Positions 1 to 64,000 of a stretch of DNA of 64,000 nucleotides are shown one piece after another. This stretch comes from Deltaproteobacteria bacterium RIFOXYD12_FULL_56_24. GTDB lineage: Bacteria > Desulfobacterota > Desulfobulbia > Desulfobulbales > Desulfurivibrionaceae. Numbering within the stretch: position 1 is the first letter of the stretch; each line of letters starts with the position of its first letter. The stretch covers positions 1 through 64,000 of the forward strand of contig MGTD01000007.1 in NCBI GenBank assembly GCA_001799285.1, read 5' to 3'. The position numbers and the translations under genes were made by a program. Under the pieces are notes generated by a model. The model was not told where the DNA came from and did no database searches. It saw nothing but the letters and a program-made list of their open reading frames with translations.

Positions 1-47
1 CATGTCTGTATGTCATGACTCGAAATTTAGCAATTATACGCTAAAGC

Positions 48-70
48 TGCCACCTAAAGGTGGGGGTTTT
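48..70 (+). terminator. Possible terminator hairpin at window edge
   Basis: CCACC-TAAA-GGTGG is followed by GGTTTT. It could end a plus-strand gene lying left of the window. The stem is short and no such gene is visible, so the call is tentative. Confidence 0.3.
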
Positions 71-139
71 AACCCTCCCAAGCGGGGACAATAAAAGAAA
101 AAGGCGGGTTATTGGCCCTGGTGAGCGGTTACAAATTTT

Positions 140-445
140 CTATGGAGCAAGGAGAGGTCGCAGTACCGCCTCGGCCTGGGCTGCCGAGATTCCTGCGAGA
201 ATAAGGCGTTTGTCGCGGCTGGCTTCGCCGCCGGCAATGGCCACGGCTGCCTTGGGGATCTTGAAGAGCTTGGCGAAAAACTTGATGACTGCGGCGTTTG
301 CCTTGCCATCCACCGGGGGCGAGGTGATGCAGAGCTTGAGCGCCTCGCCGTGGAGGCCGGCGAGGCGGGTGCGGGATGCTTTGGGCTGCACATGGATTAG
401 CAGGCTGATTGAAGCGTCGTCAGCCTGCGCCCGAAGAAAGGTCAC
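140..445 (-). CDS. yggU: DUF167/YggU family protein
   Basis: A 101-residue protein of the YggU/DUF167 family, small alpha/beta proteins of uncertain role. The family pattern is visible as IHVQPKASRT near residue 17, then the conserved core SPPVDGKANAAVIKFFAK around residues 42-59. The start is GTG at 443-445, overlapping the TGA stop of the divIVA gene as GTGA, with a GGAGG-type ribosome site inside the divIVA end. That implies translational coupling with the cell-division cluster upstream (divIVA, yggT). The biochemical function is unknown; family assignment is firm. Confidence 0.85.
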   Translation of the reverse strand: MTFLRAQADDASISLLIHVQPKASRTRLAGLHGEALKLCITSPPVDGKANAAVIKFFAKLFKIPKAAVAIAGGEASRDKRLILAGISAAQAEAVLRPLLAP

Positions 446-1365
446 AGTGGAGATTCCTCCGGATTGAAATGGCCCAGCTTTTTTTTCTTGTCCTCCCTTA
501 CTAAATCTTCGGTGAAAGAAACAGCCGGTTCGTGACTGTCGAGGGGATCTTCAAAATTGAAGACCATGTCGCCCTCAAGGTCGGGAAGACCATGCTCCTC
601 ATTGTCGTACTCATCCTCATTCATGACCAGCAGGTCTTTTCTGGCGTCAAATGATGGGGGCAGGGCAATATCCCGGGGCTTAAATTCGTCTTCCGCTTCT
701 GGGGGCATACTTTCCGGGCCGCTGTCCGGAATGTCGATCTTGACGTAAAGGTCGGCAAAATCTTCTTCGGAGGAGGCATGACTGTTATCCCGCTGCTGCC
801 CGGGTTCCGTCTCGATTATGGCGCGGGCGAGGGCCCGGGGGCTGGCGCCCTGGATATCGTCTAGATCAGGTGGCTGCGGGCGGGGCGAGGAGCTGAAATG
901 CTCCACCGCCCGCGCCTTATCGGCTGGTTCAGTTTCCAGCATGTGCAGGTATGATTTCAGCTGTTGGCACAGATCATGCCGGGTTTGTTCCCGCATTGCT
1001 TTCAATTCGTCGATTTTTCTTTTCAGCTCGGCAATTTCCAGTTCAGCCTCTTTCCGGCGCAGGCGCACTTCTTCCTGGGCCTCGGCCACGATGGTTTCAG
1101 CCTCTTGCCTGCTTTTTTCCTTCATGGCATCGGTGACATTCTGGGCGGCGATGATGGCGCTCTGGAAAGATTTTTGCTGGTTCTGGTAGGTGGCCAGTTC
1201 TTTCTTCATGATTTCCAAACGGCCTTTCAGTTTTTGGTTTTCTTCGGAAACCGACTGAAAAAGAGCGGCTATTTTTTCCAGAAAATCGTCCACCTCTTCA
1301 ACATCGAAACCGCGAAAACGGACATGGAATTGTTGGGACTGGATGTCTTGGGCTGTAAGTATCAT
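442..1365 (-). CDS. divIVA: DivIVA-domain coiled-coil protein
   Basis: A 307-residue DivIVA-family protein. The N-terminal membrane/curvature-binding domain is clear: MILTAQDIQSQQFHVRFRG, then the FDVEEVDDFLEKIAALF block at about residues 20-36. A long coiled coil follows to about residue 140, then an acidic low-complexity tail. A longer reading frame reaches 1413, but the start at 1365 is preferred: it has AAGGAG seven bases upstream and begins at the conserved domain, whereas the extra 16 residues come from a mobile-element remnant. DivIVA proteins mark poles or septa and scaffold wall growth or division. The adjacent yggT and yggU are common companions. The gene overlaps yggU by 3 bases. 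Confidence 0.88.
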   Translation of the reverse strand: MILTAQDIQSQQFHVRFRGFDVEEVDDFLEKIAALFQSVSEENQKLKGRLEIMKKELATYQNQQKSFQSAIIAAQNVTDAMKEKSRQEAETIVAEAQEEVRLRRKEAELEIAELKRKIDELKAMREQTRHDLCQQLKSYLHMLETEPADKARAVEHFSSSPRPQPPDLDDIQGASPRALARAIIETEPGQQRDNSHASSEEDFADLYVKIDIPDSGPESMPPEAEDEFKPRDIALPPSFDARKDLLVMNEDEYDNEEHGLPDLEGDMVFNFEDPLDSHEPAVSFTEDLVREDKKKKLGHFNPEESPL

Positions 1366-1401
1366 GTTTCTGCTCCTTGTGGGTACTGGTTTGGGAAGGT
1401 T

Positions 1402-1462
1402 GTAACCGTTCACCGGGGCGCGGTCGTCAAAGTACCAAAACCACCGAACTGTAACCGTTCAG
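1402..1462 (+). mobile_element. Partial IS66-like MITE (left arm only)
   Basis: The sequence begins GTAACCGTTCACCGGGGCG and ends GAACTGTAACCGTTCAG, matching the left arm (module B) and the first 12 bases of module A of the MITE family in this window. The rest of module A is missing. Its end supplies the TGA stop of yggT (1459-1461), and its left part would encode a spurious N-terminal extension of DivIVA. No target duplication is seen, as expected for a truncated copy. Confidence 0.6.
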
Positions 1463-1758
1463 CCAACGCTTTTCGCTAGCTCATGCAAGGTGGGGACCAG
1501 AAAGCTCCGTAAAAAAATCAGGGCGAGAATAAGCAGCATGGGGGAAAGGTCGAGGCCGCCGCCAAAAACCGGCACTATCCTGCGGATGCGGGAAAGCGCC
1601 GGTTCGGTGACTTCGTAGAGAAAACGGACAATGGGGTTGTAAGGGTCGGCGTTTACCCAGGAAATGATGGCCCTGCCGATGATGACCCACATGTAGGCGC
1701 TTAAGGCAAAGTCCACCAAGGTGGCCAGGGCGCCTAAAAAATTACCGATAACGAACAT
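1459..1758 (-). CDS. yggT: YggT family integral membrane protein
   Basis: A 99-residue membrane protein with two hydrophobic stretches, residues ~5-30 and ~70-92. Between them is the YggT-family core, including IIGRAIISWVNADPYNPIVRF and EPALSRIRRIVP. The start chosen is ATG at 1756-1758, with GAGG upstream. A longer frame to 1857 adds 33 residues without homology. YggT proteins act near the division/osmotic-stress machinery, but their mechanism is not established. It lies between a MinD-like ATPase and divIVA on the same strand. The stop codon lies in a mobile-element remnant. Confidence 0.85.
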   Translation of the reverse strand: MFVIGNFLGALATLVDFALSAYMWVIIGRAIISWVNADPYNPIVRFLYEVTEPALSRIRRIVPVFGGGLDLSPMLLILALIFLRSFLVPTLHELAKSVG

Positions 1759-1822
1759 GACAAGCCTCTTTGTTGAGTAAAAAAATAACCGGGTTGCGGC
1801 AGTGCGCAAAAATCCGGGCAGG

Positions 1823-2581
1823 TTACAGGGCGATAAGGCGGTCAGCCACGGCGACAATCTCCAGGCTGGCTTTGCTCTCCGGTGCGCCGAGCAGGAAAGG
1901 CTTTTGGCGGCGGATGGCCTGGGAGACGTTTTTGTCCTGGGGCATGGCGCCCAGAGCCAGGGGGGTAATCTTCAGGAAACGCTGGAGTACCATGCTCATA
2001 TTGGCAAAGACATCCTGGCCTTCTTTTTTGGATTGTACACTGTTTATCAGCAGGTGGAAGTGCTTTCTGTCGTGGCGGGTATGGAGAACCTTGATCAGGG
2101 CGTAGGCATCGGTGAGCGAGGTTGGATCCGGGGTCAGGATGACGATATTCATCTGGCTCCAGGTGTTGAACCAGAGCACCGAATCGCCGATCCCGGCCGC
2201 GGTATCAATGAGGACAAAATCGAAACGGTCGATGATCTCCTCCAGGCTGCTGGTGAGCAGGGCCTGTTCCTCGTAGGAGAGGTTGGCCATCTCAGGCACG
2301 CCCGAACTGGCCGGCAGGACCTGAAACCTCGGGTTGATCTCCACCAGAGAGCTGGCCAGATCACGGCCCTCTTCAATGGTTTCCCGGATGGTGTGGCGGA
2401 CGTTGAGCCCCAGTACCACATCGACGTTGGCCAACCCCAGGTCGCCGTCGATGAGAAGGACGGCCTTGCCTTTTTGGGAAAGAGCAGTGGCCACGTTCAC
2501 CGAAAAGGAGGTCTTGCCTACCCCGCCTTTGCCGCTGCTGATACAGATGATTTTCGGAGAGCGCTTGGTTTTCGCGGTCAT
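1823..2581 (-). CDS. MinD/FlhG (YlxH) family P-loop ATPase
   Basis: A 252-residue SIMIBI-class ATPase. The deviant Walker A motif SSGKGGVGKTSF (residues ~15-26) has the signature lysine, followed by LLIDGDLGLANVDV and the Walker B-like FDFVLIDTAAGI. This is the FlhG/YlxH branch of MinD proteins, which position flagella or other polar structures. No FlhF, MinC or MinE is nearby; the neighbours are yggT and a degenerate GGDEF protein. The substrate of positioning is therefore unknown. The C-terminal amphipathic helix of true MinD is not obvious. Confidence 0.85.
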   Translation of the reverse strand: MTAKTKRSPKIICISSGKGGVGKTSFSVNVATALSQKGKAVLLIDGDLGLANVDVVLGLNVRHTIRETIEEGRDLASSLVEINPRFQVLPASSGVPEMANLSYEEQALLTSSLEEIIDRFDFVLIDTAAGIGDSVLWFNTWSQMNIVILTPDPTSLTDAYALIKVLHTRHDRKHFHLLINSVQSKKEGQDVFANMSMVLQRFLKITPLALGAMPQDKNVSQAIRRQKPFLLGAPESKASLEIVAVADRLIAL

Positions 2582-2652
2582 GGACTATTTTCCCTCTGCA
2601 AGTTGTTGTAAGCCGTTGATGAAAAACGTTCCGGTCATTCCGTCTGGACAAC

Positions 2653-3417
2653 TCATGCCGCCATCCCCGCCGCTGCCCGCGAAGCCTTGCGCGGTTGCAT
2701 CCATAGCTGGGCTCGTTCTTCCACCGTTACCTGGCAGGAATCCTCGGCGTGGGCTGCGGCTCTTTGGCAGATGGCGTCGCTGCCCATCTGGGCAGCGCGG
2801 GCCAGCTCGGCCTCGGCCAGGGCCAGAAACCGCTCCGCCGGCAGAGTCTCATAGGCATGGCAGACGGCAATGCCCAGGGCCAGGCTTGGGGCAACACCGG
2901 CGGGACCCTTGAGGAAAGCGGCGGTGCGCAGGGCGGCGCGCATCTCCTCCGCCCGCCTTCGCGCCTTGCCCACCGCAGCGCCCGGCATGATCAGAGCCAG
3001 GCCGTTTTTTGTAAAGCCGGAGAGCAGATCCCCAGGATGCAGGCATGGCGCCAGCGCTGCCGCAGCCTGTTCCGCCAGGACGCCGTGCCCGGACAGGGTG
3101 ATCAGGAGAAGGGCGCAGGGCAGTTTGCTCTGTTGAACCCGGTCCATTTCCACTGCCAGTTGCCGGCGGAACCAGGGCTGGCCCGGCAGTTTTTCCTCAG
3201 CTTGGCCGAGCGGGGCCGGACGGGGCTGGTCTGGAAAGCGCAGTGCGGCCAGCGCAGAGGCCACCTCCGCCTCGGAAACGGTGTTGCCGATCAGCAACAG
3301 GCCCAAGGGCTCAGCTCCCTTGCCGGAGAGCCTGAGCGCGCGGACCGGATGGCGACCGGCCTGTTCCTCCAGGCTGCGGTACAGCAGGGCGGTATCGAAG
3401 GGGGCCGTCCGCTTCAT
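2653..3417 (-). CDS. Degenerate GGDEF-domain protein
   Basis: A 254-residue protein whose second half has the layout of a GGDEF (diguanylate cyclase) domain. PWFRRQLAVEMDRVQQSKLPCALLLI corresponds to its first strand and helix, and the segment ending SLALGIAVCHAYETLPAERF... plays the part of SIGIA...ALYRAK. At the active site the expected RxGGDEF is replaced by SGFTKNGLALIMPG, so catalysis is very unlikely. It may be a c-di-GMP/GTP sensor or a scaffold. It lies just upstream of the MinD-like ATPase in the same orientation, suggesting joint function. The start codon abuts a MITE insertion. Confidence 0.6.
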   Translation of the reverse strand: MKRTAPFDTALLYRSLEEQAGRHPVRALRLSGKGAEPLGLLLIGNTVSEAEVASALAALRFPDQPRPAPLGQAEEKLPGQPWFRRQLAVEMDRVQQSKLPCALLLITLSGHGVLAEQAAAALAPCLHPGDLLSGFTKNGLALIMPGAAVGKARRRAEEMRAALRTAAFLKGPAGVAPSLALGIAVCHAYETLPAERFLALAEAELARAAQMGSDAICQRAAAHAEDSCQVTVEERAQLWMQPRKASRAAAGMAA

Positions 3418-3418
3418 G

Positions 3419-3571
3419 ATAATCTCTCACCAGAGATACGAAAAATTTGATAACCCCAAGAATTGTAACCGTTCAGCAGTGCTGCAGCTGCTAGGAAGAG
3501 GCCTGCGAAGTGTGCTGGTGCACATGAGCCAGGCCGATGACAACGCAGATGCGGTGCTGCTGAATGGTTAC
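3419..3571 (+). mobile_element. IS66-like MITE copy between metG and GGDEF gene
   Basis: A 153-bp element of modules B and A (type-2 stems: CCGTTCAGCAGTGC and GCGGTGCTGCTGAATGG). It is flanked by GCTTCATG (3411-3418) and GGTTCATG (3572-3579), a 7/8 target duplication. The left duplication contains the start codon of the GGDEF gene and the right one the stop codon of metG (3575-3577). The central hairpin is GTGTGC-TG-GTGCACA. The element lies exactly between the two genes without changing either coding sequence. Confidence 0.8.
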
Positions 3572-3574
3572 GGT

Positions 3575-5512
3575 TCATGCCACCCTGCTACCTGGAGCGA
3601 CCGGCCCGGAAACGGCGGAGAGCACCAGCCGGTCTCCGTCCTTGGCGGCCAGCACCATGCCGTGGGAGGCCACGCCCATTAATTTGGCCGGTTTGAGATT
3701 GGCGACAATGATCACCTGGCGGCCAATCAGCTCTTCCGGCTGGTAATGCTGGGCAATGCCCGCAACAATGGTGCGCTCCTCCGGGGCCTTTACCGTCAGC
3801 TTAAGGAGGCGGTCTGATTTGGCGATCTTTTCGGCCCCGATGATCTCCGCCACCCGCAATTCCAGTTTCTGGAAGGTGTCGAAGGTGACGATCCCCTCGG
3901 TCTCCGGTTCGGTCTCGGAACTGAATTCTTTTTTAGTCTCTGATTTTTGCATGGCGCTGTTCTTTGGCGGTTGCGGTTTGGCTTTTTCTTCCCTTTGCAG
4001 CCGGGGGAAAAGTTGCGCCCCTGGGGTGATGGCAGCTCCCGGCACGAGCCTCCCCCAGGCCCCACAGTTGTTCAGGTTCATCTCGCCTGCCACGCCCAGA
4101 GCCTCGCCCATCCTGACAGCGGTTTCCGGCATGACGGGGCGCAGGGTCAGGGTGATGAGCCTAAGCGTTTCCAGCAGGGTATAGAGTACCGTGCCCAGCC
4201 GGTCGGCCTGCTGCGGATCCTTGGCCAGTTCCCAGGGCTGGGTGCTGACGATGTATTTGTTGGCCCGGCTGATCACCTCCCACACCGAGGCCAGGGCCCG
4301 GTGGAAGGCGAAATGGTCCATCTGCTCGCGGTACTGGGCCAGCATGGCCATGGCTGCCTCGGCCAGCTCGCGGTCCTGGGGCGAAGGCACACCAGGCTGC
4401 GGCACCTTACTTTGCGCGAAGTTTCGCACCATGGTCAGCGAGCGGGAAAAGAGGTTGCCAAGGTCGTTGGTCAAGTCGGAGTTGTGCCGGGCCACTAGTG
4501 CTTCACGGGAAAAGCCGGCGTCCAGGCCGAAAGACATCTCGCGAAGCAGGAAGTAGCGCACCGAGTCCGCGCCGAATTCCGCCACCAGCTCGCCGGGCCG
4601 CACCACGTTGCCCAGGCTCTTGGACATCTTGGTCTCGTTCATGTTCCAGTAGCCGTGGACATGCAGCCGCCGGTAGGGCGCAAGCCCCATGGCTTTCAGC
4701 ATGGTTGGCCAGTAGATGGCGTGGGGCTTGAGAATATCCTTGGCGATGAGATGCTCGGCTGCGGGCCAGTAGCGGGCAAAATCCTGGCCAGCCGGATAGC
4801 CCAGGCCGGAAAGGTAGTTGATCAGGGCATCGAACCAGACGTAGGTGACAAAACGGCGGTCAAAGGGCAGGGGGATTCCCCAGGTGAGCCGGGTGGTGGG
4901 CCGGGAGATGCAGAGATCCTCCAAGGGGTCCTTGAGGAAGGAGAGTACCTCGTTCTTGTAGCGTTCCGGGGTGATGAACTCCGGATGGCTGGTGATGTGG
5001 TCGATGAGCCACTCCTGGTACTTACCCATCCGAAAAAAATAATTCTGCTCGCTGATCCGCTCCGGTTCGCTGAGGTGATCCGGGCACTTGCCGTCCACCA
5101 GCTCCTTTTCGGTGAGAAAGCGTTCGCAGCCCTTGCAGTAAAGGCCGGTGTACTCGCTGAAATAGATGTCGCCCTGGTCGTAAACTTGCTGGAGAACAGC
5201 CTGCACCACGGCCATGTGGGCCGGATCGGTGGTGCGGACAAAGTTGTCCGGGGCAATGGCGAGCGGCGGCCAGGCACCCCGGAACATGGCGCTGATCGTG
5301 TCCACATATTCCTGCACGGAGACCCCGGCATCCTCGGCGGCATGGACGATCTTGTCGCCGTGTTCGTCGGTGCCGGTCTGGAAACGGACATCCTTGCCCA
5401 GCAGCCGCTGGTAGCGGCAGACGGCATCCGCCACCACGGTGGAGTAGGCATGGCCCAGATGGGGCTGGGCGTTGACGTAGAAAATCGGGGTGGTGAGATA
5501 ATAGGTGTTCAT
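3575..5512 (-). CDS. metG: Methionyl-tRNA synthetase
   Basis: A 645-residue class I synthetase that charges tRNA-Met. It shows the HIGH-like HLGHAYS near residue 17, a zinc knuckle (CKGCERFLTEKELVDGKC, around residue 130), the KMSKSLGN loop around residue 300 and a C-terminal Trbp111-type tRNA-binding/dimerisation domain (TFDTFQKLELRVAEIIGAE onward). The start at 5512 is chosen because MNTYYLTTPIFYVNAQPHLG is the conserved N-terminus and it overlaps the ricT stop as ATGA; the open frame runs 49 codons further upstream, inside ricT. Part of a holB-ricT-metG operon. The stop is touched by a MITE target duplication. Confidence 0.96.
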   Translation of the reverse strand: MNTYYLTTPIFYVNAQPHLGHAYSTVVADAVCRYQRLLGKDVRFQTGTDEHGDKIVHAAEDAGVSVQEYVDTISAMFRGAWPPLAIAPDNFVRTTDPAHMAVVQAVLQQVYDQGDIYFSEYTGLYCKGCERFLTEKELVDGKCPDHLSEPERISEQNYFFRMGKYQEWLIDHITSHPEFITPERYKNEVLSFLKDPLEDLCISRPTTRLTWGIPLPFDRRFVTYVWFDALINYLSGLGYPAGQDFARYWPAAEHLIAKDILKPHAIYWPTMLKAMGLAPYRRLHVHGYWNMNETKMSKSLGNVVRPGELVAEFGADSVRYFLLREMSFGLDAGFSREALVARHNSDLTNDLGNLFSRSLTMVRNFAQSKVPQPGVPSPQDRELAEAAMAMLAQYREQMDHFAFHRALASVWEVISRANKYIVSTQPWELAKDPQQADRLGTVLYTLLETLRLITLTLRPVMPETAVRMGEALGVAGEMNLNNCGAWGRLVPGAAITPGAQLFPRLQREEKAKPQPPKNSAMQKSETKKEFSSETEPETEGIVTFDTFQKLELRVAEIIGAEKIAKSDRLLKLTVKAPEERTIVAGIAQHYQPEELIGRQVIIVANLKPAKLMGVASHGMVLAAKDGDRLVLSAVSGPVAPGSRVA

Positions 5513-6513
5513 TGGCCAGGCTCTTTGGGTCCTCTGGGAGGTCTGGGCTTTTTTCTTCGCGGCGGGGCTTGCGCTTCCGGGGCAAGGGGTTGAGCCTGGG
5601 CCTGGGGCAAGGCGGCATGCTGCCCTGGGGCGGGTTGCGTTGTTCTGGCCTGACTCCATTCTTCCTTGGTGAGAATGATATTCCTTTCATGGCCGTCCAC
5701 CCAGGAGACCTCAAGGGTTTCCTCCAGGGGGTTGACCTTGACGATCTTGTAATTCTTCCCGTCTACGGTGATGGCCTTGCCCGGCTTGGGCATCGTCTTG
5801 CGCATGGCGTGGTAGGTGTCGTACTCGTACGTGAGGCAGCAGAGCAGCCGGTTACAGATCCCGGAGATCTTGGCGGGATTGAGCGGCAACCCCTGCTCCT
5901 TGGCCATCTTGATGGAAACCGGGGCAAAGTTTTTGAGGTACGAAGAGCAGCAGAGCTCTCGTCCGCAGCAGCCCAGACCGCCGATCATCTTGGTTTCATG
6001 GCGGACCCCGACCTGGCGGATCTCAACCCTGGTACGGAATTCCTGGACCAGGTCTTTGACCAGCTCGCGAAAGTCAACCCTGGTGTCGGCAGTGAAATAG
6101 AAGATGATCTTGCTGCCGTTTAAAAACCGCTCCACCTTGATGAGCTTCATGGGCAAGCCATGGGTGGCGATGAAACGGGTACAGACGGCAGAAGCCTCCT
6201 GTTCGCGTTCCAGAAGGCGGACAAATTTTTCTATTTCGTCCCTGGTTCCCCGCCGGACGATCAGGTGACTGCCCAAGCTCGCCGGCTCGGTTCGTTCAGG
6301 GCAGGGCAGGGCTCGGGCGTGGACCGTGGCTGGTTCCAGGCCGTGTTCGGTCTGGGCCATGACCAACTCGCCGACCTTGAGGTTCTGGATGCGGGAGACG
6401 GCGGAAAAAAGCTGGTCTCCCGGCCGGAACTGGAGAGTATAGCAGGTTTCCGGTGCGTTGTGCTGGTCTTCATGCCCCAGCTCTTCAGGGGGTGTTTCCG
6501 GAGTTTCGTTCAT
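5509..6513 (-). CDS. ricT: PSP1/RicT (YaaT) family protein
   Basis: A 334-residue PSP1-domain protein. The conserved cysteine clusters GCCGRELCCSSYL and CNRLLCCLTYE are where Bacillus RicT holds Fe-S ligands. The C-terminal ~60 residues are a proline/alanine/glutamine-rich basic tail that is not conserved. In Bacillus the RicA/F/T complex modulates RNase Y-dependent RNA processing; in Proteobacteria its role is unproved. It sits between holB and metG, the usual order in many bacteria, and its stop overlaps the metG start by 4 bases. Confidence 0.88.
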   Translation of the reverse strand: MNETPETPPEELGHEDQHNAPETCYTLQFRPGDQLFSAVSRIQNLKVGELVMAQTEHGLEPATVHARALPCPERTEPASLGSHLIVRRGTRDEIEKFVRLLEREQEASAVCTRFIATHGLPMKLIKVERFLNGSKIIFYFTADTRVDFRELVKDLVQEFRTRVEIRQVGVRHETKMIGGLGCCGRELCCSSYLKNFAPVSIKMAKEQGLPLNPAKISGICNRLLCCLTYEYDTYHAMRKTMPKPGKAITVDGKNYKIVKVNPLEETLEVSWVDGHERNIILTKEEWSQARTTQPAPGQHAALPQAQAQPLAPEAQAPPRRKKPRPPRGPKEPGQ

Positions 6514-6550
6514 GCATTACGCTCAAACAGCCAGTTGGCTGGGAAATTGA

Positions 6551-6656
6551 GTAACTGCCCAGCAGCACCACATCTTGCGGCGATCGGGCCGGCCCACGTA
6601 CTGGAGTACGCATCGCCGTCCCGCTTGCCGCAACCTGCGGCACTGCTGAACAGTTA
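6551..6656 (-). mobile_element. MITE copy, module A only
   Basis: A 106-bp element in the ricT-holB gap (6514-6739). Its ends are GTAACTGCCCAGCAGCACC and GGCACTGCTGAACAGTTAC, with the conserved body CATCTTGCGGCGATCGGGCC and a central CGTACTGGAGTACG hairpin. There is no convincing target duplication (GAAATTGA on the left, TGGATAGT on the right), so it is probably a decayed composite copy. The sequence after it (6657-6730) may be a degenerate module B. Confidence 0.65.
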
Positions 6657-6739
6657 CTGGATAGTTCTTAAAATTGCTAATGTTCATGACCTGCAATCGT
6701 GGCGGCTGATTATCAGGTCAAGAAAACAATCATATACCA

Positions 6740-7747
6740 TTAAAGCAGGCCAAAGAAAAGCACTTCGCACACGGCGGTGGGGTTGCAGTTGCGGGCCAGT
6801 TGTTTTCGGGCCGTGTCCAGCAGGTGCAGCTTATCTGCGAGCTGGCCCTTGGACCAACGGCGGCAAGCGGCCGGGAAAGTGGGGCTGAGATCATAGTTGA
6901 TGATCGAACCTGGGGCGCCATGAGCGAAAAGGAGAAGATCATGGTGCCAGGTGGTGAGCAGATCCAGGAGTTCGCCTAAGTCTTCCTTAAGCCTGGCCGC
7001 TGTTTCGGCGAGTTCGCCCAGGGCCTGGATCGCGGTCGGGGTGTCCGGCTCAAGGCGCAGCAGGTGCTCAATAATCTCCCGGCGCAGCCCCAGCAGATCC
7101 TTGGCCAGAAGGAGTCTGGCCCGTCCAAGGCTGCCTTCGGCCATGGCTGCCAGGGTGGCCGCGTTTTCCGTGGTTATACCCGCCTCCCGCGCCAGGATTT
7201 TCGCCACTTCCGGCTGGGGGAGCGGGAAAAAAGGCACGGTCTGGCAGCGGGAGAGGATGGTGGGCAGAATCCCGCCCGCCTCATCACCGGTGAGAATAAG
7301 CATGGTCTGGGCGGGTGGTTCTTCCAGAGTCTTGAGCAGGCTGTTGGCCGCCTCCCGCCGCATGGTGTGGATCTCGCAAACGAGCGCCACCCGGATTTTC
7401 GCCTCAAAGGGGGGAAAGGCCAGGGTCTTTTTAAGTTCGCGCACCTGATTGATCTTTATGGCCGCGCCTTCCGGCTCGATCACGATGAAGTCAGGGTGAC
7501 TGCCGGCAGTAAACTTGCGGCAGGAGGGGCATTGGCCGCAGGGTTCGTGGTCTTTGGGGTTATGACAGTTGAGGGCGGCGGCAAAGGTGCGGGCCAAAGT
7601 CTTTTTGCCGACCCCCATGGGGCCTTTGAAGAGAAAGGCATGCGCCAGCCGGTCTTGGGCCACGGCGCGGCGCAGCAGTTTTTTCGCCTTTTCCTGACCG
7701 ATGATTCCGGCAAAAGATTGGGGGCTGTTTTCCTGGGGCTGTTTCAT
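6740..7747 (-). CDS. holB: DNA polymerase III subunit delta'
   Basis: A 335-residue clamp-loader AAA+ subunit. It carries a P-loop GPMGVGKKTLA (residues ~41-51), a zinc-binding CHNPKDHEPCGQCPSC module (~61-76), a sensor segment LLKTLEEPPAQTMLIL, and ILSRCQTVPFFPLP. It loads the sliding clamp together with DnaX and HolA, which lie elsewhere. First gene of holB-ricT-metG on this strand. The start at 7745-7747 is overlapped by the left target duplication of a MITE, so the native ribosome site lies partly or wholly in inserted DNA. Confidence 0.92.
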   Translation of the reverse strand: MKQPQENSPQSFAGIIGQEKAKKLLRRAVAQDRLAHAFLFKGPMGVGKKTLARTFAAALNCHNPKDHEPCGQCPSCRKFTAGSHPDFIVIEPEGAAIKINQVRELKKTLAFPPFEAKIRVALVCEIHTMRREAANSLLKTLEEPPAQTMLILTGDEAGGILPTILSRCQTVPFFPLPQPEVAKILAREAGITTENAATLAAMAEGSLGRARLLLAKDLLGLRREIIEHLLRLEPDTPTAIQALGELAETAARLKEDLGELLDLLTTWHHDLLLFAHGAPGSIINYDLSPTFPAACRRWSKGQLADKLHLLDTARKQLARNCNPTAVCEVLFFGLL

Positions 7748-7748
7748 G

Positions 7749-7928
7749 GTAATCGTTCACCAAGGGCACTCAATTTCAGGTAAACCCGGAACTGTAAGCG
7801 TTCAGCAGTGCCGCAGATGCGCGTGTCAATCGTCGGCAGAAGTGTCCGACCAAGAGGCCTGTTCGCTATACATATGGTATGCGGACCAGGCCGATGACAA
7901 AGCAGATGTGGTGCTGCTGAACGCTTAC
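7749..7928 (+). mobile_element. MITE copy upstream of holB with extra module
   Basis: A 180-bp element beginning GTAATCGTTCACC and ending GCTGCTGAACGCTTAC. The flanks GTTTCATG (7741-7748) and ATTTCATG (7929-7936) are a 7/8 target duplication; the left copy contains the holB start codon. It is longer than the 154-bp norm because its stem carries an insert matching TGTCAATCGTCGGCAGAAGTG, a module also found near 13800 and 50895. Confidence 0.78.
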
Positions 7929-8106
7929 ATTTCATGGCCGTATCATAAAGGGGCAAGGGGAAAGGCGCAAGGTGAAAGGGTGGCAGGGCAAAAAGCTCTT
8001 TTTGTCCGGGCAACGCAATTTCCTGCGGAAAAAAGTATGATTTAATGATAGGTTAAGGGCTTATTTATTTTTCTCGCCACGTGCATACATTTTTTAGGAT
8101 AAGACC

Positions 8107-11100
8107 ATGGGAACGACAGTCCGCCAGTTGTACCGCGCCATTGATGGCCGCCGTGAATACTGTTTCAATATTGAAAGCGCTGCCCCGCTGACCAATCCCG
8201 AGCTGGAGAGGCTGCGGCTGGTGCTGGCGGACGGTTTCTTGGCCGAAACGGTCGCCGACACCCCCCATCTTGCCGGAGAACGGGTGGTGGAGCTGGGGCC
8301 GCGGCTCAATTTCGCCACTGCCTGGTCGTCGAACCTGGTCTCGATCTGCCGGGCCATAGGCCTGGACACGGTGACCAGGGTGGAGCGTTCCCGCCGCTAT
8401 CTGGTGGAGGCGGGCGATGATCTTCCGGCCTTTATTGCCGCCAACCACGACCGGATGACCGAATGCCTCTACCCCGCGCCGCTCACCACCTTTGAAACCG
8501 GGGTCAGCCCGGAGCCGGTGTACGAGATTGACCTCATCAGCCAGGGGCCGGACGGGCTGCAGGCCATCCCCGGTATCTCCATGGACGAGTGGGACCGCAA
8601 TTTTTACTACGACTACTTCGTCACCAAGCACACGCGCAACCCCACCATCGTCGAGATCATGGATCTCAACAACGCCAATTCCGAGCATTCCCGGCACGGC
8701 TTTTTCCGGGGGCGGCAGATCATCGACGGCGTGGAGCAGAAGGAAAACCTCTTTAAGCTGGTCACCGACACCCTCGCCGCCCACCCCAAGGGCAGCGTCA
8801 TCGCCTTTAAGGACAATTCCAGCGCCGTAACTGGGCACCGGCTTACCACCTTGCTTCCGGAAACGCCGGGCGATCCGTGCCCACTTTCCCTCCAGGAAGT
8901 GGTCTACCATGTGCTGCTCACCGCCGAGACCCATAATTTCCCCACCGGGGTGGCCCCGTTTCCCGGCGCCGAGACCGGCACCGGCGGGAGGATCCGCGAC
9001 GTACAGGGCACCGGCCAGGGCGGCTTTGTTATGGCCGGGACCGCCGGCTACTGTGTGGCCAATCTCCACATCCCCGACTACGAGCTGCCCTGGGAAAATC
9101 GCTACCCCTGCCCGGACAACCTGGCTTCGGCCCTGACCATCGAGATCGAGGCCAGCAACGGCGCTTCGGACTACGGCAACAAGTTCGGCGAGCCCCTGAT
9201 TTTGGGCTTCACCCGCTCCTTTGATCTGCGCCTAGACGATGGCGAGCGCTGGGGCTTCTTGAAGCCGATCATGTTCACCGCCGGGGTTGGCCAGATCGAC
9301 GCCCGGCACACCGCCAAGGCCAAGGAGGAAAAAGGCATGCTCATCGTCCAGGTGGGCGGTCCGGCCTATCGGGTCGGTTTTGGCGGCGGCGCCGCCTCCA
9401 GCATGCTCCAGGGCGAGAATGTCAGCGAGCTTGACTTCGATGCGGTCCAGCGCGGCGATGCCGAGATGGAGCAGAAGATGAACCGGGTGATCCGGGCCTG
9501 CAACGAGATGGGCGACAAGACCCTGATCGACGTGATCCACGACCAGGGCGCGGGCGGCCCGGCCAACGTCTTAAAAGAGCTGGTGGAGAAATCCGGCGGC
9601 CGCATCGAGATCCGCAACATCCGGGTGGGCGATCCCACCATGAGCGTGCTGGAGATTTACGTGGCCGAGTACCAGGAGCGCAACGGCTTTCTGATCCGGC
9701 CCGAAAATATCGCCGGATTCCAGGCCATTTGCGCCAGGGAAAAGGTGGCCTGCGAGGTGCTGGGCGAGGTGACCGGCGATCTGCGTTTTGTGGTGCATGA
9801 CGCACAAGATGATTCCACTCCGGTGGATATCGAGCTCAACGAACTGCTGGGTAATGTGCCGGTCAAGACCTTTACGGACAACCGTCGCGCACCTGGGCTC
9901 AAGCCCCTTGCCGTGCAGGATCTTACGGTAAAGGAGGCGCTGCACAACGTTTTGCGTCTGGTTTCCGTTGGCTCCAAGCGCTTCCTCACCAACAAGGTGG
10001 ACCGGGCCGTGACCGGCCTGATCGTGCGGCAGCAATGCTGCGGCCCCTTGCAGTTGCCGGTGAGCGATGTGGCGGTTTTGGCCCAGAGTCATTTTGCCAA
10101 ATCCGGCGTGGCTACGGCCATCGGCGAGCAGCCGATCAAGATGCTGGTCAACCCGGCGGCCGGGGCACGGATGGCAGTGGGCGAAGCCCTGACCAATCTG
10201 GTTTGGGCCAAGGTGGTAGAGCTTACGCAGGTCAAATGCTCGGCCAACTGGATGTGGGCTCCCAAGCTGCCCGGTGAGGGCGCGGCCATGTACGACGCAG
10301 CCCTGGCCATGCGCGAGGCCATGCTTGCGGTGGGCATTGCCGTGGACGGCGGCAAGGACAGCCTGTCCATGGCCACCAAGGTGGGCAGCGAAACGGTCAA
10401 GTCGCCCCGGGAGCTGGTGATCTCGGTCTATGGCGCGGTGGCGGATATCGGTAAGGTGGTGAGCCCGGACATCAAACAGCCCGGCTCCACCTTGCTCTTT
10501 GTGGACCTGAGTGGGGGCAGAAACCGGCTCGGCGGCACGGCCCTGGCCCAGACTCTGGGCCGGCTCGGCAATGAGTCGCCGGATATGGACGATCCGGCCC
10601 TGGTGAAAAATGGTTTTTCTGCGGTGCAGGAGCTGATCGACAGGGGAATGATTGCCGCAGGCCACGACCGCAGCGATGGAGGGCTGATCACCACCGTGCT
10701 GGAGATGGCCTTTGCCGGCAACTGCGGCCTGGAGCTGGCTCTGGTCGGCACGGCTTCCGCCATCGAGGCCATGTTCAGCGAAGAGCTGGGCTTAGTGCTG
10801 GAATGCGGGGCCGGGCAGGAAGAGCAGGTGCGGGAGGTGCTGGCCGGATACGGGGTGTCCTGTGTATTGCTTGGCAACACCACCCCGGCCAAGGAGATCC
10901 GGATCAGTTACAACGGCAGAGTGGTGCTTGCCGAAGACATGCGCCTTTTGCGCCAGTGGTGGGAGGAGACCAGCTACCAGCTGGAACGGCTCCAAGTCAA
11001 GCCCGCCTGCGCCGAGGAGGAGAAGAAAAACATCTACGACCGGTTGGGGCCGACCTACCGCCTGAGTTTCACCCCGGAAAAGACCGCGCCCGAGCTGCTG

Positions 11101-11904
11101 GCCAAGAGCAGCAAACCAAAGGTAGCCATCTTGCGCGACGAGGGCTCCAATTCCGATCGGGAGATGACCTCGGCCTTTTACGCCGCGGGTTTTGAGCCCT
11201 GGGATGTGACCATGACCGATCTCCTGGCCGGGCGGATCAACTTGGACGGTTTCCGGGGGCTGGCCGCAGTGGGGGGCTTTTCCTACGCCGACGTGCCCGA
11301 GTCTGCCAAGGGCTGGGCCGCTACCATCCTCTTCAACGAAAGGCTCAAGGCGATGTTTCAGGCCTTTTACGACCGGCCCGACACCTTCACCCTGGGCATC
11401 TGTAACGGCTGCCAGCTCTTCGGCCTGTTGGGGCTGGTGCCCTGGCAGGGATTGCCGGCCCAGCAGCAGCCGCGCTTTATCCACAATGTCTCAGGCCGTT
11501 TCGAGTCGCGCTGGGTCACGGTCAAGGTGCTGAAAAGCCCGGCCATGATGCTTGCAGGCATGGAGGATCTGACCTTCGGCATCCACGTGGATCACGGCGA
11601 AGGCTTTCTTCATTTCCCCGATCCGGCCGTCAAGGCGGAGGTGCTGGCCGGCAACCTTGCCACCCTGGCCTATGTGGACGACGAGGGCCGACCCACCGAG
11701 GCCTATCCCTTCAACCCCAACGGTTCGCCCGGCGGCCTCACCGGCCTCTGCTCGCCGGATGGCCGCCATCTCGCCATGATGCCGCATCCGGAACGAGCCT
11801 TTTTGCCATGGCAATGCCACTGGCTGCCCGAGGAGATGAAGGAGCTTGAGGTCACGCCCTGGCTCAGGATGTTCCAGAATGCCCGAAAGTGGTGCGGGGA
11901 ATAG
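8107..11904 (+). CDS. purL: Phosphoribosylformylglycinamidine synthase (single-chain PurL)
   Basis: A 1265-residue fused enzyme converting FGAR, glutamine and ATP to FGAM in purine synthesis. The synthetase half has LNNANSEHSRHGFFRGRQI (near residue 192) and two AIRS-like folds (e.g. HDQGAGGPANVLKEL, ~480; HDRSDGG, ~855). The C-terminal class I glutaminase has the nucleophile Cys in GICNGCQLFG (~1100) and a His-Glu pair near MMPHPERAFLP (~1225). This long form needs no separate PurQ/PurS. It has its own plus-strand promoter region, with an AGGAT ribosome site 5 bases upstream. It appears monocistronic. Confidence 0.97.
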   Translation: MGTTVRQLYRAIDGRREYCFNIESAAPLTNPELERLRLVLADGFLAETVADTPHLAGERVVELGPRLNFATAWSSNLVSICRAIGLDTVTRVERSRRYLVEAGDDLPAFIAANHDRMTECLYPAPLTTFETGVSPEPVYEIDLISQGPDGLQAIPGISMDEWDRNFYYDYFVTKHTRNPTIVEIMDLNNANSEHSRHGFFRGRQIIDGVEQKENLFKLVTDTLAAHPKGSVIAFKDNSSAVTGHRLTTLLPETPGDPCPLSLQEVVYHVLLTAETHNFPTGVAPFPGAETGTGGRIRDVQGTGQGGFVMAGTAGYCVANLHIPDYELPWENRYPCPDNLASALTIEIEASNGASDYGNKFGEPLILGFTRSFDLRLDDGERWGFLKPIMFTAGVGQIDARHTAKAKEEKGMLIVQVGGPAYRVGFGGGAASSMLQGENVSELDFDAVQRGDAEMEQKMNRVIRACNEMGDKTLIDVIHDQGAGGPANVLKELVEKSGGRIEIRNIRVGDPTMSVLEIYVAEYQERNGFLIRPENIAGFQAICAREKVACEVLGEVTGDLRFVVHDAQDDSTPVDIELNELLGNVPVKTFTDNRRAPGLKPLAVQDLTVKEALHNVLRLVSVGSKRFLTNKVDRAVTGLIVRQQCCGPLQLPVSDVAVLAQSHFAKSGVATAIGEQPIKMLVNPAAGARMAVGEALTNLVWAKVVELTQVKCSANWMWAPKLPGEGAAMYDAALAMREAMLAVGIAVDGGKDSLSMATKVGSETVKSPRELVISVYGAVADIGKVVSPDIKQPGSTLLFVDLSGGRNRLGGTALAQTLGRLGNESPDMDDPALVKNGFSAVQELIDRGMIAAGHDRSDGGLITTVLEMAFAGNCGLELALVGTASAIEAMFSEELGLVLECGAGQEEQVREVLAGYGVSCVLLGNTTPAKEIRISYNGRVVLAEDMRLLRQWWEETSYQLERLQVKPACAEEEKKNIYDRLGPTYRLSFTPEKTAPELLAKSSKPKVAILRDEGSNSDREMTSAFYAAGFEPWDVTMTDLLAGRINLDGFRGLAAVGGFSYADVPESAKGWAATILFNERLKAMFQAFYDRPDTFTLGICNGCQLFGLLGLVPWQGLPAQQQPRFIHNVSGRFESRWVTVKVLKSPAMMLAGMEDLTFGIHVDHGEGFLHFPDPAVKAEVLAGNLATLAYVDDEGRPTEAYPFNPNGSPGGLTGLCSPDGRHLAMMPHPERAFLPWQCHWLPEEMKELEVTPWLRMFQNARKWCGE

Positions 11905-11916
11905 CTCCCTTGGCAA

Positions 11917-11943
11917 GGCATCGGATGCTTTTTTATTTTTCTG
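11917..11943 (+). terminator. Possible weak terminator after purL
   Basis: AGGCAT-CGG-ATGCTT followed by TTTTATTTTTC, 15-40 bases past the purL stop. The stem is only about 6 bp, so efficiency is doubtful. Confidence 0.35.
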
Positions 11944-12124
11944 GTGTTCTTTAATTGTTTGCGAGATAATAAATAATATCGAGGATCTTGCAAAACCGCT
12001 ATTTCCGTGAAAACGAGAGTCATGTTTGTCGCAGCTCCCGGAATGATTGGGTTTTTAGCTTGCGCGGGAATGACAACAAAGGTGGGCAAGGAATTTCACA
12101 ATAAAAAGAGCAAGGAGGTAGATT

Positions 12125-13240
12125 ATGCGAAAGTGGAAAATTTTGTTGTGTCTGATGTGTGTCGGTCTGCTTACGGCCTGTGCGGCGAAGCAGGCGAATC
12201 TGCCCAATGATGCCGGTGATCTTTCCGCCAAACTGAAACAGGGTTATGTGCAAAAGGCGGATAACGCCCTGTTTATGCTGGACGGGTCTTCGACCATGGA
12301 TAATCGCTATCAGGGAAATCAGAAATTCAGCATCGCCCAGAATTTGCTGCAGCGCATGAATGCCGCCATCTCCGGCCTGAAACTGAAAACCGGCCTGACG
12401 GTGTTCGGCCCGAAGAGGGGAGGCAGCGTGCTTGTTTACGGGATGCAGCCCCATGATTCCGCGAAATTTGCCGCGGCGGTCAAGACCGCCAAGGCGGACG
12501 GCCTTACTCCTTTGGCGTTGCCTCTCACTAACAGCATTGAGGAGCTGAAAAACAGCCAGGGCCGTATTGCCGTGATTATGCTCAGCGACGGGATGAACAC
12601 CGAGAAGGCCAGTCCGGTAGAGGCCGCGGCGGAGCTGAAAAAGGCCTATGGCGACCGGATCTGCATTTACACCGTGCTGATCGGCGATGATCCTGAAGGC
12701 AAAGCGGCATTGGCGGCCATCGCCAAGGCTGGCGGCTGCGGTTTTGCCACCACGGCCGATGCCCTTGCCTCGGGCAGTGAGCTGGCCGGTTTTCTGGAAA
12801 AAGTCTTCCTGGAAAAAGCCCCCGCCCCGATGCCGGCTCCTGTGGCGATGGCCCCACAACCTGCCCCGGCCCCGGCTCCAGCCCCCATGCCCATGGTGAA
12901 AGAACGTGTTGTGATGCGCGGCATCAACTTTGACTTTGACAAGGCAGTCATCAAACCGGAATTCGCGCCGGTGCTGGATGTTGCCGCAGATATTCTGAAG
13001 GAGCGGCCGGATCTCAAGGTGGTTGTCGAAGGCCATACCTGCAACATGGGCCCCGAGGCTTATAATCAGAAGCTTTCCGAACGGCGGGCCAAATCCGTTT
13101 ATAATTATCTGATTAAAAAGGGCGTGAATGCCGATATGCTTAGTACCGTTGGCTACGGCGAGATGCAGCCCATGGCGGATAACAAAACGAGAAGTAATCG
13201 GGAACTCAACAGACGGGTCGAGTTCAAGATTATGGAATAG
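12125..13240 (+). CDS. VWA-OmpA domain outer-membrane lipoprotein
   Basis: A 371-residue lipoprotein. The signal peptide ends in the lipobox LLTAC (Cys ~19). A von Willebrand A domain follows, with MIDAS-like DGSST (~residue 56) and VIMLSDGMNTE (~150), to about residue 230. Then come a Pro/Ala-rich linker (~residues 237-258) and an OmpA C-terminal domain (INFDFDKAVIKPEF; NxxLSxRRAKSVYNYL) that binds peptidoglycan. It probably sits in the outer membrane, anchored to the wall, with the VWA domain binding a protein partner. Strong AAGGAGGT ribosome site; a strong terminator follows. Confidence 0.88.
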   Translation: MRKWKILLCLMCVGLLTACAAKQANLPNDAGDLSAKLKQGYVQKADNALFMLDGSSTMDNRYQGNQKFSIAQNLLQRMNAAISGLKLKTGLTVFGPKRGGSVLVYGMQPHDSAKFAAAVKTAKADGLTPLALPLTNSIEELKNSQGRIAVIMLSDGMNTEKASPVEAAAELKKAYGDRICIYTVLIGDDPEGKAALAAIAKAGGCGFATTADALASGSELAGFLEKVFLEKAPAPMPAPVAMAPQPAPAPAPAPMPMVKERVVMRGINFDFDKAVIKPEFAPVLDVAADILKERPDLKVVVEGHTCNMGPEAYNQKLSERRAKSVYNYLIKKGVNADMLSTVGYGEMQPMADNKTRSNRELNRRVEFKIME

Positions 13241-13267
13241 GTCCGATTATTCTTGTTGACAAGATGA

Positions 13268-13301
13268 GGGCAGTCGGCGGTTCCGCCGGCTGCCCTTTTT
13301 T
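13268..13301 (+). terminator. Rho-independent terminator
   Basis: GGGCAG-T-CGGCGG-TT-CCGCCG-G-CTGCCC followed by TTTTTT: a long GC stem directly after the VWA-OmpA gene. The next gene's ribosome site (AGGAG) follows immediately. Confidence 0.85.
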
Positions 13302-13315
13302 AGGAGAAAAAATTG

Positions 13316-13768
13316 ATGAAACGCTTCTGTTTTGCCATCTCAGGCAGGCAGTGTGGGCTGATCTTTTTTGTCATGCTGCTGGCGATGGTTGCGGGATTTT
13401 GCGGACCGGCCCTGGCCGGCGAGGCGGTGCCTGGTTCCATTTTGACAAGTTTTGAAAAATTCAGCAACGGCTGGATGTCCAGACTTGCGCAGGTAAACAG
13501 GGAGAACAGCCGGGATCTGAAGCCGGAATCGACCGCCAACGGCCGCCTGATCGGGCGTTATATCAATTATGGGCCGGACTGCGCGCGGGAAGTCCGCACC
13601 ACCGATTCAAAGGCCACGCCCTATGTGGGGATTATCCGTTATGCCCAGAAGGTGATGGAGAAAGAAGGGGAAACCCCGCAAAAATTAAAGGATCATCCAG
13701 GGGCGCCGACCAGCGAAATCCAGGTCACGGAGATTTTTCGCTATACCGGCGGGCGGTGGGTTTATTGA
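13316..13768 (+). CDS. Small exported protein of unknown function
   Basis: A 150-residue protein, not recognised. It has a basic N-terminus and a hydrophobic segment (residues ~14-33) ending in a likely signal-peptidase site after GPALA. The remaining ~115 residues are soluble with no transmembrane segment; RYINYGPDCAREVRTTDSK and TPYVGIIRYAQKVMEKEG look like a compact domain. The start is ATG 13316, with AGGAG 9 bases upstream. It follows the VWA-OmpA terminator, so expression depends on read-through or on a promoter in the short gap. A MITE begins two bases after its stop. Confidence 0.65.
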   Translation: MKRFCFAISGRQCGLIFFVMLLAMVAGFCGPALAGEAVPGSILTSFEKFSNGWMSRLAQVNRENSRDLKPESTANGRLIGRYINYGPDCAREVRTTDSKATPYVGIIRYAQKVMEKEGETPQKLKDHPGAPTSEIQVTEIFRYTGGRWVY

Positions 13769-13769
13769 G

Positions 13770-13918
13770 GTAAGCGATCAACAGTGCACCGCATGTTGTC
13801 GGCACTTCTGCCGACGATTGACAGCGGCGATCGAGCCGGCTCACGTACGTCAAGTACGCATCGCCGTCCCGCTTACCGCAACCTGCAGCACCCTGAGACC
13901 GCTTGTTTAGTGACTTAC
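13770..13918 (-). mobile_element. MITE copy with shortened module B
   Basis: Begins GTAAGCGATCAACAGTGCACC, has the conserved body GGCGATCGAGCCGGCTCACG with a CGTAC-GTCAA-GTACG hairpin, then CGCAACCTGCAGCACC, and ends GTGACTTAC, consistent with an internally deleted module B. The stem carries the GTCGGCACTTCTGCCGACGA module also present near 7826 and 50895. No target duplication is recognisable. Confidence 0.65.
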
Positions 13919-13928
13919 AGAAAAATTT

Positions 13929-14966
13929 TTACAAGTCAAACAGATTGCGCTGGCGTTGGTCGGCCCCGTTGTCTTCTTTAGCGGCACCATCGGCTTCGCT
14001 GCTTGCGTGACCCCGAACAAAAAGAAATCTTTCCAGATTGCGCTGGAACTCCGTCCACTGATAGCCTTCCCCTCGCACCTGCCCGGCCAATCGGTCAAGG
14101 TAGTTGATCTTGGCGTCAAGGTCGTCTAAAAAGTTCAAGGCAAAGGCCTCCTGCATCATGGGCAGGGATGGTGAACCGAACTCATGGCGGCCATGATGGC
14201 TCAGGATGAGATGCTTGAGCCGGTCGGCAAGATCTTCCGGGAACCCGGTGATCTCCTTGATTTTTTCCTGAATTATCTCTATCCCCAGAACCATGTGCCC
14301 AACCAGGCGGCCTCGGTCCGAGTAATCGAAGGGAAAGGATGCGAAGTTGAATTCCTTGAGTTTGCCAAGGTCGTGCAGAAGCGCCCCGGCCATGAGCAGG
14401 GAGCGGTCCAGGCTCGGGTAGAGCCCGCTGATGCTGTCCGCCAGCCGGGCGACGGCCAGGGTATGCTCCAGCAATCCGCCCACATAAGCATGGTGCATCA
14501 CCTTGGCCGCCGGAGCTTTTTTAAACGACTGCATGAGCCGGCGGTCTCCAAACAGGGCGAGAAGCAGCTCCCTTAAAAAAGGGTTTTCCACGCTGCCCGC
14601 CAGCCGGATAATTTCCTTGGCCATAAGGCTGACGTTGCCCTGGGTGCTGGGGACAAACAGGGCCAGATCAACCTCGCTGTCCGGTATCCGGCGAAGGTTG
14701 TCGATCCGGAGCTGGAGGATGCCTTTATAGGCCTGGGCCTGGGCGGTAACGGAAACAATGGCTCCGGCCGGGCATTCGCCCATAAGCTGCTCGGCATTTT
14801 CCCAGATCCTGCCTGAGATCTCGCCGGTTGCGTCCATAAGGACAAGACTCAAGTAGGGTTTGCCTGCCTTGGTCTCGCCCCGGCTCAGCTCCCGGACCAA
14901 AAAAAGGTCGTGTATTGCCAGGCCGTCGGTAATCTCTTTTATCCGGATATGCTTATTGGTTGTCAT
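13929..14966 (-). CDS. yhaM: YhaM-like OB-fold/HD-domain 3'-5' exoribonuclease
   Basis: A 345-residue protein with an N-terminal OB fold (residues ~15-95: LFLVRELSRGETKAGKPYLSL, DATGEISGRIWEN) and an HD phosphohydrolase domain with HHAYVGGLLEHTLAV and LLHDLGKLKEF (~155-205), then HLILSHHGRHEFGSP. This order is that of YhaM/CBF1 nucleases, which trim single-stranded RNA or DNA 3' ends. The start at 14966 matches the family N-terminus; no strong ribosome site is seen there or at the upstream ATG (15030-15032). Monocistronic, with a strong hairpin behind its promoter side. Confidence 0.82.
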   Translation of the reverse strand: MTTNKHIRIKEITDGLAIHDLFLVRELSRGETKAGKPYLSLVLMDATGEISGRIWENAEQLMGECPAGAIVSVTAQAQAYKGILQLRIDNLRRIPDSEVDLALFVPSTQGNVSLMAKEIIRLAGSVENPFLRELLLALFGDRRLMQSFKKAPAAKVMHHAYVGGLLEHTLAVARLADSISGLYPSLDRSLLMAGALLHDLGKLKEFNFASFPFDYSDRGRLVGHMVLGIEIIQEKIKEITGFPEDLADRLKHLILSHHGRHEFGSPSLPMMQEAFALNFLDDLDAKINYLDRLAGQVRGEGYQWTEFQRNLERFLFVRGHASSEADGAAKEDNGADQRQRNLFDL

Positions 14967-15078
14967 GGGCAGCAGTCTCGGCTTCGATTTCAGGAAATTG
15001 TCGGCGCGAATTTTTTGATGCGAAGGAACCATACCAAATGAGCCGGTATTTTGGAATGGACTATCTTGCTTGCCAACA

Positions 15079-15117
15079 AAAAGAGGGAAGGGCTTGCGCC
15101 CTTCCCTCTTTTTTTAA
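15079..15117 (-). terminator. Strong bidirectional terminator hairpin
   Basis: AAGAGGGAAGGGC-TTGC-GCCCTTCCCTCTT with A-tract on one side and T-tract on the other, 28 bases past the DUF3373 porin stop on the minus strand. It also insulates the upstream side of the YhaM-like gene. Confidence 0.85.
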
Positions 15118-15144
15118 CAACCGGAATTACAACCAGAGGCTGGC

Positions 15145-17109
15145 TTAAAAAGAGGCCTCTAAGGTCAGGTACACCTGATTCATTGACTCAATGGGAGCGT
15201 AGAACTGGGCAGCGAGCGGATCATTTTTGATATCTTCGATCTTGTTCGGAGTGCCGAGCCACATGCCGCTGTAAGTGTAGTCGTAGTCATAATGCTGGAA
15301 GCCCAAACGGATAAAGGCCTTGCCGTACTTGGAGACGGCCTCGCCGGCAGGAATATCGTAGATGCCGTAGACTTCATAGACATTACCGCGGGTCGCCATC
15401 TTGCTGGAATACATATCATCATGACCAGGAGCAAAGGCCAACCAGTTCTTGGAGCCGTGGTTGAATTCTGCGCCGAGCTTTACGCTGCTGTCAGGAATGT
15501 CATAGCGTACGCCGAGGGCCACGCTATAGCCGTCCGTATCTTCAAGGGGTGCCCAGAAATCACCCAGCAGAGAGGTGCCCATCTCGTCCATGCCCTTGGC
15601 TTCGGTATGGCTCCAGCCACCAGTTATAAAGTAGTTCAGGTTCTGGAACTTATCCATGAACACCGCAGCGGTCTGGAAGATATTACCCATGTTCTTCCGG
15701 TCGAGGTACTGATTGGCAGTAGGCAAGCCGGCAGCATCCGCCGCCAACTCAAGCGGGTTGGGGAAGTAGGTGTCGCCCGGCACATTAAAGATGTTGAAGG
15801 CGCCAAAGGACTGGATGTTTATAAACCGGTTACCCTTGCTGTAAACATCCCAGCTTAGCCCGGCAAAATCCACATCGCTGATTCCGGTGTCCTCTTCCTG
15901 AGGGCCATTCTCGAAGCCGCGTCCATAGCAGAAGCGGATCCGGCCCGGTGCATCCTGCAGGCCAAAAAGGTTGTTGTAGGCATAACCCAAGGAAATCCCG
16001 TCAAACGGATAATCCATGTAGGCAACCGGGGTGGCCATCCGCTCATCGTTGCCCATGCGGAGATGAGCTGGGGGGCCATCGGTGGTGGGGCGACGACCGG
16101 CAGAAAACCAGACCGGCAAGCCGCCGATGTTGTTCCAGTTCATGAAGGCCCGGTCAAGGATCAGCTTGTTGTCGCCGGGCTGGCGGCCCGCGGTTCCGTC
16201 AAAGGAACGAGAGTTGAGGAAATAGGGGCTGTCGGTATTATGAACGCCGTCCAAATCCTGTTCCGGGGTGACGGAGTCCTGCATGCCCCAAACCTTGTAG
16301 CCCACGATCCTGGCCTTGACCTCGACATCCTCGGTGGCCTTGGCCCGCAGGTTAAGGCGCAACCGGGTTGAATAAAGGGTGTCGTTGTCATAGGTCTTTG
16401 CAGCAGTCGGGCTATATGCACCATACATGTTGGCGAAGATAGAGGCGCGGTCGGCAGCGGACAAATTCCGCATGATGCCGGCAAGAGTTTCCGGGGTGCT
16501 CATTGCTCCCAGCAGTTGGCCAACCGTATAGCCGGCTGCAGCATACTGCTGAACCAGGGCTCCGGCACTTGGGTTGGAAAAAAGGGCAAAGGTATCGGTC
16601 GCCTGTTGGGTGGAGAGACCTGCACCCGTTGCAGCCCCTACGAATGCCGCCTGACCACCAGCCAAGGCAGGACCAAGATTGTTCAGCAGGTCAGTAACAG
16701 TCGAGTTGACGGTTAAGCCAAAGTTGGCCAGAGGGACCGTGCCGCCAGGGCCGTTAGTACTGAGAAAACCATTAGTCCCAGCTATATCAATAAAATCGTA
16801 GATCCCGGTGGCAACATCCGTGGCCTTGTAGTAAGCCGCAGTGTCGGCGGTGTGAAAATCCGCCCGGTTGCGGATATCACCGGACCACTGGAAGCGGGAG
16901 GCCAGATCCCACTTTTCAGACTTTGCGTCAAAATCCTCGAACTTCTGCTCCTGCGAGGTTTTGATCTCTGCCATCTGGGCCTTCATCTGTTCGATCTGTT
17001 TGCTCATGGCATCGATCTTGGCCTGCATATCCGCGGCGTCCGCTGCGGAAGCCACGGCAGGCAGGGCCAAAAGACCGGCCAGCGCTAAGGTGGAAATTCT
17101 CTTCCTCAT
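15145..17109 (-). CDS. DUF3373-family outer-membrane porin
   Basis: A 654-residue outer-membrane protein. The signal peptide ends after AVASA (~residue 22). A coiled-coil stretch follows (MQAKIDAMSKQIEQMKAQM, ~27-60), as in trimeric or periplasm-spanning porins, then a long beta-rich region with alternating polar/aromatic strands. It ends in Phe (LTLEASF), the usual barrel-assembly signal. It matches the DUF3373 proteins common in Desulfobacterota and Geobacter. Start ATG 17107-17109 with GGAGAG upstream; the open frame runs 24 codons further without a ribosome site. An ArsR gene lies 90 bases upstream on the same strand, so metal or redox control is plausible. Confidence 0.8.
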   Translation of the reverse strand: MRKRISTLALAGLLALPAVASAADAADMQAKIDAMSKQIEQMKAQMAEIKTSQEQKFEDFDAKSEKWDLASRFQWSGDIRNRADFHTADTAAYYKATDVATGIYDFIDIAGTNGFLSTNGPGGTVPLANFGLTVNSTVTDLLNNLGPALAGGQAAFVGAATGAGLSTQQATDTFALFSNPSAGALVQQYAAAGYTVGQLLGAMSTPETLAGIMRNLSAADRASIFANMYGAYSPTAAKTYDNDTLYSTRLRLNLRAKATEDVEVKARIVGYKVWGMQDSVTPEQDLDGVHNTDSPYFLNSRSFDGTAGRQPGDNKLILDRAFMNWNNIGGLPVWFSAGRRPTTDGPPAHLRMGNDERMATPVAYMDYPFDGISLGYAYNNLFGLQDAPGRIRFCYGRGFENGPQEEDTGISDVDFAGLSWDVYSKGNRFINIQSFGAFNIFNVPGDTYFPNPLELAADAAGLPTANQYLDRKNMGNIFQTAAVFMDKFQNLNYFITGGWSHTEAKGMDEMGTSLLGDFWAPLEDTDGYSVALGVRYDIPDSSVKLGAEFNHGSKNWLAFAPGHDDMYSSKMATRGNVYEVYGIYDIPAGEAVSKYGKAFIRLGFQHYDYDYTYSGMWLGTPNKIEDIKNDPLAAQFYAPIESMNQVYLTLEASF

Positions 17110-17199
17110 CCCATTCTCTCCTTTTTGTGAATCCATTTTCAATTGCTCACCCGTTGCCGGCCATCCGGCAACGCTCCCCATGGAAATAAACGGTAACAG

Positions 17200-17517
17200 C
17201 TATTGGCTGTTTCCGTAGCGCATTGTCACGCATTGCATGATGTTGGCAAGGCCCGGTTCGGCGATGTGGTAATAGACATTACGGCCCTGGCGCTCGCTGC
17301 GCAAAAAGCCCCGATCCTTCAAAAGGCGAAGGTGTTCGGAGGCCATGTTGCTCGGGATCTCGCAGGCGGCGGCCAGCTCCCCAACCGTGCTCGGCTCCTG
17401 GAGCAGGATCTGGATCATCCTCAGACGGTGGGGGTGGGAGAGGCTGCGCAAGCATCCGGCCGCCTTCTCCAGCACCTCAATGTCCAGCAATTCTATTTCT
17501 CCAGCGGGATTAGTCAT
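17200..17517 (-). CDS. ArsR-family winged-helix repressor (copy 1)
   Basis: A 105-residue ArsR/SmtB-type regulator. The winged helix-turn-helix is clear (LRSLSHPHRLRMIQILLQEP, VGELAAACEIPSNMASEHL, LLKDRGFLRSERQGRNVYYHI). The metal-type ELCV(C)DL motif of ArsR is absent; the only cysteines are Cys22, Cys47 and Cys95 (CVTMRYG), so sensing is unclear. It precedes the DUF3373 porin by 90 bases in the same direction and likely controls it. It differs from the second copy (17807-18124) at 9 of 105 residues. Confidence 0.88.
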   Translation of the reverse strand: MTNPAGEIELLDIEVLEKAAGCLRSLSHPHRLRMIQILLQEPSTVGELAAACEIPSNMASEHLRLLKDRGFLRSERQGRNVYYHIAEPGLANIMQCVTMRYGNSQ

Positions 17518-17533
17518 GAGAGTCTGCCGGGTT

Positions 17534-17549
17534 GATATATTTAGATATC
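17534..17549. promoter_or_regulatory. Candidate ArsR operator
   Basis: GATAT-ATTTAG-ATATC, an inverted repeat between the predicted -10 box (17571-17576) and the start codon of the first arsR gene. Position and AT-rich symmetry suit autorepression. No binding data; inference only. Confidence 0.35.
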
Positions 17550-17570
17550 GTTATATTGCGACATTTACTG

Positions 17571-17600
17571 GATATACTTGCCTCGCGCAGGATGTGTCAA
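17571..17600 (-). promoter_or_regulatory. Sigma-70 type promoter for arsR-porin
   Basis: On the minus strand: TTGACA (17600-17595), 18-base spacer, TATATC (17576-17571). The first arsR starts about 54 bases downstream. Confidence 0.6.
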
Positions 17601-17806
17601 GAAAAAAATATGAATGATAATTCATGAGGGAAATACAGGGGGCATGGATACAAATCCACAGCGGGCGGCGGCGGGATAGATGGAACTTCAGACGACAAGG
17701 GAAGGAGAAATTGTTGGCCGGGCGAAACCAGATAATTCCCGCGCAGGCAGGAATGACGTTAAAGAACCGGCGACAGATTAGTGGTAATCAGCTTTGCAAA
17801 AGGCGG

Positions 17807-18124
17807 CTATTGATTGTTCCCGTAACGCATTGTCACGCATTGCATGATGTTGACAAGGCCCGGTTCGGCAATGTGGTAATAGACATTGCGGCTCTGCCGC
17901 TCGCTGCGCAAAAAGCCCCGATCCTTTAAAAGGCGAAGGTGTTCGGAGGCCATGTTGCTCGGGATCTCGCAGGCAGCGGCAAGCTCCCCGACCGTACTCG
18001 GCTCCTGAAGCAAAATCTGGATCATCCTCAGACGATGGGGATGGGAGAGGCTGCGTAAACATTCGGCCGCTTTCCCCAGCACCTCAATGTCCAGCAGTTC
18101 GATATCCGTGGCGGGATGATTCAT
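17807..18124 (-). CDS. ArsR-family winged-helix repressor (copy 2)
   Basis: A 105-residue paralogue identical to the 17200-17517 protein at 96 of 105 positions; the DNA is likewise close over the whole gene, so this is a recent duplication. Changes are clustered at the N-terminus (residues 2-7), plus E17G, G21E, G78S, A91V and S104N; the recognition helix (residues ~52-63) is unchanged, so both should bind the same operator. No target gene follows it: the next gene on the strand is copy 1. A possible promoter (TTGACA, 17-base spacer, TACTGT) lies about 90 bases upstream. Confidence 0.88.
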   Translation of the reverse strand: MNHPATDIELLDIEVLGKAAECLRSLSHPHRLRMIQILLQEPSTVGELAAACEIPSNMASEHLRLLKDRGFLRSERQSRNVYYHIAEPGLVNIMQCVTMRYGNNQ

Positions 18125-18314
18125 AAGGAGTCTGTTATTTTGCTGTGTGGTTATTGTTTATTGTGAACCTCTCTTGCTTCACCTTCTGCAAGAAGCCCCC
18201 GGCACAGTATTACTTGTGGTGAAACATGTCAAGCGGATTGGGCAAGAATATTAAGAGGTTATCCGTAAAGTCGAATCTGGGGTTCTTGGATATCCTGTAT
18301 TGCTCCGGCCTCCC

Positions 18315-18350
18315 AAACAAAAAACCCGGTCGGGGCAAAGCCCGGCCGGG
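18315..18350 (-). terminator. Terminator after DUF1640 gene
   Basis: On the minus strand CCCGGCCGGG-CTTTG-CCCCGACCGGG followed by TTTTTTG. It lies 50 bases past the stop of the DUF1640 gene. Confidence 0.7.
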
Positions 18351-18360
18351 AGTTGGTGTA

Positions 18361-18383
18361 GGGGCTCGGCATGCCGTGCCCTA
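18361..18383. repeat. GGCACGGCATGCCGTGCC-type palindrome, copy 1
   Basis: GGGGCTCGGCATGCCGTGCCC, one of four copies of a short palindrome between 18.3 and 22 kb, each next to a terminator-like hairpin. It resembles REP-type intergenic palindromes. Confidence 0.6.
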
Positions 18384-18399
18384 CTTGGATTTATTCATT

Positions 18400-18675
18400 C
18401 TACAGGAATTGTTTGGCAAAATTAGCAAGTGCAATTGCAATGACGACTCCGAGCATCCATTTGACCAAGATGAGCTCGCCGGAAATTCTGGCGTCTAATT
18501 TGGCAATATCTGCACGCAACGCTTCTATGTCGTGTTTCGTGGCAAAAGATGTGTCCAGCGCCTCGGCAAAAGCCGCTGTTTGTGCTTCGGAGAAGGCTGT
18601 TGCCTGATCGCGCGACACTCCAGCTTTTTCGAGGCGCTCAACGAACTTTAAGGTGTCAAAAGTTATAGTAGCCAT
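18400..18675 (-). CDS. DUF1640-like coiled-coil membrane protein
   Basis: A 91-residue protein. It begins MATITFDTLKFVERLEKAGV and has the pattern ATAFSEAQTAAFAEAL..TSFATKHDIEAL, typical of the DUF1640/CCDC90-like family. A heptad-repeat region (~residues 44-66) precedes a single C-terminal transmembrane helix (~70-90). Function unknown; bacterial members often sit near phage or toxin-antitoxin loci. No neighbour suggests a role; a terminator follows. Confidence 0.7.
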   Translation of the reverse strand: MATITFDTLKFVERLEKAGVSRDQATAFSEAQTAAFAEALDTSFATKHDIEALRADIAKLDARISGELILVKWMLGVVIAIALANFAKQFL

Positions 18676-18851
18676 ATCTAGAAATTATCGCCCTCAATAA
18701 GAAAAGTCAAGAAGAGAAAACCCCCGACAGGTGGTGGGATGTAGGGCGGAAGGCGGAAAGCAAAACAAAAAAATCCTCGGCGATCTGACTTGGTGGCAAG
18801 GGAAGAATTCATGGCATGGCTTAGAAATTCTTTTACGCTTCGGCTATTGCC

Positions 18852-19118
18852 TCAGCTTGATTTTCTCCCCCGGTCCCTTCTCTTCCCCGTGACACGTTCA
18901 TACAAGCTTTCTGGCGCCAGATCAAAACCGCATGACCAAGCCAGTGTTGGCCACCCATCCAGGTAGAACTTTTTAAATTCATCGGTGGCCAGCAGAGGCG
19001 TGGCCACTTTGTACTTTTGGATGAGATCAAGTAAATCTACCACTCCGCTCTCGCCCGTATTAAACTTAATCCAGATTTTATAGCCATCCTGATATTTTGC
19101 TTCACTCACACCTATCAT
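18852..19118 (-). CDS. DUF2442 domain protein
   Basis: An 88-residue protein with the DUF2442 pattern: KYQDGYKIWIKFNTGESGVVDL, then DEFKKFYLDGWPTLAWSCGFDLAPESLYE. Such genes usually follow a DUF4160 gene, as here, and the pair is often listed as a putative toxin-antitoxin-like module without proven activity. The start lies 11 bases after the DUF4160 reading frame's native stop, with GGGAGGAAC as ribosome site. Confidence 0.78.
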   Translation of the reverse strand: MIGVSEAKYQDGYKIWIKFNTGESGVVDLLDLIQKYKVATPLLATDEFKKFYLDGWPTLAWSCGFDLAPESLYERVTGKRRDRGRKSS

Positions 19119-19129
19119 GTTGTTCCTCC

Positions 19130-19377
19130 CTACACTAACGGCTCAATTTTATGGAAGTCGTAAGATTCCCACATAGCAAGCAGTTCATCTTGATGCAGTT
19201 CTGCCATTCCTCAACAAGACCCCGAACTCTGGCAGGTAGCCAACCATCAACTATGTTCAGAGTCTTAATCGCCATTGTAGCCTTATATTCATTATAACTC
19301 ACATGAAAATGTGGCGGATTGTGCTCGTCAAAATACATGCTGATAACAATACCCAGAAAACGACATATCTCCGGCAT
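19130..19377 (-). pseudogene. DUF4160 domain protein, frameshifted near its end
   Basis: The first ~57 residues (MPEICRFLGIVISMYFDEHN through LPARVRGLVEEW) are a normal DUF4160 protein. After that the open frame gives unrelated sequence to a stop at 19135. Shifting by one base at about 19204 (one G missing after TGG) restores the family ending WAELHQDELLAMW and a native stop at 19130-19132. The missing base could be a real mutation or a sequencing error. It forms a pair with the DUF2442 gene downstream. Confidence 0.75.
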
Positions 19378-19557
19378 AACAAACCTCCCCCCTTGCCACT
19401 CTTAACACCTTGAAAATCTGACATTTTTTATAAAGTACAACAAGAAAGCGTGAAGCGCAAGAAAACCAGAGATATCGATTACAAAATTCAGGCTCTTGGC
19501 TATCGTCGGATAATGAGGGCTTATGTCAACACCAAAGGTTGTTGTCAACAGGAGAAA

Positions 19558-19600
19558 ACAAAAAAATCCCCGGCTGGCGAACCAGACGGGGATTTTTGTT
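19558..19600 (-). terminator. Terminator after porin gene
   Basis: A hairpin AAAAATCCCCG...CGGGGATTTTT with T-tracts on both strands, about 54 bases past the stop of the porin at 19654. The palindrome repeat at 19608 lies between them. Confidence 0.75.
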
Positions 19601-19607
19601 TTTCGGC

Positions 19608-19630
19608 AGGGGCACGGCAGGCCGTGCCCC
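19608..19630. repeat. GGCACGGC palindrome, copy 2
   Basis: GGGGCACGGCAGGCCGTGCC with flanking C-tract, same family as 18361, 21130 and 21971. Confidence 0.6.
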
Positions 19631-19653
19631 TACGGTTAATTACCCGAGGGTAA

Positions 19654-20931
19654 TTAGAACTTCATGGTGATGCCGTGACGCAGCCAGTAAATATCATCGA
19701 TGTCCATGCTGGATTTGCCATGGGTGTAAGCGTCATCGGTCATGACGTAGAAGCCTTCGACCAAGTAGGTCAGGTTGGAGGTGAGTTTCCAGGCGGCCTT
19801 GGCGTGCAACTCGGTGCCGAGATCGTCGGTTTTGGCGCCATTGGCGGCCGTAACATCCTCGGTGGTCTGGAGGAAGTTCAGAGCGCCGAAGAGGCTGAGC
19901 GGCTTGCCGGTGATCGGGCAGGTTACCGAGGTGCTGGCGTTCAACTGCATGATGGTCAGGTTAGAGAGCCCGGTGTTGCCTGAGCCGATTTTGCCGCTGC
20001 CCGGGGTTGCCAGGGCATAGCCGGCCAGGGTGTTGTGGCGATAGGTGGAGAACAGATAAGCAAGGAACGTATCGTTGTCGTTATCGGCGCTGTTGTCGTC
20101 GCCGGAGCCCTGGGCCAACATGGCGCCGATTGTGCTCTTGCCGATTTTGTAGTCGGCATTGAGCTGCACGGCATAACCGTTGGCATCTACCGCAGTGGTT
20201 CCGTTGTCGGAGTAGGTGCCGAACTGCAAGTTGACGTCGCCCTTCACGGTCAGGCCACCAGCCTTGACCGTGGCGTTGAGGCCCAGGTCGGACATGGCCA
20301 AGCCGTTGAAATAACTAGACTCATCGTCGGCGCCACCTTTGAGGAGGGTATAGGCCACATCGCCGCTGAAGTTGTCGCTGAACTTGCGGCCCAGGTGTAC
20401 GATGTAGGCGTCAAGGTCGCTGGAGTTGTCATCGAGGGCACTTCCTTCAGACAGCTTTACGGTCAGAAGGCCAACCTTGGTGCCTGCCAGGTCGCCATAG
20501 ACGAGGATGCCGCTGTCCGGCGCGTCAGACCGGTGGTCGATAAAGTTGTTGCCGGGCAGGTTGAGGTGCATGCGGCCGGCTTTGAGGCCAAAGCTGGTGG
20601 GCTTGTAATCGATCCAGGCCTCATCGATGTACATCTCTGAGCCGGCTTTGGTTGCGGGGCCATCATCCCAGTTAAAGTTGTCGGTGCTGGTGCTGGCGCT
20701 GCCGAGCCGGATGTAGCCGGTCAGGTTATCGGAAGGCTTGGATTTGAAGCCGACCTGAACCTTCTGGTCGTAATAATTTTTTGCCGCTTTATCGGTGCCG
20801 ATAGTGGTGTCGATGTTGATGCCCCGGATCCGGACAACGCCGTCCACCTCGATGCCGGCCGCGGAGGCCGCCACCGCGCCGCCCAAGATCAGGGCGGTGC
20901 TTACTGCTACTGTTGCCAGTACTTTTTTCAT
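19654..20931 (-). CDS. Outer-membrane beta-barrel porin
   Basis: A 425-residue protein with a signal peptide cleaved after ASAA (~residue 24) and a wholly beta-rich mature chain, with alternating Gly/Asp/aromatic strands ending HGITMKF; the terminal Phe is the barrel-assembly signal. It resembles porins of anaerobic Desulfobacterota (carbohydrate/anion-porin-like), but no named family could be confirmed by eye. Start ATG 20929-20931 with AAAGGAG upstream; the frame runs 21 codons further without need. It has its own promoter at 21056-21083 and a terminator, so it is monocistronic. Calcium-like Asp/Asn loops (SGDDNSADNDND) are notable. Confidence 0.8.
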   Translation of the reverse strand: MKKVLATVAVSTALILGGAVAASAAGIEVDGVVRIRGINIDTTIGTDKAAKNYYDQKVQVGFKSKPSDNLTGYIRLGSASTSTDNFNWDDGPATKAGSEMYIDEAWIDYKPTSFGLKAGRMHLNLPGNNFIDHRSDAPDSGILVYGDLAGTKVGLLTVKLSEGSALDDNSSDLDAYIVHLGRKFSDNFSGDVAYTLLKGGADDESSYFNGLAMSDLGLNATVKAGGLTVKGDVNLQFGTYSDNGTTAVDANGYAVQLNADYKIGKSTIGAMLAQGSGDDNSADNDNDTFLAYLFSTYRHNTLAGYALATPGSGKIGSGNTGLSNLTIMQLNASTSVTCPITGKPLSLFGALNFLQTTEDVTAANGAKTDDLGTELHAKAAWKLTSNLTYLVEGFYVMTDDAYTHGKSSMDIDDIYWLRHGITMKF

Positions 20932-21055
20932 CTCTCTTTCTCCTTTCTGCTTGTGGTTTGTTATCGCGTCCGGCCGACGGTTTGCGCCGCACAACCAGCC
21001 CGCGAACCCATTTTACCGCTCGCTATCCCGCAAAGGGAAAGCAAACTGTCTATCC

Positions 21056-21083
21056 TGTATAATAGGTACGGAAACATTGTCAA
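21056..21083 (-). promoter_or_regulatory. Sigma-70 promoter for the porin
   Basis: On the minus strand TTGACA (21083-21078), 16-base spacer, TATACA (21061-21056). The predicted leader is about 115 bases long. Confidence 0.65.
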
Positions 21084-21129
21084 GCATAAAAGTATAAAAA
21101 TTTTTATCCGGTTCATTTTTTTGGACTGC

Positions 21130-21152
21130 AGGGCCCGGCATGCCGTGCCCCT
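21130..21152. repeat. GGCACGGC palindrome, copy 3
   Basis: AGGGCCCGGCATGCCGTGCC followed by CCT; same palindrome family, here within the porin's upstream region. Confidence 0.55.
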
Positions 21153-21338
21153 GCGGTGTTTTCTTTGCCGGGGAAGTTTTGGGGGTTGGGAGTTACAATG
21201 TTTCCGAAATTTACGTTGATAGATTCCGAATTACACGGCACGATGTTCCCATGAAAACAACCAGTTACTATCAGGAAGTGTCAAGACCCCGTTGTCTCCT
21301 CGAATACGGAAACCGCTGAGGCAATGTACGAACACCCA

Positions 21339-21367
21339 TTGACAGTACAATCAATATCCTTTAGATT
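21339..21367 (+). promoter_or_regulatory. Promoter candidate for dinJ-yafQ
   Basis: TTGACA (21339-21344), 17-base spacer, TAGATT (21362-21367). The next gene starts 76 bases on. Confidence 0.5.
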
Positions 21368-21442
21368 GTCGATAGATGTACTTAAAACCGCTGGGTGTAA
21401 CCAGGGCAAGCCACTCGCAACTCTTGTTAACGAGGAAAATTT

Positions 21443-21682
21443 ATGGCCAAAGAAATGCAAATGTCGATCAAAATGGAGCCGGAACTTCACGCGGAATTCA
21501 TGGCGGTTGCCGCAACCACGCATACCCCGGCGGCGCAAATCGTTCGCCAGCTTATCCGGAGTTTCATTATTCGCCATGAAACTCCAAACGCTACAACCAT
21601 CGCCGCGATGCAGGCCGCCGACAGGGGCGAAGGAACGTCATTTGACTCTGCCGATGCCTTGTTTAAAGACCTTGGGATATGA
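21443..21682 (+). CDS. dinJ: RelB/DinJ-type antitoxin
   Basis: A 79-residue protein with an N-terminal ribbon-helix-helix (MSIKMEPELHAEFMAVAATT, then AAQIVRQLIRSFI) that should dimerise and bind the operon promoter. The C-terminal IAAMQAADRGEGTSFDSADALF is like the toxin-wrapping tail of DinJ. Ribosome site GAGG. Its TGA stop overlaps the ATG of the following yafQ-like frame (ATGA), the usual arrangement for this module. The toxin partner is frameshifted. Confidence 0.8.
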   Translation: MAKEMQMSIKMEPELHAEFMAVAATTHTPAAQIVRQLIRSFIIRHETPNATTIAAMQAADRGEGTSFDSADALFKDLGI

Positions 21683-21965
21683 GACAAGTGCAACACTATA
21701 TAAGCGTAAGCGGTGGACAGTTTAAGCGGGATGTTCAGCAAGCGGAAAACGCGGCAAAGATGTGAGCAAACTCCGGGCACTGGTAATGTTGTTGCTTGCA
21801 AGTGAGCCATTGCCCGCGAAATATAAAGATCACCCGCTGAAAGGCGACTGGAAACACCACCGGAATAGCCACATCGAGCCGGACTGGCTGCTGATCTACA
21901 AGATCGGTGGCGACAACCTGCATCTTGTGCGTACTGGCACCCATGCGGATATTTTCGGAAAATGA
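21679..21965 (+). pseudogene. yafQ: YafQ-family toxin, frameshifted
   Basis: Starting at ATG 21679, the first frame gives MRQVQHYISVSGGQFKRDVQ, which fits the start of YafQ (..SGQF.RDV..A), then soon hits TGA at 21763. One frame over, from about 21744, the protein continues as KRGKDVSKLRALVMLL to RTGTHADIFGK, the rest of YafQ with the KDHPL, HIEPDW and TGTHA motifs of this ribosome-dependent mRNA endonuclease. A one-base loss (or two-base gain) near 21740 breaks it. It may be an inactivated toxin, or a sequencing error in an intact pair. Confidence 0.75.
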
Positions 21966-21970
21966 GAGTG

Positions 21971-21992
21971 GGGGCACGGCATGCCGTGCCCA
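21971..21992. repeat. GGCACGGC palindrome, copy 4
   Basis: GGGGCACGGCATGCCGTGCC just after the yafQ stop and before a terminator; the best-preserved copy of the family. Confidence 0.6.
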
Positions 21993-22002
21993 CCGAAAAA
22001 CA

Positions 22003-22038
22003 AAAATCACCGGTTGGTTCGTCAGCCGGTGATTTTTT
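22003..22038 (+). terminator. Terminator after dinJ-yafQ
   Basis: AAAAATCACCGG-(loop)-CCGGTGATTTTTT: a hairpin with a T-tract about 40 bases past the yafQ stop. Confidence 0.75.
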
Positions 22039-22188
22039 CATTCCTTTTACCTTCCCCCTTCTCTCATCGCGCCTCTCTTGACTTTTGGCCGGAGGTAGAA
22101 TAAGAATATCTGTTTTTCCGCCTTATTTTTCTGATGGACGCATTTTCTCCGGCGGAAACCCCGGTTTTTTTGACGAAGGTGAGGCAAG

Positions 22189-22414
22189 GTTACCTATCAC
22201 GGGGCAACACCACAAAGGTCAAATAACTACGGAATCACCCTTCGGTTATAAGTTTCGTATTGTACCCTAAAGGGCATAAAATCCGACAAGCTGCTCAACT
22301 CAACTAAAAGCGGTCACAGGGTGCCGCAGATTGCGGCAAGCGGGACGGCGATGCGTACTTTTGTACGTGAGCCGGACCGATCGCCGCAAGATGTGGTGCC
22401 CTGTGATCGCTTAC
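22189..22414 (+). mobile_element. Long MITE copy upstream of hisS
   Basis: A 226-bp element beginning GTTACCTATCACGGGGCAAC and ending GCCCTGTGATCGCTTAC, with perfect 8-bp duplication GAGGCAAG at 22181-22188 and 22415-22422. Modules B and A match the 154-bp copies, but about 70 extra bases lie between them (roughly 22235-22305). The right duplication carries the GAGG ribosome site of hisS. Confidence 0.88.
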
Positions 22415-22424
22415 GAGGCAAGCG

Positions 22425-23711
22425 ATGACCATTCAGGCCCTAAAAGGCTTTAAGGATATTCTCCCCGAGGAGGTCGGACTCTGGCAGCATATCGAGGCTT
22501 CTGCCAGGGACATTCTGCATCGCTTCGGCTTTGCCGAGATCCGGGTGCCGATTCTGGAAAAGACCGAGCTTTTTGCCCGCTCTATAGGCGAGGCCACAGA
22601 TATTGTCGAAAAAGAGATGTACTCCTTTGCCGACCGCAACGGCGACTCGGTTACCATGCGGCCGGAAGGCACGGCCTCGGTGCTGCGGGCCTTTATCGAG
22701 CATGGGTTGCAGACGAGGCTGCCGGTGCAGCGTCTCTACACCATCGGCCCTATGTTCCGGCACGAACGCCCGCAGAAGGGGCGATTGCGCCAGTTTCACC
22801 AGCTGAGCGTCGAGGTGCTCGGCCTGGATCATCCCCGGCTGGATGCGGAGCTGATCGCCATGGCCTGGCTGATTCTCGAAGAGCTTGGCCTGACGACCAG
22901 CCTGCAGATCAACTCCCTGGGCTGCCCGGCCTGCCGACCCGCTTATAAAGAAGCCCTGGTGAATTTTCTGGCCGCCCGGCAGGATCTGATCTGCGAGGAT
23001 TGCCGGCGGCGCACGGTGAGCAATCCGCTGCGGGTTCTGGACTGTAAGAGCAGCCATTGCCAGGAGCAATATGTGGACGCGCCGGCCATCCTCGATCATC
23101 TTTGCCTTGGCTGCGCCGACCATTTTGCGCAAACGCGGGCGAGCCTTGAGCTGCTGGCGGTTCCCTATGCGGTGAACCCCTTCATGGTCCGCGGCCTGGA
23201 TTACTACACCCGCACCACCTTTGAGCTGCTTACCGATACGCTCGGCGCTCAGAGCGCGGTGGGAGCGGGAGGCCGTTATGACGGGCTGGTGGCCCAGCTG
23301 GGCGGCGCCAAAGGCATGCCCGGTATCGGCTTTGCCATGGGGCTGGAACGATTGGTTCTCCTGCTCGGTCAGCAGAATGCCGACGCCTGTCCCGAGACGG
23401 CCACCGACCTTTTTGTCGCCGCTCTGGGCGAGGAGGCCACGGTCAAGGCCTTTCCCCTCGTGCATCTTTTGCGGCGCAAGGGGTTGCAGGTGGCCATGGA
23501 CCTTGAGGGCAAGAGCCTGAAAAGCCAGATGAAGCAGGCGGACCGGGCCAAGGCCCGTTTTGCCCTTATCCTGGGAGAGGAAGAGCTGGCCAAGGGCGAA
23601 GCGGTGCTCAGGGACATGACCAGCAAGGAGCAGCAAGCCCTACCGCTTGCTGGAGAACCAGAGGCCTTGTGCGCGGTGCTGGTTACGGCAATTGCAAGCA
23701 CAGCACAATAG
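22425..23711 (+). CDS. hisS: Histidyl-tRNA synthetase
   Basis: A 428-residue class II synthetase charging tRNA-His. Motif 1 is around GFAEIRVPILEKTELFARSIGE, motif 2 is MFRHERPQKGRLRQFHQLSVE (~residue 110), the histidine A loop is GLDYYTRTTFE (~265), and motif 3 is GIGFAMGLERL (~310). The C-terminal anticodon-binding domain follows. Start ATG 22425, with GAGG supplied by the target duplication of the MITE just upstream; any native promoter is now separated from the gene by 226 bp. aspS follows 104 bases on. Confidence 0.97.
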   Translation: MTIQALKGFKDILPEEVGLWQHIEASARDILHRFGFAEIRVPILEKTELFARSIGEATDIVEKEMYSFADRNGDSVTMRPEGTASVLRAFIEHGLQTRLPVQRLYTIGPMFRHERPQKGRLRQFHQLSVEVLGLDHPRLDAELIAMAWLILEELGLTTSLQINSLGCPACRPAYKEALVNFLAARQDLICEDCRRRTVSNPLRVLDCKSSHCQEQYVDAPAILDHLCLGCADHFAQTRASLELLAVPYAVNPFMVRGLDYYTRTTFELLTDTLGAQSAVGAGGRYDGLVAQLGGAKGMPGIGFAMGLERLVLLLGQQNADACPETATDLFVAALGEEATVKAFPLVHLLRRKGLQVAMDLEGKSLKSQMKQADRAKARFALILGEEELAKGEAVLRDMTSKEQQALPLAGEPEALCAVLVTAIASTAQ

Positions 23712-23754
23712 ATTGAATCCCTTGGTTATGCACACCAGCGCCTCCGCGCCCTTG

Positions 23755-23806
23755 TGTTAACCTTTTCCACTTTTAACTTTTCACTCTTCATTCTTAACTA
23801 TAAAGG
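23755..23806. repeat. AT-rich TTTTAACTTTTCACTCTTCA repeat
   Basis: Short pyrimidine-rich stretch between hisS and aspS. It matches half of the inverted arms seen at 34580-34690 and 30240-30378. Confidence 0.4.
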
Positions 23807-23815
23807 AGCAGTCCT

Positions 23816-25600
23816 ATGGAATCCATGGGAGGACTCAAGCGCACCCATCATTGCAATGCCCTCACCCACGCCGATGTCGGCAAGGAAATCGTCCTCATGG
23901 GTTGGGTGTTGCGGCGCCGCGATCATGGCGGGGTTATTTTTATCGACCTCAGAGACCGCTGGGGCCTCACCCAGGTGGTTTTCAACCCCGAGATTAACGT
24001 CGAGGTCCATGCCAAGGCGCACGGCATAAGAAGCGAATGGGTGCTGGCTATCCGGGGCATAGTCGAAGACCGGCCCGATGGCATGGTCAACCCCAAGCTG
24101 GGGACTGGCGAGATCGAGATCCGGGTTCTGGAGCTGCGCATTTTGAACCAGAGCAAGACCCCGCCCTTCCCGCTGGACGAGGAGACAGAGATATCCGACA
24201 ACCTGCGCCTCAAGTACCGCTACATCGACCTCCGTCGGCCGCGCATGGCCGAGAGCCTCATCATGCGCCACAAGGCGGCCCAGGCCATCCGTACCTATCT
24301 CAACGGCGAGAATTTTCTCGAGATCGAAACCCCGGTGCTCACCCGCTCCACCCCGGAAGGGGCCAGGGATTATCTGGTGCCGAGCCGGGTTAACCCAGGG
24401 AAATTTTACGCCCTGCCCCAGTCGCCGCAGCTTTTCAAGCAGCTCCTGATGGTGGCGGGTATGGACCGCTACTACCAGATCGTCCGCTGCTTCCGCGACG
24501 AGGACCTGCGCGCCGACCGGCAGCCCGAGTTCACCCAGGTGGATATGGAGCTCTCTTTTGTTGAGGAGGAGGACATCTATGCGGTGGGCGAGGGCTTGAT
24601 GCAGCTCTTGTTCAAGGAAACCATCGGCCTGGAGTTGAGCCTGCCGTTTGCGCGCATGACCTATGAGGAGGCGATGAACCGTTACGGCTGCGACAAGCCG
24701 GATACCCGCTTCGGCTTTGAGCTGGTCAGTCTCACCGAAGAGGTGCGCAGTTGCGGCTTCCAGGTGTTCCGCACCGTGGTGGAAAAGGGCGGCATGGTCA
24801 AGGCCATCAATGCCAAGGGGTGCGCCCATTTTTCCCGCAAGGATCTGGACGACCTCACCGGATACGTGGCCAATTTCGGAGCCAAGGGGCTGGCCTGGGT
24901 CAAGGTCAAGCCGGAAGGGGAATGGCAGTCGCCCATTGCCAAGTTTTTCAGCGACGAGGAGCGGGCAGGCATGGCCAAAACCCTGGACGCCCAGACGGAC
25001 GATCTGCTCTTTTTTGTCGCCGATCAGCCTGGGGTTGTGCATCAGGCCCTGTCCGAGCTGCGCCTTGAGCTGGCCCGCCGCCTGAACCTGATCGACAAGA
25101 AGCAGTTCAACTTTCTCTGGGTCTGCGACTTTCCGCTCTTGGAGTATGACCATGAGCAAAAGCGGCACACGGCCGTGCATCATCCCTTTACCGCGCCAAA
25201 CGAGGAAGACATTTCCCTGTTGGACAGCGAGCCTGGCAAAATGCGCAGTCGGGCCTACGATCTGGTCTTAAACGGCACCGAGATCGGCGGCGGCTCCATC
25301 CGTATCCACCAGAAGGAGATGCAGGAACGGGTCTTTGCCGCCTTGGGTATTTCCGAGGAAGAAGTGGCCGACAAGTTCGACTTTCTCGTCAAGGCCCTTG
25401 AGCTTGGCGCCCCGCCCCACGGCGGCATGGCCTTTGGCCTGGACCGCTTGATGATGATCCTTTTGGGCCGCGACTCCATCCGCGATGTTATCGCCTTCCC
25501 CAAAACCCAGAAGGCCTTCTGCCCGCTCACCGAAGCCCCGGCCGCAGTGGCGCGAAAGCAGCTTACCGAGCTGGGGTTGAGGCCGGACTGGAAGGAGTAG
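23816..25600 (+). CDS. aspS: Aspartyl-tRNA synthetase
   Basis: A 594-residue bacterial-type class II synthetase. It has an N-terminal OB anticodon-binding fold (~residues 15-110), catalytic motifs QSPQLFKQLLM, CFRDEDLRADRQPEFTQVDME and GLDRLMMILLGRDSIRDVIAFPK, and the GAD insertion domain (~290-410) found only in bacterial enzymes. Start ATG 23816 with AAAGGAG upstream. It is paired with hisS, a common order in this lineage. Whether it also charges tRNA-Asn cannot be read by eye. Confidence 0.97.
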   Translation: MESMGGLKRTHHCNALTHADVGKEIVLMGWVLRRRDHGGVIFIDLRDRWGLTQVVFNPEINVEVHAKAHGIRSEWVLAIRGIVEDRPDGMVNPKLGTGEIEIRVLELRILNQSKTPPFPLDEETEISDNLRLKYRYIDLRRPRMAESLIMRHKAAQAIRTYLNGENFLEIETPVLTRSTPEGARDYLVPSRVNPGKFYALPQSPQLFKQLLMVAGMDRYYQIVRCFRDEDLRADRQPEFTQVDMELSFVEEEDIYAVGEGLMQLLFKETIGLELSLPFARMTYEEAMNRYGCDKPDTRFGFELVSLTEEVRSCGFQVFRTVVEKGGMVKAINAKGCAHFSRKDLDDLTGYVANFGAKGLAWVKVKPEGEWQSPIAKFFSDEERAGMAKTLDAQTDDLLFFVADQPGVVHQALSELRLELARRLNLIDKKQFNFLWVCDFPLLEYDHEQKRHTAVHHPFTAPNEEDISLLDSEPGKMRSRAYDLVLNGTEIGGGSIRIHQKEMQERVFAALGISEEEVADKFDFLVKALELGAPPHGGMAFGLDRLMMILLGRDSIRDVIAFPKTQKAFCPLTEAPAAVARKQLTELGLRPDWKE

Positions 25601-25604
25601 GCGG

Positions 25605-25994
25605 TCAGCTTACAGCTAAGATATCCGCCACCATCTCCCGGATCTGCGGCTCCGGGTCATCGGCCAGGGGCTTGAGGTGCGCCAGCGCCTCGGGGGTGTC
25701 GATGATACCCAGCAGATTGACGGCCTCGCCGCGCCACCACGGGGTTTCCTCGGCAAGCAGCGGCAGCAGGGCCGGAATGGCCAGCGGGACTTCCTGGGGC
25801 CTGATGGCCATCATCTCTTCAAAAAGCACCGCCATCCCCATCCGCACCATGAAGCGTTCATCTCGCAGCAGCTCACCGCTTAGCGCGTAGAGGGCGGGGT
25901 CCTGCTTGAACATGGCCATGATGTTCTCCACATGGCCCATCTCCAGGAAATCGGCAATAACCGCGACCAGCTCCGCCTGTTCTTTTTCGAGCAT
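25605..25994 (-). CDS. HEAT-repeat protein
   Basis: A 129-residue all-helical protein with HEAT/PBS-lyase-like repeats, e.g. VPLAIPALLPLLAEETPWWR, GEAVNLLGIIDTPEALAHL, and the end ADDPEPQIREMVADILAVS. Such repeats bind protein partners; no enzymatic motif is present. The start at 25994 has AAGGA upstream; the longer frame to 26099 runs into a palindromic repeat and is discounted. It follows a HAD phosphatase gene on the same strand. Confidence 0.7.
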   Translation of the reverse strand: MLEKEQAELVAVIADFLEMGHVENIMAMFKQDPALYALSGELLRDERFMVRMGMAVLFEEMMAIRPQEVPLAIPALLPLLAEETPWWRGEAVNLLGIIDTPEALAHLKPLADDPEPQIREMVADILAVS

Positions 25995-26019
25995 GGTTGT
26001 TGTCCTTAGGTTTCGCATT

Positions 26020-26082
26020 ATCGCGGTTGAAGCCGCTCCTACAGTGGTTGGTCTCCCTTGTAGGAGCGGCTTCAACCGCGAT
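26020..26082. repeat. Perfect 24-bp inverted repeat (REP-like)
   Basis: Arms at 26020-26043 and 26059-26082 are exact reverse complements (core GCGGTTGAAGCCGCTCCTAC), with a 15-base loop. The TGTAGGAGCGGC part recurs alone at 43620-43632. It resembles the widespread bacterial GTAGGAGCGGCTTC palindromes, and could act as a transcription attenuator between the phosphatase and HEAT genes. Confidence 0.75.
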
Positions 26083-26095
26083 ACCGGCTTTGCCG

Positions 26096-26773
26096 TCAAC
26101 CGCCGGTATTGGGGATAAGCTCCTCAAAGTCGACCACCGAAGGAAAATCTTCAGAATGGGCAACCGGCTTCCGGCTGCTGGGACGGGCGACAAAGATGAG
26201 AAAGCCCATGCCGTAAAGCCGGGCCGAGGCCAGCACCTTTGCGGTATCGTCGGCCAGCATGGTTCTTTCCTTCTCGTAATCCAGGATCGCTTCCAGCCCC
26301 AGCCAGAAAACCGGATCTTCCTTGGCCATCCCCACCTCTTCCGCGCAGATGATCCGGTCGAAATAGCCGGCCAGCGCGGTTTTTTCCATCTTGATGGCCA
26401 GGGTCTTGCTGTGGGCGTTGGTCACCAGATAGATCTTCTTGCCGGCTTCGCGGCAGAATTTGAGAAAGGCCACCACATGGGGATGCACCCCGATGAGGTG
26501 ATTGATCTTCATCTTGAGGGCCGGGATATCAAGGCCCAGCTCGCTGGACCAGAAATCCAGGTCGGTCCAGGCCAGGGTGCCTTCCCGTCCCTTGTAGCGG
26601 GCCAGAAGCTCAAGCCTGGCTTCGTCGATGGAAAGATCGTGCTCCAAGGCATAGTGCTCCGGCACGTAATGCTCCCAGAAATAATCATCAAAATGGCGGT
26701 CCAGCAGGGTGCCGTCCATATCCAGCAGAACCGTGTCTATCGCCTGCCAGTCCAGAAGTGTCGTTTTTGTCAT
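26096..26773 (-). CDS. yrfG: HAD-superfamily phosphatase, GMP/IMP nucleotidase-like
   Basis: A 225-residue HAD hydrolase: motif I LLDMDGTLLD (~residues 15-24), motif II IYLVTNAHSK, a conserved Lys in MAKEDPVFW, and motif III-IV LADDTAKVLASA. The cap region has the helical arrangement of YrfG/YjjG nucleotidases, which dephosphorylate GMP, IMP or pyrimidine nucleotides. Substrate is inferred from similarity only. Next to rapZ and rpoN on the same strand. Confidence 0.8.
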   Translation of the reverse strand: MTKTTLLDWQAIDTVLLDMDGTLLDRHFDDYFWEHYVPEHYALEHDLSIDEARLELLARYKGREGTLAWTDLDFWSSELGLDIPALKMKINHLIGVHPHVVAFLKFCREAGKKIYLVTNAHSKTLAIKMEKTALAGYFDRIICAEEVGMAKEDPVFWLGLEAILDYEKERTMLADDTAKVLASARLYGMGFLIFVARPSSRKPVAHSEDFPSVVDFEELIPNTGG

Positions 26774-26818
26774 ATGCGCTCGTCAGACCAGGCCATGTGG
26801 GGCGGCGGGGCAGTTACC

Positions 26819-27691
26819 CTACTTATCCAGATCCCGGTGAAACAGCTTCACCTGCCATTTACCCCCGGCCAGATGGCGGTAAATCTCCTCGGCCACCGCA
26901 ACGGAGCGATGTTTTCCGCCGGTGCAGCCTATGGCGATGGTGAGGTAGGCCTTGCCGGCCTGCTCGAATTCGGGGAGCAGGAAATCAAGCAGAGTGAAGA
27001 GGTGGGCGAGGAATTGGCTACCGCTGGTGTTATCCAGGGCATGGGCTGCCACCGCTGCCTCCAAGCCGATTTTTTCCTTAAGTTCCGCCACATAATAGGG
27101 GTTTGGCAAAAAACGCACATCAAAGAGCAGGTCTGCCTCGCTTGGCAGACCGTGCTTGTGACCGAAGGAAAGAACATTGATCCGCATGGCCGCGACATCT
27201 GAGGCGTCGTACAGCAGAAGCTTGTGCCGCAGCTCGGTGGGGCAGAGGTTGCTGGTATCGATCACCCGGTCGGCCAGTTGACGCAGCCCGGCCAGCCGCC
27301 TTTTTTCCGAGGCGATCCCGTCTTGAACCAGGCCGACCTGGGCCAGGGGATGGGCGCGGCGTAACTGGCTGTAACGGCGGAGCAGCACCGTGTCATTGGC
27401 CTCGAGAAAAATGATCTGGGCCAGGGTGACTTTTGGTTGCACCTCTTTCAGCACTCCGGCCAGGGCCGGGGCAAGTTCGGCATCCCGGGCATCCATGACC
27501 AGGGCCAACCGGTGCGGGCCGTCCGCTCTTCGGGCCAGCCCGTCGAGCAGGGGCAGGAGGAGAAAAACCGGGAGATTGTCGATGCACAAAAAACCGGCAT
27601 CCTCAAAAACATTGAGGGCCGTGGACTTGCCTGCCCCGGAAAGGCCGGTGATGATGGTCAGGGTTAATGGCGGGCTACTGGTTTCAGGCAT
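26819..27691 (-). CDS. rapZ: RapZ (YvcJ) nucleotide-binding RNase adapter
   Basis: A 290-residue P-loop protein: Walker A GLSGAGKST (~residues 16-24), the family signature GFLCIDNLPVFLL, and the C-terminal GCTGGKHRSVAVAEEI block that in E. coli RapZ binds GlmZ sRNA and controls glucosamine-6-phosphate synthase. Its usual location beside rpoN holds here. Outside Enterobacteria its RNA role is unproved. The downstream end at 26819 lies 45 bases before the nucleotidase gene. Confidence 0.93.
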   Translation of the reverse strand: MPETSSPPLTLTIITGLSGAGKSTALNVFEDAGFLCIDNLPVFLLLPLLDGLARRADGPHRLALVMDARDAELAPALAGVLKEVQPKVTLAQIIFLEANDTVLLRRYSQLRRAHPLAQVGLVQDGIASEKRRLAGLRQLADRVIDTSNLCPTELRHKLLLYDASDVAAMRINVLSFGHKHGLPSEADLLFDVRFLPNPYYVAELKEKIGLEAAVAAHALDNTSGSQFLAHLFTLLDFLLPEFEQAGKAYLTIAIGCTGGKHRSVAVAEEIYRHLAGGKWQVKLFHRDLDK

Positions 27692-27718
27692 TGGCGTGGT
27701 GATTACTCAGGTGGTTGG

Positions 27719-27759
27719 GTGGTTATTTGACCTTGGGGGCTTACCCTGTGATTGGTTAC
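27719..27759 (-). mobile_element. MITE remnant (module B only)
   Basis: GTGGTTATTTGACCTTGGGG ... CCTGTGATTGGTTAC matches module B of the family, in the rpoN-rapZ gap. No module A and no target duplication is seen. Confidence 0.55.
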
Positions 27760-27770
27760 GGGCAATCCGT

Positions 27771-29234
27771 TCAGCTCAGTTTGGGCATTTTTCGGAATTT
27801 TGAAGGGAGAATCCCCAGTTGCTCCCGGTACTTGGCCACGGTGCGCCGGGCCAGTTTGATATCCTCCCTGGCGAAGATCTCGGCGATGGCATTGTCGCTT
27901 AAGGGGTCTTGATGGTTCTCGCCGCCGATGATGCTGCGAATGCGCTCCTTGATGCTTTCCGAGGCCATGGCCTCACCGCCGTCATGACGGCTGATGGAGG
28001 AGTTGAAGAAGTATTTCAGCTCAAAGGTGCCCTGGGGGGTGTGCACGTACTTGTTGCTGGTCACCCGGCTGATCGTCGATTCGTGCATGCCGAGATCCTC
28101 GGCCACATCTCGGAGGACAAGGGGCTTGAGAAAGGCGATGCCTTTTTCAAAAAAATCGTACTGAAACTTGAGCAGCGATTCCACCACCCGGTAGATGGTG
28201 CGTTGCCGCTGATGGATGCTTTTTATCAGCCAAAGAGCGGATTTTAGTTTGTCTTGCACATAATTCTTGGTGTCGGCCGGGGCGCCGGAATCCTTTTTCA
28301 GGATATCCTTGTAATAGTTGCTGACCTTGAGGCGGGGCAGCCCTTCATCGTTCAACAGGATAACGTATTCGCCGCTTATCTTGTGCACATAGACATCCGG
28401 GATGATATACTGGGGCTCCTCTTCGGCATAAATCCTGCCTGGATGCGGGTCCAGTCCGGTGATTACTTTGATGGCGGCGAGGATCTCCTCGATGGGGCGG
28501 CCCGTGGCCCTGGCAATGGCCGCAAAATTTCTGTTTTCCAGGGTATGCAGATGCTCCCGGACTATTGCCGCGGCCAGGGAGTCCTCCCGCCCCAGGCGAG
28601 CAAGCTGGAGCAACAGGCAATCCTTGAGATCCCTGGCCCCGACCCCGGCTGGGTCCATCTCCTGAACCACGCTGATCAGCCGGTGGGCCATGGCCGGGTC
28701 ACAGCCGGTGCCTTCGGCAATTTCCGCCTCCGTCACTTCCAGAAACCCGTCCCGGTCAAGGTTGCCGATGAGGAAATGGCCGACCTCCATTTCCTCCTCA
28801 GTAAGATGGGAAAAGGTCAGCTGCCAGACAAGATGGGAGTGCAGATCCGGTTTGGTCGTCAGGATGTCAAGGCGGGAGGGCAGGTCGCTGTCATCCTTGC
28901 CCCGGGTGGAGGAACCGCTTTCATAGTCGTTGCTGTAATTTTCCCAGTCAATTTCCCGCAAGGAGGAGTCGCTTTCCATCTGGACCTCGGCGGTCCTTTC
29001 CGGTTCGGGCTGTGGGACGTCAAGCTCGTCGTGGCCATGCCCTTCCTGCTCTGTCTCTGTCTGGTCCTGGCTGTCGGCGGCTTCTTCCAGGACCGGATTG
29101 ATCTCGATTTCCTGCTGGATGGTTTCGGCAAGTTCAAGGCGGGAAAGCTGGAGCAGCTTGATGGCCTGCTGCAACTGGGGGGTCATCACCAATTGCTGGC
29201 TGAGTTTCATCTGCTGTCTCAGTTCAAAAGCCAT
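27771..29234 (-). CDS. rpoN: RNA polymerase sigma-54 factor
   Basis: A 487-residue sigma-54. The N-terminal activator-interacting region is glutamine/leucine-rich (MKLSQQLVMTPQLQQAIKLL). An acidic region II (~residues 50-110) and a core-binding region follow. A helix-turn-helix MHESTISRVTSNKYVHTPQG (~365-385) and the diagnostic RpoN box ARRTVAKYRE (~470) complete it. It directs transcription from -24/-12 promoters with AAA+ activators. Ribosome site AAAGGA. Located with rapZ and lptB, the standard cluster. Confidence 0.97.
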   Translation of the reverse strand: MAFELRQQMKLSQQLVMTPQLQQAIKLLQLSRLELAETIQQEIEINPVLEEAADSQDQTETEQEGHGHDELDVPQPEPERTAEVQMESDSSLREIDWENYSNDYESGSSTRGKDDSDLPSRLDILTTKPDLHSHLVWQLTFSHLTEEEMEVGHFLIGNLDRDGFLEVTEAEIAEGTGCDPAMAHRLISVVQEMDPAGVGARDLKDCLLLQLARLGREDSLAAAIVREHLHTLENRNFAAIARATGRPIEEILAAIKVITGLDPHPGRIYAEEEPQYIIPDVYVHKISGEYVILLNDEGLPRLKVSNYYKDILKKDSGAPADTKNYVQDKLKSALWLIKSIHQRQRTIYRVVESLLKFQYDFFEKGIAFLKPLVLRDVAEDLGMHESTISRVTSNKYVHTPQGTFELKYFFNSSISRHDGGEAMASESIKERIRSIIGGENHQDPLSDNAIAEIFAREDIKLARRTVAKYREQLGILPSKFRKMPKLS

Positions 29235-29392
29235 GTTTACCGGTGTCCTTTACTGTGAAACGAAGAGCAGGGGCCGACGCGGGATTGCGCGGCTCTTGGG
29301 AGAAGTATAATCCATGACGGCAAGGTTTTTGCAAGAAGAAAGTGGAGGTAGAAAAGAAACAAGGGGCATTTTGTATAGGTGGCTGACAGAAA

Positions 29393-29497
29393 GAAACCGT
29401 CTAGCAGCGCCGTAGATGCTAGGAAGAGGCCGGCGAAGTGGCTGGTGCACATGAGCCGGCCGATGACAACGCAGATGCGGTGCTGCTGGATGGTTTC
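29393..29497 (+). mobile_element. MITE copy, module A only
   Basis: GAAACCGTCTAGCAGCGCCG ... GGTGCTGCTGGATGGTTTC, with the body GAAGAGGCCGGCGAAGTG and central hairpin CTGGTGCACATGAGCC, close to the copy at 3419. The termini have drifted (GAAACC rather than GTAACC), and no target duplication is clear. Its right end touches the lptB stop codon. Confidence 0.6.
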
Positions 29498-30219
29498 TAA
29501 AGGGTAAAGTTTTCTCCCAGATACATCCTCCGGGCCTCCGCGCTGCCGACAATCTCTGCGGCATTGCCATGGATGAGGATCTTCCCCTGGCTGATGATGT
29601 AGGCCTTATCGCAGACGGAAAGGGTTTCCCGGACGTTGTGATCTGAGATGAGTACCCCCAGGCCGCGCTCTTTCAGATTGCCGATGATCTGCTGGAGGTC
29701 GGCCACCGATAAGGGATCGATTCCGGCAAAGGGTTCGTCCAGAAGAATGAACAGCGGATTGGTGGCCAGGGCCCGCATGATCTCCACCCGTCGGCGCTCA
29801 CCCCCGGAAAGCGAATGGCCCCGGTTGTCGGCCAGATGGGTGATCTTCAGGTCTTCCATGAGCCGGCCGACTCGGTTGTTGATCTCTGCTTTGCTCAGAC
29901 CAAGCGGTTCAAGAACGATGTGGACATTTTCCTCCACGGTGAGCTTTTTGAAAACCGAGGCTTCCTGCGGCAGATAGGAGAGCCCTTTTCTGGCCCGCTG
30001 GTGGATGGGCAGGGAGGTAATGTCCTCCCCATCCAGCAGAATGACGCCTGCGTCCGGCCGGACAAAGCCGGCGATGGCGTAAAAGGTCGTGGTTTTTCCG
30101 GCGCCGTTTGGCCCGAGCAACCCGACCACCGTGCCGGTTTCAACCCGCAGGCTGATCCCGTCCACCACCGTCCGTTTTTTATAGCGTTTGACAATCTCTT
30201 TTGTTTCCAGAACAGACAA
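29497..30219 (-). CDS. lptB: LPS transport ATPase LptB
   Basis: A 240-residue ABC ATPase: Walker A GPNGAGKTT (~residues 35-43), Q-loop LPQEASVF, signature LSGGERRRVEIMRAL (~141-155), Walker B FILLDEPFAGIDP, H-loop ISDHNVRETL. The 'DEPFAGIDP' and overall fit are of LptB, which powers extraction of lipopolysaccharide by LptFG and delivery to LptC-LptA. lptA lies 152 bases upstream on the same strand and rpoN downstream. Confidence 0.95.
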   Translation of the reverse strand: MSVLETKEIVKRYKKRTVVDGISLRVETGTVVGLLGPNGAGKTTTFYAIAGFVRPDAGVILLDGEDITSLPIHQRARKGLSYLPQEASVFKKLTVEENVHIVLEPLGLSKAEINNRVGRLMEDLKITHLADNRGHSLSGGERRRVEIMRALATNPLFILLDEPFAGIDPLSVADLQQIIGNLKERGLGVLISDHNVRETLSVCDKAYIISQGKILIHGNAAEIVGSAEARRMYLGENFTL

Positions 30220-30239
30220 GGGAGCCTCCCCTAATATAG

Positions 30240-30378
30240 TGAATAGTGCAAAGTTAAAAGTTGAAAGTGGAAAAGCACCCGATCATCAAGCGTGCCAAAA
30301 TACAAAATTGTCGACCACAGGGCGCCACGCCTTCCTCAACTTTCCACGCTGCACTCTCCACTCTGCACTTTTCACTTT
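30240..30378. repeat. AT-rich inverted repeat between lptA and lptB
   Basis: AAGTTAAAAGTTGAAAGTGG near the left and CTCTGCACTTTTCACTTTGC near the right are related in opposite orientation. They form loose inverted arms around about 90 bases without a gene. Same repeat type as 23755 and 34580. Confidence 0.4.
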
Positions 30379-31076
30379 GCCTTATCGTCCCCGCCGGGAT
30401 AGAAGAAAGCCTTGACCCGCTCGCCTTTCTTCTTGCCTCGTTCTACGATACTCTTGCCCTGGTCGAGGAAAACGACAACGGTATGGCCGGTAACGAGGTT
30501 GTTGTCCTGCCAGACCTTGCTGTTGCCGATGAGAATCATTTTGCGCTCAGCTTCATAGTATTCCATTTTGTCGCCGGTGCCGGTCATGCCGTCATTCTGG
30601 ATTTCCACATTGCCCGAGGCGAAAAGCTTCTTGAGGCTGCGCTCTTCGCTCTGGGGCAGGCTGGCTTTTTCCTCATTGGAAAGGTAATAAACCGTCATTT
30701 CCGCGGCGCGGATCGTCATCTGTCCCTGCCGGGCATCCACGTTTCCGGTGAAAAGTACGGCGTTTTCATTTTTCATGGAAACCATCCGGTCCGCCTCGAC
30801 ATGAATCGGCGGTTTGGTGTTGGTTGGGGCGTCAGGCGCGGCCAGGCCGGGGTTGGCGATCAGAAAAGAAGCCAGAAAGAGAAGGGAGCAGAAAAAACGT
30901 AAGCGGTTACAGGGCACCACATCTTGCGGCGATCTGTCCGGCTCACGTACACAAGTTCGCATCGCCAGCCCGCTTGTCGCAACCTGCGGCACCCTGTAAC
31001 CGCTTGTTCCTTGGTTATTTGACCTTGGTGGGTTTACCCTGTGATTGGTTACGAAAAAACGGAGGAATGGTTTCAT
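30372..31076 (-). CDS. lptA: LptA-like LPS transport protein with MITE in its signal peptide
   Basis: A 234-residue frame. From about residue 80 it is an OstA/LptA periplasmic beta-jellyroll that bridges inner and outer membranes for LPS (IHVEADRMVSMKNENAVLFTGN, MTIRAAEMTVYYL, GTGDKMEYYEAERKMILIGN). The first 8 residues (MKPFLRFF) and the hydrophobic CSLLFLASFLIANPGLA were once contiguous: they are split by a 154-bp MITE plus an 8-bp duplication, 54 extra codons in frame. Start ATG 31074-31076 with AAGGA. Downstream ATG/GTG codons might allow an alternative start giving the short signal peptide. Whether the extended protein is exported is unknown. Confidence 0.85.
   Translation of the reverse strand: MKPFLRFFVTNHRVNPPRSNNQGTSGYRVPQVATSGLAMRTCVREPDRSPQDVVPCNRLRFFCSLLFLASFLIANPGLAAPDAPTNTKPPIHVEADRMVSMKNENAVLFTGNVDARQGQMTIRAAEMTVYYLSNEEKASLPQSEERSLKKLFASGNVEIQNDGMTGTGDKMEYYEAERKMILIGNSKVWQDNNLVTGHTVVVFLDQGKSIVERGKKKGERVKAFFYPGGDDKAK
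30899..31052 (-). mobile_element. Complete 154-bp MITE inside lptA
   Basis: Ends GTAAGCGGTTACAGGGCACC and CCCTGTGATTGGTTAC; perfect 8-bp duplication GAAAAAAC at 30891-30898 and 31053-31060. In the gene's reading direction it is stop-free and in frame (154 + 8 = 162). It encodes a peptide containing SNNQGTSGYRVPQVA and REPDRSPQDVVPC. Removing the insert and one duplicate rejoins codons to MKPFLRFFCSLLFLAS, a normal signal peptide. Confidence 0.93.
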
Positions 31077-31118
31077 GTTGTTGGTTTCCTTAGGTCCGGA
31101 TGGAAGTTGAATGGTTAA

Positions 31119-32216
<1,098 letters not shown>

Positions 32217-32224
32217 GAGGTGGT

Positions 32225-33427
32225 ATGATGGCTAATGCGGAATGGATTGAAAAAAGCAAGGGTGCGTTTATGACCACCTATGGCAGGTATCCCGCAGTGA
32301 TGGTCGAGGGGCGGGGCTGCCTGCTCAAGGACGCCGACGGCAGGGAATATCTGGATTGTCTCGCCGGTATTGCGGTTTGCAGTCTGGGTCACTGTCATCC
32401 GGCGGTCACCGAGGCGATCTGCCGCCAGGCCTCCACCCTGGTGCATGTTTCCAACCTTTATCACACGATGCCGCAAACCGAGCTGGCCGAGCTGCTGATC
32501 AGCCATTCCTTTGGAGACCGGGTTTTTCTGGCCAACTCCGGGGCGGAGGCCAATGAGGCTGCAATCAAGCTGGCGCGCAAGGCAAGCCCTCCCGGGAAGT
32601 ACGAGATCATCTCCCTGGCCGGCTCTTTTCATGGCCGGACCCTGGCCACCGTGGCCGCCACCGGTCAGGAAAAATTCCACCAGGGCTTCGAGCCGCTGCC
32701 CCAGGGCTTCCGGCACGCGCCCTTCGGCGATCTCGCGGCCCTCGAGGCGATGATCGGCCCGGCGACCTGCGCCATTCTTTGCGAGCCCTTGCAGGGTGAG
32801 GGCGGGGTCCGGCCCCTGGCGCGGGAGTATCTTGCCGGGATCCGCCACCTCTGCGACAAGCACGGCCTGCTGTTGATTTTTGATGAAATCCAGGTGGGCA
32901 TGGGCCGGACCGGCACCCTCTTTGCCTACGAGCAATGCGGGGTCACCCCCGATATCCTCACCCTGGCCAAGGCCCTGGGCAACGGCTTGCCCATCGGCGC
33001 CATGCTGGCCAGGGAGTCGGTAGCCAAGGCCTTCGAGCCGGGCAGCCACGCCTCGACCTTCGGCGGCAATCCGGTGGTCTGTGCCGCGGCAGTTACGGTC
33101 TTGCGGATCATGCTGGCCGAGGGCTTTCTCGCCGAAGTCCGGGCAAAGGGGGATTATTTGAACGAACGGCTCACCGGGCTGGCCGCTAAATATCCGGCCA
33201 TCGCCGGTCCTGCCCGGGGTCTTGGCCTGATTCAGGGGCTGCCTCTGGACGAGGCTTGGCTTGATCAGGGCCCGGCCATGGTAAACCGCCTTTTTGAAAA
33301 GGGGGTGCTCCTGAACTTTGCCGGGGGCAAGGTACTGCGTTGTCTGCCGCCGCTTATTATCAGCCGCGCCGAGCTGGACCGGCTGATCCAGGCAATGGAC
33401 GAGGTTTTTGCCGAGCTGAGCCGGTAG
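32225..33427 (+). CDS. argD: Acetylornithine aminotransferase
   Basis: A 400-residue PLP class III aminotransferase. Cofactor-binding segments are FLANSGAEANEAAIKLARK (~residue 100) and LIFDEIQVGMGRTG (~218), and the Schiff-base lysine is in LAKALGNGLPIGAML (~248). It converts N-acetylglutamate semialdehyde to N-acetylornithine and may also act in the diaminopimelate route. Two ATGs in tandem (32225, 32228) follow GAGG by 4-7 bases. The next gene, argF, starts 241 bases after its stop. Confidence 0.95.
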   Translation: MMANAEWIEKSKGAFMTTYGRYPAVMVEGRGCLLKDADGREYLDCLAGIAVCSLGHCHPAVTEAICRQASTLVHVSNLYHTMPQTELAELLISHSFGDRVFLANSGAEANEAAIKLARKASPPGKYEIISLAGSFHGRTLATVAATGQEKFHQGFEPLPQGFRHAPFGDLAALEAMIGPATCAILCEPLQGEGGVRPLAREYLAGIRHLCDKHGLLLIFDEIQVGMGRTGTLFAYEQCGVTPDILTLAKALGNGLPIGAMLARESVAKAFEPGSHASTFGGNPVVCAAAVTVLRIMLAEGFLAEVRAKGDYLNERLTGLAAKYPAIAGPARGLGLIQGLPLDEAWLDQGPAMVNRLFEKGVLLNFAGGKVLRCLPPLIISRAELDRLIQAMDEVFAELSR

Positions 33428-33668
33428 TCCCCAGACTTTTTTCCGCGAAAAATCCCTTTGCAAAAAAAAAGTTTTTTTGTATGAATTGTAGTTTGGCCCA
33501 ACCCGAGGGTGACATTATTCGTTATCCACTGGCAATGGTTGGACTGACATTTTTTGAGCCGGTCTCTAAAATCCTGCCCCGCGCCGTGTCGCCGGTAGGA
33601 TGCCCTGAACCGAGAGAGGTCTGCCTTCCGCAGGATCTGCGGGAGAGATCGGCAGCGAGAACGAAACC

Positions 33669-34580
33669 ATGACCCAGCATCTACTTGCCTTACAGGATTT
33701 CAGCAAAGAGCAGCTTGCCGCCTACATCGAGATGGCCCTGCTCCTTAAAAAAGAGGCCAAGGCAGGAATTCGCCACCAGCAGCTGGCCGGAAAAACCGTT
33801 GCCCTCATCTTTGAAAAGCCCTCCACCCGGACCAGGGTTTCCTTTGAGGCGGCCATGTATGGCCTGGGCGGCCAGGTGATCTACCTCTCCGGCCGGGATA
33901 CCCAGCTGGCCCGCAATGAGCCCCTCAAGGACATGGCCCGGGTCATGTCCCGCTATGTGGACGGCATGGTGGTCCGCACCTATGGCCAGGCCATTGTCGA
34001 TGAACTGGCCGGCTATTCCTCGGTGCCGGTGATCAATGCCTTAACCGACCTGCACCACCCCTGCCAGGTGCTGAGCGACATTATGACCGTGATCGAGCAC
34101 AAGGGAGAGGTGGCCAAGCTCCATGTCGCCTGGCTGGGCGACGGCAACAACATGGCCAATTCCTGGATTCAGGCAGCGGCCCGTTTCGGCTTCGCTCTGA
34201 CCCTGGCCTGTCCGGCGGGCTATGACCCCAATCCCGCCATTCTCGCCGCGGCCCAGGCTGAAGCGAGCCGGCCCATCCGGGTGGTGCGCGATCCGGCCGA
34301 GGCGGTGCGCCAGGCGGATGTACTCAACACCGATGTCTGGGCCAGCATGGGCCAGGAGTCCGAGCAGGAGGCGCGGCTCGGGGTGTTTCGTCCCTACCAG
34401 GTGAACAGCGCGCTCCTGGCTCAGGCTAATTCCGGGGCCATTGTCCTTCATTGCCTGCCGGCCCACCGCGACGAGGAGATCTCCGAAGAGGTGCTGGAGG
34501 GACCGCAATGCGTCGCCTTTGACCAGGCGGAGAACAAGCTCCATATCCACAAGGCCATTTTGGCCATGCATCTATTGTAA
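33669..34580 (+). CDS. argF: Ornithine carbamoyltransferase
   Basis: A 303-residue transcarbamylase making citrulline from ornithine and carbamoyl phosphate. The carbamoyl-phosphate loop STRTRVSFEAA (~residue 48), the DLHHPCQVLSDIMT segment (~128) and the ornithine-binding HCLPAHRDEEI (~263) are intact. Start ATG 33669. The 241-base gap after argD holds a GC-rich inverted stretch (about 33597-33655) but no gene. Confidence 0.95.
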   Translation: MTQHLLALQDFSKEQLAAYIEMALLLKKEAKAGIRHQQLAGKTVALIFEKPSTRTRVSFEAAMYGLGGQVIYLSGRDTQLARNEPLKDMARVMSRYVDGMVVRTYGQAIVDELAGYSSVPVINALTDLHHPCQVLSDIMTVIEHKGEVAKLHVAWLGDGNNMANSWIQAAARFGFALTLACPAGYDPNPAILAAAQAEASRPIRVVRDPAEAVRQADVLNTDVWASMGQESEQEARLGVFRPYQVNSALLAQANSGAIVLHCLPAHRDEEISEEVLEGPQCVAFDQAENKLHIHKAILAMHLL

Positions 34581-34695
34581 TGAAAAATGAAAAGTTGAGA
34601 GTGAAAAGTGGAAGATTTTTGTCCAATCTCTGATTCTTTGCCCTCTGGCAGTTAATTTTTCACTATTCACTTTTCATTTTTAACTAAACAAGGAG
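34581..34695. repeat. AT-rich inverted repeat between argF and argG
   Basis: GAAAAATGAAAAGTTGAGAG on the left and CTATTCACTTTTCATTTTTA on the right form arms of an imperfect inverted repeat around a 60-base centre. Similar arms occur at 23755 and 30240. Confidence 0.45.
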
Positions 34696-34701
34696 TACAC
34701 A

Positions 34702-35919
34702 GTGACTGCCAATATAAACAAGATCGTCCTCGCCTATTCCGGTGGGCTGGATACTTCGGTTATCCTCAAGTGGCTGCGGGAAGAATATCAGGTGCCGGTC
34801 GTAGCCTTTGCCGCCGATGTGGGGCAGGAGGAGGACTGGGACAAGGTCCGGGCCAAGGGGCTGGCCACCGGCGCCGAAAAGGTGATCATCTCCGATCTGC
34901 GCGAAGAGTTTGTCCGGGATTATGTCTTCCCGGCTTTTCGGGCCAACGCCATCTATGAGGGCTCCTATCTGCTGGGCACCTCCCTGGCCCGGCCGGTCAT
35001 CGCCCGGGAACAGGTGCGGATCGCCGAGGCGGAAGGGGCCGACGCCGTAAGCCACGGTGCCACCGGCAAGGGCAACGACCAGGTCCGCTTCGAGTTGACC
35101 TACCTGGCCCTCAATCCCAGGCTGACCATCATCGCCCCCTGGCGGATCTGGGAGCTCAATTCCCGGACCAAGCTCATGGCCTATGCGGCTCAGCACGGGA
35201 TTCCCGTGCCGGTTACCAAGGAAAAGCCCTACAGCTCCGACGAGAACCTGCTCCACATCAGCTTTGAGGGCGGCATTCTGGAAGATCCGTGGAGCGAGCC
35301 GGAGGAAAGCATGTTCAAGCTTTCCGTCTCTCCGGAAAAGGCCCCGGACAAGCCGACCTATATTGAAATGGAGTTTGCGGGCGGCAACCCGGTGGCCATC
35401 AATGGCGAACGGCTCAGCCCGGCGGCCATGCTGGCCCGGCTCAACACCCTGGGCGGCGCTAACGGCATCGGGAGACTGGACATGGTGGAGAATCGCTTCG
35501 TGGGCATGAAATCCCGTGGGGTGTATGAAACCCCGGGCGGGACCATCCTGCGCTCGGCGCACCGGGATCTGGAGACCATCACCCTGGACCGCGAGGTCAT
35601 GAAGATCCGCGACAGCCTGATCCCCCGCTATGCTGAGCTGATCTACAACGGCTTCTGGTTCTCGCCGGAAATGAAGCTCCTGCAAAAGACCATGGATAAC
35701 GCCCAGGAAACGGTAAACGGCGTGGTGCGGCTCAAGCTGATCAAAGGCAACTGTATCCCGGTGGGCCGGAAATCAGACCAGTCGCTTTATCAGGAAAGCT
35801 TTGCCACCTTTGAGGAAGACGTAGTTTACACCCAGTCGGATGCCGGCGGCTTTATTCGCCTCAACGCCCTGCGGTTGACCATTCAGGCGTTGGTGGAAAA
35901 GAAGAGAGCAAACAATTAA
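34702..35919 (+). CDS. argG: Argininosuccinate synthase
   Basis: A 405-residue ATP-dependent ligase joining citrulline and aspartate. The P-loop-like [15 protein letters not shown] (~residue 10) binds [17 protein letters not shown] (~115) contacts aspartate/citrulline, and later [13 protein letters not shown] is typical. The start is GTG at 34702 with AAGGAG 7 bases upstream. It follows argF and precedes argH by 15 bases. Confidence 0.96.
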
Positions 35920-35934
35920 CCTGGGCAACTCCTT

Positions 35935-37341
35935 ATGTCTTTGTCAGAGAAAAGCCATAACCCGGCAATGTGGGGCGGCAGGTTCGCGGAAAAGACCGCC
36001 GCTTCGGTGGCTGCTTTTACCGCCTCCATCCACTACGATGCCCGCCTCTATCGCCACGATATCGCCGGGAGCCGGGCCCATGCCCGGATGCTGGCCAGGC
36101 AGGGGCTGATCTCCGAGGCCGAAGGCGCGCTCATCGTCCAGGGGTTGGCCCAGATCGAGCAGGAGATCGAGGCCGGCAAGTTTGTCTTCCGGCCGGAGCT
36201 CGAAGACATTCACATGAATATCGAAAAGTCCCTGGTGGAAAAGATCGGTCCGGCCGGAGAAAAGCTGCACACCGCCCGGAGCCGCAACGATCAGGTTGCC
36301 CTTGATGTCCGCCTCTATCTGCGGGAAGAATGCCGGGGCCTGATCGAGCTGGTGGCCGAGCTGCAAACGGCCTGCGTGGTGCTGGCCCGCAAATACCAGC
36401 ATGCGGTGATGCCGGGCTACACCCATCTGCAGCGGGCCCAGCCGGTTCTGGTGGCCCACCATCTCCTGGCCTATTATGAGATGTTCGGCCGCGACCGGGA
36501 ACGCCTCACCGACGGCCTGAAGCGGATCAATGTCATGCCCCTGGGCGCCGCGGCCCTGGCCGGCACCGGGTTGCCCATCGACCGCGAGTTTGTCGCCAAA
36601 GAGCTTGATTTTCCGGCCATCACCGCCAACAGCATGGACACGGTGGGCGACCGGGATTTCATCATCGAGTTCATGTCCGCGGCCAGCCTGATCCAGATCC
36701 ACCTGAGCCGGTTGTCCGAAGAGCTGGTGCTGTGGACCACCGAGGAATTCTCCTTCGTCACCCTGGCCGACAGCTTCTGCACCGGCAGCAGCATCATGCC
36801 CCAGAAGAAGAACCCCGACATCCCCGAGCTGATCCGGGGCAAGAGCGGCCGGGTGGTGGGGAACCTCATGAGCCTCTTGATGCTGCTCAAGGGGCTGCCC
36901 ATGACCTATAACCGCGATCTTCAGGAAGACAAGGAGCCCCTCTTCGACACGGTGGACACGGTCTCCCAGTCGGTGGCGATCATGGCCCAGCTTTTGGCCA
37001 ACCTGACCTTCAACGAAGCGCGACTGGCCGCAGGTCTTGGCGGGGGTTACATGACCGCCACCGATCTGGCCGACTATCTGGTGCGCAAGGATATCCCCTT
37101 CCGCCAGGCCCATGCCATTGTCGGGCGCACCGTGGCCTATGCCCTCAGCCTTGGCAAGGAGCTCCCCGAGCTTACCCTGGCGGAACTGAAGACCTTTTCG
37201 GCGGCCATCGACAGCGATGTCTTCGAGGTGCTTTCCATTGCCGGCTCGGTGAACAGCCGGGTTTCCCTGGGCGGCACCGCCGGCTCGGTGGTGGCCCAGG
37301 CCCTTGCCCGGGCGGAAGACGCCCTGGGGCTTAGCCGATGA
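35935..37341 (+). CDS. argH: Argininosuccinate lyase
   Basis: A 468-residue fumarase/aspartase superfamily lyase giving arginine and fumarate. It begins MWGGRFAEKTAASVAAFTAS, and the superfamily signature GSSIMPQKKNPD (~residue 284) carries the catalytic Ser loop. Its last codons overlap the following lipoprotein start as ATGA, so the two are coupled. Confidence 0.96.
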   Translation: MSLSEKSHNPAMWGGRFAEKTAASVAAFTASIHYDARLYRHDIAGSRAHARMLARQGLISEAEGALIVQGLAQIEQEIEAGKFVFRPELEDIHMNIEKSLVEKIGPAGEKLHTARSRNDQVALDVRLYLREECRGLIELVAELQTACVVLARKYQHAVMPGYTHLQRAQPVLVAHHLLAYYEMFGRDRERLTDGLKRINVMPLGAAALAGTGLPIDREFVAKELDFPAITANSMDTVGDRDFIIEFMSAASLIQIHLSRLSEELVLWTTEEFSFVTLADSFCTGSSIMPQKKNPDIPELIRGKSGRVVGNLMSLLMLLKGLPMTYNRDLQEDKEPLFDTVDTVSQSVAIMAQLLANLTFNEARLAAGLGGGYMTATDLADYLVRKDIPFRQAHAIVGRTVAYALSLGKELPELTLAELKTFSAAIDSDVFEVLSIAGSVNSRVSLGGTAGSVVAQALARAEDALGLSR

Positions 37342-38402
37342 AGCCCGCTGCCCTGAAAATCATGCCCCTGCTTCTCGGACTGGCTCTGCTCACGGGCTTG
37401 AGCGGTTGCGGCAAGAAGACCCGGCCCGTACCGCCCGACACGGTGCTGCCCGCGCCGATCACCGATCTGAGCTATCACCTGGACGAAAAAGGGGTGGCTC
37501 TGACCTGGTCTTACCCCAGGCGAACCGTGCAGGGCGACCGACTACCTTACCGGATCGAGAAATTTGAGCTGTTGCGGGCGGTTATCCCGGCCAAGGACTA
37601 TTGCGCCGATTGCCCCATCCCCTTTGGCCCGCCCATCGAGATCATCGCGGAAAGCAGCGACAAGGGCAGGGTTTCCTACCAGGAGCTTCTGCTGCGGCCC
37701 AATCACCGCTATGTGTATCGGGTGCGCAGCAAGGCGGGCTGGTTTGTCAGCAGCGATGCTTCCAACACCGTTTCCGTCGTCTGGGATACCCCCCTTCTGG
37801 CCCCAGGAAATTTCAGAATTGAGGAGGAGGACAAGACCCTTACCCTGCGCTGGCAGCCACCTACAGGACTGCTGGATGGGACGCCGGTTTCCGACCCCAT
37901 CCGCTATCAGGCCTTTCGCTCAAGCGACGGAGGGGAAACCTTTGCCGAGCTCCCGGGCGGGCTGATGGAGGGGCTGGCCTATACCGACAAGGGATTGCGG
38001 AACGGCAGGGCCTACTGGTACAAGGTGCGGGCCGTGCGCCTGCATGCGGGCACCCAGGCGGCCGGCCTGACCAGCCCGCCCGTAAGCGGGGTGCCGCGCG
38101 ACCTACTGCCTCCGGCTCCGCCCCAGAAGGTTAGGGCTGTTGCCACCAGGGAGGGGGTCAAGATCATCTGGGAGACGGTTACCGAGCCGGATCTGGCGGG
38201 TTTCCGCATCTACCGCCGTTCTGCCCAAAGCCAGACCCCGGAGCGCATCGGCGAAATTGGCGGGGCAGGTCTTTCTTATCTGGATGCAAAGCTGCCCAAG
38301 GGCAAGGGGGTCTGGTATTACTCGGTCACCGCCTTTGACCAGGGCCGGCCAGCCAATGAAAGCACCTACTCCCTGGAAGCCGTGTACGAGGTGGCGGAGT
38401 AA
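37338..38402 (+). CDS. Fibronectin type III lipoprotein
   Basis: A 354-residue lipoprotein with lipobox LSGC (Cys ~24). The mature part contains at least two, probably three, fibronectin-III-like beta sandwiches (~40-150, ~155-255, ~260-350), with conserved Tyr/Trp positions (HRYVYRVRSK, RAYWYKVRAV, GVWYYSVTAF). It overlaps argH by 4 bases, an association also seen in related genomes. No enzymatic motif; probably an envelope protein with unknown ligand. Confidence 0.8.
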   Translation: MKPAALKIMPLLLGLALLTGLSGCGKKTRPVPPDTVLPAPITDLSYHLDEKGVALTWSYPRRTVQGDRLPYRIEKFELLRAVIPAKDYCADCPIPFGPPIEIIAESSDKGRVSYQELLLRPNHRYVYRVRSKAGWFVSSDASNTVSVVWDTPLLAPGNFRIEEEDKTLTLRWQPPTGLLDGTPVSDPIRYQAFRSSDGGETFAELPGGLMEGLAYTDKGLRNGRAYWYKVRAVRLHAGTQAAGLTSPPVSGVPRDLLPPAPPQKVRAVATREGVKIIWETVTEPDLAGFRIYRRSAQSQTPERIGEIGGAGLSYLDAKLPKGKGVWYYSVTAFDQGRPANESTYSLEAVYEVAE

Positions 38403-38413
38403 AAAGGTTGATT

Positions 38414-38637
38414 TTTTTTGCCACGAAACCCACGAAAGAACACGAAAAGGGAAAACCGCTTTTGTGGGGTGGTGGAGCGGGGAAGGTTGATTTTTTAGCC
38501 ACGTCCGGCAATATACGATTTTGCCAAGCAGGCGAAGAGAGAATCAATCTACAACTACATAATCTGCCAGATCAGGCAATAAAACTGAATAATCCATAAA
38601 ACCCTTTCGTGTTATTTCGTGGGTTTCGTGGCAAAAT
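38414..38637. mobile_element. Element with ~33-bp CCACGAAACCCACGAAA inverted ends
   Basis: The left end TTTTGCCACGAAACCCACGA (38415-) and the right end reverse-complement closely over about 33 bases (near 38603-38637), enclosing roughly 150 bases with no open gene. A second partial copy of GGTTGATTTTTTnGCCACG lies at 38485. The arms resemble widespread CCACGAAACCCACGAAA repeats; the enclosed part could form a long hairpin. No target duplication is evident. It fills the argH-lipoprotein/lysA gap. Confidence 0.55.
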
Positions 38638-38655
38638 AAAATTACGGTATAGCGA

Positions 38656-39921
38656 ATGCATGATTTTCAGTATAAAAACGACACCCTGTTTTGCGAGGAT
38701 GTTGCCGTGCCCGCAGTGGCAGAGGCGGTGGATACCCCCTTTTATCTGTACAGCACCGCCACCCTGACCCGCCATTTTGCCGCTTTTGACCAGGCCTTTG
38801 CCGACATCCCCCATCTCACCTGTTTCGCGGCCAAGTCCTGTGCCAACATCGCCATTCTTCGTCTTTTTGCCAGCCTGGGCGGCGGAGCGGACATTGTTTC
38901 CGGCGGCGAGCTGTTCCGGGCCCGCACCGCCGGGATTGATCCCCAAAAGATCGTCTATTCCGGGGTGGGCAAAACCGCAGCCGAGATCCGCGCCGCCCTC
39001 ACCGCCGGCATCCTCATGCTCAATATCGAATCCGAGCAGGAGCTGACCGTAATCCAGGAGGTGGCGGCGGGGATGGGCCTCAAGGCCCCGGTCTCCTTCC
39101 GGGTGAATCCGGATGTGGACCCCAAGACCCATGCCTATATCTCCACCGGCCTGGCCAAGAACAAGTTCGGCATCCCCATCGGTGAGGCGCTGCGGGTCTA
39201 TCTCGCGGCCAGCCGGCTGCCCAACATCACGATCAAGGGGGTGAGCTGCCACATCGGCTCGCAGCTTACTTTAGTATCCCCCTTTGTCGAATCCCTGGCC
39301 AAGGTGAAGCGTTTCATCGCTCAGCTCGGGGAACAGGGGATTACTATCACCCATCTCGACCTGGGCGGGGGGCTCGGCATCCGTTACAACGGTGAGGAGC
39401 CGCCCGAGCCTGCCGAGTATGCCCGGGCCATCAAGCAGGAGCTGGCCGGACTTGCCTGCACCCTGATCCTCGAGCCGGGCCGTGTTCTCGTTGGCAATGC
39501 CGGGGTGCTGGTCACCAAGGTGCTGTACACCAAGAAAGGGCTCAAGAAATTCATTATCGTCGATGCCGGGATGAACGACCTGGCCCGGCCCAGCCTCTAC
39601 GACGCCTTTCACCAGATCCAGGCGGTGGAGCGGTCCGGCCGGGAGCAGGCAGTGGCCGATGTGGTGGGGCCGATCTGCGAAACCGGCGATTTTCTTGCCC
39701 GGGACAGGGAGATGCCTGCGGTTGGGGCCGGGGAGCTGCTGGCGGTGATGAGCGCCGGGGCCTACGGTTTTTCCATGTCGTCCAATTATAATTCCCGGCC
39801 CAGGGTGGCCGAGGTTCTTGTGCATGGAAGCGATTTTCATGTGATCCGGGCCAGGGAAACCTATGAAACCCTGATTCAGGGGGAAAGCATCCCTGAATTC
39901 CTTAAGCAGCAGGACGCATGA
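38656..39921 (+). CDS. lysA: Diaminopimelate decarboxylase
   Basis: A 421-residue PLP enzyme (alanine-racemase fold) that decarboxylates meso-diaminopimelate to lysine. The PLP lysine is in CFAAKSCANIAIL (~residue 59). GGGLGIRYNGEEPP (~236) binds phosphate, and GPICETGDFLARDR (~338) carries the active-site Cys of the partner subunit. The first gene of lysA-dapF-dapA-dapB; dapF overlaps its stop by 4 bases. Confidence 0.96.
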   Translation: MHDFQYKNDTLFCEDVAVPAVAEAVDTPFYLYSTATLTRHFAAFDQAFADIPHLTCFAAKSCANIAILRLFASLGGGADIVSGGELFRARTAGIDPQKIVYSGVGKTAAEIRAALTAGILMLNIESEQELTVIQEVAAGMGLKAPVSFRVNPDVDPKTHAYISTGLAKNKFGIPIGEALRVYLAASRLPNITIKGVSCHIGSQLTLVSPFVESLAKVKRFIAQLGEQGITITHLDLGGGLGIRYNGEEPPEPAEYARAIKQELAGLACTLILEPGRVLVGNAGVLVTKVLYTKKGLKKFIIVDAGMNDLARPSLYDAFHQIQAVERSGREQAVADVVGPICETGDFLARDREMPAVGAGELLAVMSAGAYGFSMSSNYNSRPRVAEVLVHGSDFHVIRARETYETLIQGESIPEFLKQQDA

Positions 39922-40760
39922 CCATGCAGTTTCCCATTGATTTTACCAAGATGAGCGGCACCGGTAATGACTTCATCCTCATTGACCACCGCACCCTGTT
40001 TATGCGCAGGGACGAGATGCCCGCCTTTGCCAGGGCCGTGTGCGAACGACGGGTTTCCGCGGGCGCGGACGGGCTGATCTTGATCGAAAACAGCGAGGCC
40101 GCGGATTTTCGCTGGCAGTTTTTAAACGCTGACGGCAGCTGGGCCGAGATGTGCGGCAACGGCGCTCGCTGCGCTGCCCGTTTTGCCTTTGCCTTGGGCA
40201 TTGCCCCGGCGCGGATGCGCTTTGAGACCGTGGCCGGGCTCATCGAGGCGGAGGTTAAGGACCAATCGGTCAAGCTCAAAATGACCGCGCCCACAGGTCT
40301 GCGGCTGCAAGAAAAGCTCATGGTCAACGGCCTGGAACAGGTGGTGCACAGCCTTAATACCGGAGTGCCCCACGCCGTGCTTTTTGGCGAGGATATCGTC
40401 CGGGCGCCGGTGCTGGAATCGGGGCGGAGCATTCGCTTTCATGAGCATTTTCAGCCAGCCGGGACCAATGTTAATTTTGTCCAGCAGCTTGGCGCCCAGG
40501 CCTTAAGTGTCCGCACTTACGAGCGTGGGGTGGAGGGGGAAACCCTGGCCTGCGGCACCGGGGCCGTGGCCGCCGCGATCATCGCCGGGATTCTTGGCCA
40601 GGTGCAACCGCCGGTGGCGGTGACCACCTCAGGCGACGAGCAGCTGACCATCCATTACGCCCTTGCCGGGCAGGAGATCAGTGAGGTCTATCTGGAAGGG
40701 CCGGCCCATTTTATCTACGAAGGCCGGCTGCACGAAGAAGCGATAAGAACGAAATCGTAA
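39918..40760 (+). CDS. dapF: Diaminopimelate epimerase
   Basis: A 280-residue epimerase converting LL- to meso-diaminopimelate. The two catalytic cysteines are visible in EMCGNGARCAARF (~residue 76) and LACGTGAVAAA (~214). A second in-frame ATG at 39924 is an equally possible start. Coupled to lysA (4-base overlap). Confidence 0.95.
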   Translation: MTMQFPIDFTKMSGTGNDFILIDHRTLFMRRDEMPAFARAVCERRVSAGADGLILIENSEAADFRWQFLNADGSWAEMCGNGARCAARFAFALGIAPARMRFETVAGLIEAEVKDQSVKLKMTAPTGLRLQEKLMVNGLEQVVHSLNTGVPHAVLFGEDIVRAPVLESGRSIRFHEHFQPAGTNVNFVQQLGAQALSVRTYERGVEGETLACGTGAVAAAIIAGILGQVQPPVAVTTSGDEQLTIHYALAGQEISEVYLEGPAHFIYEGRLHEEAIRTKS

Positions 40761-40806
40761 GGGGCCAACCCCTTTTTTGCCTTTGAGAGACACACAGGAG
40801 GAAGAT

Positions 40807-41688
40807 ATGAACAAGTTTCGCGGAGCCTTTGTCGCCATTGTCACCCCGTTTATTGATGGCCGGCTGGACGAACAGGGATTGCAGGATCTCATCGAGTTCC
40901 AGATTGCCGGCGGTACCCATGGTATTGTTCCCTGCGGCACCACCGGCGAATCCGCCACCATGAGTCATGCCGAGCACCATCGGGTGGTGGAGCTGACCAT
41001 CAAGACCGTGGCGGGACGGGTGCCGGTGCTGGCCGGAACCGGCTCTAACTCCACGAGCGAGTCCATCGAGCTGACCCGAGCCGCCAAGGAGGCCGGGGCC
41101 GATGGCGCCCTGATGATCACCCCCTACTACAACAAGCCGTCCCAGGAAGGGCTTTACCAGCATTTCAAGGCGGTGGCCGAGGCGGTGGATATCCCCATCA
41201 TTCTTTACAACGTGCCGGGCCGGACCTCGGTGAACATGCTGCCGGAGGCGGTGGCCCGCTGCGCGGCCATTCCCAACATCGTGGGGGTCAAGGAGGCCAC
41301 CGCCGATCTCAACCAGATCAGCCAAGTCATCCGTCTCTGCCCCAAGGATTTCGCGGTGATGTCCGGGGATGATTTCACCTCCATGCCCACCGTGATGATC
41401 GGCGGCACCGGCGTCATCTCCGTCACCTCCAACGTGGCGCCCGGGGACATGGCCGCGATGATGGACGCCGCCATGGCCGGCGATATCGCCAAAGCCCAGG
41501 AGCTGCATTACAAGCTGTTCCCCTTGATGCAGGCGATGTTCATCGATACCAACCCGGTCCCTGCCAAGACGGCCCTGGCGATGATGGGCAAGATCAAGTC
41601 CGGACTGCCGCGCTTGCCCCTGTACAAGATGACCGAGGGTAATGAGGAAAAGCTGAAGAAGGTTCTCGTCGGTTACGGGCTGGTGTAA
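40807..41688 (+). CDS. dapA: 4-hydroxy-tetrahydrodipicolinate synthase
   Basis: A 293-residue TIM-barrel lyase of lysine/peptidoglycan precursor synthesis, condensing aspartate semialdehyde and pyruvate. PCGTTGESATM (~residue 42), the catalytic Tyr in TPYYNKPSQEGLYQHF (~134) and the Schiff-base Lys in VGVKEATADL (~161) are present. The start at 40807 has the strong AGGAGGA site; 10 further upstream codons are not conserved. Confidence 0.96.
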   Translation: MNKFRGAFVAIVTPFIDGRLDEQGLQDLIEFQIAGGTHGIVPCGTTGESATMSHAEHHRVVELTIKTVAGRVPVLAGTGSNSTSESIELTRAAKEAGADGALMITPYYNKPSQEGLYQHFKAVAEAVDIPIILYNVPGRTSVNMLPEAVARCAAIPNIVGVKEATADLNQISQVIRLCPKDFAVMSGDDFTSMPTVMIGGTGVISVTSNVAPGDMAAMMDAAMAGDIAKAQELHYKLFPLMQAMFIDTNPVPAKTALAMMGKIKSGLPRLPLYKMTEGNEEKLKKVLVGYGLV

Positions 41689-41705
41689 GTTGCGCCAAGG
41701 CGCAC

Positions 41706-41738
41706 AGCAGTCAGCTTATAGCTGCAAGCTGACTGCTG
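41706..41738. repeat. Short hairpin between dapA and dapB
   Basis: AGCAGTCAGCTT and AAGCTGACTGCT are exact inverted arms around about 8 bases. No T-tract, so it is not a clear terminator; it may stabilise the transcript end. Confidence 0.5.
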
Positions 41739-41762
41739 GCAACTGATTTTAAGGAGAAAATC

Positions 41763-42572
41763 ATGACCAAGGTTATTGTCGCCGGGGCCGCAGGGAGAAT
41801 GGGCCGCCGGATCAGCTATATGGTGCATCAGCAGACAGGCTTGAACCTGGCTGGAGGCTTTGAGCGGCCCGACAGCCCGGAACTGGGCAAAGATCTCGGC
41901 GAACTGGCCGGGGTAGGCGCCCTGGGCGTCCTGGTGGCGGACAGCTTCGAGGCGGTTATGAATCAGGGCGAGGTGGTGATCGACTTCACCTTTCACGAGG
42001 CCACCATGGCCCTGGCCCGCAAGGCCGCCCAGGCGAAAAAAGCCATGGTCATCGGCACCACCGGGCTTACGGCGGACAATCTCGCCGAGCTTAAAGAATT
42101 GAGCCGGAATTTCCCCTGCGTCCAGTCCCCGAACATGGCGGTTGGGGTCAATGTCCTGTTTAAGATCGCCCGGAAGATGGCGGCCCTGCTGGGCGATGCC
42201 TACGATATTGAGATCGTCGAGGCCCACCACCGGATGAAAAAGGACGCACCCAGCGGCACGGCACTGAAACTCGGGGAGATGGTCGCCGAAGGCGTACACC
42301 GCAACCTGGCCGAGGTGGGGGTTTATTCCCGACACGGCATGATCGGCGAGCGCACCGACCAGGAGATCGGCATCCAGACCATCCGGGGCGGAGATATCGT
42401 GGGCGAGCACACCGTCTATTTTGCCGGGGCTGGGGAGAGGCTGGAGTTGACCCATCGGGCCCACAGCCGGGACAACTTCGCCCGGGGCGCGGCCCTGGCC
42501 GCCGCCTGGGTGGCGGGCAAGCCCAACGGCCTTTACACCATGTTCGACGTGCTGGGGTTGCAGGATATTTAG
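41763..42572 (+). CDS. dapB: 4-hydroxy-tetrahydrodipicolinate reductase
   Basis: A 269-residue NAD(P)H-dependent reductase. The Rossmann start VIVAGAAGRMGRRISYMV (~residue 5), the TTGL loop (VIGTTGLTADNL) and the substrate segment VEAHHRMKKDAPSGTAL (~157) are intact. AAGGAG ribosome site. Completes the local lysine branch; folK follows after 38 bases. Confidence 0.96.
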   Translation: MTKVIVAGAAGRMGRRISYMVHQQTGLNLAGGFERPDSPELGKDLGELAGVGALGVLVADSFEAVMNQGEVVIDFTFHEATMALARKAAQAKKAMVIGTTGLTADNLAELKELSRNFPCVQSPNMAVGVNVLFKIARKMAALLGDAYDIEIVEAHHRMKKDAPSGTALKLGEMVAEGVHRNLAEVGVYSRHGMIGERTDQEIGIQTIRGGDIVGEHTVYFAGAGERLELTHRAHSRDNFARGAALAAAWVAGKPNGLYTMFDVLGLQDI

Positions 42573-42610
42573 GGTCCGTACGAAATGATTATTTCGTTAC
42601 GCACCCCCTT

Positions 42611-43156
42611 ATGCCGACCAGTGGCGGCTTAGCAGCCGTGGAAAAACCGCAATCTTGTTTTATCGGGCTGGGCTCCAATCTCGGGGATGGCCAGAGTAAA
42701 TTGCTGGCCGCCTGGCAACGGTTGGGCAAGGTGGCGGGGATCAGTCTGGTCCGGCTGTCGAGCCCCTACCGGACAGAGCCGGTGGGCCTGGCCACGGAAC
42801 ACTGGTTCACCAACGCCGTGGGCGAAATCACCACCACCCTTTCGCCGCCGGAGCTGCTGGTCGCCATGCTCGCCATCGAGACGGAGCTGGGCCGCGACCG
42901 CACCCTGACCAGGGACAGACCCGTTGACCTGGACCTGCTCTACTATGGAGAAATGATGATTCACAGCCAAGCCCTGACCGTGCCCCATCCGCAGCTCGCC
43001 AAGCGGCTTTTCGTGCTGGCGCCGCTGGCGGAGCTGGCGCCGGAGCATGTGCATCCGCTCCTTGGTCGAACCAGCCTGGAACTCTGCCGCGCACTCCCGG
43101 TGCTGGCAGGGGTGGAGCGACAGGCGTGGCGGGGAGGGGAGGGAGTCGATGGTTAA
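42611..43156 (+). CDS. folK: HPPK, dihydropterin pyrophosphokinase
   Basis: A 181-residue enzyme transferring pyrophosphate from ATP to 6-hydroxymethyl-dihydropterin in folate synthesis. Family motifs: FIGLGSNLGDGQSKLLAAW (~residue 18), SSPYRTEPVGLATEHWFTNA (~52), RDRPVDLDLLYYGE (~103) with the Mg-binding Asp pair. It follows dapB; its end overlaps the next small gene by 8 bases. Confidence 0.93.
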   Translation: MPTSGGLAAVEKPQSCFIGLGSNLGDGQSKLLAAWQRLGKVAGISLVRLSSPYRTEPVGLATEHWFTNAVGEITTTLSPPELLVAMLAIETELGRDRTLTRDRPVDLDLLYYGEMMIHSQALTVPHPQLAKRLFVLAPLAELAPEHVHPLLGRTSLELCRALPVLAGVERQAWRGGEGVDG

Positions 43157-43412
43157 GCTCTTCATCTTCGCGGTATTTTTCTATGTCGTCTACCGGCTGC
43201 TGACCGGCGGTTTTAAAAAAAGGGTTGTCGGCAGCCCCCGGCAGACCGCGGCTCCGGGTGCGCTTGCTGTCCATGATGAGCTGGTGGAAGACCCGGTCTG
43301 CCATATCTATATTCCCAAAAGGCAGGCAATTGTGTTACATGGTAGTGATACGCCTGTATATTTTTGCAGTGAGCAGTGCCGGAAGATGTATTGCGATGCC
43401 CATAAAACGTAA
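43149..43412 (+). CDS. YHS-like (PP0621-type) small membrane-anchored protein
   Basis: An 87-residue protein with an N-terminal transmembrane helix (LFIFAVFFYVVYRLLTGG) and a compact C-terminal domain: DPVCHIYIPKRQAI and YFCSEQCRKMY, with paired cysteines like YHS/TRASH metal-binding units. It overlaps folK by 8 bases. A MITE inserted at the extreme 3' end provides its TAA stop (43410-43412). Without the insert it would end five residues later, reading DRKENG. Confidence 0.72.
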   Translation: MVKLFIFAVFFYVVYRLLTGGFKKRVVGSPRQTAAPGALAVHDELVEDPVCHIYIPKRQAIVLHGSDTPVYFCSEQCRKMYCDAHKT

Positions 43413-43561
43413 GCGGCCCCAGGGCACCACATCTTGCGGCGATCGGTCCGGCTCACGTACAAAAGTACGCATCGCCGTCCCGATCGCCGCAACCTGCGGC
43501 ACCCTGGGGCCGCTTGTTCCGTGGTTATTTGACCTTCGGGGGCTTACCTCGTGATGGTTAC
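43409..43561 (-). mobile_element. Complete MITE at 3' end of YHS-like gene
   Basis: A 153-bp element, GTAAGCGGCCCCAGGGCACC ... CCTCGTGATGGTTAC, with perfect 8-bp duplication CATAAAAC at 43401-43408 and 43562-43569. It supplies the stop codon of the YHS-like gene. The body TCTTGCGGCGATCGGTCCGG and hairpin CGTACAAAAGTACG are conserved. Confidence 0.9.
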
Positions 43562-43652
43562 CATAAAACAGATCGGAAGGAGAACGGCTGAGCCCGGTTT
43601 TCGTTAATAACGATGATCTTGTAGGAGCGGCCATAATTAAAGGAGAGAATAG

Positions 43653-44300
43653 ATGAAGTTTTTTATTGATACCGCCAACCTCGAAGAAATCAAAAAAGCC
43701 GTGGACATGGGCATGGTGGACGGAGTCACCACCAATCCTTCGCTGATCGCCAGGGAGAACAAGCCGTTTGTTGAGATCATCAAGGAAATCTGCCAGGTGG
43801 TGGATGGCCCGATCAGCGCCGAGGTAATCGCCCTCGACGCCGAGGGCATGGTCCGGGAAGGTCGCGAGCTTGCCGCCATCCATGAAAACATCGTGATCAA
43901 GATCCCCATGACCACCGAAGGCCTCAAGGCGGTCAAGAAACTTGCCGATGAGAAGATCAGAACCAACGTGACCCTGGTCTTTTCCGCCAGCCAGGCCCTG
44001 ATGGCCGCCAAGGCCGGGGCCAGCTACGCGAGCCCCTTTGTCGGCCGACTGGACGATATCTCCCAGAACGGCATGGATCTGATCAGCGATATCATGAACA
44101 TTTACGACAACTACGGTTATGCCACCGAGGTGATTGTCGCCAGCATCCGCAATCCCCTTCATGTGGTGGACGCGGCCTTGCTGGGCGCCCATATCGCGAC
44201 GATCCCATTCAAGGTTATCGCCCAGCTTGCCAGGCATCCGCTCACCGATCTCGGCATGGAACAATTTCTGGCCGATTGGGAAAAAAGAACAAAAGCGTAG
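43653..44300 (+). CDS. tal: Transaldolase / fructose-6-phosphate aldolase (TalC type)
   Basis: A 215-residue TIM-barrel class I aldolase of the short TalC/FSA family. It starts [20 protein letters not shown], has [11 protein letters not shown] (~residue 26) and the Schiff-base lysine in [11 protein letters not shown] (~85). It interconverts pentose-phosphate sugars, or cleaves fructose-6-phosphate; which one cannot be told by eye. AAAGGAG ribosome site. Confidence 0.93.
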
Positions 44301-44341
44301 TATACTGTTGTGGCAAGAGGCAGCTGCCAGGAGACGATAGC

Positions 44342-45007
44342 ATGGCTCAGACACATGACAGGGGAAAAAACAGGGCGCAGGTTACAGGACTCCTGACCAT
44401 GCTGGTCTGGGCAATACTGCTGGCGCCGGCCGGTGCCCGGGCGGCGATTTATACCTTTGTCGACGCGCAGGGAACCGTGCATTTCACCAATGTCCCCAAC
44501 GATTCCCGCTATCGGGCCACCTTGATCGGGGCGCAGTCCCGGTCGCGGTTTCGGGGGGGCAGGCCAGCCCGGGCCGGTGATCCACGCCTTTATGAAGCGC
44601 ATATCCAGAAGGCGGCCAGCCGGTACGCGATGGATCCCCTGCTGATCAAGGCCGTGATCAAGACCGAATCAAACTTTGACTGCCAGGCTGTTTCCTCCAA
44701 AGGGGCCCAGGGTCTCATGCAGCTGATGCCGGGAACCGCCGCCGACCTTAATGTCTACAACCCTTTAGACCCCCAGGAAAACATCTTTGGCGGCACCAAT
44801 TATCTGCGTAAGATGATGGCCCGCTTCGGCGGCAACCTCAGATTGGCCCTGGCCGCCTACAATGCCGGGCCAGCCAGGGTTGAAGCCGCCCAGGGAATCC
44901 CGCTGATTCCGGAAACCCAGGAGTATGTGAGCAAGGTTCTGCACCACTACCGACAAATGACGACTGCGGCCTCCCTTTCCCCCAGCTGGTTGAGGGCGGC
45001 TAAATAG
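44342..45007 (+). CDS. Lytic transglycosylase with N-terminal DUF4124 domain
   Basis: A 221-residue exported enzyme. The signal peptide ends near GARA (~residue 35). A DUF4124 segment (IYTFVDAQGTVHFTNVP, ~38-55) is followed by an SLT (Slt70-like) domain with catalytic Glu in KTESNFDCQAVSSKGAQGLM (~106), PGTAADLNVYNPLDP and ALAAYNAGPARVEA (~177). It should cleave glycosidic bonds of peptidoglycan in the periplasm. Start 44342 has CAGGAG upstream. pgsA follows 3 bases on. Confidence 0.9.
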   Translation: MAQTHDRGKNRAQVTGLLTMLVWAILLAPAGARAAIYTFVDAQGTVHFTNVPNDSRYRATLIGAQSRSRFRGGRPARAGDPRLYEAHIQKAASRYAMDPLLIKAVIKTESNFDCQAVSSKGAQGLMQLMPGTAADLNVYNPLDPQENIFGGTNYLRKMMARFGGNLRLALAAYNAGPARVEAAQGIPLIPETQEYVSKVLHHYRQMTTAASLSPSWLRAAK

Positions 45008-45010
45008 ATC

Positions 45011-45595
45011 ATGTCTAAACACGCGATCCTTACCATTCCCAATCTGCTCACCGGCTACCGTTTTGTGACGGCACCGGTGCTCCTCTTTTTTCTCTATCCC
45101 CAGCCCAGCATCGGGGTAAGCCTGTTCGCCTTTTTTCTTTTCCTGACCGGCGTCCTGACCGATCTGGCAGACGGCTATTACGCCCGCAAGCACAAAATCG
45201 AAACGGTCCTGGGCAAATTGATGGACCCGGTGGCCGACAAGGTGCTGGTCTGCGTGGCCCTGATCATGCTTATCCCCATGGGCAAGATCCCGGCCTGGCT
45301 GGTGTTCATCATCCTGGCCAGGGAACTGGTGATCACCGGGCTTCGCGGCGTGGCCGCTTCGTCGGGCATCGTGATCGCGGCCAGCGGCATGGGCAAACTG
45401 AAGAGCATCATGCAATACACCGCGCTTTGTATCCTGATCTTTCCCCTGGGGGTTGTATCCATCCCTTTTCTGCACGACACTTTTCTGCACGAACTTGGCT
45501 TGGGTCTCCTTTACGTTTCCGCGGTGATGACGGTCTGGTCGGGGGTGGATTATTTTTATCGGTTCCAGAAAATTTTCCTGGAAACCGGCCACTGA
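45011..45595 (+). CDS. pgsA: CDP-diacylglycerol--glycerol-3-phosphate phosphatidyltransferase
   Basis: A 194-residue membrane CDP-alcohol phosphotransferase making phosphatidylglycerol phosphate. The signature DxxDGxxARx8GxxxDxxxD is visible as TDLADGYYARKHKIETVLGK continuing LMDPVADK (~residues 52-80). Several transmembrane helices surround it. It starts 3 bases after the transglycosylase stop. Confidence 0.92.
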   Translation: MSKHAILTIPNLLTGYRFVTAPVLLFFLYPQPSIGVSLFAFFLFLTGVLTDLADGYYARKHKIETVLGKLMDPVADKVLVCVALIMLIPMGKIPAWLVFIILARELVITGLRGVAASSGIVIAASGMGKLKSIMQYTALCILIFPLGVVSIPFLHDTFLHELGLGLLYVSAVMTVWSGVDYFYRFQKIFLETGH

Positions 45596-45608
45596 AACAA
45601 GGGGGCTT

Positions 45609-45721
45609 GTAACCGTTCAGCAGTGCCTCAGATTTGAACAAGCGGATCGGCGCTGCGTACCTCGTCGTGTACGTAAGCCGGGCCGATCGTCCGAAGATGT
45701 GGTGCTGCTGAACGGTTCAAC
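45609..45721 (+). mobile_element. MITE copy, module A, upstream of tRNA-Leu
   Basis: A 113-bp element, GTAACCGTTCAGCAGTGCC ... GTGCTGCTGAACGGTTCAAC, with perfect 8-bp duplication GGGGGCTT (45601-45608 and 45722-45729). Central hairpin GCGTAC...GTACGT. It lies just upstream of the tRNA promoter without touching it. Confidence 0.85.
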
Positions 45722-45735
45722 GGGGGCTTTATCGC

Positions 45736-45764
45736 TTGACAGGGACAGGCAAGGCTTCTATAAT
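45736..45764 (+). promoter_or_regulatory. Consensus sigma-70 promoter of tRNA-Leu
   Basis: TTGACA (45736-45741), 17-base spacer, TATAAT (45759-45764): perfect -35 and -10 boxes about 40 bases upstream of the tRNA. Confidence 0.85.
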
Positions 45765-45803
45765 GTTCGTCCTATGCTGCCGTTACGGGGGCATCGCCAT
45801 TCT

Positions 45804-45890
45804 GCCGGAGTGGTGAAACTGGTAGACGCACGGGACTCAAAATCCCGCGGGGGCAACCCCATGTCGGTTCGATTCCGACCTCCGGCACCA
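45804..45890 (+). tRNA. tRNA-Leu (anticodon CAA)
   Basis: An 87-nt class II tRNA with encoded CCA. Acceptor stem GCCGGAG/CTCCGGC; anticodon stem CGGGA, loop CTCAAAA, stem TCCCG, giving CAA; long variable arm CGGGGGCAACCCCATG; T arm GGTTCGATTCC. Its 3' end borders an integrase fragment. Confidence 0.96.
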
Positions 45891-45925
45891 TCCTGTATTC
45901 TCGTGAGTTCCCACAAAGGCTCACC

Positions 45926-45958
45926 GCCCGCACTGGATAACGGTTTGCGGGCTTTTTT
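45926..45958 (+). terminator. Terminator after tRNA-Leu
   Basis: GCCCGCA-(loop)-TGCGGGC followed by TTTTTTG, 36 bases past the tRNA CCA. Confidence 0.75.
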
Positions 45959-46053
45959 GTGTCTCGTGAGTTCCCACGGTTTCCCATGTGTTCCCGCTGT
46001 TTCTGTTGGTGTATTTGTTGGTATCTCGTACCGGCCTGTGATAATGTACCAAC

Positions 46054-46239
46054 ATGGCCACTTCAAACAAGCTCACTGACCTTTCGATCAAGAAAAGCCT
46101 CCCGGTTGATCGGCCTTATAAGCTGTCGGACGGCGGCGGTCTGTTCTTGCTGGATTCCAACGGCTCGCGTTATTGGCGTATGGCCTATCGTTTCTGCGGG
46201 AAAACAAGGGGCACGCCCATGATTTCTTGGTTTCCCTGA
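46054..46239 (+). pseudogene. Truncated tyrosine-recombinase integrase (N-terminus)
   Basis: A 61-codon frame that matches only the start of P4/phage-type integrases, the DUF4102 arm-binding domain: KLTDLSIKKSLPVDRPYKLS, DGGGLFLLDSNGSRYWRMAYRFCGK. The catalytic domain is absent; the sequence stops in unrelated codons (TRGTPMISWFP) just before the KDPG aldolase ribosome site. Lying 163 bases after a tRNA-Leu 3' end, it marks an old integration site whose island has been lost. Confidence 0.75.
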
Positions 46240-46248
46240 AGGGAGAAG

Positions 46249-46902
46249 ATGATGATGCTGACAAAAAACTGGAAGATGGCCCCTGGTGAGGTTTTTGCCC
46301 AAGGGGTGGTGGTGCCGGTCATGGTGATCAAGGAGTTAGCTCACGCGGTGCCGCTGGCCCGCGCTCTGGTGGCTGGGGGGATCAGGGTGCTGGAGATTAC
46401 CCTGCGGACTCCAGTTGCGGTTGAGGCCATTCGGACGATCGCTAAGGCGGTGCCGGAGGCGGTGGTGGGGGCTGGGACCGTGACTACTGCCGAGGATCTT
46501 GCGGCGGTGAGCGAGGCCGGGGCGGTTTTTGCCATCAGCCCTGGTCTTACCCCTGAGCTGCTGGACGCGGCCAACCAGGGGGATATTGCTTTGATTCCCG
46601 GCATTGCCACGATTTCCGAATTGATGACCGGATTGCGCCGGGGCTACAGCCATTTTAAGTTCTTTCCCGCCGAGGCGGCAGGCGGCATTGCCATGCTCAA
46701 GGCCATTGCCGGGCCGTTTCCCAGGGTGACTTTTTGTCCAACTGGGGGGATTGGTTTGGGGAATTACCGAGACTATCTGGCGTTAGGGAATGTCGCCTGT
46801 GTGGGTGGCTCCTGGGTGGCGCCGCCTGAGGCGGTGGCCCAAGGGGATTGGGCTCGTATCACCCAGTTGGCTCGCGAAGCTGTTAAGGGGGCCGGGAAAT
46901 AG
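46249..46902 (+). CDS. eda: 2-keto-3-deoxy-6-phosphogluconate aldolase
   Basis: A 217-residue class I aldolase. [19 protein letters not shown] (~residue 40), VVGAGTVTT (~75), the catalytic Lys in [11 protein letters not shown] (~141) and the phosphate loop [14 protein letters not shown] (~164) are intact. It cleaves KDPG, or the related 4-hydroxy-2-oxoglutarate, to pyruvate. Three tandem ATGs at the start; GAAGGGAGAAG ribosome site. No Entner-Doudoroff dehydratase is nearby. Confidence 0.92.
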
Positions 46903-46909
46903 GTTTCGT

Positions 46910-46965
46910 TCATTTCTTTGCGTGCCCAAAGAAACGAACCAAAGAAAGGGCACCCCGGCACTTGT
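46910..46965. repeat. TTTCTTTG...CAAAGAAA inverted motif
   Basis: CATTTCTTTGCGTGCCCAAA then GAAACGAACCAAAGAAAGGG forms overlapping inverted motifs between eda and the ABC-F gene, of a type common in intergenic DNA of many Proteobacteria. The rest of this 200-base gap holds GC-rich sequence without a gene. Confidence 0.4.
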
Positions 46966-47102
46966 CCCGCCTAAGGCGGGATTCCCTGTGCTCCTCGATG
47001 CTGCCGGGGCTTTGCAAACTCGGCTTCGCCTCAAACAGTGCAAATCCCCTTTTCGGCAGCCTCTCCGGTGCTCGGCGGCGTGCCAATGGGGGATTACTGC
47101 GA

Positions 47103-48740
47103 CTACAGACTCAACGACACCTCTCCATTACTCAGCGATTCCCGCAACTCCATCACCTCCGCACTCTCCAGATAATCGTCAAAATCCATCCTCTTGTCGA
47201 TGATCCCGTTGGGGAGAATCTCGATGATCCGGTTGGCGGTGCTGGCCACCATCTGGTGATCGTGGGAGGCGAAGAGAATCACCTCCGGGAAGGCGATGAG
47301 CCCGTTGTTCAAGGCGGTGATTGATTCCAGGTCCAGATGGTTGGTGGGCTCGTCCAGGATCAGGGCGTTAGCCCCGGTGAGCATCATCCGGGAGAGCATG
47401 CAGCGCACCCGCTCGCCGCCAGAGAGCACGCTGGTTTTTTTCAGGGCTTCTTCCCCGGAGAACAGCATCTTGCCCAAAAAGCCGCGGGCAAAGTTTTCCC
47501 CCTCGCTGGGCGGGGTGTACTGGCTCAGCCACTCCACCAGGGTCATCTCCTTGTCGAAGAAGGCGCTGTTTTCCTTGGGGAAGTAGGAGGTGGACATGGT
47601 GATCCCCCAGCGGAAGCTGCCGCGATCCGGGAATATACCTTCGGTGAGGATCTCAAAAAGAGCGGTCTTGGGCACGGAGTTGGCGCCGATGAAGGCGATT
47701 TTGTCGCCCTTGTGGACCGTGAGGTTGAAGTCGTTCAAGACCGTGACCCCGTCGAGTTCCTTGCCTAAGCCCGTAACCTCCAGAATGATGTCGCCGCAGG
47801 GCCGCTCGGGCTTGAAAACCACGAAGGGATATTTGCGCGACGAGGCGGGCATGTCTTCGATGGTCAGCTTGTCCAGCAGCTTTTTTCGGGAGGTGGCTTG
47901 CTTGGCCTTGGAGGCGTTGGAGGAAAAGCGCTGGATGAAGTCGGTGAGCTCCTTGGCCTTGGCCGTGGTTTTTTTGTTTTCGTCCTGTTTCTGCTTAACG
48001 AAAAGCTGGCTGGCCTGGTACCAGAAATCGTAGTTGCCCACGTAGACCCGAATCTCGCCGAAGTCGATGTCGGCGATGTGGGTGCAGGCCTGGTTTAAGA
48101 AATGGCGGTCATGGGAGACGATGATCACCGTGTTCTGGAAGCGGAAGAGAAAATCCTCCAGCCAGGCGATGGATTTGAGATCCAGATGGTTGGTGGGTTC
48201 GTCCAGCAGCAGCACGTCCGGGTTGCCGAACAGGGCCTGGGCGAGCAGCACCCGCACCTTGTCGCCGCCTTCCAGCTCCTTCATCTTCTTCTCGCGGAAC
48301 TCCTCGGGGATACCGAGGCCCTTGAGCAGAACAGCCGCCTCGGATTCCACCTCGTAGCCGTTCATCTCGGCAAACTCCGCCTCAATGTCCCCGGCCCTGA
48401 TCCCGTCTGCCTCGGTAAGCTCCGGCTTGGCGTAGAGGGCGTCGCGCTCGTGCATCAGCTCGTACAACTTCTTGTGGCCCATAACCACCGTGTTGAACAC
48501 GGTTTCTTCATCAAAGGCGAAATGGTCCTGGCGCAGCATGGCGATCCGCTCTCTGGGGCCGACCACGATCTCGCCCCTGTCCGGCTCCTTTTCTCCGGCC
48601 AGGATCTTCAAAAAGGTGGATTTGCCCGAACCGTTGGCGCCGATGAGGCCATAGCAGTTGCCGGGGGCGAACTTGATGTTGACGTCCTTGAAGATAATCC
48701 TTTTCCCGTAGGAGAGGGCGATATTGACTGCGGTAATCAT
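47103..48740 (-). CDS. ABC-F family ATPase (YbiT-like)
   Basis: A 545-residue soluble protein with two ABC domains and no membrane segment. Domain 1 has Walker A GANGSGKST (~residue 34), a signature of the form LEGGDKVRVLLAQ and LLLDEPTNHLDL; a linker helix follows (~235-290); domain 2 has Walker A GANSVPKTALF (~350), LSGGERVRCMLSR and LILDEPTNHLDL. The altered second P-loop is the pattern of the YbiT/EttA-like group. ABC-F proteins act on the ribosome to relieve stalled translation. Monocistronic. Confidence 0.9.
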   Translation of the reverse strand: MITAVNIALSYGKRIIFKDVNIKFAPGNCYGLIGANGSGKSTFLKILAGEKEPDRGEIVVGPRERIAMLRQDHFAFDEETVFNTVVMGHKKLYELMHERDALYAKPELTEADGIRAGDIEAEFAEMNGYEVESEAAVLLKGLGIPEEFREKKMKELEGGDKVRVLLAQALFGNPDVLLLDEPTNHLDLKSIAWLEDFLFRFQNTVIIVSHDRHFLNQACTHIADIDFGEIRVYVGNYDFWYQASQLFVKQKQDENKKTTAKAKELTDFIQRFSSNASKAKQATSRKKLLDKLTIEDMPASSRKYPFVVFKPERPCGDIILEVTGLGKELDGVTVLNDFNLTVHKGDKIAFIGANSVPKTALFEILTEGIFPDRGSFRWGITMSTSYFPKENSAFFDKEMTLVEWLSQYTPPSEGENFARGFLGKMLFSGEEALKKTSVLSGGERVRCMLSRMMLTGANALILDEPTNHLDLESITALNNGLIAFPEVILFASHDHQMVASTANRIIEILPNGIIDKRMDFDDYLESAEVMELRESLSNGEVSLSL

Positions 48741-49194
48741 GATATTTCCTTGGCTGCAATGAAGGAAGCAGGGTGCGTTTCCCGGCGCTCTTCGTGGGGA
48801 TGAGGGGCGCCGGCTCTTGTAAGCCGCTTTATATACTGCAAATGGCGGGAAATGACAATGGCCGTTGCACGATAACGATACGAATCTGGGCGTTTTTGCG
48901 GGGAAACCGCCATTATTCGGCTTTGGCTGGTGTTCGCGCTGCCTGGTGAGTTCTCGGGGCGGCAGGCCTTAGGGAGTTCGTTGATTCCCCTTGACAGTGC
49001 CGGAGAATTTTTTGTATTATTTCGCGACGATCCATCCTGGGGCAGGTATTTTTTCAAGGGGCGCGATGCCGTTGCCAAAGCAGGTGATGGTCGGTGGCTG
49101 TTTCCCCGGAATCTCCCGACGGGCTTGTGCCCCTGTTCCCCTCCTGCCGACGACGGACCCAGAGAGCGCAGTGACTACCTTGCCAACTACCTCC
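48741..49194. other. Intergenic leader of the sugar operon
   Basis: Contains a promoter at 48991-49020 and a predicted leader of about 145-165 bases before the membrane glycosyltransferase start. No known riboswitch motif was recognised. Confidence 0.5.
48991..49020 (+). promoter_or_regulatory. Sigma-70 promoter for the sugar operon
   Basis: TTGACA (48991-48996), 18-base spacer, TATTAT (49015-49020). It makes starts upstream of about 49030 impossible for the next gene. Confidence 0.65.
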
Positions 49195-50823
49195 ATGCAG
49201 AAATGGTCTTTTCCCGCCGCGCTGTTGCTGCTCGTCGCCACCCTCGGCGGACTAGGTTTTTATATCTTCGGCTCGTACCAGGCTTTCTTCAACTCCGACG
49301 CCGCCATTGCTAATATCCTGGCGGAAGAGATCGTCCGCACCGGTTCGCTTTTTCCTAAAGACTGGTGGTATGTCAACGGCGATCTCTGGGTGTTCTACAA
49401 ACATCTTCTCCTGATCCCCTGGGTTATGGCCGGAGAAAACGGCTTTTTCGCCCACGGGGTTTCCGTGGCCCTGGCCACTGCGGTCACCATCCTGCTGCTG
49501 GCCGGGGTTCTCCGCTCACTGGGGCTTTCCGGCACGGCAAAGGTCATGGGTTGCGTGGTCATCGGCCTCGGCTATTCCCCCCTTTATTTGCGCGAGGTTT
49601 ACGGCGAGGCCGCCTACACCTGGTATTTTGCTTTTCTCCTCGCCTTTTTTCTGTTGCTTAACAAGGCCCGGTCGCCGGTGGTAAGCCGTTTTGTCAGATC
49701 GGCGCTGACCGGCATCTTTCTTGTCCTGCTCTTTCTGGTGACCATGGAGAACCCGGTGCGTTTCCTGGTTTACTATGTGGTGCCCTTTGTCCTGGCCCTG
49801 GCTGCCTTTTTGTATCTTGAGCAGGAGGCTCCGGCAGAGGCCGGAAAAAGCACCTTGCGCGAGCTGCTTTTCCCCTGGCTGCCCTTGGCCGTCGCCGGTT
49901 GCGGGGCGATCTTTCTGGGGGCGTTTTTCCACAAACTGGTCTTTACCGGGCTGCACAACGCCGCCGGCGCCAACCATGCCGTGCTCGTTGCCATGCAAAA
50001 GCTTCCGGAGCATGTGGCCCATTCCTTCCTGGGGCTGATGAATTTCATCGGCGCCGAATGGGGGGAGGAGGTGGAGATGGCCTCCCTGGCCGGGGTGACC
50101 GCCCTGCTGAAGCTGGGGCTTTATCCCCTGGTCCTGGTCCTGCCCGCCTGTTATGCCCGCAAAAACTTTCCTCTGCTGGACCGGGGGCAGAGATTTTTTC
50201 TGCTCCTTTCCTATCTCGGTTTTGCCCTGATCTTTTTCATCTATTCCATCAGCAGCCTGCACGACAACGCCTATGCCGCCCGCAACAACATCCGCTACAT
50301 CATCCCTTTTTTGATGATGGTTCTGCTCTGCCCGGTGCTGCTCTGGCGATTTTTCCCCAAGCCGGTCAAGGCGGCTTTGCTCCTGGCTCTGCTGATCGCC
50401 GCCCTCGGCTCCTGGCGGAACATCTCGCCTCCGGACTGGCGGGACAAGGCCGGGGAGAGGATGATGGTGGTCAACACCCTCAAGGGGCGTGGACTGAGCA
50501 ATGGCTATGCCCCATACTGGGAATCGCATGTTTACACGGTGTTCAGCAAGGGGAAGGTGCGCATCCGGCCCCTTGACATAGACTGCCGCGGGGTGGATCG
50601 CTGTCTGTGGCTGACCAGCGACAGCTGGCATGAACCGGGCTATACCACCGGCAGGGTTTTCGTGCTGGTGCCCAAGGAAAGGCTTGCCGACTGGGCCAAT
50701 GGGATGCGGAATTTCTCCCTTGCCCCACCGGTGGAAGAGTTTACCCTGGCCAATTACCAGGTGCTGGTCTTTGCCGAAAACCCGCTGCCCGGGCTCAAGG
50801 GAAGGAATGAAAACTGTGATTGA
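49195..50823 (+). CDS. Polytopic membrane glycosyltransferase-like protein
   Basis: About 542 residues, with ~10-12 predicted transmembrane helices and a soluble C-terminal part (~residues 430-540). The start AGSYQAFFNSDAAIANILAEE-like region after the first helix has the Asp-containing lumenal loop typical of GT-C (GT39-like) transferases that use polyprenyl-phosphate sugars. Start is ATG 49195 or GTG 49171 (GAGAG upstream); longer frames begin at or before the promoter. It leads a cluster with a GtrB-like transferase, WbqC, a sugar aminotransferase and a small transporter, and likely transfers the finished sugar to a surface glycan. Confidence 0.65.
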   Translation: MQKWSFPAALLLLVATLGGLGFYIFGSYQAFFNSDAAIANILAEEIVRTGSLFPKDWWYVNGDLWVFYKHLLLIPWVMAGENGFFAHGVSVALATAVTILLLAGVLRSLGLSGTAKVMGCVVIGLGYSPLYLREVYGEAAYTWYFAFLLAFFLLLNKARSPVVSRFVRSALTGIFLVLLFLVTMENPVRFLVYYVVPFVLALAAFLYLEQEAPAEAGKSTLRELLFPWLPLAVAGCGAIFLGAFFHKLVFTGLHNAAGANHAVLVAMQKLPEHVAHSFLGLMNFIGAEWGEEVEMASLAGVTALLKLGLYPLVLVLPACYARKNFPLLDRGQRFFLLLSYLGFALIFFIYSISSLHDNAYAARNNIRYIIPFLMMVLLCPVLLWRFFPKPVKAALLLALLIAALGSWRNISPPDWRDKAGERMMVVNTLKGRGLSNGYAPYWESHVYTVFSKGKVRIRPLDIDCRGVDRCLWLTSDSWHEPGYTTGRVFVLVPKERLADWANGMRNFSLAPPVEEFTLANYQVLVFAENPLPGLKGRNENCD

Positions 50824-50861
50824 GGTTTTGCTGCCTTCGGGGTGGGTGTCAATAGGGAGCC

Positions 50862-51020
50862 GTTCTGGTCCGGGGGATGCTTTTCCCTCATGGTCGGCAC
50901 TTCTGCCGACGATTGACACTCGGGCGGACATCCTGTCCGCCTCCGAGGCGTCTGCTGCCCGGTCCGTCCATGGCCGGGCGACGCAGCCGATACCGGGAAA
51001 AGCATCCCCCGGACCAGAAC
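50862..51020. mobile_element. Element with perfect 26-bp terminal inverted repeats
   Basis: Arms 50862-50887 and 50995-51020 are exact reverse complements (GGTCCGGGGGATGCTTTTCC and its complement at the core). The 107-base interior includes the GTCGGCACTTCTGCCGACGA module and two further hairpins (GGCGGACATCCTGTCCGCC; around CCGGGCGACGCAG). Its right arm end was later hit by the MITE, whose target duplication falls in it. No duplication of its own is seen. Confidence 0.7.
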
Positions 51021-51022
51021 TT

Positions 51023-51176
51023 GTAACCGATCACGGGGCAACCACACAAAGGTCAAATAACCACGGAACAAGCGGTCACAGGGTGCCGCAGGTTGCGGCA
51101 AGCGGGACGGCGATGCGTACTTTTGTCCGTGAGCCGGACCGATCGCCGCAAGATGTGGTGCCATGTGATCGCTTAC
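51023..51176 (+). mobile_element. Complete 154-bp MITE
   Basis: GTAACCGATCACGGGGCAAC ... GCCATGTGATCGCTTAC, flanked by CAGAACTT (51015-51022) and CAGAACTC (51177-51184), 7/8 matching. It is almost identical to the copies in lptA (reverse) and at 54020. Confidence 0.88.
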
Positions 51177-51240
51177 CAGAACTCACTTTGCAGGCTTCGA
51201 TATTGTCTGAAATATTGAGACTGTTTCTAAGGAGAATCTC

Positions 51241-52200
51241 GTGTCCACTCCAGTAAAAATAAGCGTGGTCTCTCCGGTTTACGGCTGCAGAGAGTGTCTG
51301 GGAGAACTATGTAAAAGGCTGGCGGCAACGATTGCGCCTATCTGCGACGATTTTGAGATCATTCTGGTTAACGACGCTTGCCCCCAGGGCTCCTGGGAGA
51401 CGATCCAGGCCATGGCCCGTCAGGATCACCAAATCAAGGGGATCAATCTCTCCCGCAATTTCGGCCAGCATTACGCGATCACCGCCGGGCTCGACCATGC
51501 CAGCGGCGACTGGGTGGTGGTGATGGACTGCGACCTGCAGGACAAGCCGGAGGAGATCGCCAAGCTCTATGCCAAGGCGAGGGAAGGCTACGACATTGTT
51601 TTCGGGCAACGGGTGGAGCGGCAGGACAGCTTTTTCAAGAAGCTCTCCTCCCGGATGTTTTACTGGGTTTTGGAGTATTTCACCGATACCGAGCATGACA
51701 AGACCATCGCCAATTTCGGCATCTTTTCCCGGCAGGTGATTGCAACCGTCAACCGCTATCGCGAGCAGAACCGCTCCTTTCCGCTCTTCGTCAAGATCGC
51801 CGGCTTCAAAAGAACCCAGGTTCCGGTGGCGCACGATGACCGGTTGTACGGCAGGTCTTCCTATAACTTCAGCAAACTGATCAATCTGGCCATCGACTCC
51901 ATCGTGGCCCACTCCAACAAGCCGCTGCGGCTTTTCATCCAGTTCGGCTTCTTTATCGCCCTGGGCAGCATGCTCTACGCCTTCTGGCTGGTGTTGAGCT
52001 ATTTTCTCTACGGCGACATCGCCGAGGGCTGGACCAGCCTGATGGTCTCGATGTTTTTCATGTTCGGCCTGCTCTTCGGCATCCTGGGGATTCTGGGCCT
52101 CTATATCGGCAAGATCTTCGATGAGGTCAAGGGGCGGCCGCTCTACATCATTGCGGAAGCGGTCAATATTGACGCCGTTTCACAAGCGCCGCAGCCATGA
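51241..52200 (+). CDS. GtrB-like polyprenyl-phosphate glycosyltransferase
   Basis: A 319-residue family 2 glycosyltransferase (DPM1/GtrB type). ISVVSPVYGCRECLGEL and the nucleotide-sugar DxD-like VVMDCDLQDKPEEI (~residue 96) define the GT-A domain; two C-terminal transmembrane helices (~235-260, ~275-300) anchor it. It should load a sugar from a nucleotide donor onto undecaprenyl phosphate at the cytoplasmic face. GTG start with AAGGAG. It overlaps wbqC by 4 bases. Confidence 0.88.
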   Translation: MSTPVKISVVSPVYGCRECLGELCKRLAATIAPICDDFEIILVNDACPQGSWETIQAMARQDHQIKGINLSRNFGQHYAITAGLDHASGDWVVVMDCDLQDKPEEIAKLYAKAREGYDIVFGQRVERQDSFFKKLSSRMFYWVLEYFTDTEHDKTIANFGIFSRQVIATVNRYREQNRSFPLFVKIAGFKRTQVPVAHDDRLYGRSSYNFSKLINLAIDSIVAHSNKPLRLFIQFGFFIALGSMLYAFWLVLSYFLYGDIAEGWTSLMVSMFFMFGLLFGILGILGLYIGKIFDEVKGRPLYIIAEAVNIDAVSQAPQP

Positions 52201-52889
52201 AGAAAATCGCCATTCTTCAGTCCAACTATATCCCCTGGAAGGGGTATTTCGACCTCATCGGCAGCGTCGACGAGTTCGTGCTCTACGACGACATGCAGTA
52301 CACCAAGAACGACTGGCGCAACCGCAATCTGATCAAGACCCCGAATGGCCCGGCCTGGCTCACCATCCCGGTAAGGCAGGAATCGCTTGCCCAGACCATC
52401 AGGGAAACCAGAATCGCCAACCCCCTTTGGCACAAGCAGCACTGGAAGACCATCTCGCAGAACTATGCCAAGGCCGCGTATTTCAAGGAGTATAAGGATT
52501 TCTTTGAGGAGCTCTACCGCACGGCCACCGAGGAATATTTAAGCGAGATCAACCGCAAATTCCTGCTGGCCATCAACGGGCTGCTGGGTATCACCACTAC
52601 CATCCGCTGCTCCAGCGAATTCACCCTGGCGCCGGGCAAAAGTGAACGTCTGTTGGCCTTATGCCAGGAGCTGGGCGCGACCACCTACCTGAGCGGGCCC
52701 GCGGCCGGCGATTATCTCGACGTGGCGCTTTTTACGGCGGCGGGGATAGAGGTCGAATGGATGGATTACCGCGGCTATCCCGAATATACCCAGCTTTTCC
52801 CGCCCTTTGCGCACGGGGTGAGCATTGTGGATCTGCTGTTTAACGAGGGCGGTAATGCCCCGAAATTCATGAAAGGCGCGCACCGATGA
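52197..52889 (+). CDS. WbqC-like family protein
   Basis: A 230-residue WbqC-family protein: IAILQSNYIPWKGYFDLI (~residue 4), FVLYDDMQYTKNDWRNRN, then PEYTQLFPPFAHGVSIVDLL near the end. These proteins occur in O-antigen and amino-sugar clusters; their biochemical role is not settled in what I know. It sits between the glycosyltransferase and the aminotransferase with 4-base overlaps on both sides, so all three are translated together. Confidence 0.88.
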   Translation: MKKIAILQSNYIPWKGYFDLIGSVDEFVLYDDMQYTKNDWRNRNLIKTPNGPAWLTIPVRQESLAQTIRETRIANPLWHKQHWKTISQNYAKAAYFKEYKDFFEELYRTATEEYLSEINRKFLLAINGLLGITTTIRCSSEFTLAPGKSERLLALCQELGATTYLSGPAAGDYLDVALFTAAGIEVEWMDYRGYPEYTQLFPPFAHGVSIVDLLFNEGGNAPKFMKGAHR

Positions 52890-54184
52890 TACACTTCAAC
52901 AAGCCCCCCCACACCGGCAACGAAGAGCAGTACGTTCTTGAAGCGATGAAGAGCCCGCAGATCTCCGGGGACGGAGCGTTCGGCAAGCGCTGCCAGCGCT
53001 GGTTTGAAGAGCAGCTCGTCTGCCGCAAGGCCCTGCTCACTCCCTCCTGCACCCATGCCCTGGAGATGGCCGCGATCCTCATCGGCATCGAGCCCGGCGA
53101 TGAGGTGATCATGCCCAGCTATACCTTTGTCAGCACCGCTAACGCCTTTGCCCTGCGCGGAGCCCGCATCGTCTTCGTGGACATCCGCCCGGACACGATG
53201 AACATCGACGAGACCCGGATCGAGGCGGCGATCACCCCGCAGACCAAGGCCATCGTCCCGGTGCATTATGCCGGAGTGGGCTGTGAGATGGACGAGATCA
53301 TGACCCTGGCCGAGAAATACTCCCTTTTTGTCATCGAGGACGCGGCCCAGGGCATGATGAGCCGCTACAAGGGCCGACCGCTGGGGACCATCGGCCATCT
53401 CGGCACCTACAGCTTCCATGAAACCAAGAATTACACCAGCGGCGGCGAGGGCGGCCTGCTGCTCATCAACGATGGCCGCTTTACCGAGAGGGCTGAGATC
53501 ATCCGCGAAAAGGGGACCAACCGCAGCCAGTTCTTCCGCGGCATGGTGGACAAGTACAGCTGGGTGGACATCGGCAGCAGCTATCTGCCCTCCGAGCTGC
53601 AAGCGGCCTACCTCTGGGGGCAGCTGGAAATGGCCGAGGCCATCAACGGTGACCGGCTCGCCAGCTGGCTGGCCTACCGCGACAAGCTTGGCCCCCTGGC
53701 CGCCGCAGGGGTGATCGAGCTGCCGGTGGTCCCGGAAACCTGTCTCCACAACGCGCACATGTTTTATCTCAAGGTCAAGGATCTGAAGGAGCGCACCGCG
53801 CTTCTGGCGCAATGCCGACAGGACGAGATCGGGGCGGTGTTTCACTATGTGCCGCTGCACAGCGCGCCGGCCGGGCTGAAATATGGGCGCTTTTCCGGCC
53901 GGGATATCTACACCACCAGCCAGAGCGAACGGCTCATCCGGCTGCCCCTCTATTATGGCATGACAGAGGCGGAGATTGACACGGTCTGCGAAAAGATTAC
54001 GGAATGGAGCGGGGGAAACGTAACCGCTCACGGGGCAAACCCACAAAGGTCAAGTAACCACGAAACAAGCGGTCACAGGGTGCCGCAGGTTGCGGTAAGC
54101 GGGGCGGCGATGCGTACTTTTGTACGTGAGCCGGACCGATCGCCGCAAGATGTGGTGCCCTGTGATCGCTTACGGGAAAACTGA
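52886..54184 (+). CDS. wecE: DegT/WecE-type sugar aminotransferase with MITE tail
   Basis: A 432-residue frame whose first ~378 residues are a PLP sugar aminotransferase (WecE/RffA-like). It opens HFNKPPHTGNEEQYVLEAM, and the PLP region is FVIEDAAQGMMSRYKGRPLG (~residue 150) with catalytic Lys in FHETKNYTSGGEGG (~180). It would convert dTDP-4-keto-6-deoxyglucose to a 4-amino sugar. The final ~54 codons come from an in-frame MITE; without it the gene would end EWSGGN with TGATG overlapping the next start. The last residues are unrelated to any aminotransferase. Confidence 0.85.
   Translation: MIHFNKPPHTGNEEQYVLEAMKSPQISGDGAFGKRCQRWFEEQLVCRKALLTPSCTHALEMAAILIGIEPGDEVIMPSYTFVSTANAFALRGARIVFVDIRPDTMNIDETRIEAAITPQTKAIVPVHYAGVGCEMDEIMTLAEKYSLFVIEDAAQGMMSRYKGRPLGTIGHLGTYSFHETKNYTSGGEGGLLLINDGRFTERAEIIREKGTNRSQFFRGMVDKYSWVDIGSSYLPSELQAAYLWGQLEMAEAINGDRLASWLAYRDKLGPLAAAGVIELPVVPETCLHNAHMFYLKVKDLKERTALLAQCRQDEIGAVFHYVPLHSAPAGLKYGRFSGRDIYTTSQSERLIRLPLYYGMTEAEIDTVCEKITEWSGGNVTAHGANPQRSSNHETSGHRVPQVAVSGAAMRTFVREPDRSPQDVVPCDRLREN
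54020..54173 (+). mobile_element. Complete 154-bp MITE at 3' end of wecE-like gene
   Basis: GTAACCGCTCACGGGGCAAAC ... GCCCTGTGATCGCTTAC, flanked by GGGGAAAC (54012-54019) and GGGAAAAC (54174-54181), 7/8. It is in frame with the aminotransferase and adds the peptide containing SGHRVPQVAVSG and REPDRSPQDVVPC; 154 + 8 = 162 bases. Removal restores the TGATG coupling to the following gene. Confidence 0.88.
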
Positions 54185-54546
54185 TGGCGCATCTTTATAT
54201 CTTCGGCACGATCCTCTTCACCGTTTACGGCCAGCTGATCATCAAGTGGCGGGTGCCGTTTCACGGTAATCTGCCCGGCGAGACGCTGCCCAAGCTGATC
54301 TTTCTGCTTAAGCTCTTTTTTGATCCCTTTATCATGAGCGGCTTTGTCGCCGCTTTTCTCGCCTCGCTCTGCTGGATGGCGGCCATGACCGCCTTTGAGC
54401 TCAGCTACGCCTACCCCTTCATGGGCCTCAACTTTGTCCTGGTTTTTCTAGCCTCCGCCATCCTGCTCAGCGAACAGGTCACCCTGTACAAGGTGGTCGG
54501 CCTGATCCTTATCGTGTTGGGGATCGTTATCTCCAGCCGGGGATGA
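54184..54546 (+). CDS. EamA/SMR-like small membrane transporter
   Basis: A 120-residue protein with four predicted transmembrane helices. FELSYAYPFMGLNFVLVFLASA and the final LILIVLGIVIS match half-size EamA/ArnE-F-like proteins that flip undecaprenyl-phosphate amino sugars. Its ATG overlaps the aminotransferase stop (TGATG). In this cluster it likely moves the lipid-linked sugar across the inner membrane, as a dimer. Confidence 0.8.
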   Translation: MAHLYIFGTILFTVYGQLIIKWRVPFHGNLPGETLPKLIFLLKLFFDPFIMSGFVAAFLASLCWMAAMTAFELSYAYPFMGLNFVLVFLASAILLSEQVTLYKVVGLILIVLGIVISSRG

Positions 54547-54601
54547 TTACCTTTTGCCAGCAGCCCCCCTGCCACCATTTTTTTAAACCCTATTGCAGAG
54601 C

Positions 54602-55783
54602 CTAATCGCGGTTGTAGATATCGGGCCGGAACTGGATGATGCCTTCCCGGTCAACCCAGGCGGTCATGTAGGCGATATGGACGGGGATGGGCGAGGGAAT
54701 GGCCACGGTAAGCGTCTTTTCGCGGGAGATCGCCGCGGTCAGGGCCTCCATGGAGCCCAGGGAAGTGCCTTGGAGAAGGTAAACGGCCAGGTCCAGGGGC
54801 CTTGCCAGACGGATGCAGCCGGAGCTGAAGGTGCGGGAGTTTTGCTGGAACAGCGCCCGGGACGGGGTATCATGCAGGTAGACATCGTAGGGATTGGGAA
54901 AGAGAAATTTCACCTGGCCGAGGGCATTGGCGGGTCCGGGTTCCTGGCGCAGCCGGTAAGGAAAGCGGGATGGGGAAAGGTTTCCCCAGTCAATGGTGGC
55001 CGGGTTGATCTCCTCGCTGGACTTCCAGCCCCGGAATATCTGGAAATGCGACTGGCTGAGATACCCCGGATTTTTTTTGATTTTTGGGAGAAGATCCTTG
55101 GTGGCAATGCTGTGCGGCACCTCCCAGCTCGGATTGAGAACCAGGGAAGTGATGTTGCCAGTGAACACCGGGGTTTGCCGGTAGGTCTTGCCGACGATCA
55201 CCGGCATGGAGAGCCGGAGTTTACCATCCTCGTACAGCTTGAGGGTGAAGTCGGCGATGTTCACCAGAATATGGCGCGGTTCCAAAAGAGACGGCAGCGG
55301 CTGGCAGCGTTCGAGGCTTACGGCGAGCTGCCGGACGCGTTTGCTGATGGGGACATTGAGCTCGGTCATGGTTTTGGCCCCGACCACCCCATCGGTGGCA
55401 AGGCCATGGCGGGCCTGGAATCTCTGCACCGCCTCCTTGAGAAGTCCATCGAAAAGGTCTCCCTGGACCAGTGGCGCAGCCAGGTCTCCGCTTGCAACAA
55501 GGCGTTCCTTAAGAAAGTGGAGGCGTTCATCCTGGTCGCCTTCGCGCAGGGCGGGACCGACCGGAACCTGGGGCCAGCCGCCCTGGGCGGCAAGCTGCCG
55601 GTACTGGGCAAGGGCCTTCTCCAATCCGGGCAGCAGGCAGAGTTCTCCCCGTGCCGACGGGGCCTCGGGTGCCGCCATGGCGGGAACAGGAAGTATGGCA
55701 ATGACCAGGGTGCAGCAGAACAAGCGGAAGAGGTTCAGGGCCAGGGAGATGGGGGAGGCTGGTTTTTCCGGCCTGGCTACCAA
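54602..55783 (-). CDS. L,D-transpeptidase (YcbB/LdtD-like)
   Basis: A 393-residue exported enzyme. Signal peptide to about residue 38 (IAILPVPAMA). A peptidoglycan-binding domain (LLKEAVQRFQARHGLATDGV, ~112-131), then a YkuD catalytic domain (~172-340) with the nucleophile Cys in FSSGCIRLARP (~318). It should form 3-3 cross-links or attach lipoproteins to peptidoglycan. Preceded by a YcbK-like gene overlapping by 7 bases. Confidence 0.87.
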   Translation of the reverse strand: MVARPEKPASPISLALNLFRLFCCTLVIAILPVPAMAAPEAPSARGELCLLPGLEKALAQYRQLAAQGGWPQVPVGPALREGDQDERLHFLKERLVASGDLAAPLVQGDLFDGLLKEAVQRFQARHGLATDGVVGAKTMTELNVPISKRVRQLAVSLERCQPLPSLLEPRHILVNIADFTLKLYEDGKLRLSMPVIVGKTYRQTPVFTGNITSLVLNPSWEVPHSIATKDLLPKIKKNPGYLSQSHFQIFRGWKSSEEINPATIDWGNLSPSRFPYRLRQEPGPANALGQVKFLFPNPYDVYLHDTPSRALFQQNSRTFSSGCIRLARPLDLAVYLLQGTSLGSMEALTAAISREKTLTVAIPSPIPVHIAYMTAWVDREGIIQFRPDIYNRD

Positions 55784-56328
55784 GTGCGGAAGGCTCCTGA
55801 ATCGATATGAACGAAGTCGTTGCTCGGGTAATAGCCGACCCCGCCAAGGCGGGCCGAGAGGGCGGTGCGCTGGAGAGTGGCCAGGGCCGTGCCCGGGATG
55901 CGGATGTCCAGGGCGCGTCCTTCCAGGTGCAGGCTGTGTTTTGCCACCTTGTGGCCGAGGCTGAGCAGCCGGTTGTTGTATTCCGGCGAGCGAAAGCCGG
56001 AGATGATATGGATTTCGTTGTTGCGGCCCAGCCGGGAATTTATCAGGTCGAGAAAATCCAGGGTCTGGATATCAATGGGATGCTGCTCGTTTGTATGGTG
56101 GCAGCGCAGCAGCCAGTTCAGCTCTGTAATGGCTTGGGGGTTGTACTGGCCGTCCGGGTCGCGATAGGTGGCGTTGATTTTTTCGCCGGTGTGGATGTTG
56201 TACAGATTCAGTCGGCCTGACGGCTGTTCCGTGGAAAAAGAGGCCTTTGCCATCCCCGGATGGAGAAAGGCCATGGTTGTCAGCAGCGAGACCTTGAGGA
56301 AAGAGCGTCTACTGGTGGAACGGTGCAT
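55777..56328 (-). CDS. YcbK-like M15/DUF882 protein with Tat signal
   Basis: A 183-residue exported protein. The twin-arginine motif RRSFLK at residue ~7 precedes a hydrophobic signal; the mature domain has the zinc-peptidase-like HIISGFRSPEYN, HSLHLEGRALDIR and DFVHIDSG (metal/catalytic positions). This is the M15-type fold of YcbK, a predicted murein hydrolase, regularly beside ycbB as here. It overlaps the L,D-transpeptidase by 7 bases, so the two are coupled. Confidence 0.87.
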   Translation of the reverse strand: MHRSTSRRSFLKVSLLTTMAFLHPGMAKASFSTEQPSGRLNLYNIHTGEKINATYRDPDGQYNPQAITELNWLLRCHHTNEQHPIDIQTLDFLDLINSRLGRNNEIHIISGFRSPEYNNRLLSLGHKVAKHSLHLEGRALDIRIPGTALATLQRTALSARLGGVGYYPSNDFVHIDSGAFRTW

Positions 56329-56631
56329 AAAAGAATCCTCCTGGGTTTGTGTCCAAGCAGGAACGTGTGCGTTTGCAGGGGGTGAAGCATCAAGACGTCA
56401 CTTGGTTGCATATAATACTCATGTTTGTCTGACTTTGCCAGTTTTTCGGTAAACCATGGGATGGATGGGGCTCGCGGCAAATACGATCCGGTGAGAAATG
56501 TGCTGTCATTTCGCCTCGTTTTACCAACGCAAAAAAAAAAATGGGGCATGGAAAGTCTTGCTCTTGTCGTTCCCGCCACAAAAGATCGGCAAAATGTATC
56601 AAAATTCCTTCGAGATGGAGCCAGCTTGATG
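56329..56631. other. Intergenic region upstream of ycbK-like operon
   Basis: 303 bases. On the minus strand a TATTAT box (about 56415) could be the -10 of the ycbK promoter; no clear -35. Otherwise nothing recognised. Confidence 0.4.
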
Positions 56632-57681
56632 TCACTCAGCCGTTTCTCCCAGTTCCTTTTCAATCTGCTCGATGCTGGGCAGGCTGGTTTGCAACTCCTG
56701 AGGGAGGGCCGCCACCAATTGGTACTCGGCCACGCCGATGGGCTTGTTTGAATCGCGCAAAGCGTATTCGGCCACCACCCGGTTCTGCGACTTGCACAAC
56801 AGGATGCCGATGGTCGGGTTATCCTGCTCCGCCTTCATCTGGCTATCCACGGCGGCGAGATAAAAGCCCAATTGCCCAGTGTGTTCCGGTTTGAAGGCTC
56901 CGGCCTTGAGTTCTACCACCACATAGCAACGCAGCTTGAGGTGATAAAACAGCAGGTCGATGAAGAAATCGTCACCACCGACCTCGATATGCACCTGCCG
57001 CCCGACATAGGCAAAACCAGCGCCCAGTTCCAGCAGGAAGCGGGTAATGTGCTGAACAATGGCAGACTCGATGGCCCGCTCGTCAGCCTCCTGGCCCACG
57101 CCGAGAAAGTCCAGGCGATAGGGGTCTTTCAGCGATTCACGGGCAAGATCGGAGTGCGGGGCTGGCAACCGCTCATCAAAGTTGGTAACCGCTTTGCCGC
57201 TACGCTCAAGCAGGCGGGTCTCGATATGAATATTCAACACGTTGCGCGACCAGCCATGCTGAATGGCGCGCCCAGCATAGGCCAGACGCATTGCCGGGTT
57301 TTTCAGCCGGGTAAGCAAAACCAGGTTATGACCCCAGGGCAATTGTCCAACAGCCTGTTGGACAATTGCCTCATCCGGCCAAGCCTCGGCAAAGGCGCGC
57401 ATATACATCAGGTTGGCGCGGGAAAAGCCCTTCATCTCAGGAAAGGCGGTGCGCAGGTCGTGGGCCAGCCGGTCGATGACCTTGGCGCCCCAGCCCTGCT
57501 CTGCCTGCCGTTCCAGGATATCGCGACCGATTTGCCAGTAGAGCGCCACCAATTCACGGTTCACCGCCAGGCTGGCGCGTTGCTGGGCAATGTGGATGCG
57601 GCCTTTCAGCTCCGCCAGCCAGTCGGCGTAGCCGGCGGGGATGGCGGCGAGAGAGGCTGGAGGGTCGTTTTGCACACTCAT
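56632..57681 (-). CDS. yhcG: YhcG/DUF1016 PD-(D/E)XK nuclease-family protein
   Basis: A 349-residue protein. N-terminal helical domain with LVALYWQIGRDILERQ (~residue 37) and IDRLAHDLRTAFPEMKGFSR (~60-80); C-terminal PD-(D/E)XK core with FFIDLLFYH and RCYVVVELKAGAF (~248-270) as catalytic D...ExK. YhcG proteins are often found in defence regions and near restriction systems, as here beside McrBC, but their role is not proven. Start ATG 57679-57681 with AGGAG. Confidence 0.85.
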   Translation of the reverse strand: MSVQNDPPASLAAIPAGYADWLAELKGRIHIAQQRASLAVNRELVALYWQIGRDILERQAEQGWGAKVIDRLAHDLRTAFPEMKGFSRANLMYMRAFAEAWPDEAIVQQAVGQLPWGHNLVLLTRLKNPAMRLAYAGRAIQHGWSRNVLNIHIETRLLERSGKAVTNFDERLPAPHSDLARESLKDPYRLDFLGVGQEADERAIESAIVQHITRFLLELGAGFAYVGRQVHIEVGGDDFFIDLLFYHLKLRCYVVVELKAGAFKPEHTGQLGFYLAAVDSQMKAEQDNPTIGILLCKSQNRVVAEYALRDSNKPIGVAEYQLVAALPQELQTSLPSIEQIEKELGETAE

Positions 57682-57906
57682 GTCAATTCTCCTATGCAGT
57701 AGGACCATGCCGGATTATATGGTCAAGCTGTTGCCCCACATCGCGGCCCTGCTCATCTTCCTTTACCGCAAAAAGAAACAGGCAACGCCCGCCGCTTGAT
57801 TGCTGCCATTGGTGGCCGATCTGTGCCTTTTCCCGCGGACGGTAAAGGGTGCTTCAGATTATGTGTGGAAGGAGTAACGAAGCCCGTCCCTTGGGGCGCT
57901 CCAGGA

Positions 57907-59019
57907 TCATTCCAAAACATGCAAAAGCTGCTCTCGGATCTCCATTGCCGTCGCTCCAAGATCTACGGTGGCAAATCGAATTTCATGGTTCTGGATTACA
58001 ACAGCCTCGTTAACCATATCGCTCACCGAGGGGTGAAGGAGCAGGCCCGAGGCGTTTTCCGAGAGCGGATCACCATTACCTTCCTGAGATCGCAAGTAGG
58101 CGTAAATCTGATAGACATATCCGCTTCGCAATGTTTCTTCTCGATACCAACCACGGGTGACCACAGAGTTGAACTTCGTATCGATGACGATGCGGCGTCC
58201 TGCGTCCGAGTTGTCAAGGATGATGTCGGTTCGCATGGAGGGAAGGATTTTGTCTATGCCCACACTTTTGCTTTCAACCTGCCAGCCAATCGTTTTGCCC
58301 GCGCCGACGCGCCATCCTCTTTGGGAAAGTACGACATCGTAGAACCCGGCAATCCCTTTCTCGTAAAGCTTCCGAATCCAGGTTATTTCTCTATCCGGCA
58401 ACGATAATTGCTTTGCGCCCGCGGACTCTGTAGGCAGGGCAAGGTTGAAGGCAAGATGGGCCGCAGCAACCATTGGCTGATCATCTGCATCGTGTCTTCC
58501 GAAGCGGTCGATGGAAACCTCGCCACGACTCGGGCGTTCCCCGGCTACACCCATGCGTCTCAAGCTTGCCGCCAACGACCGGCATTGGTGTGCCAACGCA
58601 CCACGGAGAACGATTTTGGATATTTCCTCCAGTGCCGTCCGGACATAGCGGTTTCGGGCGGTATCGATTGTCAGCTCATCGAACCGGCAAGCAACCTTCC
58701 CGCGATCCAGCAGTCGATTCCTTTCGGTGTTCAGCAGGTCGATGCGCCCGCGCACGCGACCAAGAACTGCCTCCCGTGATTGGTAGCCATAACTCAAGTT
58801 GCGCTGAATATGGCGCTCGACGCGACGGCAAAGCATTTCTGCGACCAGGTCTGCGATATCGTCCGGATTATCCTCTACGGCGATCTTTGCCTTTTCGAGA
58901 TCCCTGAACAGATCCGATGCGTACAGCATTAGCAGCCAAAGGTTGCGCACCGGGATGCGGCCGATCCGGCCAATCCCTTCATGGGCGTCTGATATCAAGT
59001 TGGCTGCGGCAAATGTCAC
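57907..59019 (-). CDS. mcrC: McrC-type restriction nuclease subunit
   Basis: A 370-residue McrC/PF10117-like protein. RIPVRNLWLLMLYASDL (~residue 19), RVRGRIDLLNTERNRLL and the PD-(D/E)XK site TDIILDNSDAGRRIVIDTKF (~268-287) are recognisable. The GTG start lies 2 bases after the mcrB stop, hence coupled translation. It should cut DNA when driven by the McrB ATPase. Confidence 0.87.
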   Translation of the reverse strand: MTFAAANLISDAHEGIGRIGRIPVRNLWLLMLYASDLFRDLEKAKIAVEDNPDDIADLVAEMLCRRVERHIQRNLSYGYQSREAVLGRVRGRIDLLNTERNRLLDRGKVACRFDELTIDTARNRYVRTALEEISKIVLRGALAHQCRSLAASLRRMGVAGERPSRGEVSIDRFGRHDADDQPMVAAAHLAFNLALPTESAGAKQLSLPDREITWIRKLYEKGIAGFYDVVLSQRGWRVGAGKTIGWQVESKSVGIDKILPSMRTDIILDNSDAGRRIVIDTKFNSVVTRGWYREETLRSGYVYQIYAYLRSQEGNGDPLSENASGLLLHPSVSDMVNEAVVIQNHEIRFATVDLGATAMEIREQLLHVLE

Positions 59020-59021
59020 GA

Positions 59022-61592
59022 TCAGAACCTTTCAAGCAGGCGTTCTCTCGCCTTCCGGGACTTCTCGAGCGCATCGAACCAGTATTCATCAAGTAGTGGG
59101 CCGATCTCGGTATCAACCACCTGGCGGAACCATTCCCGTGCATCACTGATGGGAACACCAAACGGCGGTGTGACATAGCTGTGCCCCACTCGGAACTGAG
59201 GCCCGAGTCCGGTGTCGGCTGAGATTTCATTATTCAGGGCAATGAGACGCTTCTCGATTTCGACAAGGATTTCTGAATCAATACCGCACTGGGATTGAAC
59301 CCAATCGTGCCAGGGCTTGCCGAGCGTGGGTTCCAGATCGATGAAGGCGAAACGGCGCCGCAGCGCCAGATCGACCAGCGCGAGGGAGCGGTCGGCAATA
59401 TTCATCGTGCCGATAACATAGAGGTTGTCCGGGATGAAAACACGCTCGCCATCCGACCGTTTGTAGGAAAGCTCCAGGGCCTCATTCGGGGTTCTCTTGT
59501 CCACCTCAAGCAGCGTCAGCATCTCGCCGAAAATCTGTGCGGGATTCCCGCGATTGATTTCTTCGATGACGACGACATGCCTTGATGTCGGATCTTTTGC
59601 GGCGGCCTTCATCATCTCCACAAAAGGCCCATCCACCAGCGTGAGCTTGCCGTCGCCCACCGGCCGCCAGCCACGAATAAAATCCTCGTAAGAAAGGTTC
59701 GGATGAAACTGGACCGCTCGGACTTTGCTGTCGTCGCGTTGCCCCATAAAAGCGAAAGCCAATCGCTTGGCCAGCCAGGTCTTGCCGGTTCCCGGCGGCC
59801 CCTGGAGGATCAGGTTTTTCTTGGTTCGAAGGCGCTCGAGAATCTTTTCAAGTTTTTCTCGGGCAAGGAAACATCCATCGCCAATAATATCGTCTATCGA
59901 ATACGGCTCAATTGGTCGAGTTTCATCCACAACCGGAAGTGAAGTAGAAAAGAAATCTGTAAATCGCCTATATTTACCTAACTCAGCTTGAGGCAAGCTC
60001 AATAAAGCCAAGCCTTTTTCGGTAATCTGAACAAACCCTCTTCGAGGAAAATCAACCAGTTCCGCCCTTTTCAGATAAGACTTTGCCCAAGCTGCACGAT
60101 TGTCGAACAAAGGCTGTCCTGTCGACTCAAGAGTTACGACATCATACTTTTCGAGTCCCATTTCCGACTTCATTTTTTGGTAGACCTCATTTGCGAGATG
60201 CTCCTGCTCGTCTCTTATGAGTTTTAAAAATGGGATCATTAAATCATCAAACTTTGGCAGCAGGCCTCGCAGGTCGTCGGCTATTCCGTCTGGTGAAATT
60301 TCTTCATCATCGGTTTCAATATCCTGAATATCCGGGTCAGTCGCGTATGGATTGGCAGCTGTCCCGCTGTCTCTAAAAAGCCAAGCGGCAAGGGAAAGCT
60401 CTGGGAATGAATGAACTGGATACGCATCCTCTTGAAAGCGAGCCTCAAGGGTGTCCAGAACTGTCAGATAATCAGTGGCGTTGCAGCGCCCCTTGGGGCC
60501 GTTCAAGCCAACCTGAATGTTGAGCTTCTTGCTGATGTAACGCTGGGACTGTCCATCAAGGGTCGGGAAATTCCAAGGACGAATCCAGTAAAGCCCCATG
60601 GTAAGGTTCCACCCCACACCATGGCGCTGCGTCGCGTTGTCGTAGGCAGCGACAAATGTCGACCGTGTATCAGCATCATTCGATTGCGCAAAAGCAATTG
60701 CCTGTGCGAATGCTTCCCAGAGGGTGTCAATGTCATCTGCTTGGCGTTTGTTGTCGAACCCGAAAAACCATGACTTCTGATTGTTGAGAGTCGGAATCCC
60801 CTCAAAGGAACCTGGAACAGGCTCGGACACTCCAAGAAGGCTGGCAAGTTCGCTCGCAATAGCTTTGCGATTGGTATCGGTTATCCCCCGGTTGAATATG
60901 CCCATGGCCGTAAATGGGCAGATGTCCTTCAGGGGGCCATATGAGCCATCCGCAAATTGATCCTGCAGGTTGGAGAGACCATCAACCCTGGAGGCGATAG
61001 CATGAATCCCGGTAATCAGCTCATCTCGCCGATTCCGAAAGGTAAGGAGCTTGTCGGCCACCGCCTCGTAGAAGTGGGTCCACTTGAAACGGCGTTTGTC
61101 GACGGCGCTATCACCGAAACGCTCGCGCCAGTAAGGGGCATTGCGGAACCGGTTGATGTCTTGCGCCTTTTCCTCGAATGTGAATCCGATCAAGGCGTCT
61201 GTTGTCCAGTCGCCGGGCAAAACCCGCCAGACCGTGCTTCGATTGGTGTAGAAGTACCACTCGCGAGGAGGTTCGAAAGGTTTCCAGTCAACCTTCAAGG
61301 TGCGGCCATCGCCGAGGTTTTCCTTTACCGTGCCAATGGCTTTGATCGCCATGACTGAAACGGTTTGGCCCCGGTTATCAAAGGGGAGATCGTGCTTCCG
61401 TGTATAGGACGACTTGATCGCAATACGGTCCCCCACCTGGATGGACTTTACTGCGTCGAGGTATTTGTCCTGATAGCCATTTTCCCAAATGCCTTCCTGT
61501 AGAAAACGGCGGGTCTGATCATCGGTTCCGCCGTACGAGGCTCCGACAAACCAACAGGCTCGGGCTCCGGCTCCTTCAGGTTTTGAACTCAT
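59022..61592 (-). CDS. mcrB: McrB-type restriction ATPase with N-terminal EVE domain
   Basis: An 856-residue AAA+ protein. Residues ~1-110 resemble an EVE/PUA-like modified-base reader (ACWFVGASYGGTDDQTRRFL, KYLDAVKSIQVGDRIAIKSS). An unrecognised middle region follows to about residue 440. Then an Mrr-like winged helix (~residues 455-545: YQKMKSEMGLEKYDVVTLES) and the McrB AAA+ motor with LILQGPPGTGKTWLAKRLAF (~590), VIEEINRGNPAQIFGEML and MNIADRSLALVD. The complex probably restricts DNA carrying modified bases. Start ATG 61590-61592 with GGAGA; the region 59940-60360 is visibly more AT-rich than its neighbours. Confidence 0.87.
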   Translation of the reverse strand: MSSKPEGAGARACWFVGASYGGTDDQTRRFLQEGIWENGYQDKYLDAVKSIQVGDRIAIKSSYTRKHDLPFDNRGQTVSVMAIKAIGTVKENLGDGRTLKVDWKPFEPPREWYFYTNRSTVWRVLPGDWTTDALIGFTFEEKAQDINRFRNAPYWRERFGDSAVDKRRFKWTHFYEAVADKLLTFRNRRDELITGIHAIASRVDGLSNLQDQFADGSYGPLKDICPFTAMGIFNRGITDTNRKAIASELASLLGVSEPVPGSFEGIPTLNNQKSWFFGFDNKRQADDIDTLWEAFAQAIAFAQSNDADTRSTFVAAYDNATQRHGVGWNLTMGLYWIRPWNFPTLDGQSQRYISKKLNIQVGLNGPKGRCNATDYLTVLDTLEARFQEDAYPVHSFPELSLAAWLFRDSGTAANPYATDPDIQDIETDDEEISPDGIADDLRGLLPKFDDLMIPFLKLIRDEQEHLANEVYQKMKSEMGLEKYDVVTLESTGQPLFDNRAAWAKSYLKRAELVDFPRRGFVQITEKGLALLSLPQAELGKYRRFTDFFSTSLPVVDETRPIEPYSIDDIIGDGCFLAREKLEKILERLRTKKNLILQGPPGTGKTWLAKRLAFAFMGQRDDSKVRAVQFHPNLSYEDFIRGWRPVGDGKLTLVDGPFVEMMKAAAKDPTSRHVVVIEEINRGNPAQIFGEMLTLLEVDKRTPNEALELSYKRSDGERVFIPDNLYVIGTMNIADRSLALVDLALRRRFAFIDLEPTLGKPWHDWVQSQCGIDSEILVEIEKRLIALNNEISADTGLGPQFRVGHSYVTPPFGVPISDAREWFRQVVDTEIGPLLDEYWFDALEKSRKARERLLERF

Positions 61593-61933
61593 AATCGATC
61601 TCCCATAATGAGAAATGTCCGTAGTACATTTCTTGACCCGCAAAATGCTCTAGAGCAGGGCCGAGGGGCAGGTCTTGAAAAGCCACTTTTCCTTCTCATT
61701 ACCAAAAGAGACCCTTAAGTTCTCCAACTCACCCGCCTGTCTAAAACCTTCAGTGATTAGAATTACCACGATCATTATTATCCGGCATGAAGTTTTTGCT
61801 GGGGCTTCATATTCCACCTGCCCGAAGTTGGCCAGCTTCCGTGTGAGGATGAGATCATGTTCGATTTTCGGACATTTGCGGAGCAGTTCTTGGTCCCCTT
61901 GGTGCAATCCGAAAAATCGGGTAAGGTGGCACC
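61593..61933. other. Intergenic region between mcrB and umuD
   Basis: 341 bases between divergent genes. Holds an inverted repeat at 61611-61633 and unassigned AT-rich sequence. An 85-codon minus-strand frame (61650-61907) is not credible as a gene. Regulatory sites for both directions should lie here. Confidence 0.45.
61611..61633. promoter_or_regulatory. Inverted repeat upstream of mcrB (operator candidate)
   Basis: AGAAATGT-CCGTAGT-ACATTTCT: perfect 8-base arms, 7-base spacer, 19 bases upstream of the mcrB start. Geometry suits a dimeric repressor. No regulator gene is adjacent. Confidence 0.45.
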
Positions 61934-62371
61934 ATGAAAACCGACCCTACCATCTCCGCGGTTTACGGCTTCGATCGCAAGACCAACCTCAGGCGCCCGC
62001 TGTTCGCGTGCGGGGTCTCGGCAGGGTTTCCGTCGCCAGCGGATGACTACATCGAGGGCAAACTCGACCTCAACGAACTCATGATCCAGCATCCGGCAGC
62101 CACCTTCTTCGTGCGGGTGGCAGGCGACTCCATGCTCGGCGCCGGTATCCACCACGACGATATCCTGGTGGTGGACCGTTCACTCGAACCGGTGAGCGGC
62201 AAGGTGGTAATCGCGGTATTCAACGGCGAACTCACGGTGAAAAGACTCTTCCGGCAGAATGGTACGGTGCAGCTACTGGCCGAGAATCCCGATTATCCCC
62301 CCATCGATCTCACCGAGGAGATGGCCTGCGAGATCTGGGGTGTCGTCGCTTTCGTCATCCATTCCCTTTAG
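61934..62371 (+). CDS. umuD: UmuD-type SOS self-cleaving accessory protein
   Basis: A 145-residue LexA-fold protease. The catalytic Ser is in VAGDSMLGAGI (~residue 60) and the Lys in ELTVKRLF (~97); the expected auto-cleavage site falls in CGVSAGFPSPADDY near residues 27-40. After RecA-stimulated cleavage, UmuD' would activate the polymerase encoded just downstream (8-base gap). AAGGTGG ribosome site. A LexA box could not be identified with confidence. Confidence 0.92.
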   Translation: MKTDPTISAVYGFDRKTNLRRPLFACGVSAGFPSPADDYIEGKLDLNELMIQHPAATFFVRVAGDSMLGAGIHHDDILVVDRSLEPVSGKVVIAVFNGELTVKRLFRQNGTVQLLAENPDYPPIDLTEEMACEIWGVVAFVIHSL

Positions 62372-62379
62372 GCGCGGCC

Positions 62380-63645
62380 ATGGCTCAGATCTTCGCTCTC
62401 CTCGACTGTAATAATTTCTATGTTTCCTGCGAAAGGCTCTTCAGCCCAAGGCTCGAAGGCCGCCCGGTGGTGGTGCTCTCCAACAACGACGGCTGCATCA
62501 TTGCCCGCTCAAACGAGGCCAAGGAGTTGGGGATCAAGATGGGCGCCCCCTTTTTCCAGTGTCGCGAGCTGATGGAGGCTCACCAGGTGCAGGTCTTTTC
62601 TTCCAACTACCCTCTTTACGGGGATCTTTCTCAGCGGGTCATGGGTATCCTCTCCCAGCTCGAACCCGAGGTGGATATCTATTCCATCGACGAGGCCTTC
62701 TTCCGGCAAGCAAAGGGGAAACCCCAGGCGCTGCTGGATAACGGCCGCCACATCCGGGCCACGGTCAGGAAGCAGGTCGGCATTCCGGTCTCCATCGGCT
62801 TTGGTTCCACCAAGACCCTGGCCAAGATCGCCAACCGGATCGCCAAGAAACAGCCGGAACACGGCGGGATCTTCGTGCTGCCGGAGGAGAATCTTGAGGC
62901 CATCCTCGCCACCATCGAGGTGGGGGAGGTGTGGGGTATCGGGCCGCGCCATAGCCAAAAGCTATTCACTTACGGCATTCGCACGGCACTTGATCTCAAG
63001 AACGCCAACGACACCTGGCTGCGAAAGCATCTCACCATCACCGGCCTGCGTACCGCCATGGAGCTGCGCGGCGTTTCCTGTCTTCCCTTTGAGGAGGTCC
63101 CGGCGCCCAGGAGGAAGTCGGTTACCAGCTCCCGCTCCTTCGGTCAGCCGGTGACCGATCTTTCCGGGCTCAGGGAGGCACTCTCTGCCTACGTCTCGAT
63201 TGCTGCCGAAAAACTCAGGGCAGAGCATAAAAAGGCCGGCTGTCTTCAGGTGTACCTCACCACCAACCGGTTCCGGGATGGCGAGCCGCAGTACGCCAAC
63301 AGCCTTACCGTCAATCTGCCAAACCCAACAGCCTCAACCTTGGCGTTGATCCACCACGCCAGCGAGGCGCTCAGGCAACTTTACCGCCCCGGCTTCTCCT
63401 ACCGAAAGGTGGGGGTCATTTTGGTGGACCTGGTTGCCTCGAGTCATGAGCAGCAGCACCTTTTCCGCGCCAAACATGAGGAACAGGGGGAACTTATGGC
63501 TGCCCTGGACAAGATCAACCGGAGGTGGGGCAGGGATACCCTGCAAAGTGGTTCCGCTGGTTTTAAGCGACCATGGAAGAATAAGCAGACCAGAAAGTCG
63601 CCTTCCTACACCACTTCCTGGCATGAGCTGCCGGTGGTGAGGTGA
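62380..63645 (+). CDS. umuC: UmuC-type Y-family DNA polymerase V subunit
   Basis: A 421-residue translesion polymerase. FALLDCNNFYVSCERLFSP (~residue 4) and YSIDEAFFRQAK (~106) hold the catalytic Asp/Glu set; VSIGFGSTKTLAKIANRIAK (~138-157) and the GIGPRHSQKLFTYGI helix-hairpin (~187) are as in UmuC. It needs UmuD' and RecA for activity. Only 8 bases separate it from umuD. Length is normal. Confidence 0.94.
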   Translation: MAQIFALLDCNNFYVSCERLFSPRLEGRPVVVLSNNDGCIIARSNEAKELGIKMGAPFFQCRELMEAHQVQVFSSNYPLYGDLSQRVMGILSQLEPEVDIYSIDEAFFRQAKGKPQALLDNGRHIRATVRKQVGIPVSIGFGSTKTLAKIANRIAKKQPEHGGIFVLPEENLEAILATIEVGEVWGIGPRHSQKLFTYGIRTALDLKNANDTWLRKHLTITGLRTAMELRGVSCLPFEEVPAPRRKSVTSSRSFGQPVTDLSGLREALSAYVSIAAEKLRAEHKKAGCLQVYLTTNRFRDGEPQYANSLTVNLPNPTASTLALIHHASEALRQLYRPGFSYRKVGVILVDLVASSHEQQHLFRAKHEEQGELMAALDKINRRWGRDTLQSGSAGFKRPWKNKQTRKSPSYTTSWHELPVVR

Positions 63646-64000
63646 AGATGGCAATCACAAAGAGCGGAGCCGAAGCAAATCGAATAAACCCCGCGCCGAT
63701 TGGCTCGGGGCTGGAATTGAGTTGTGTGGAGCTTAGAAAGTGTAAGGAGGGCCTTGGATAACTAGGGGGCGGAGTTACTTCAAGGTTCAGAAACGAAACA
63801 TCATAGACTGTTGCAAAGTTTCAAGAAGTTACTTTCCTCCTGGTCGCTGATGAACGACAATGGAACATTTTTCCCCTTGCAAATCGATAGATAATCATCC
63901 ACCCCATCAACGTCCAGCCACCGAATGACCAATATTTACTTGTTACGAGTCCATCAAATTTACAGGCACTTGTTCAGGATAGCCCTGGCTTCCTTGTGGC
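63646..64000. other. Right-edge region without identified gene
   Basis: 355 bases following umuC. On the minus strand an open stretch of about 50 codons (63830-63975, SKYWSFGGWTLMGWMIIYRF) without an obvious start may be part of a gene or decayed sequence. No function assigned. Confidence 0.4.

Follow-up and report, generated by a model that had tools for sequence, protein, structure and literature searches.

A degenerate, MITE-split element of a Desulfobulbales genome belongs to a mobile family whose covarying core may scatter CsrA-binding sites

Within the window, by which we mean the whole 64,000-nt stretch of contig MGTD01000007.1 of Deltaproteobacteria bacterium RIFOXYD12_FULL_56_24 analyzed here, two arms of 26 nt (50862-50887 and 50995-51020) raise the question of what kind of element they enclose. 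An earlier note made from the letters alone had described the 159-bp unit 50862-51020 as an element with exact terminal inverted repeats and several internal hairpins, itself hit by a MITE, and had left its mobility undecided. The arms are indeed 100% complementary. With up to three mismatches allowed, the 26-nt arm has no place in the window beyond these two, and 2 matches occur in 0/100 shuffles. The region 50845-51035 folds well below shuffled energy on both strands (z of -9.4 and -9.1, 0/200 shuffles).

The relatives of this unit in its own genome place the ends of the element elsewhere. A search of the window genome with 50845-51030 yields 44 matches, including 13 core-related loci (L001-L013), while the remaining matches consist of a short hairpin module alone (query ~42-78) or of the arms matching each other. 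When the 13 loci are aligned, the best-kept copies begin with CCTGATTAGCATCCC and end with TTACTTGAAAGTGCTAATCAGG, or nearly so. The idea that the 26-bp arms are terminal repeats does not survive this comparison, as the ends and target duplications of better-preserved copies lie ~30-50 bp further out. Because arm sequences vary between copies yet stay complementary, we regard the arms as a folded stem rather than as transposase-binding ends. The 159-bp unit is thus real but merely the inner part of a longer element, with homologous outer sequence on both sides. By alignment of the 13 genomic copies and by position, the degenerate outer segments of this host MITE (family A) extend over approximately 50829-50861 on the left side, where intact family A copies read about GCCGCCTGCGGCGGCGGTTTGTCGGCAAGTAACC, and approximately 51184-51221 on the right. 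Judged from these alignments, the window element is a degenerate larger MITE (~50829-51221) split by a second one, MITE C, and the 26-bp inverted repeat is P1, the closing stem of a putative minus-strand structured core, and no transposon end.

MITE C (51023-51176, GTAACC...GCTTAC) is delimited by its genome matches and by reading of the sequence, and it has at least 40 near-full-length matches in the window genome, itself included. Its ends, GTAA...TTAC, are of what we take to be the IS66 type. As the earlier note had observed, its target duplication lies in the right arm of the element: the first copy, CAGAACTT (51015-51022), and the second, CAGAACTC (51177-51184), are identical at 7/8 positions. 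As the final six bases of the 26-bp arm are part of the first copy, MITE C must have inserted second, in agreement with the relative age already proposed. Another copy of MITE C (window 54020-54173) supplies the 3′ end of ORF 52886-54184, with the tail ...RSSNHETSGHRVPQVAVSGAAMRTFVREPDRSPQDVVPCDRLREN, and the predicted aminotransferase-like protein (named by eye) thus terminates in MITE-coded residues. A MITE related to MITE C (L094:1-78) has at least ~40 matches in each of the Desulfurivibrio genomes G019, G024 and G025; it probably breaks assemblies, as it is often found at contig ends in G025.

The family displays the features by which MITEs are recognized, being short and multi-copy with inverted ends and target duplications, whereas intact ends and a duplication are lacking at the window copy. 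No 8-mer is common to 50801-50845 and 51206-51250 with up to one mismatch, and the window copy itself therefore offers no target duplication of the host MITE; by reading, an 8-bp duplication, AAACATTA, is present at another copy of the same genome (L004). At the orthologous place in two genomes of the same genus (G009 and G013), the flanking genes lie ~30 and ~10 bases apart and the element is absent. The question of whether the unit is mobile can thus be answered: the unit represents a mobile element with further copies in the same genome, and the site it occupies is empty in two same-genus genomes.

For counts of core copies across genomes, we used a covariance model, R1, derived from the very lineages that supply most of the counts. 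R1 finds at least 13 core copies in the window genome, the search for further copies thus succeeding where a single copy would have spoken against a mobile element, and at least 38 and 28 in the Desulfurivibrio genomes G019 and G024, respectively. At least 59 are found in G048, which belongs to another family (f13), and 1-6 in each of seven other genomes, while 47 of the 58 genomes searched have none; these counts cover related sequences rather than independent events. Within the genus of the window genome, 2/16 other members have R1 matches (G009 and G013), at sites different from that of the window copy. Across the phylum, matches occur in at least 12/395 genomes, from families f1, f12, f23, f31, f48 and f69, of which the f69 match (L158) may be due to chance, as the conserved hp1 letters (see below) are missing. 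A pattern search for hp1 returned 21 named stretches, which come from MAGs of Desulfobulbaceae and of other deltaproteobacteria, from Desulfurivibrio, and from two contigs of Nitrospirae bacterium HyVt-545, the last confirmed by R1. The first 19 bases of the arm gave 0 matches in viral contigs. In sum, compensatory change has kept the core in copies from seven genomes of two families, with model matches in further Desulfobacterota families and in one Nitrospirae MAG.

The chassis that carry the core are MITEs with no fewer than three different kinds of end. Those of G048 have the ends GTAACTATCCAGC, and both ends are found in 13 copies; 8-bp duplications are exact at 6/13 of these and within one mismatch at 7/13, compared to 2/156 among control mismatched pairings. 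The same genome contains one autonomous IS66-family element in which the first 13 bp of both ends are the same as in the chassis, with the duplication GAATATTT. In these ends, the G048 chassis resembles IS66-family MITEs, from which the element differs by its cargo of a conserved, putative RNA. In the window genome, we find no match to the IS66 transposase (PF03050), and the element copies there have other ends (CCTGATTAGC). In Desulfurivibrio, some copies have the ends GGCAACGTCAAAGTC...GACTTTGACG, and by reading, 8-10 bp direct repeats stand beside 3/4 copies for which both ends are found.

Comparison of G019 with G024 (38 and 26 copies compared) reveals seven pairs with homologous flanks on both sides, ~81-93% identical. 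Four of these pairs (L198/L248, L215/L244, L223/L246 and L232/L249) represent shared insertions, as their immediate surroundings align too; in L212/L236 and L217/L247, the flanks are homologous but the immediate surroundings do not align, and the seventh pair, L199/L237, is ambiguous in this respect. Two G024 copies correspond to empty sites in G019, and one of them, L089, lies in frame inside a protein gene without interrupting its reading frame. Taken together, the differing insertion sites, the empty sites and the target duplications make the mobility of the family nearly certain. Two other accounts of how the core came to its sites were dropped. L094 had suggested that the P1 arm is an inverted copy of target DNA; this locus is an old insertion common to three genomes, and the arms of L089 resemble those of its family, which also argues against such copying. 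L084 had suggested insertion of the core into a pre-existing terminator; the related genome G021 has another sequence at that place, so that there is no clean empty site. That sequence (G021:C37:167075-167346, L186) is ~270 nt of different sequence between the same two genes.

To describe the core, we parsed 46 copies from eight genomes by hand rules, with three rows repaired by hand, and assembled an alignment, A1, of 29 of the 33 short-form copies with distinct hairpins, drawn from seven genomes and set in minus-strand orientation. In A1, 94.1% of paired cells hold a pair, compared to 71.3% in shuffled alignments and 37.8-46.4% when partners are slid; the covariation score is 0.614 versus 0.175 when shuffled, and 0/500 shuffles reach any of the five measures. 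RNAalifold finds compensatory change on both sides for 33/48 of its predicted pairs, and its stems are the same as those of A1, differences being limited to a few pairs of the junction and the hp1 foot. That the core is a three-way junction of P1, hp2 and hp1, sometimes with hp0, is nearly certain as far as structure is concerned. The earlier note had recorded internal hairpins and overlooked the conservation and covariation of hp1 and hp2 as well as their CsrA-like loops.

At the window copy, all parts of the core lie on the minus strand. The 5′ arm of P1 is 50995-51020 and the 3′ arm, its perfect complement, is 50862-50887, both identified by comparison of the inverted repeat and by the covariation of the stem. 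The second hairpin, hp2 (50949-50989), placed by its fold, the copy sequences and position, covaries and reads CCAUGGACGG on the RNA strand with a hexaloop AUGGAC, where 50965-50973 covers the loop together with some of the pairs that close it. The most widely conserved hairpin is hp1 (50919-50947, CTCGGAGGC...GCCGAG), which was located by alignments A1 and A3, by distant copies and by position, and which has the loop CAGGAUG on the RNA strand at 50929-50935. An optional third hairpin, hp0 (50893-50910, GTCGGCAGAAGTGCCGAC), known from genome matches and alignment, occurs in the long form only and is common to MITE family B.

Pairs of orthologous copies illustrate how these parts change. In L198/L248, P1 differs at many positions on both sides with pairing retained. 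L223 has an hp0-type hairpin and its ortholog L246 does not, and we therefore regard hp0 as an optional insert of the junction. The long-form copies L066, L094 and L223 have junction inserts of differing length at the same position, each closing with a TCGGCAG..TGCCGA hairpin, as if the core junction were an insertion hot spot. MITE family B (L014-L020; window 7820-7857 and 13798-13823), with ends TGTAAC..TTCAGCAGTGCCGCA, has only the hp0 module GTGTCAATCGTCGGCAGCAGTGCCGAC in common with the element, and the hp0 module alone matches many same-genus genomes that lack the core. In four Desulfurivibrio copies, L248, L230 and L231 among them, the foot of hp1 is replaced by CC(C)CATA(A)GATGAT.., and the CAGGATG loop is kept in L230 and lost in the other three. 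We also considered that the RNA strand might encode a short conserved peptide and ruled this out, as by reading the frame shifts between subfamilies, although one copy (L089) is in frame inside a gene.

Which strand folds can be judged from the kind of imperfect pairs that each stem tolerates. Among 107 distinct rows of 108 matches, with the RNA strand taken as the opposite of the window + strand, G.U cells outnumber A.C cells in P1 (82 versus 12) and in hp2 (39 versus 13), whereas hp1 has the reverse (11 versus 22), with 13 of its 22 A.C cells coming from G048 rows. When distinct events are counted by genome, the ratio is 51:12 in P1 and 29:13 in hp2; by genus, it is 37:12 in P1 (p 0.0005), 22:13 in hp2 (p 0.18) and 6:10 in hp1. 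In the 21 distant rows, for which the alignment is forced, the bias is absent (32 G.U versus 35 A.C). As G.U exceeds A.C in P1 and the copying of one arm from the other would by itself predict no bias, the minus strand appears to fold as a single strand. RNA is the more likely identity of this strand compared to DNA, and we consider a minus-strand RNA likely.

The loops of the two conserved hairpins suggest a partner for such an RNA. According to the available text of Duss et al. (PMC4005645), the high-affinity site of CsrA/RsmE is a hexaloop ANGGAX set directly on a stem, with weaker binding when N is lacking, and a review, as far as its text is available (PMC7652899), gives the CsrB repeat as CAGGA(U/A/C)G, the SELEX consensus as RUACARGGAUGU and the distance over which one CsrA dimer bridges two sites as 10-63 nt. 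In the element, the hexaloop ANGGAX recurs as loop 2, and most loop 1 sequences are the CsrB repeat CAGGA(U/C)G. In 84/107 rows the hp2 loop is contained in 8-mers that are nearly invariant at six positions (C in 83/84, A in 84, G in 84, G in 84, the second A in 83 and the last G in 84), with free positions at N (T 70, G 8, A 3, C 3) and X (C 70, T 10, G 2, A 2). The hp1 loop is CAGGATG in 53, CAGGACG in 12 and CATGGATG in 11 of the 107 rows.

When the strict motif CA(N)GGAXG is scored on each side of an hp1 anchor, which is possible in 100/107 rows with the 7 rows lacking the anchor set aside, both hairpins have it in 84/100, hp1 only in 4, hp2 only in 4 and neither in 8, all of the last with a shortened hp2. 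The two loop motifs are thus retained jointly (Fisher 1e-6, with relatedness ignored). An earlier and looser count of GGA anywhere in the aligned loop had given both in 93, neither in 9 and one in 5 of 107 rows; we made the strict recount because the looser one had taken loops from misaligned inserts, at least two of them spurious, and it left our estimates for structure, mobility, RNA, CsrA binding and role unchanged. The motif occurs at least twice in 91/108 copies, compared to 10/2160 mononucleotide shuffles, and no copy has two on the reverse strand; the distance from first to last motif is 36-39 nt in 84 of these 91 copies. A third motif, nearly always CAGGAGG, is present in 54/108 copies. 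Among the distant copies, 17/21 have at least one motif and 4 have none, and by reading, hp2 in distant families is often without a GGA loop. The orthologous copies L232/L249/L094, kept in three genomes, have P1 and lack both motif loops; in some copies P1 may thus be of importance in the absence of CsrA loops, an argument against one function for all.

A CsrA is encoded in 25 of the 27 family genomes, the two without being 77% and 79% complete. The window genome's own CsrA retains L4 and R44, which are named as RNA-binding residues in the available text of the review (PMC7652899). That the core binds CsrA is probable, judged by the letters, size and spacing of the loops, their joint retention and the presence of CsrA in the host. 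Core copies lie ~4-6 kb from csrA in three genomes, namely L198 in G019 (csrA at 2728408), L248 in G024 (C33, 32139) and L084 in G023 (C8, 111988); as G019 and G024 share one insertion, this amounts to two events and may be due to chance.

When compared to described RNA families, the element has similarities without a formal assignment. At gathering thresholds, no Rfam family matches the element in 8 loci, the three matches found there being the SRP RNA and two tRNAs. Under lax settings, the best match of the window copy is TwoAYGGAY (RF01731), at full length on the minus strand with 26.4 bits and E 0.027 against a gathering score of 43; this family matches none of 17 other copy loci at E ≤ 1, nor L202 at E ≤ 5. 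The match may be due to chance, as the unrelated RF02901 reached a similar E-value on L060 (E 0.014, 25.2 of 97 bits). TwoAYGGAY resembles the element in its two AYGGAY-type loops and its proposed CsrA role; in the accessible part of the 2014 paper that proposes it as a CsrA binder (PMC4333381), mobility is not reported. The same part of that paper states that the CsrB/RsmZ decoy RNA class had been identified only in Gammaproteobacteria. CsrB/CsrC and RsmX/Y/Z (RF00018, RF00195 and relatives) are similar to the element in having GGA in loops, the CAGGA(U/C)G and ANGGAX types, and site pairs at dimer spacing. Unlike CsrB/RsmZ, the element is mobile and multi-copy, consists of one three-way junction with two loop sites, and is found in Desulfobacterota rather than Gammaproteobacteria; in contrast to those free sRNAs, the window copy has no promoter or terminator pattern of its own.

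Among mobile elements, QMITE1/QMITE2 of Coxiella burnetii are likewise short, multi-copy MITEs with strong folds, some of which are transcribed as sRNAs; in the text of that paper that was available (PMC5896051), CsrA has 0 occurrences, and neither compensatory conservation nor protein-binding loops are described. The Rickettsia palindromic elements (RPE) are likewise ~150-bp palindromes that insert in frame in genes, according to the available text of a 2024 review of prokaryotic MITEs (PMC10969869), and may be compared with L089. By description, the element differs from them in lying mostly outside called genes (13/77 inside) and in having RNA loops and covariation. CsrA has 0 occurrences in the same review, and in a literature that was largely open-access and partly available as excerpts, we found no MITE or transposon carrying CsrA sites; our searches also found nothing joining Desulfurivibrio and CsrA and met no described CsrA decoy RNA for Desulfobacterota. 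For a mobile element that acts on the Csr network, the closest precedent is RsmQ, which the available text (PMC9928087) describes as a CsrA-family regulator borne by a plasmid and acting on the host Csr/Rsm network. The RsmQ plasmid carries a protein, whereas the element described here, if our reading holds, would carry an RNA target.

The explanation that we favor, with somewhat better than even confidence, is that of a MITE-borne CsrA-binding RNA, of which the window locus would be a degenerate, MITE-split copy within a mobile family of structured-RNA cassettes. The alternatives differ in whether an RNA is involved at all. In an ordinary MITE, the fold would be a by-product of palindromic DNA, with template switching or cruciform repair keeping the arms complementary and no RNA function. 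Highly folded MITEs are common, as the available text of the review notes (PMC10969869), the arms of L198/L248 differ more than their alignable flanks, and there is no G.U bias in the 21 distant copies, all of which suit this account. We nevertheless judge it unlikely, as arm copying predicts equal G.T and A.C leftovers and P1 has 82 versus 12 (37 versus 12 by genus), as P1 lies inside the transposon ends, and as the covariation of hp2 and the fixed loop letters with free N and X would be left unexplained. Less likely again is that the minus strand folds as single-stranded DNA, a substrate of an attC-like or Y1/REP-like recombinase. A strand bias would arise for single-stranded DNA too, G.T being the milder DNA mismatch, and varying stems with a constant structure resemble integron attC sites, in which stems vary and structure stays. 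However, G048 copies have 8-bp duplications and IS66-type ends that lie outside P1, which speaks for a double-strand DDE transposase, and the loop letters match a protein-RNA site.

It is also improbable, to about the same degree as the ordinary MITE, that the core is a structured RNA with a role unrelated to CsrA, for example as a transcript stabilizer or terminator (a bidirectional terminator or a barrier to RNase) or with GGA loops for another protein. Some kept copies have no GGA loops, and copies are often close to gene ends, with the stem of L084 filling the gap between two apparently convergent genes. On the other side, the consensus of the loops is identical to the published CsrA site in its letters, in loop size and in spacing, and the two loops tend to share the same fate, retained or lost. 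The gene context of 77 copies from G000, G019 and G024, for which gene calls are crude, shows a mildly biased orientation to neighboring genes: the RNA and the gene upstream of it share a strand in 41 copies and lie on opposite strands in 22, while 13 copies fall within called ORFs and an upstream call is lacking for 1. The copy in the window runs antisense to both of its flanking genes (ORFs 48991-50823 and 51241-52200), and a scan of this copy alone gave 0 promoter-like and 0 terminator-like sites within 50700-51350. Being antisense to both neighbors and having no recognizable promoter, it may be silent.

Under the CsrA-binding reading, the hp2 hexaloop ANGGAX and the hp1 loop CAGGA(U/C)G would form the site pair for one CsrA dimer, and each copy transcribed in the right orientation, within an mRNA or alone, would tether CsrA. 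The least certain steps are those that follow: insertions could put a CsrA site into host transcripts and thereby exert local control of translation or stability, and the copies summed could serve as a dispersed decoy of the CsrB kind. We put forward these roles, as decoy or as spreader of local CsrA control, tentatively. More tentative still, by a shade, is the wider picture in which MITEs carrying a docking RNA for the CsrA dimer would, by transposition, rewire the Csr network copy by copy and at the same time constitute a dispersed, fast-evolving CsrB-like sponge.

If the CsrA reading is true, a CsrA-type RNA would exist in Desulfobacterota, outside Gammaproteobacteria, as a structured RNA family that Rfam does not recognize at its thresholds in the loci scanned. 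With at least 38 copies in G019, at least 28 in G024 and seven flank-homologous pairs between them, Desulfurivibrio would allow a direct test of mobile repeats wiring post-transcriptional networks, and D. alkaliphilus is a culturable host. The finding would then describe a transposon that spreads the binding site of a global regulator, an element that may scatter CsrA-binding sites through genomes.
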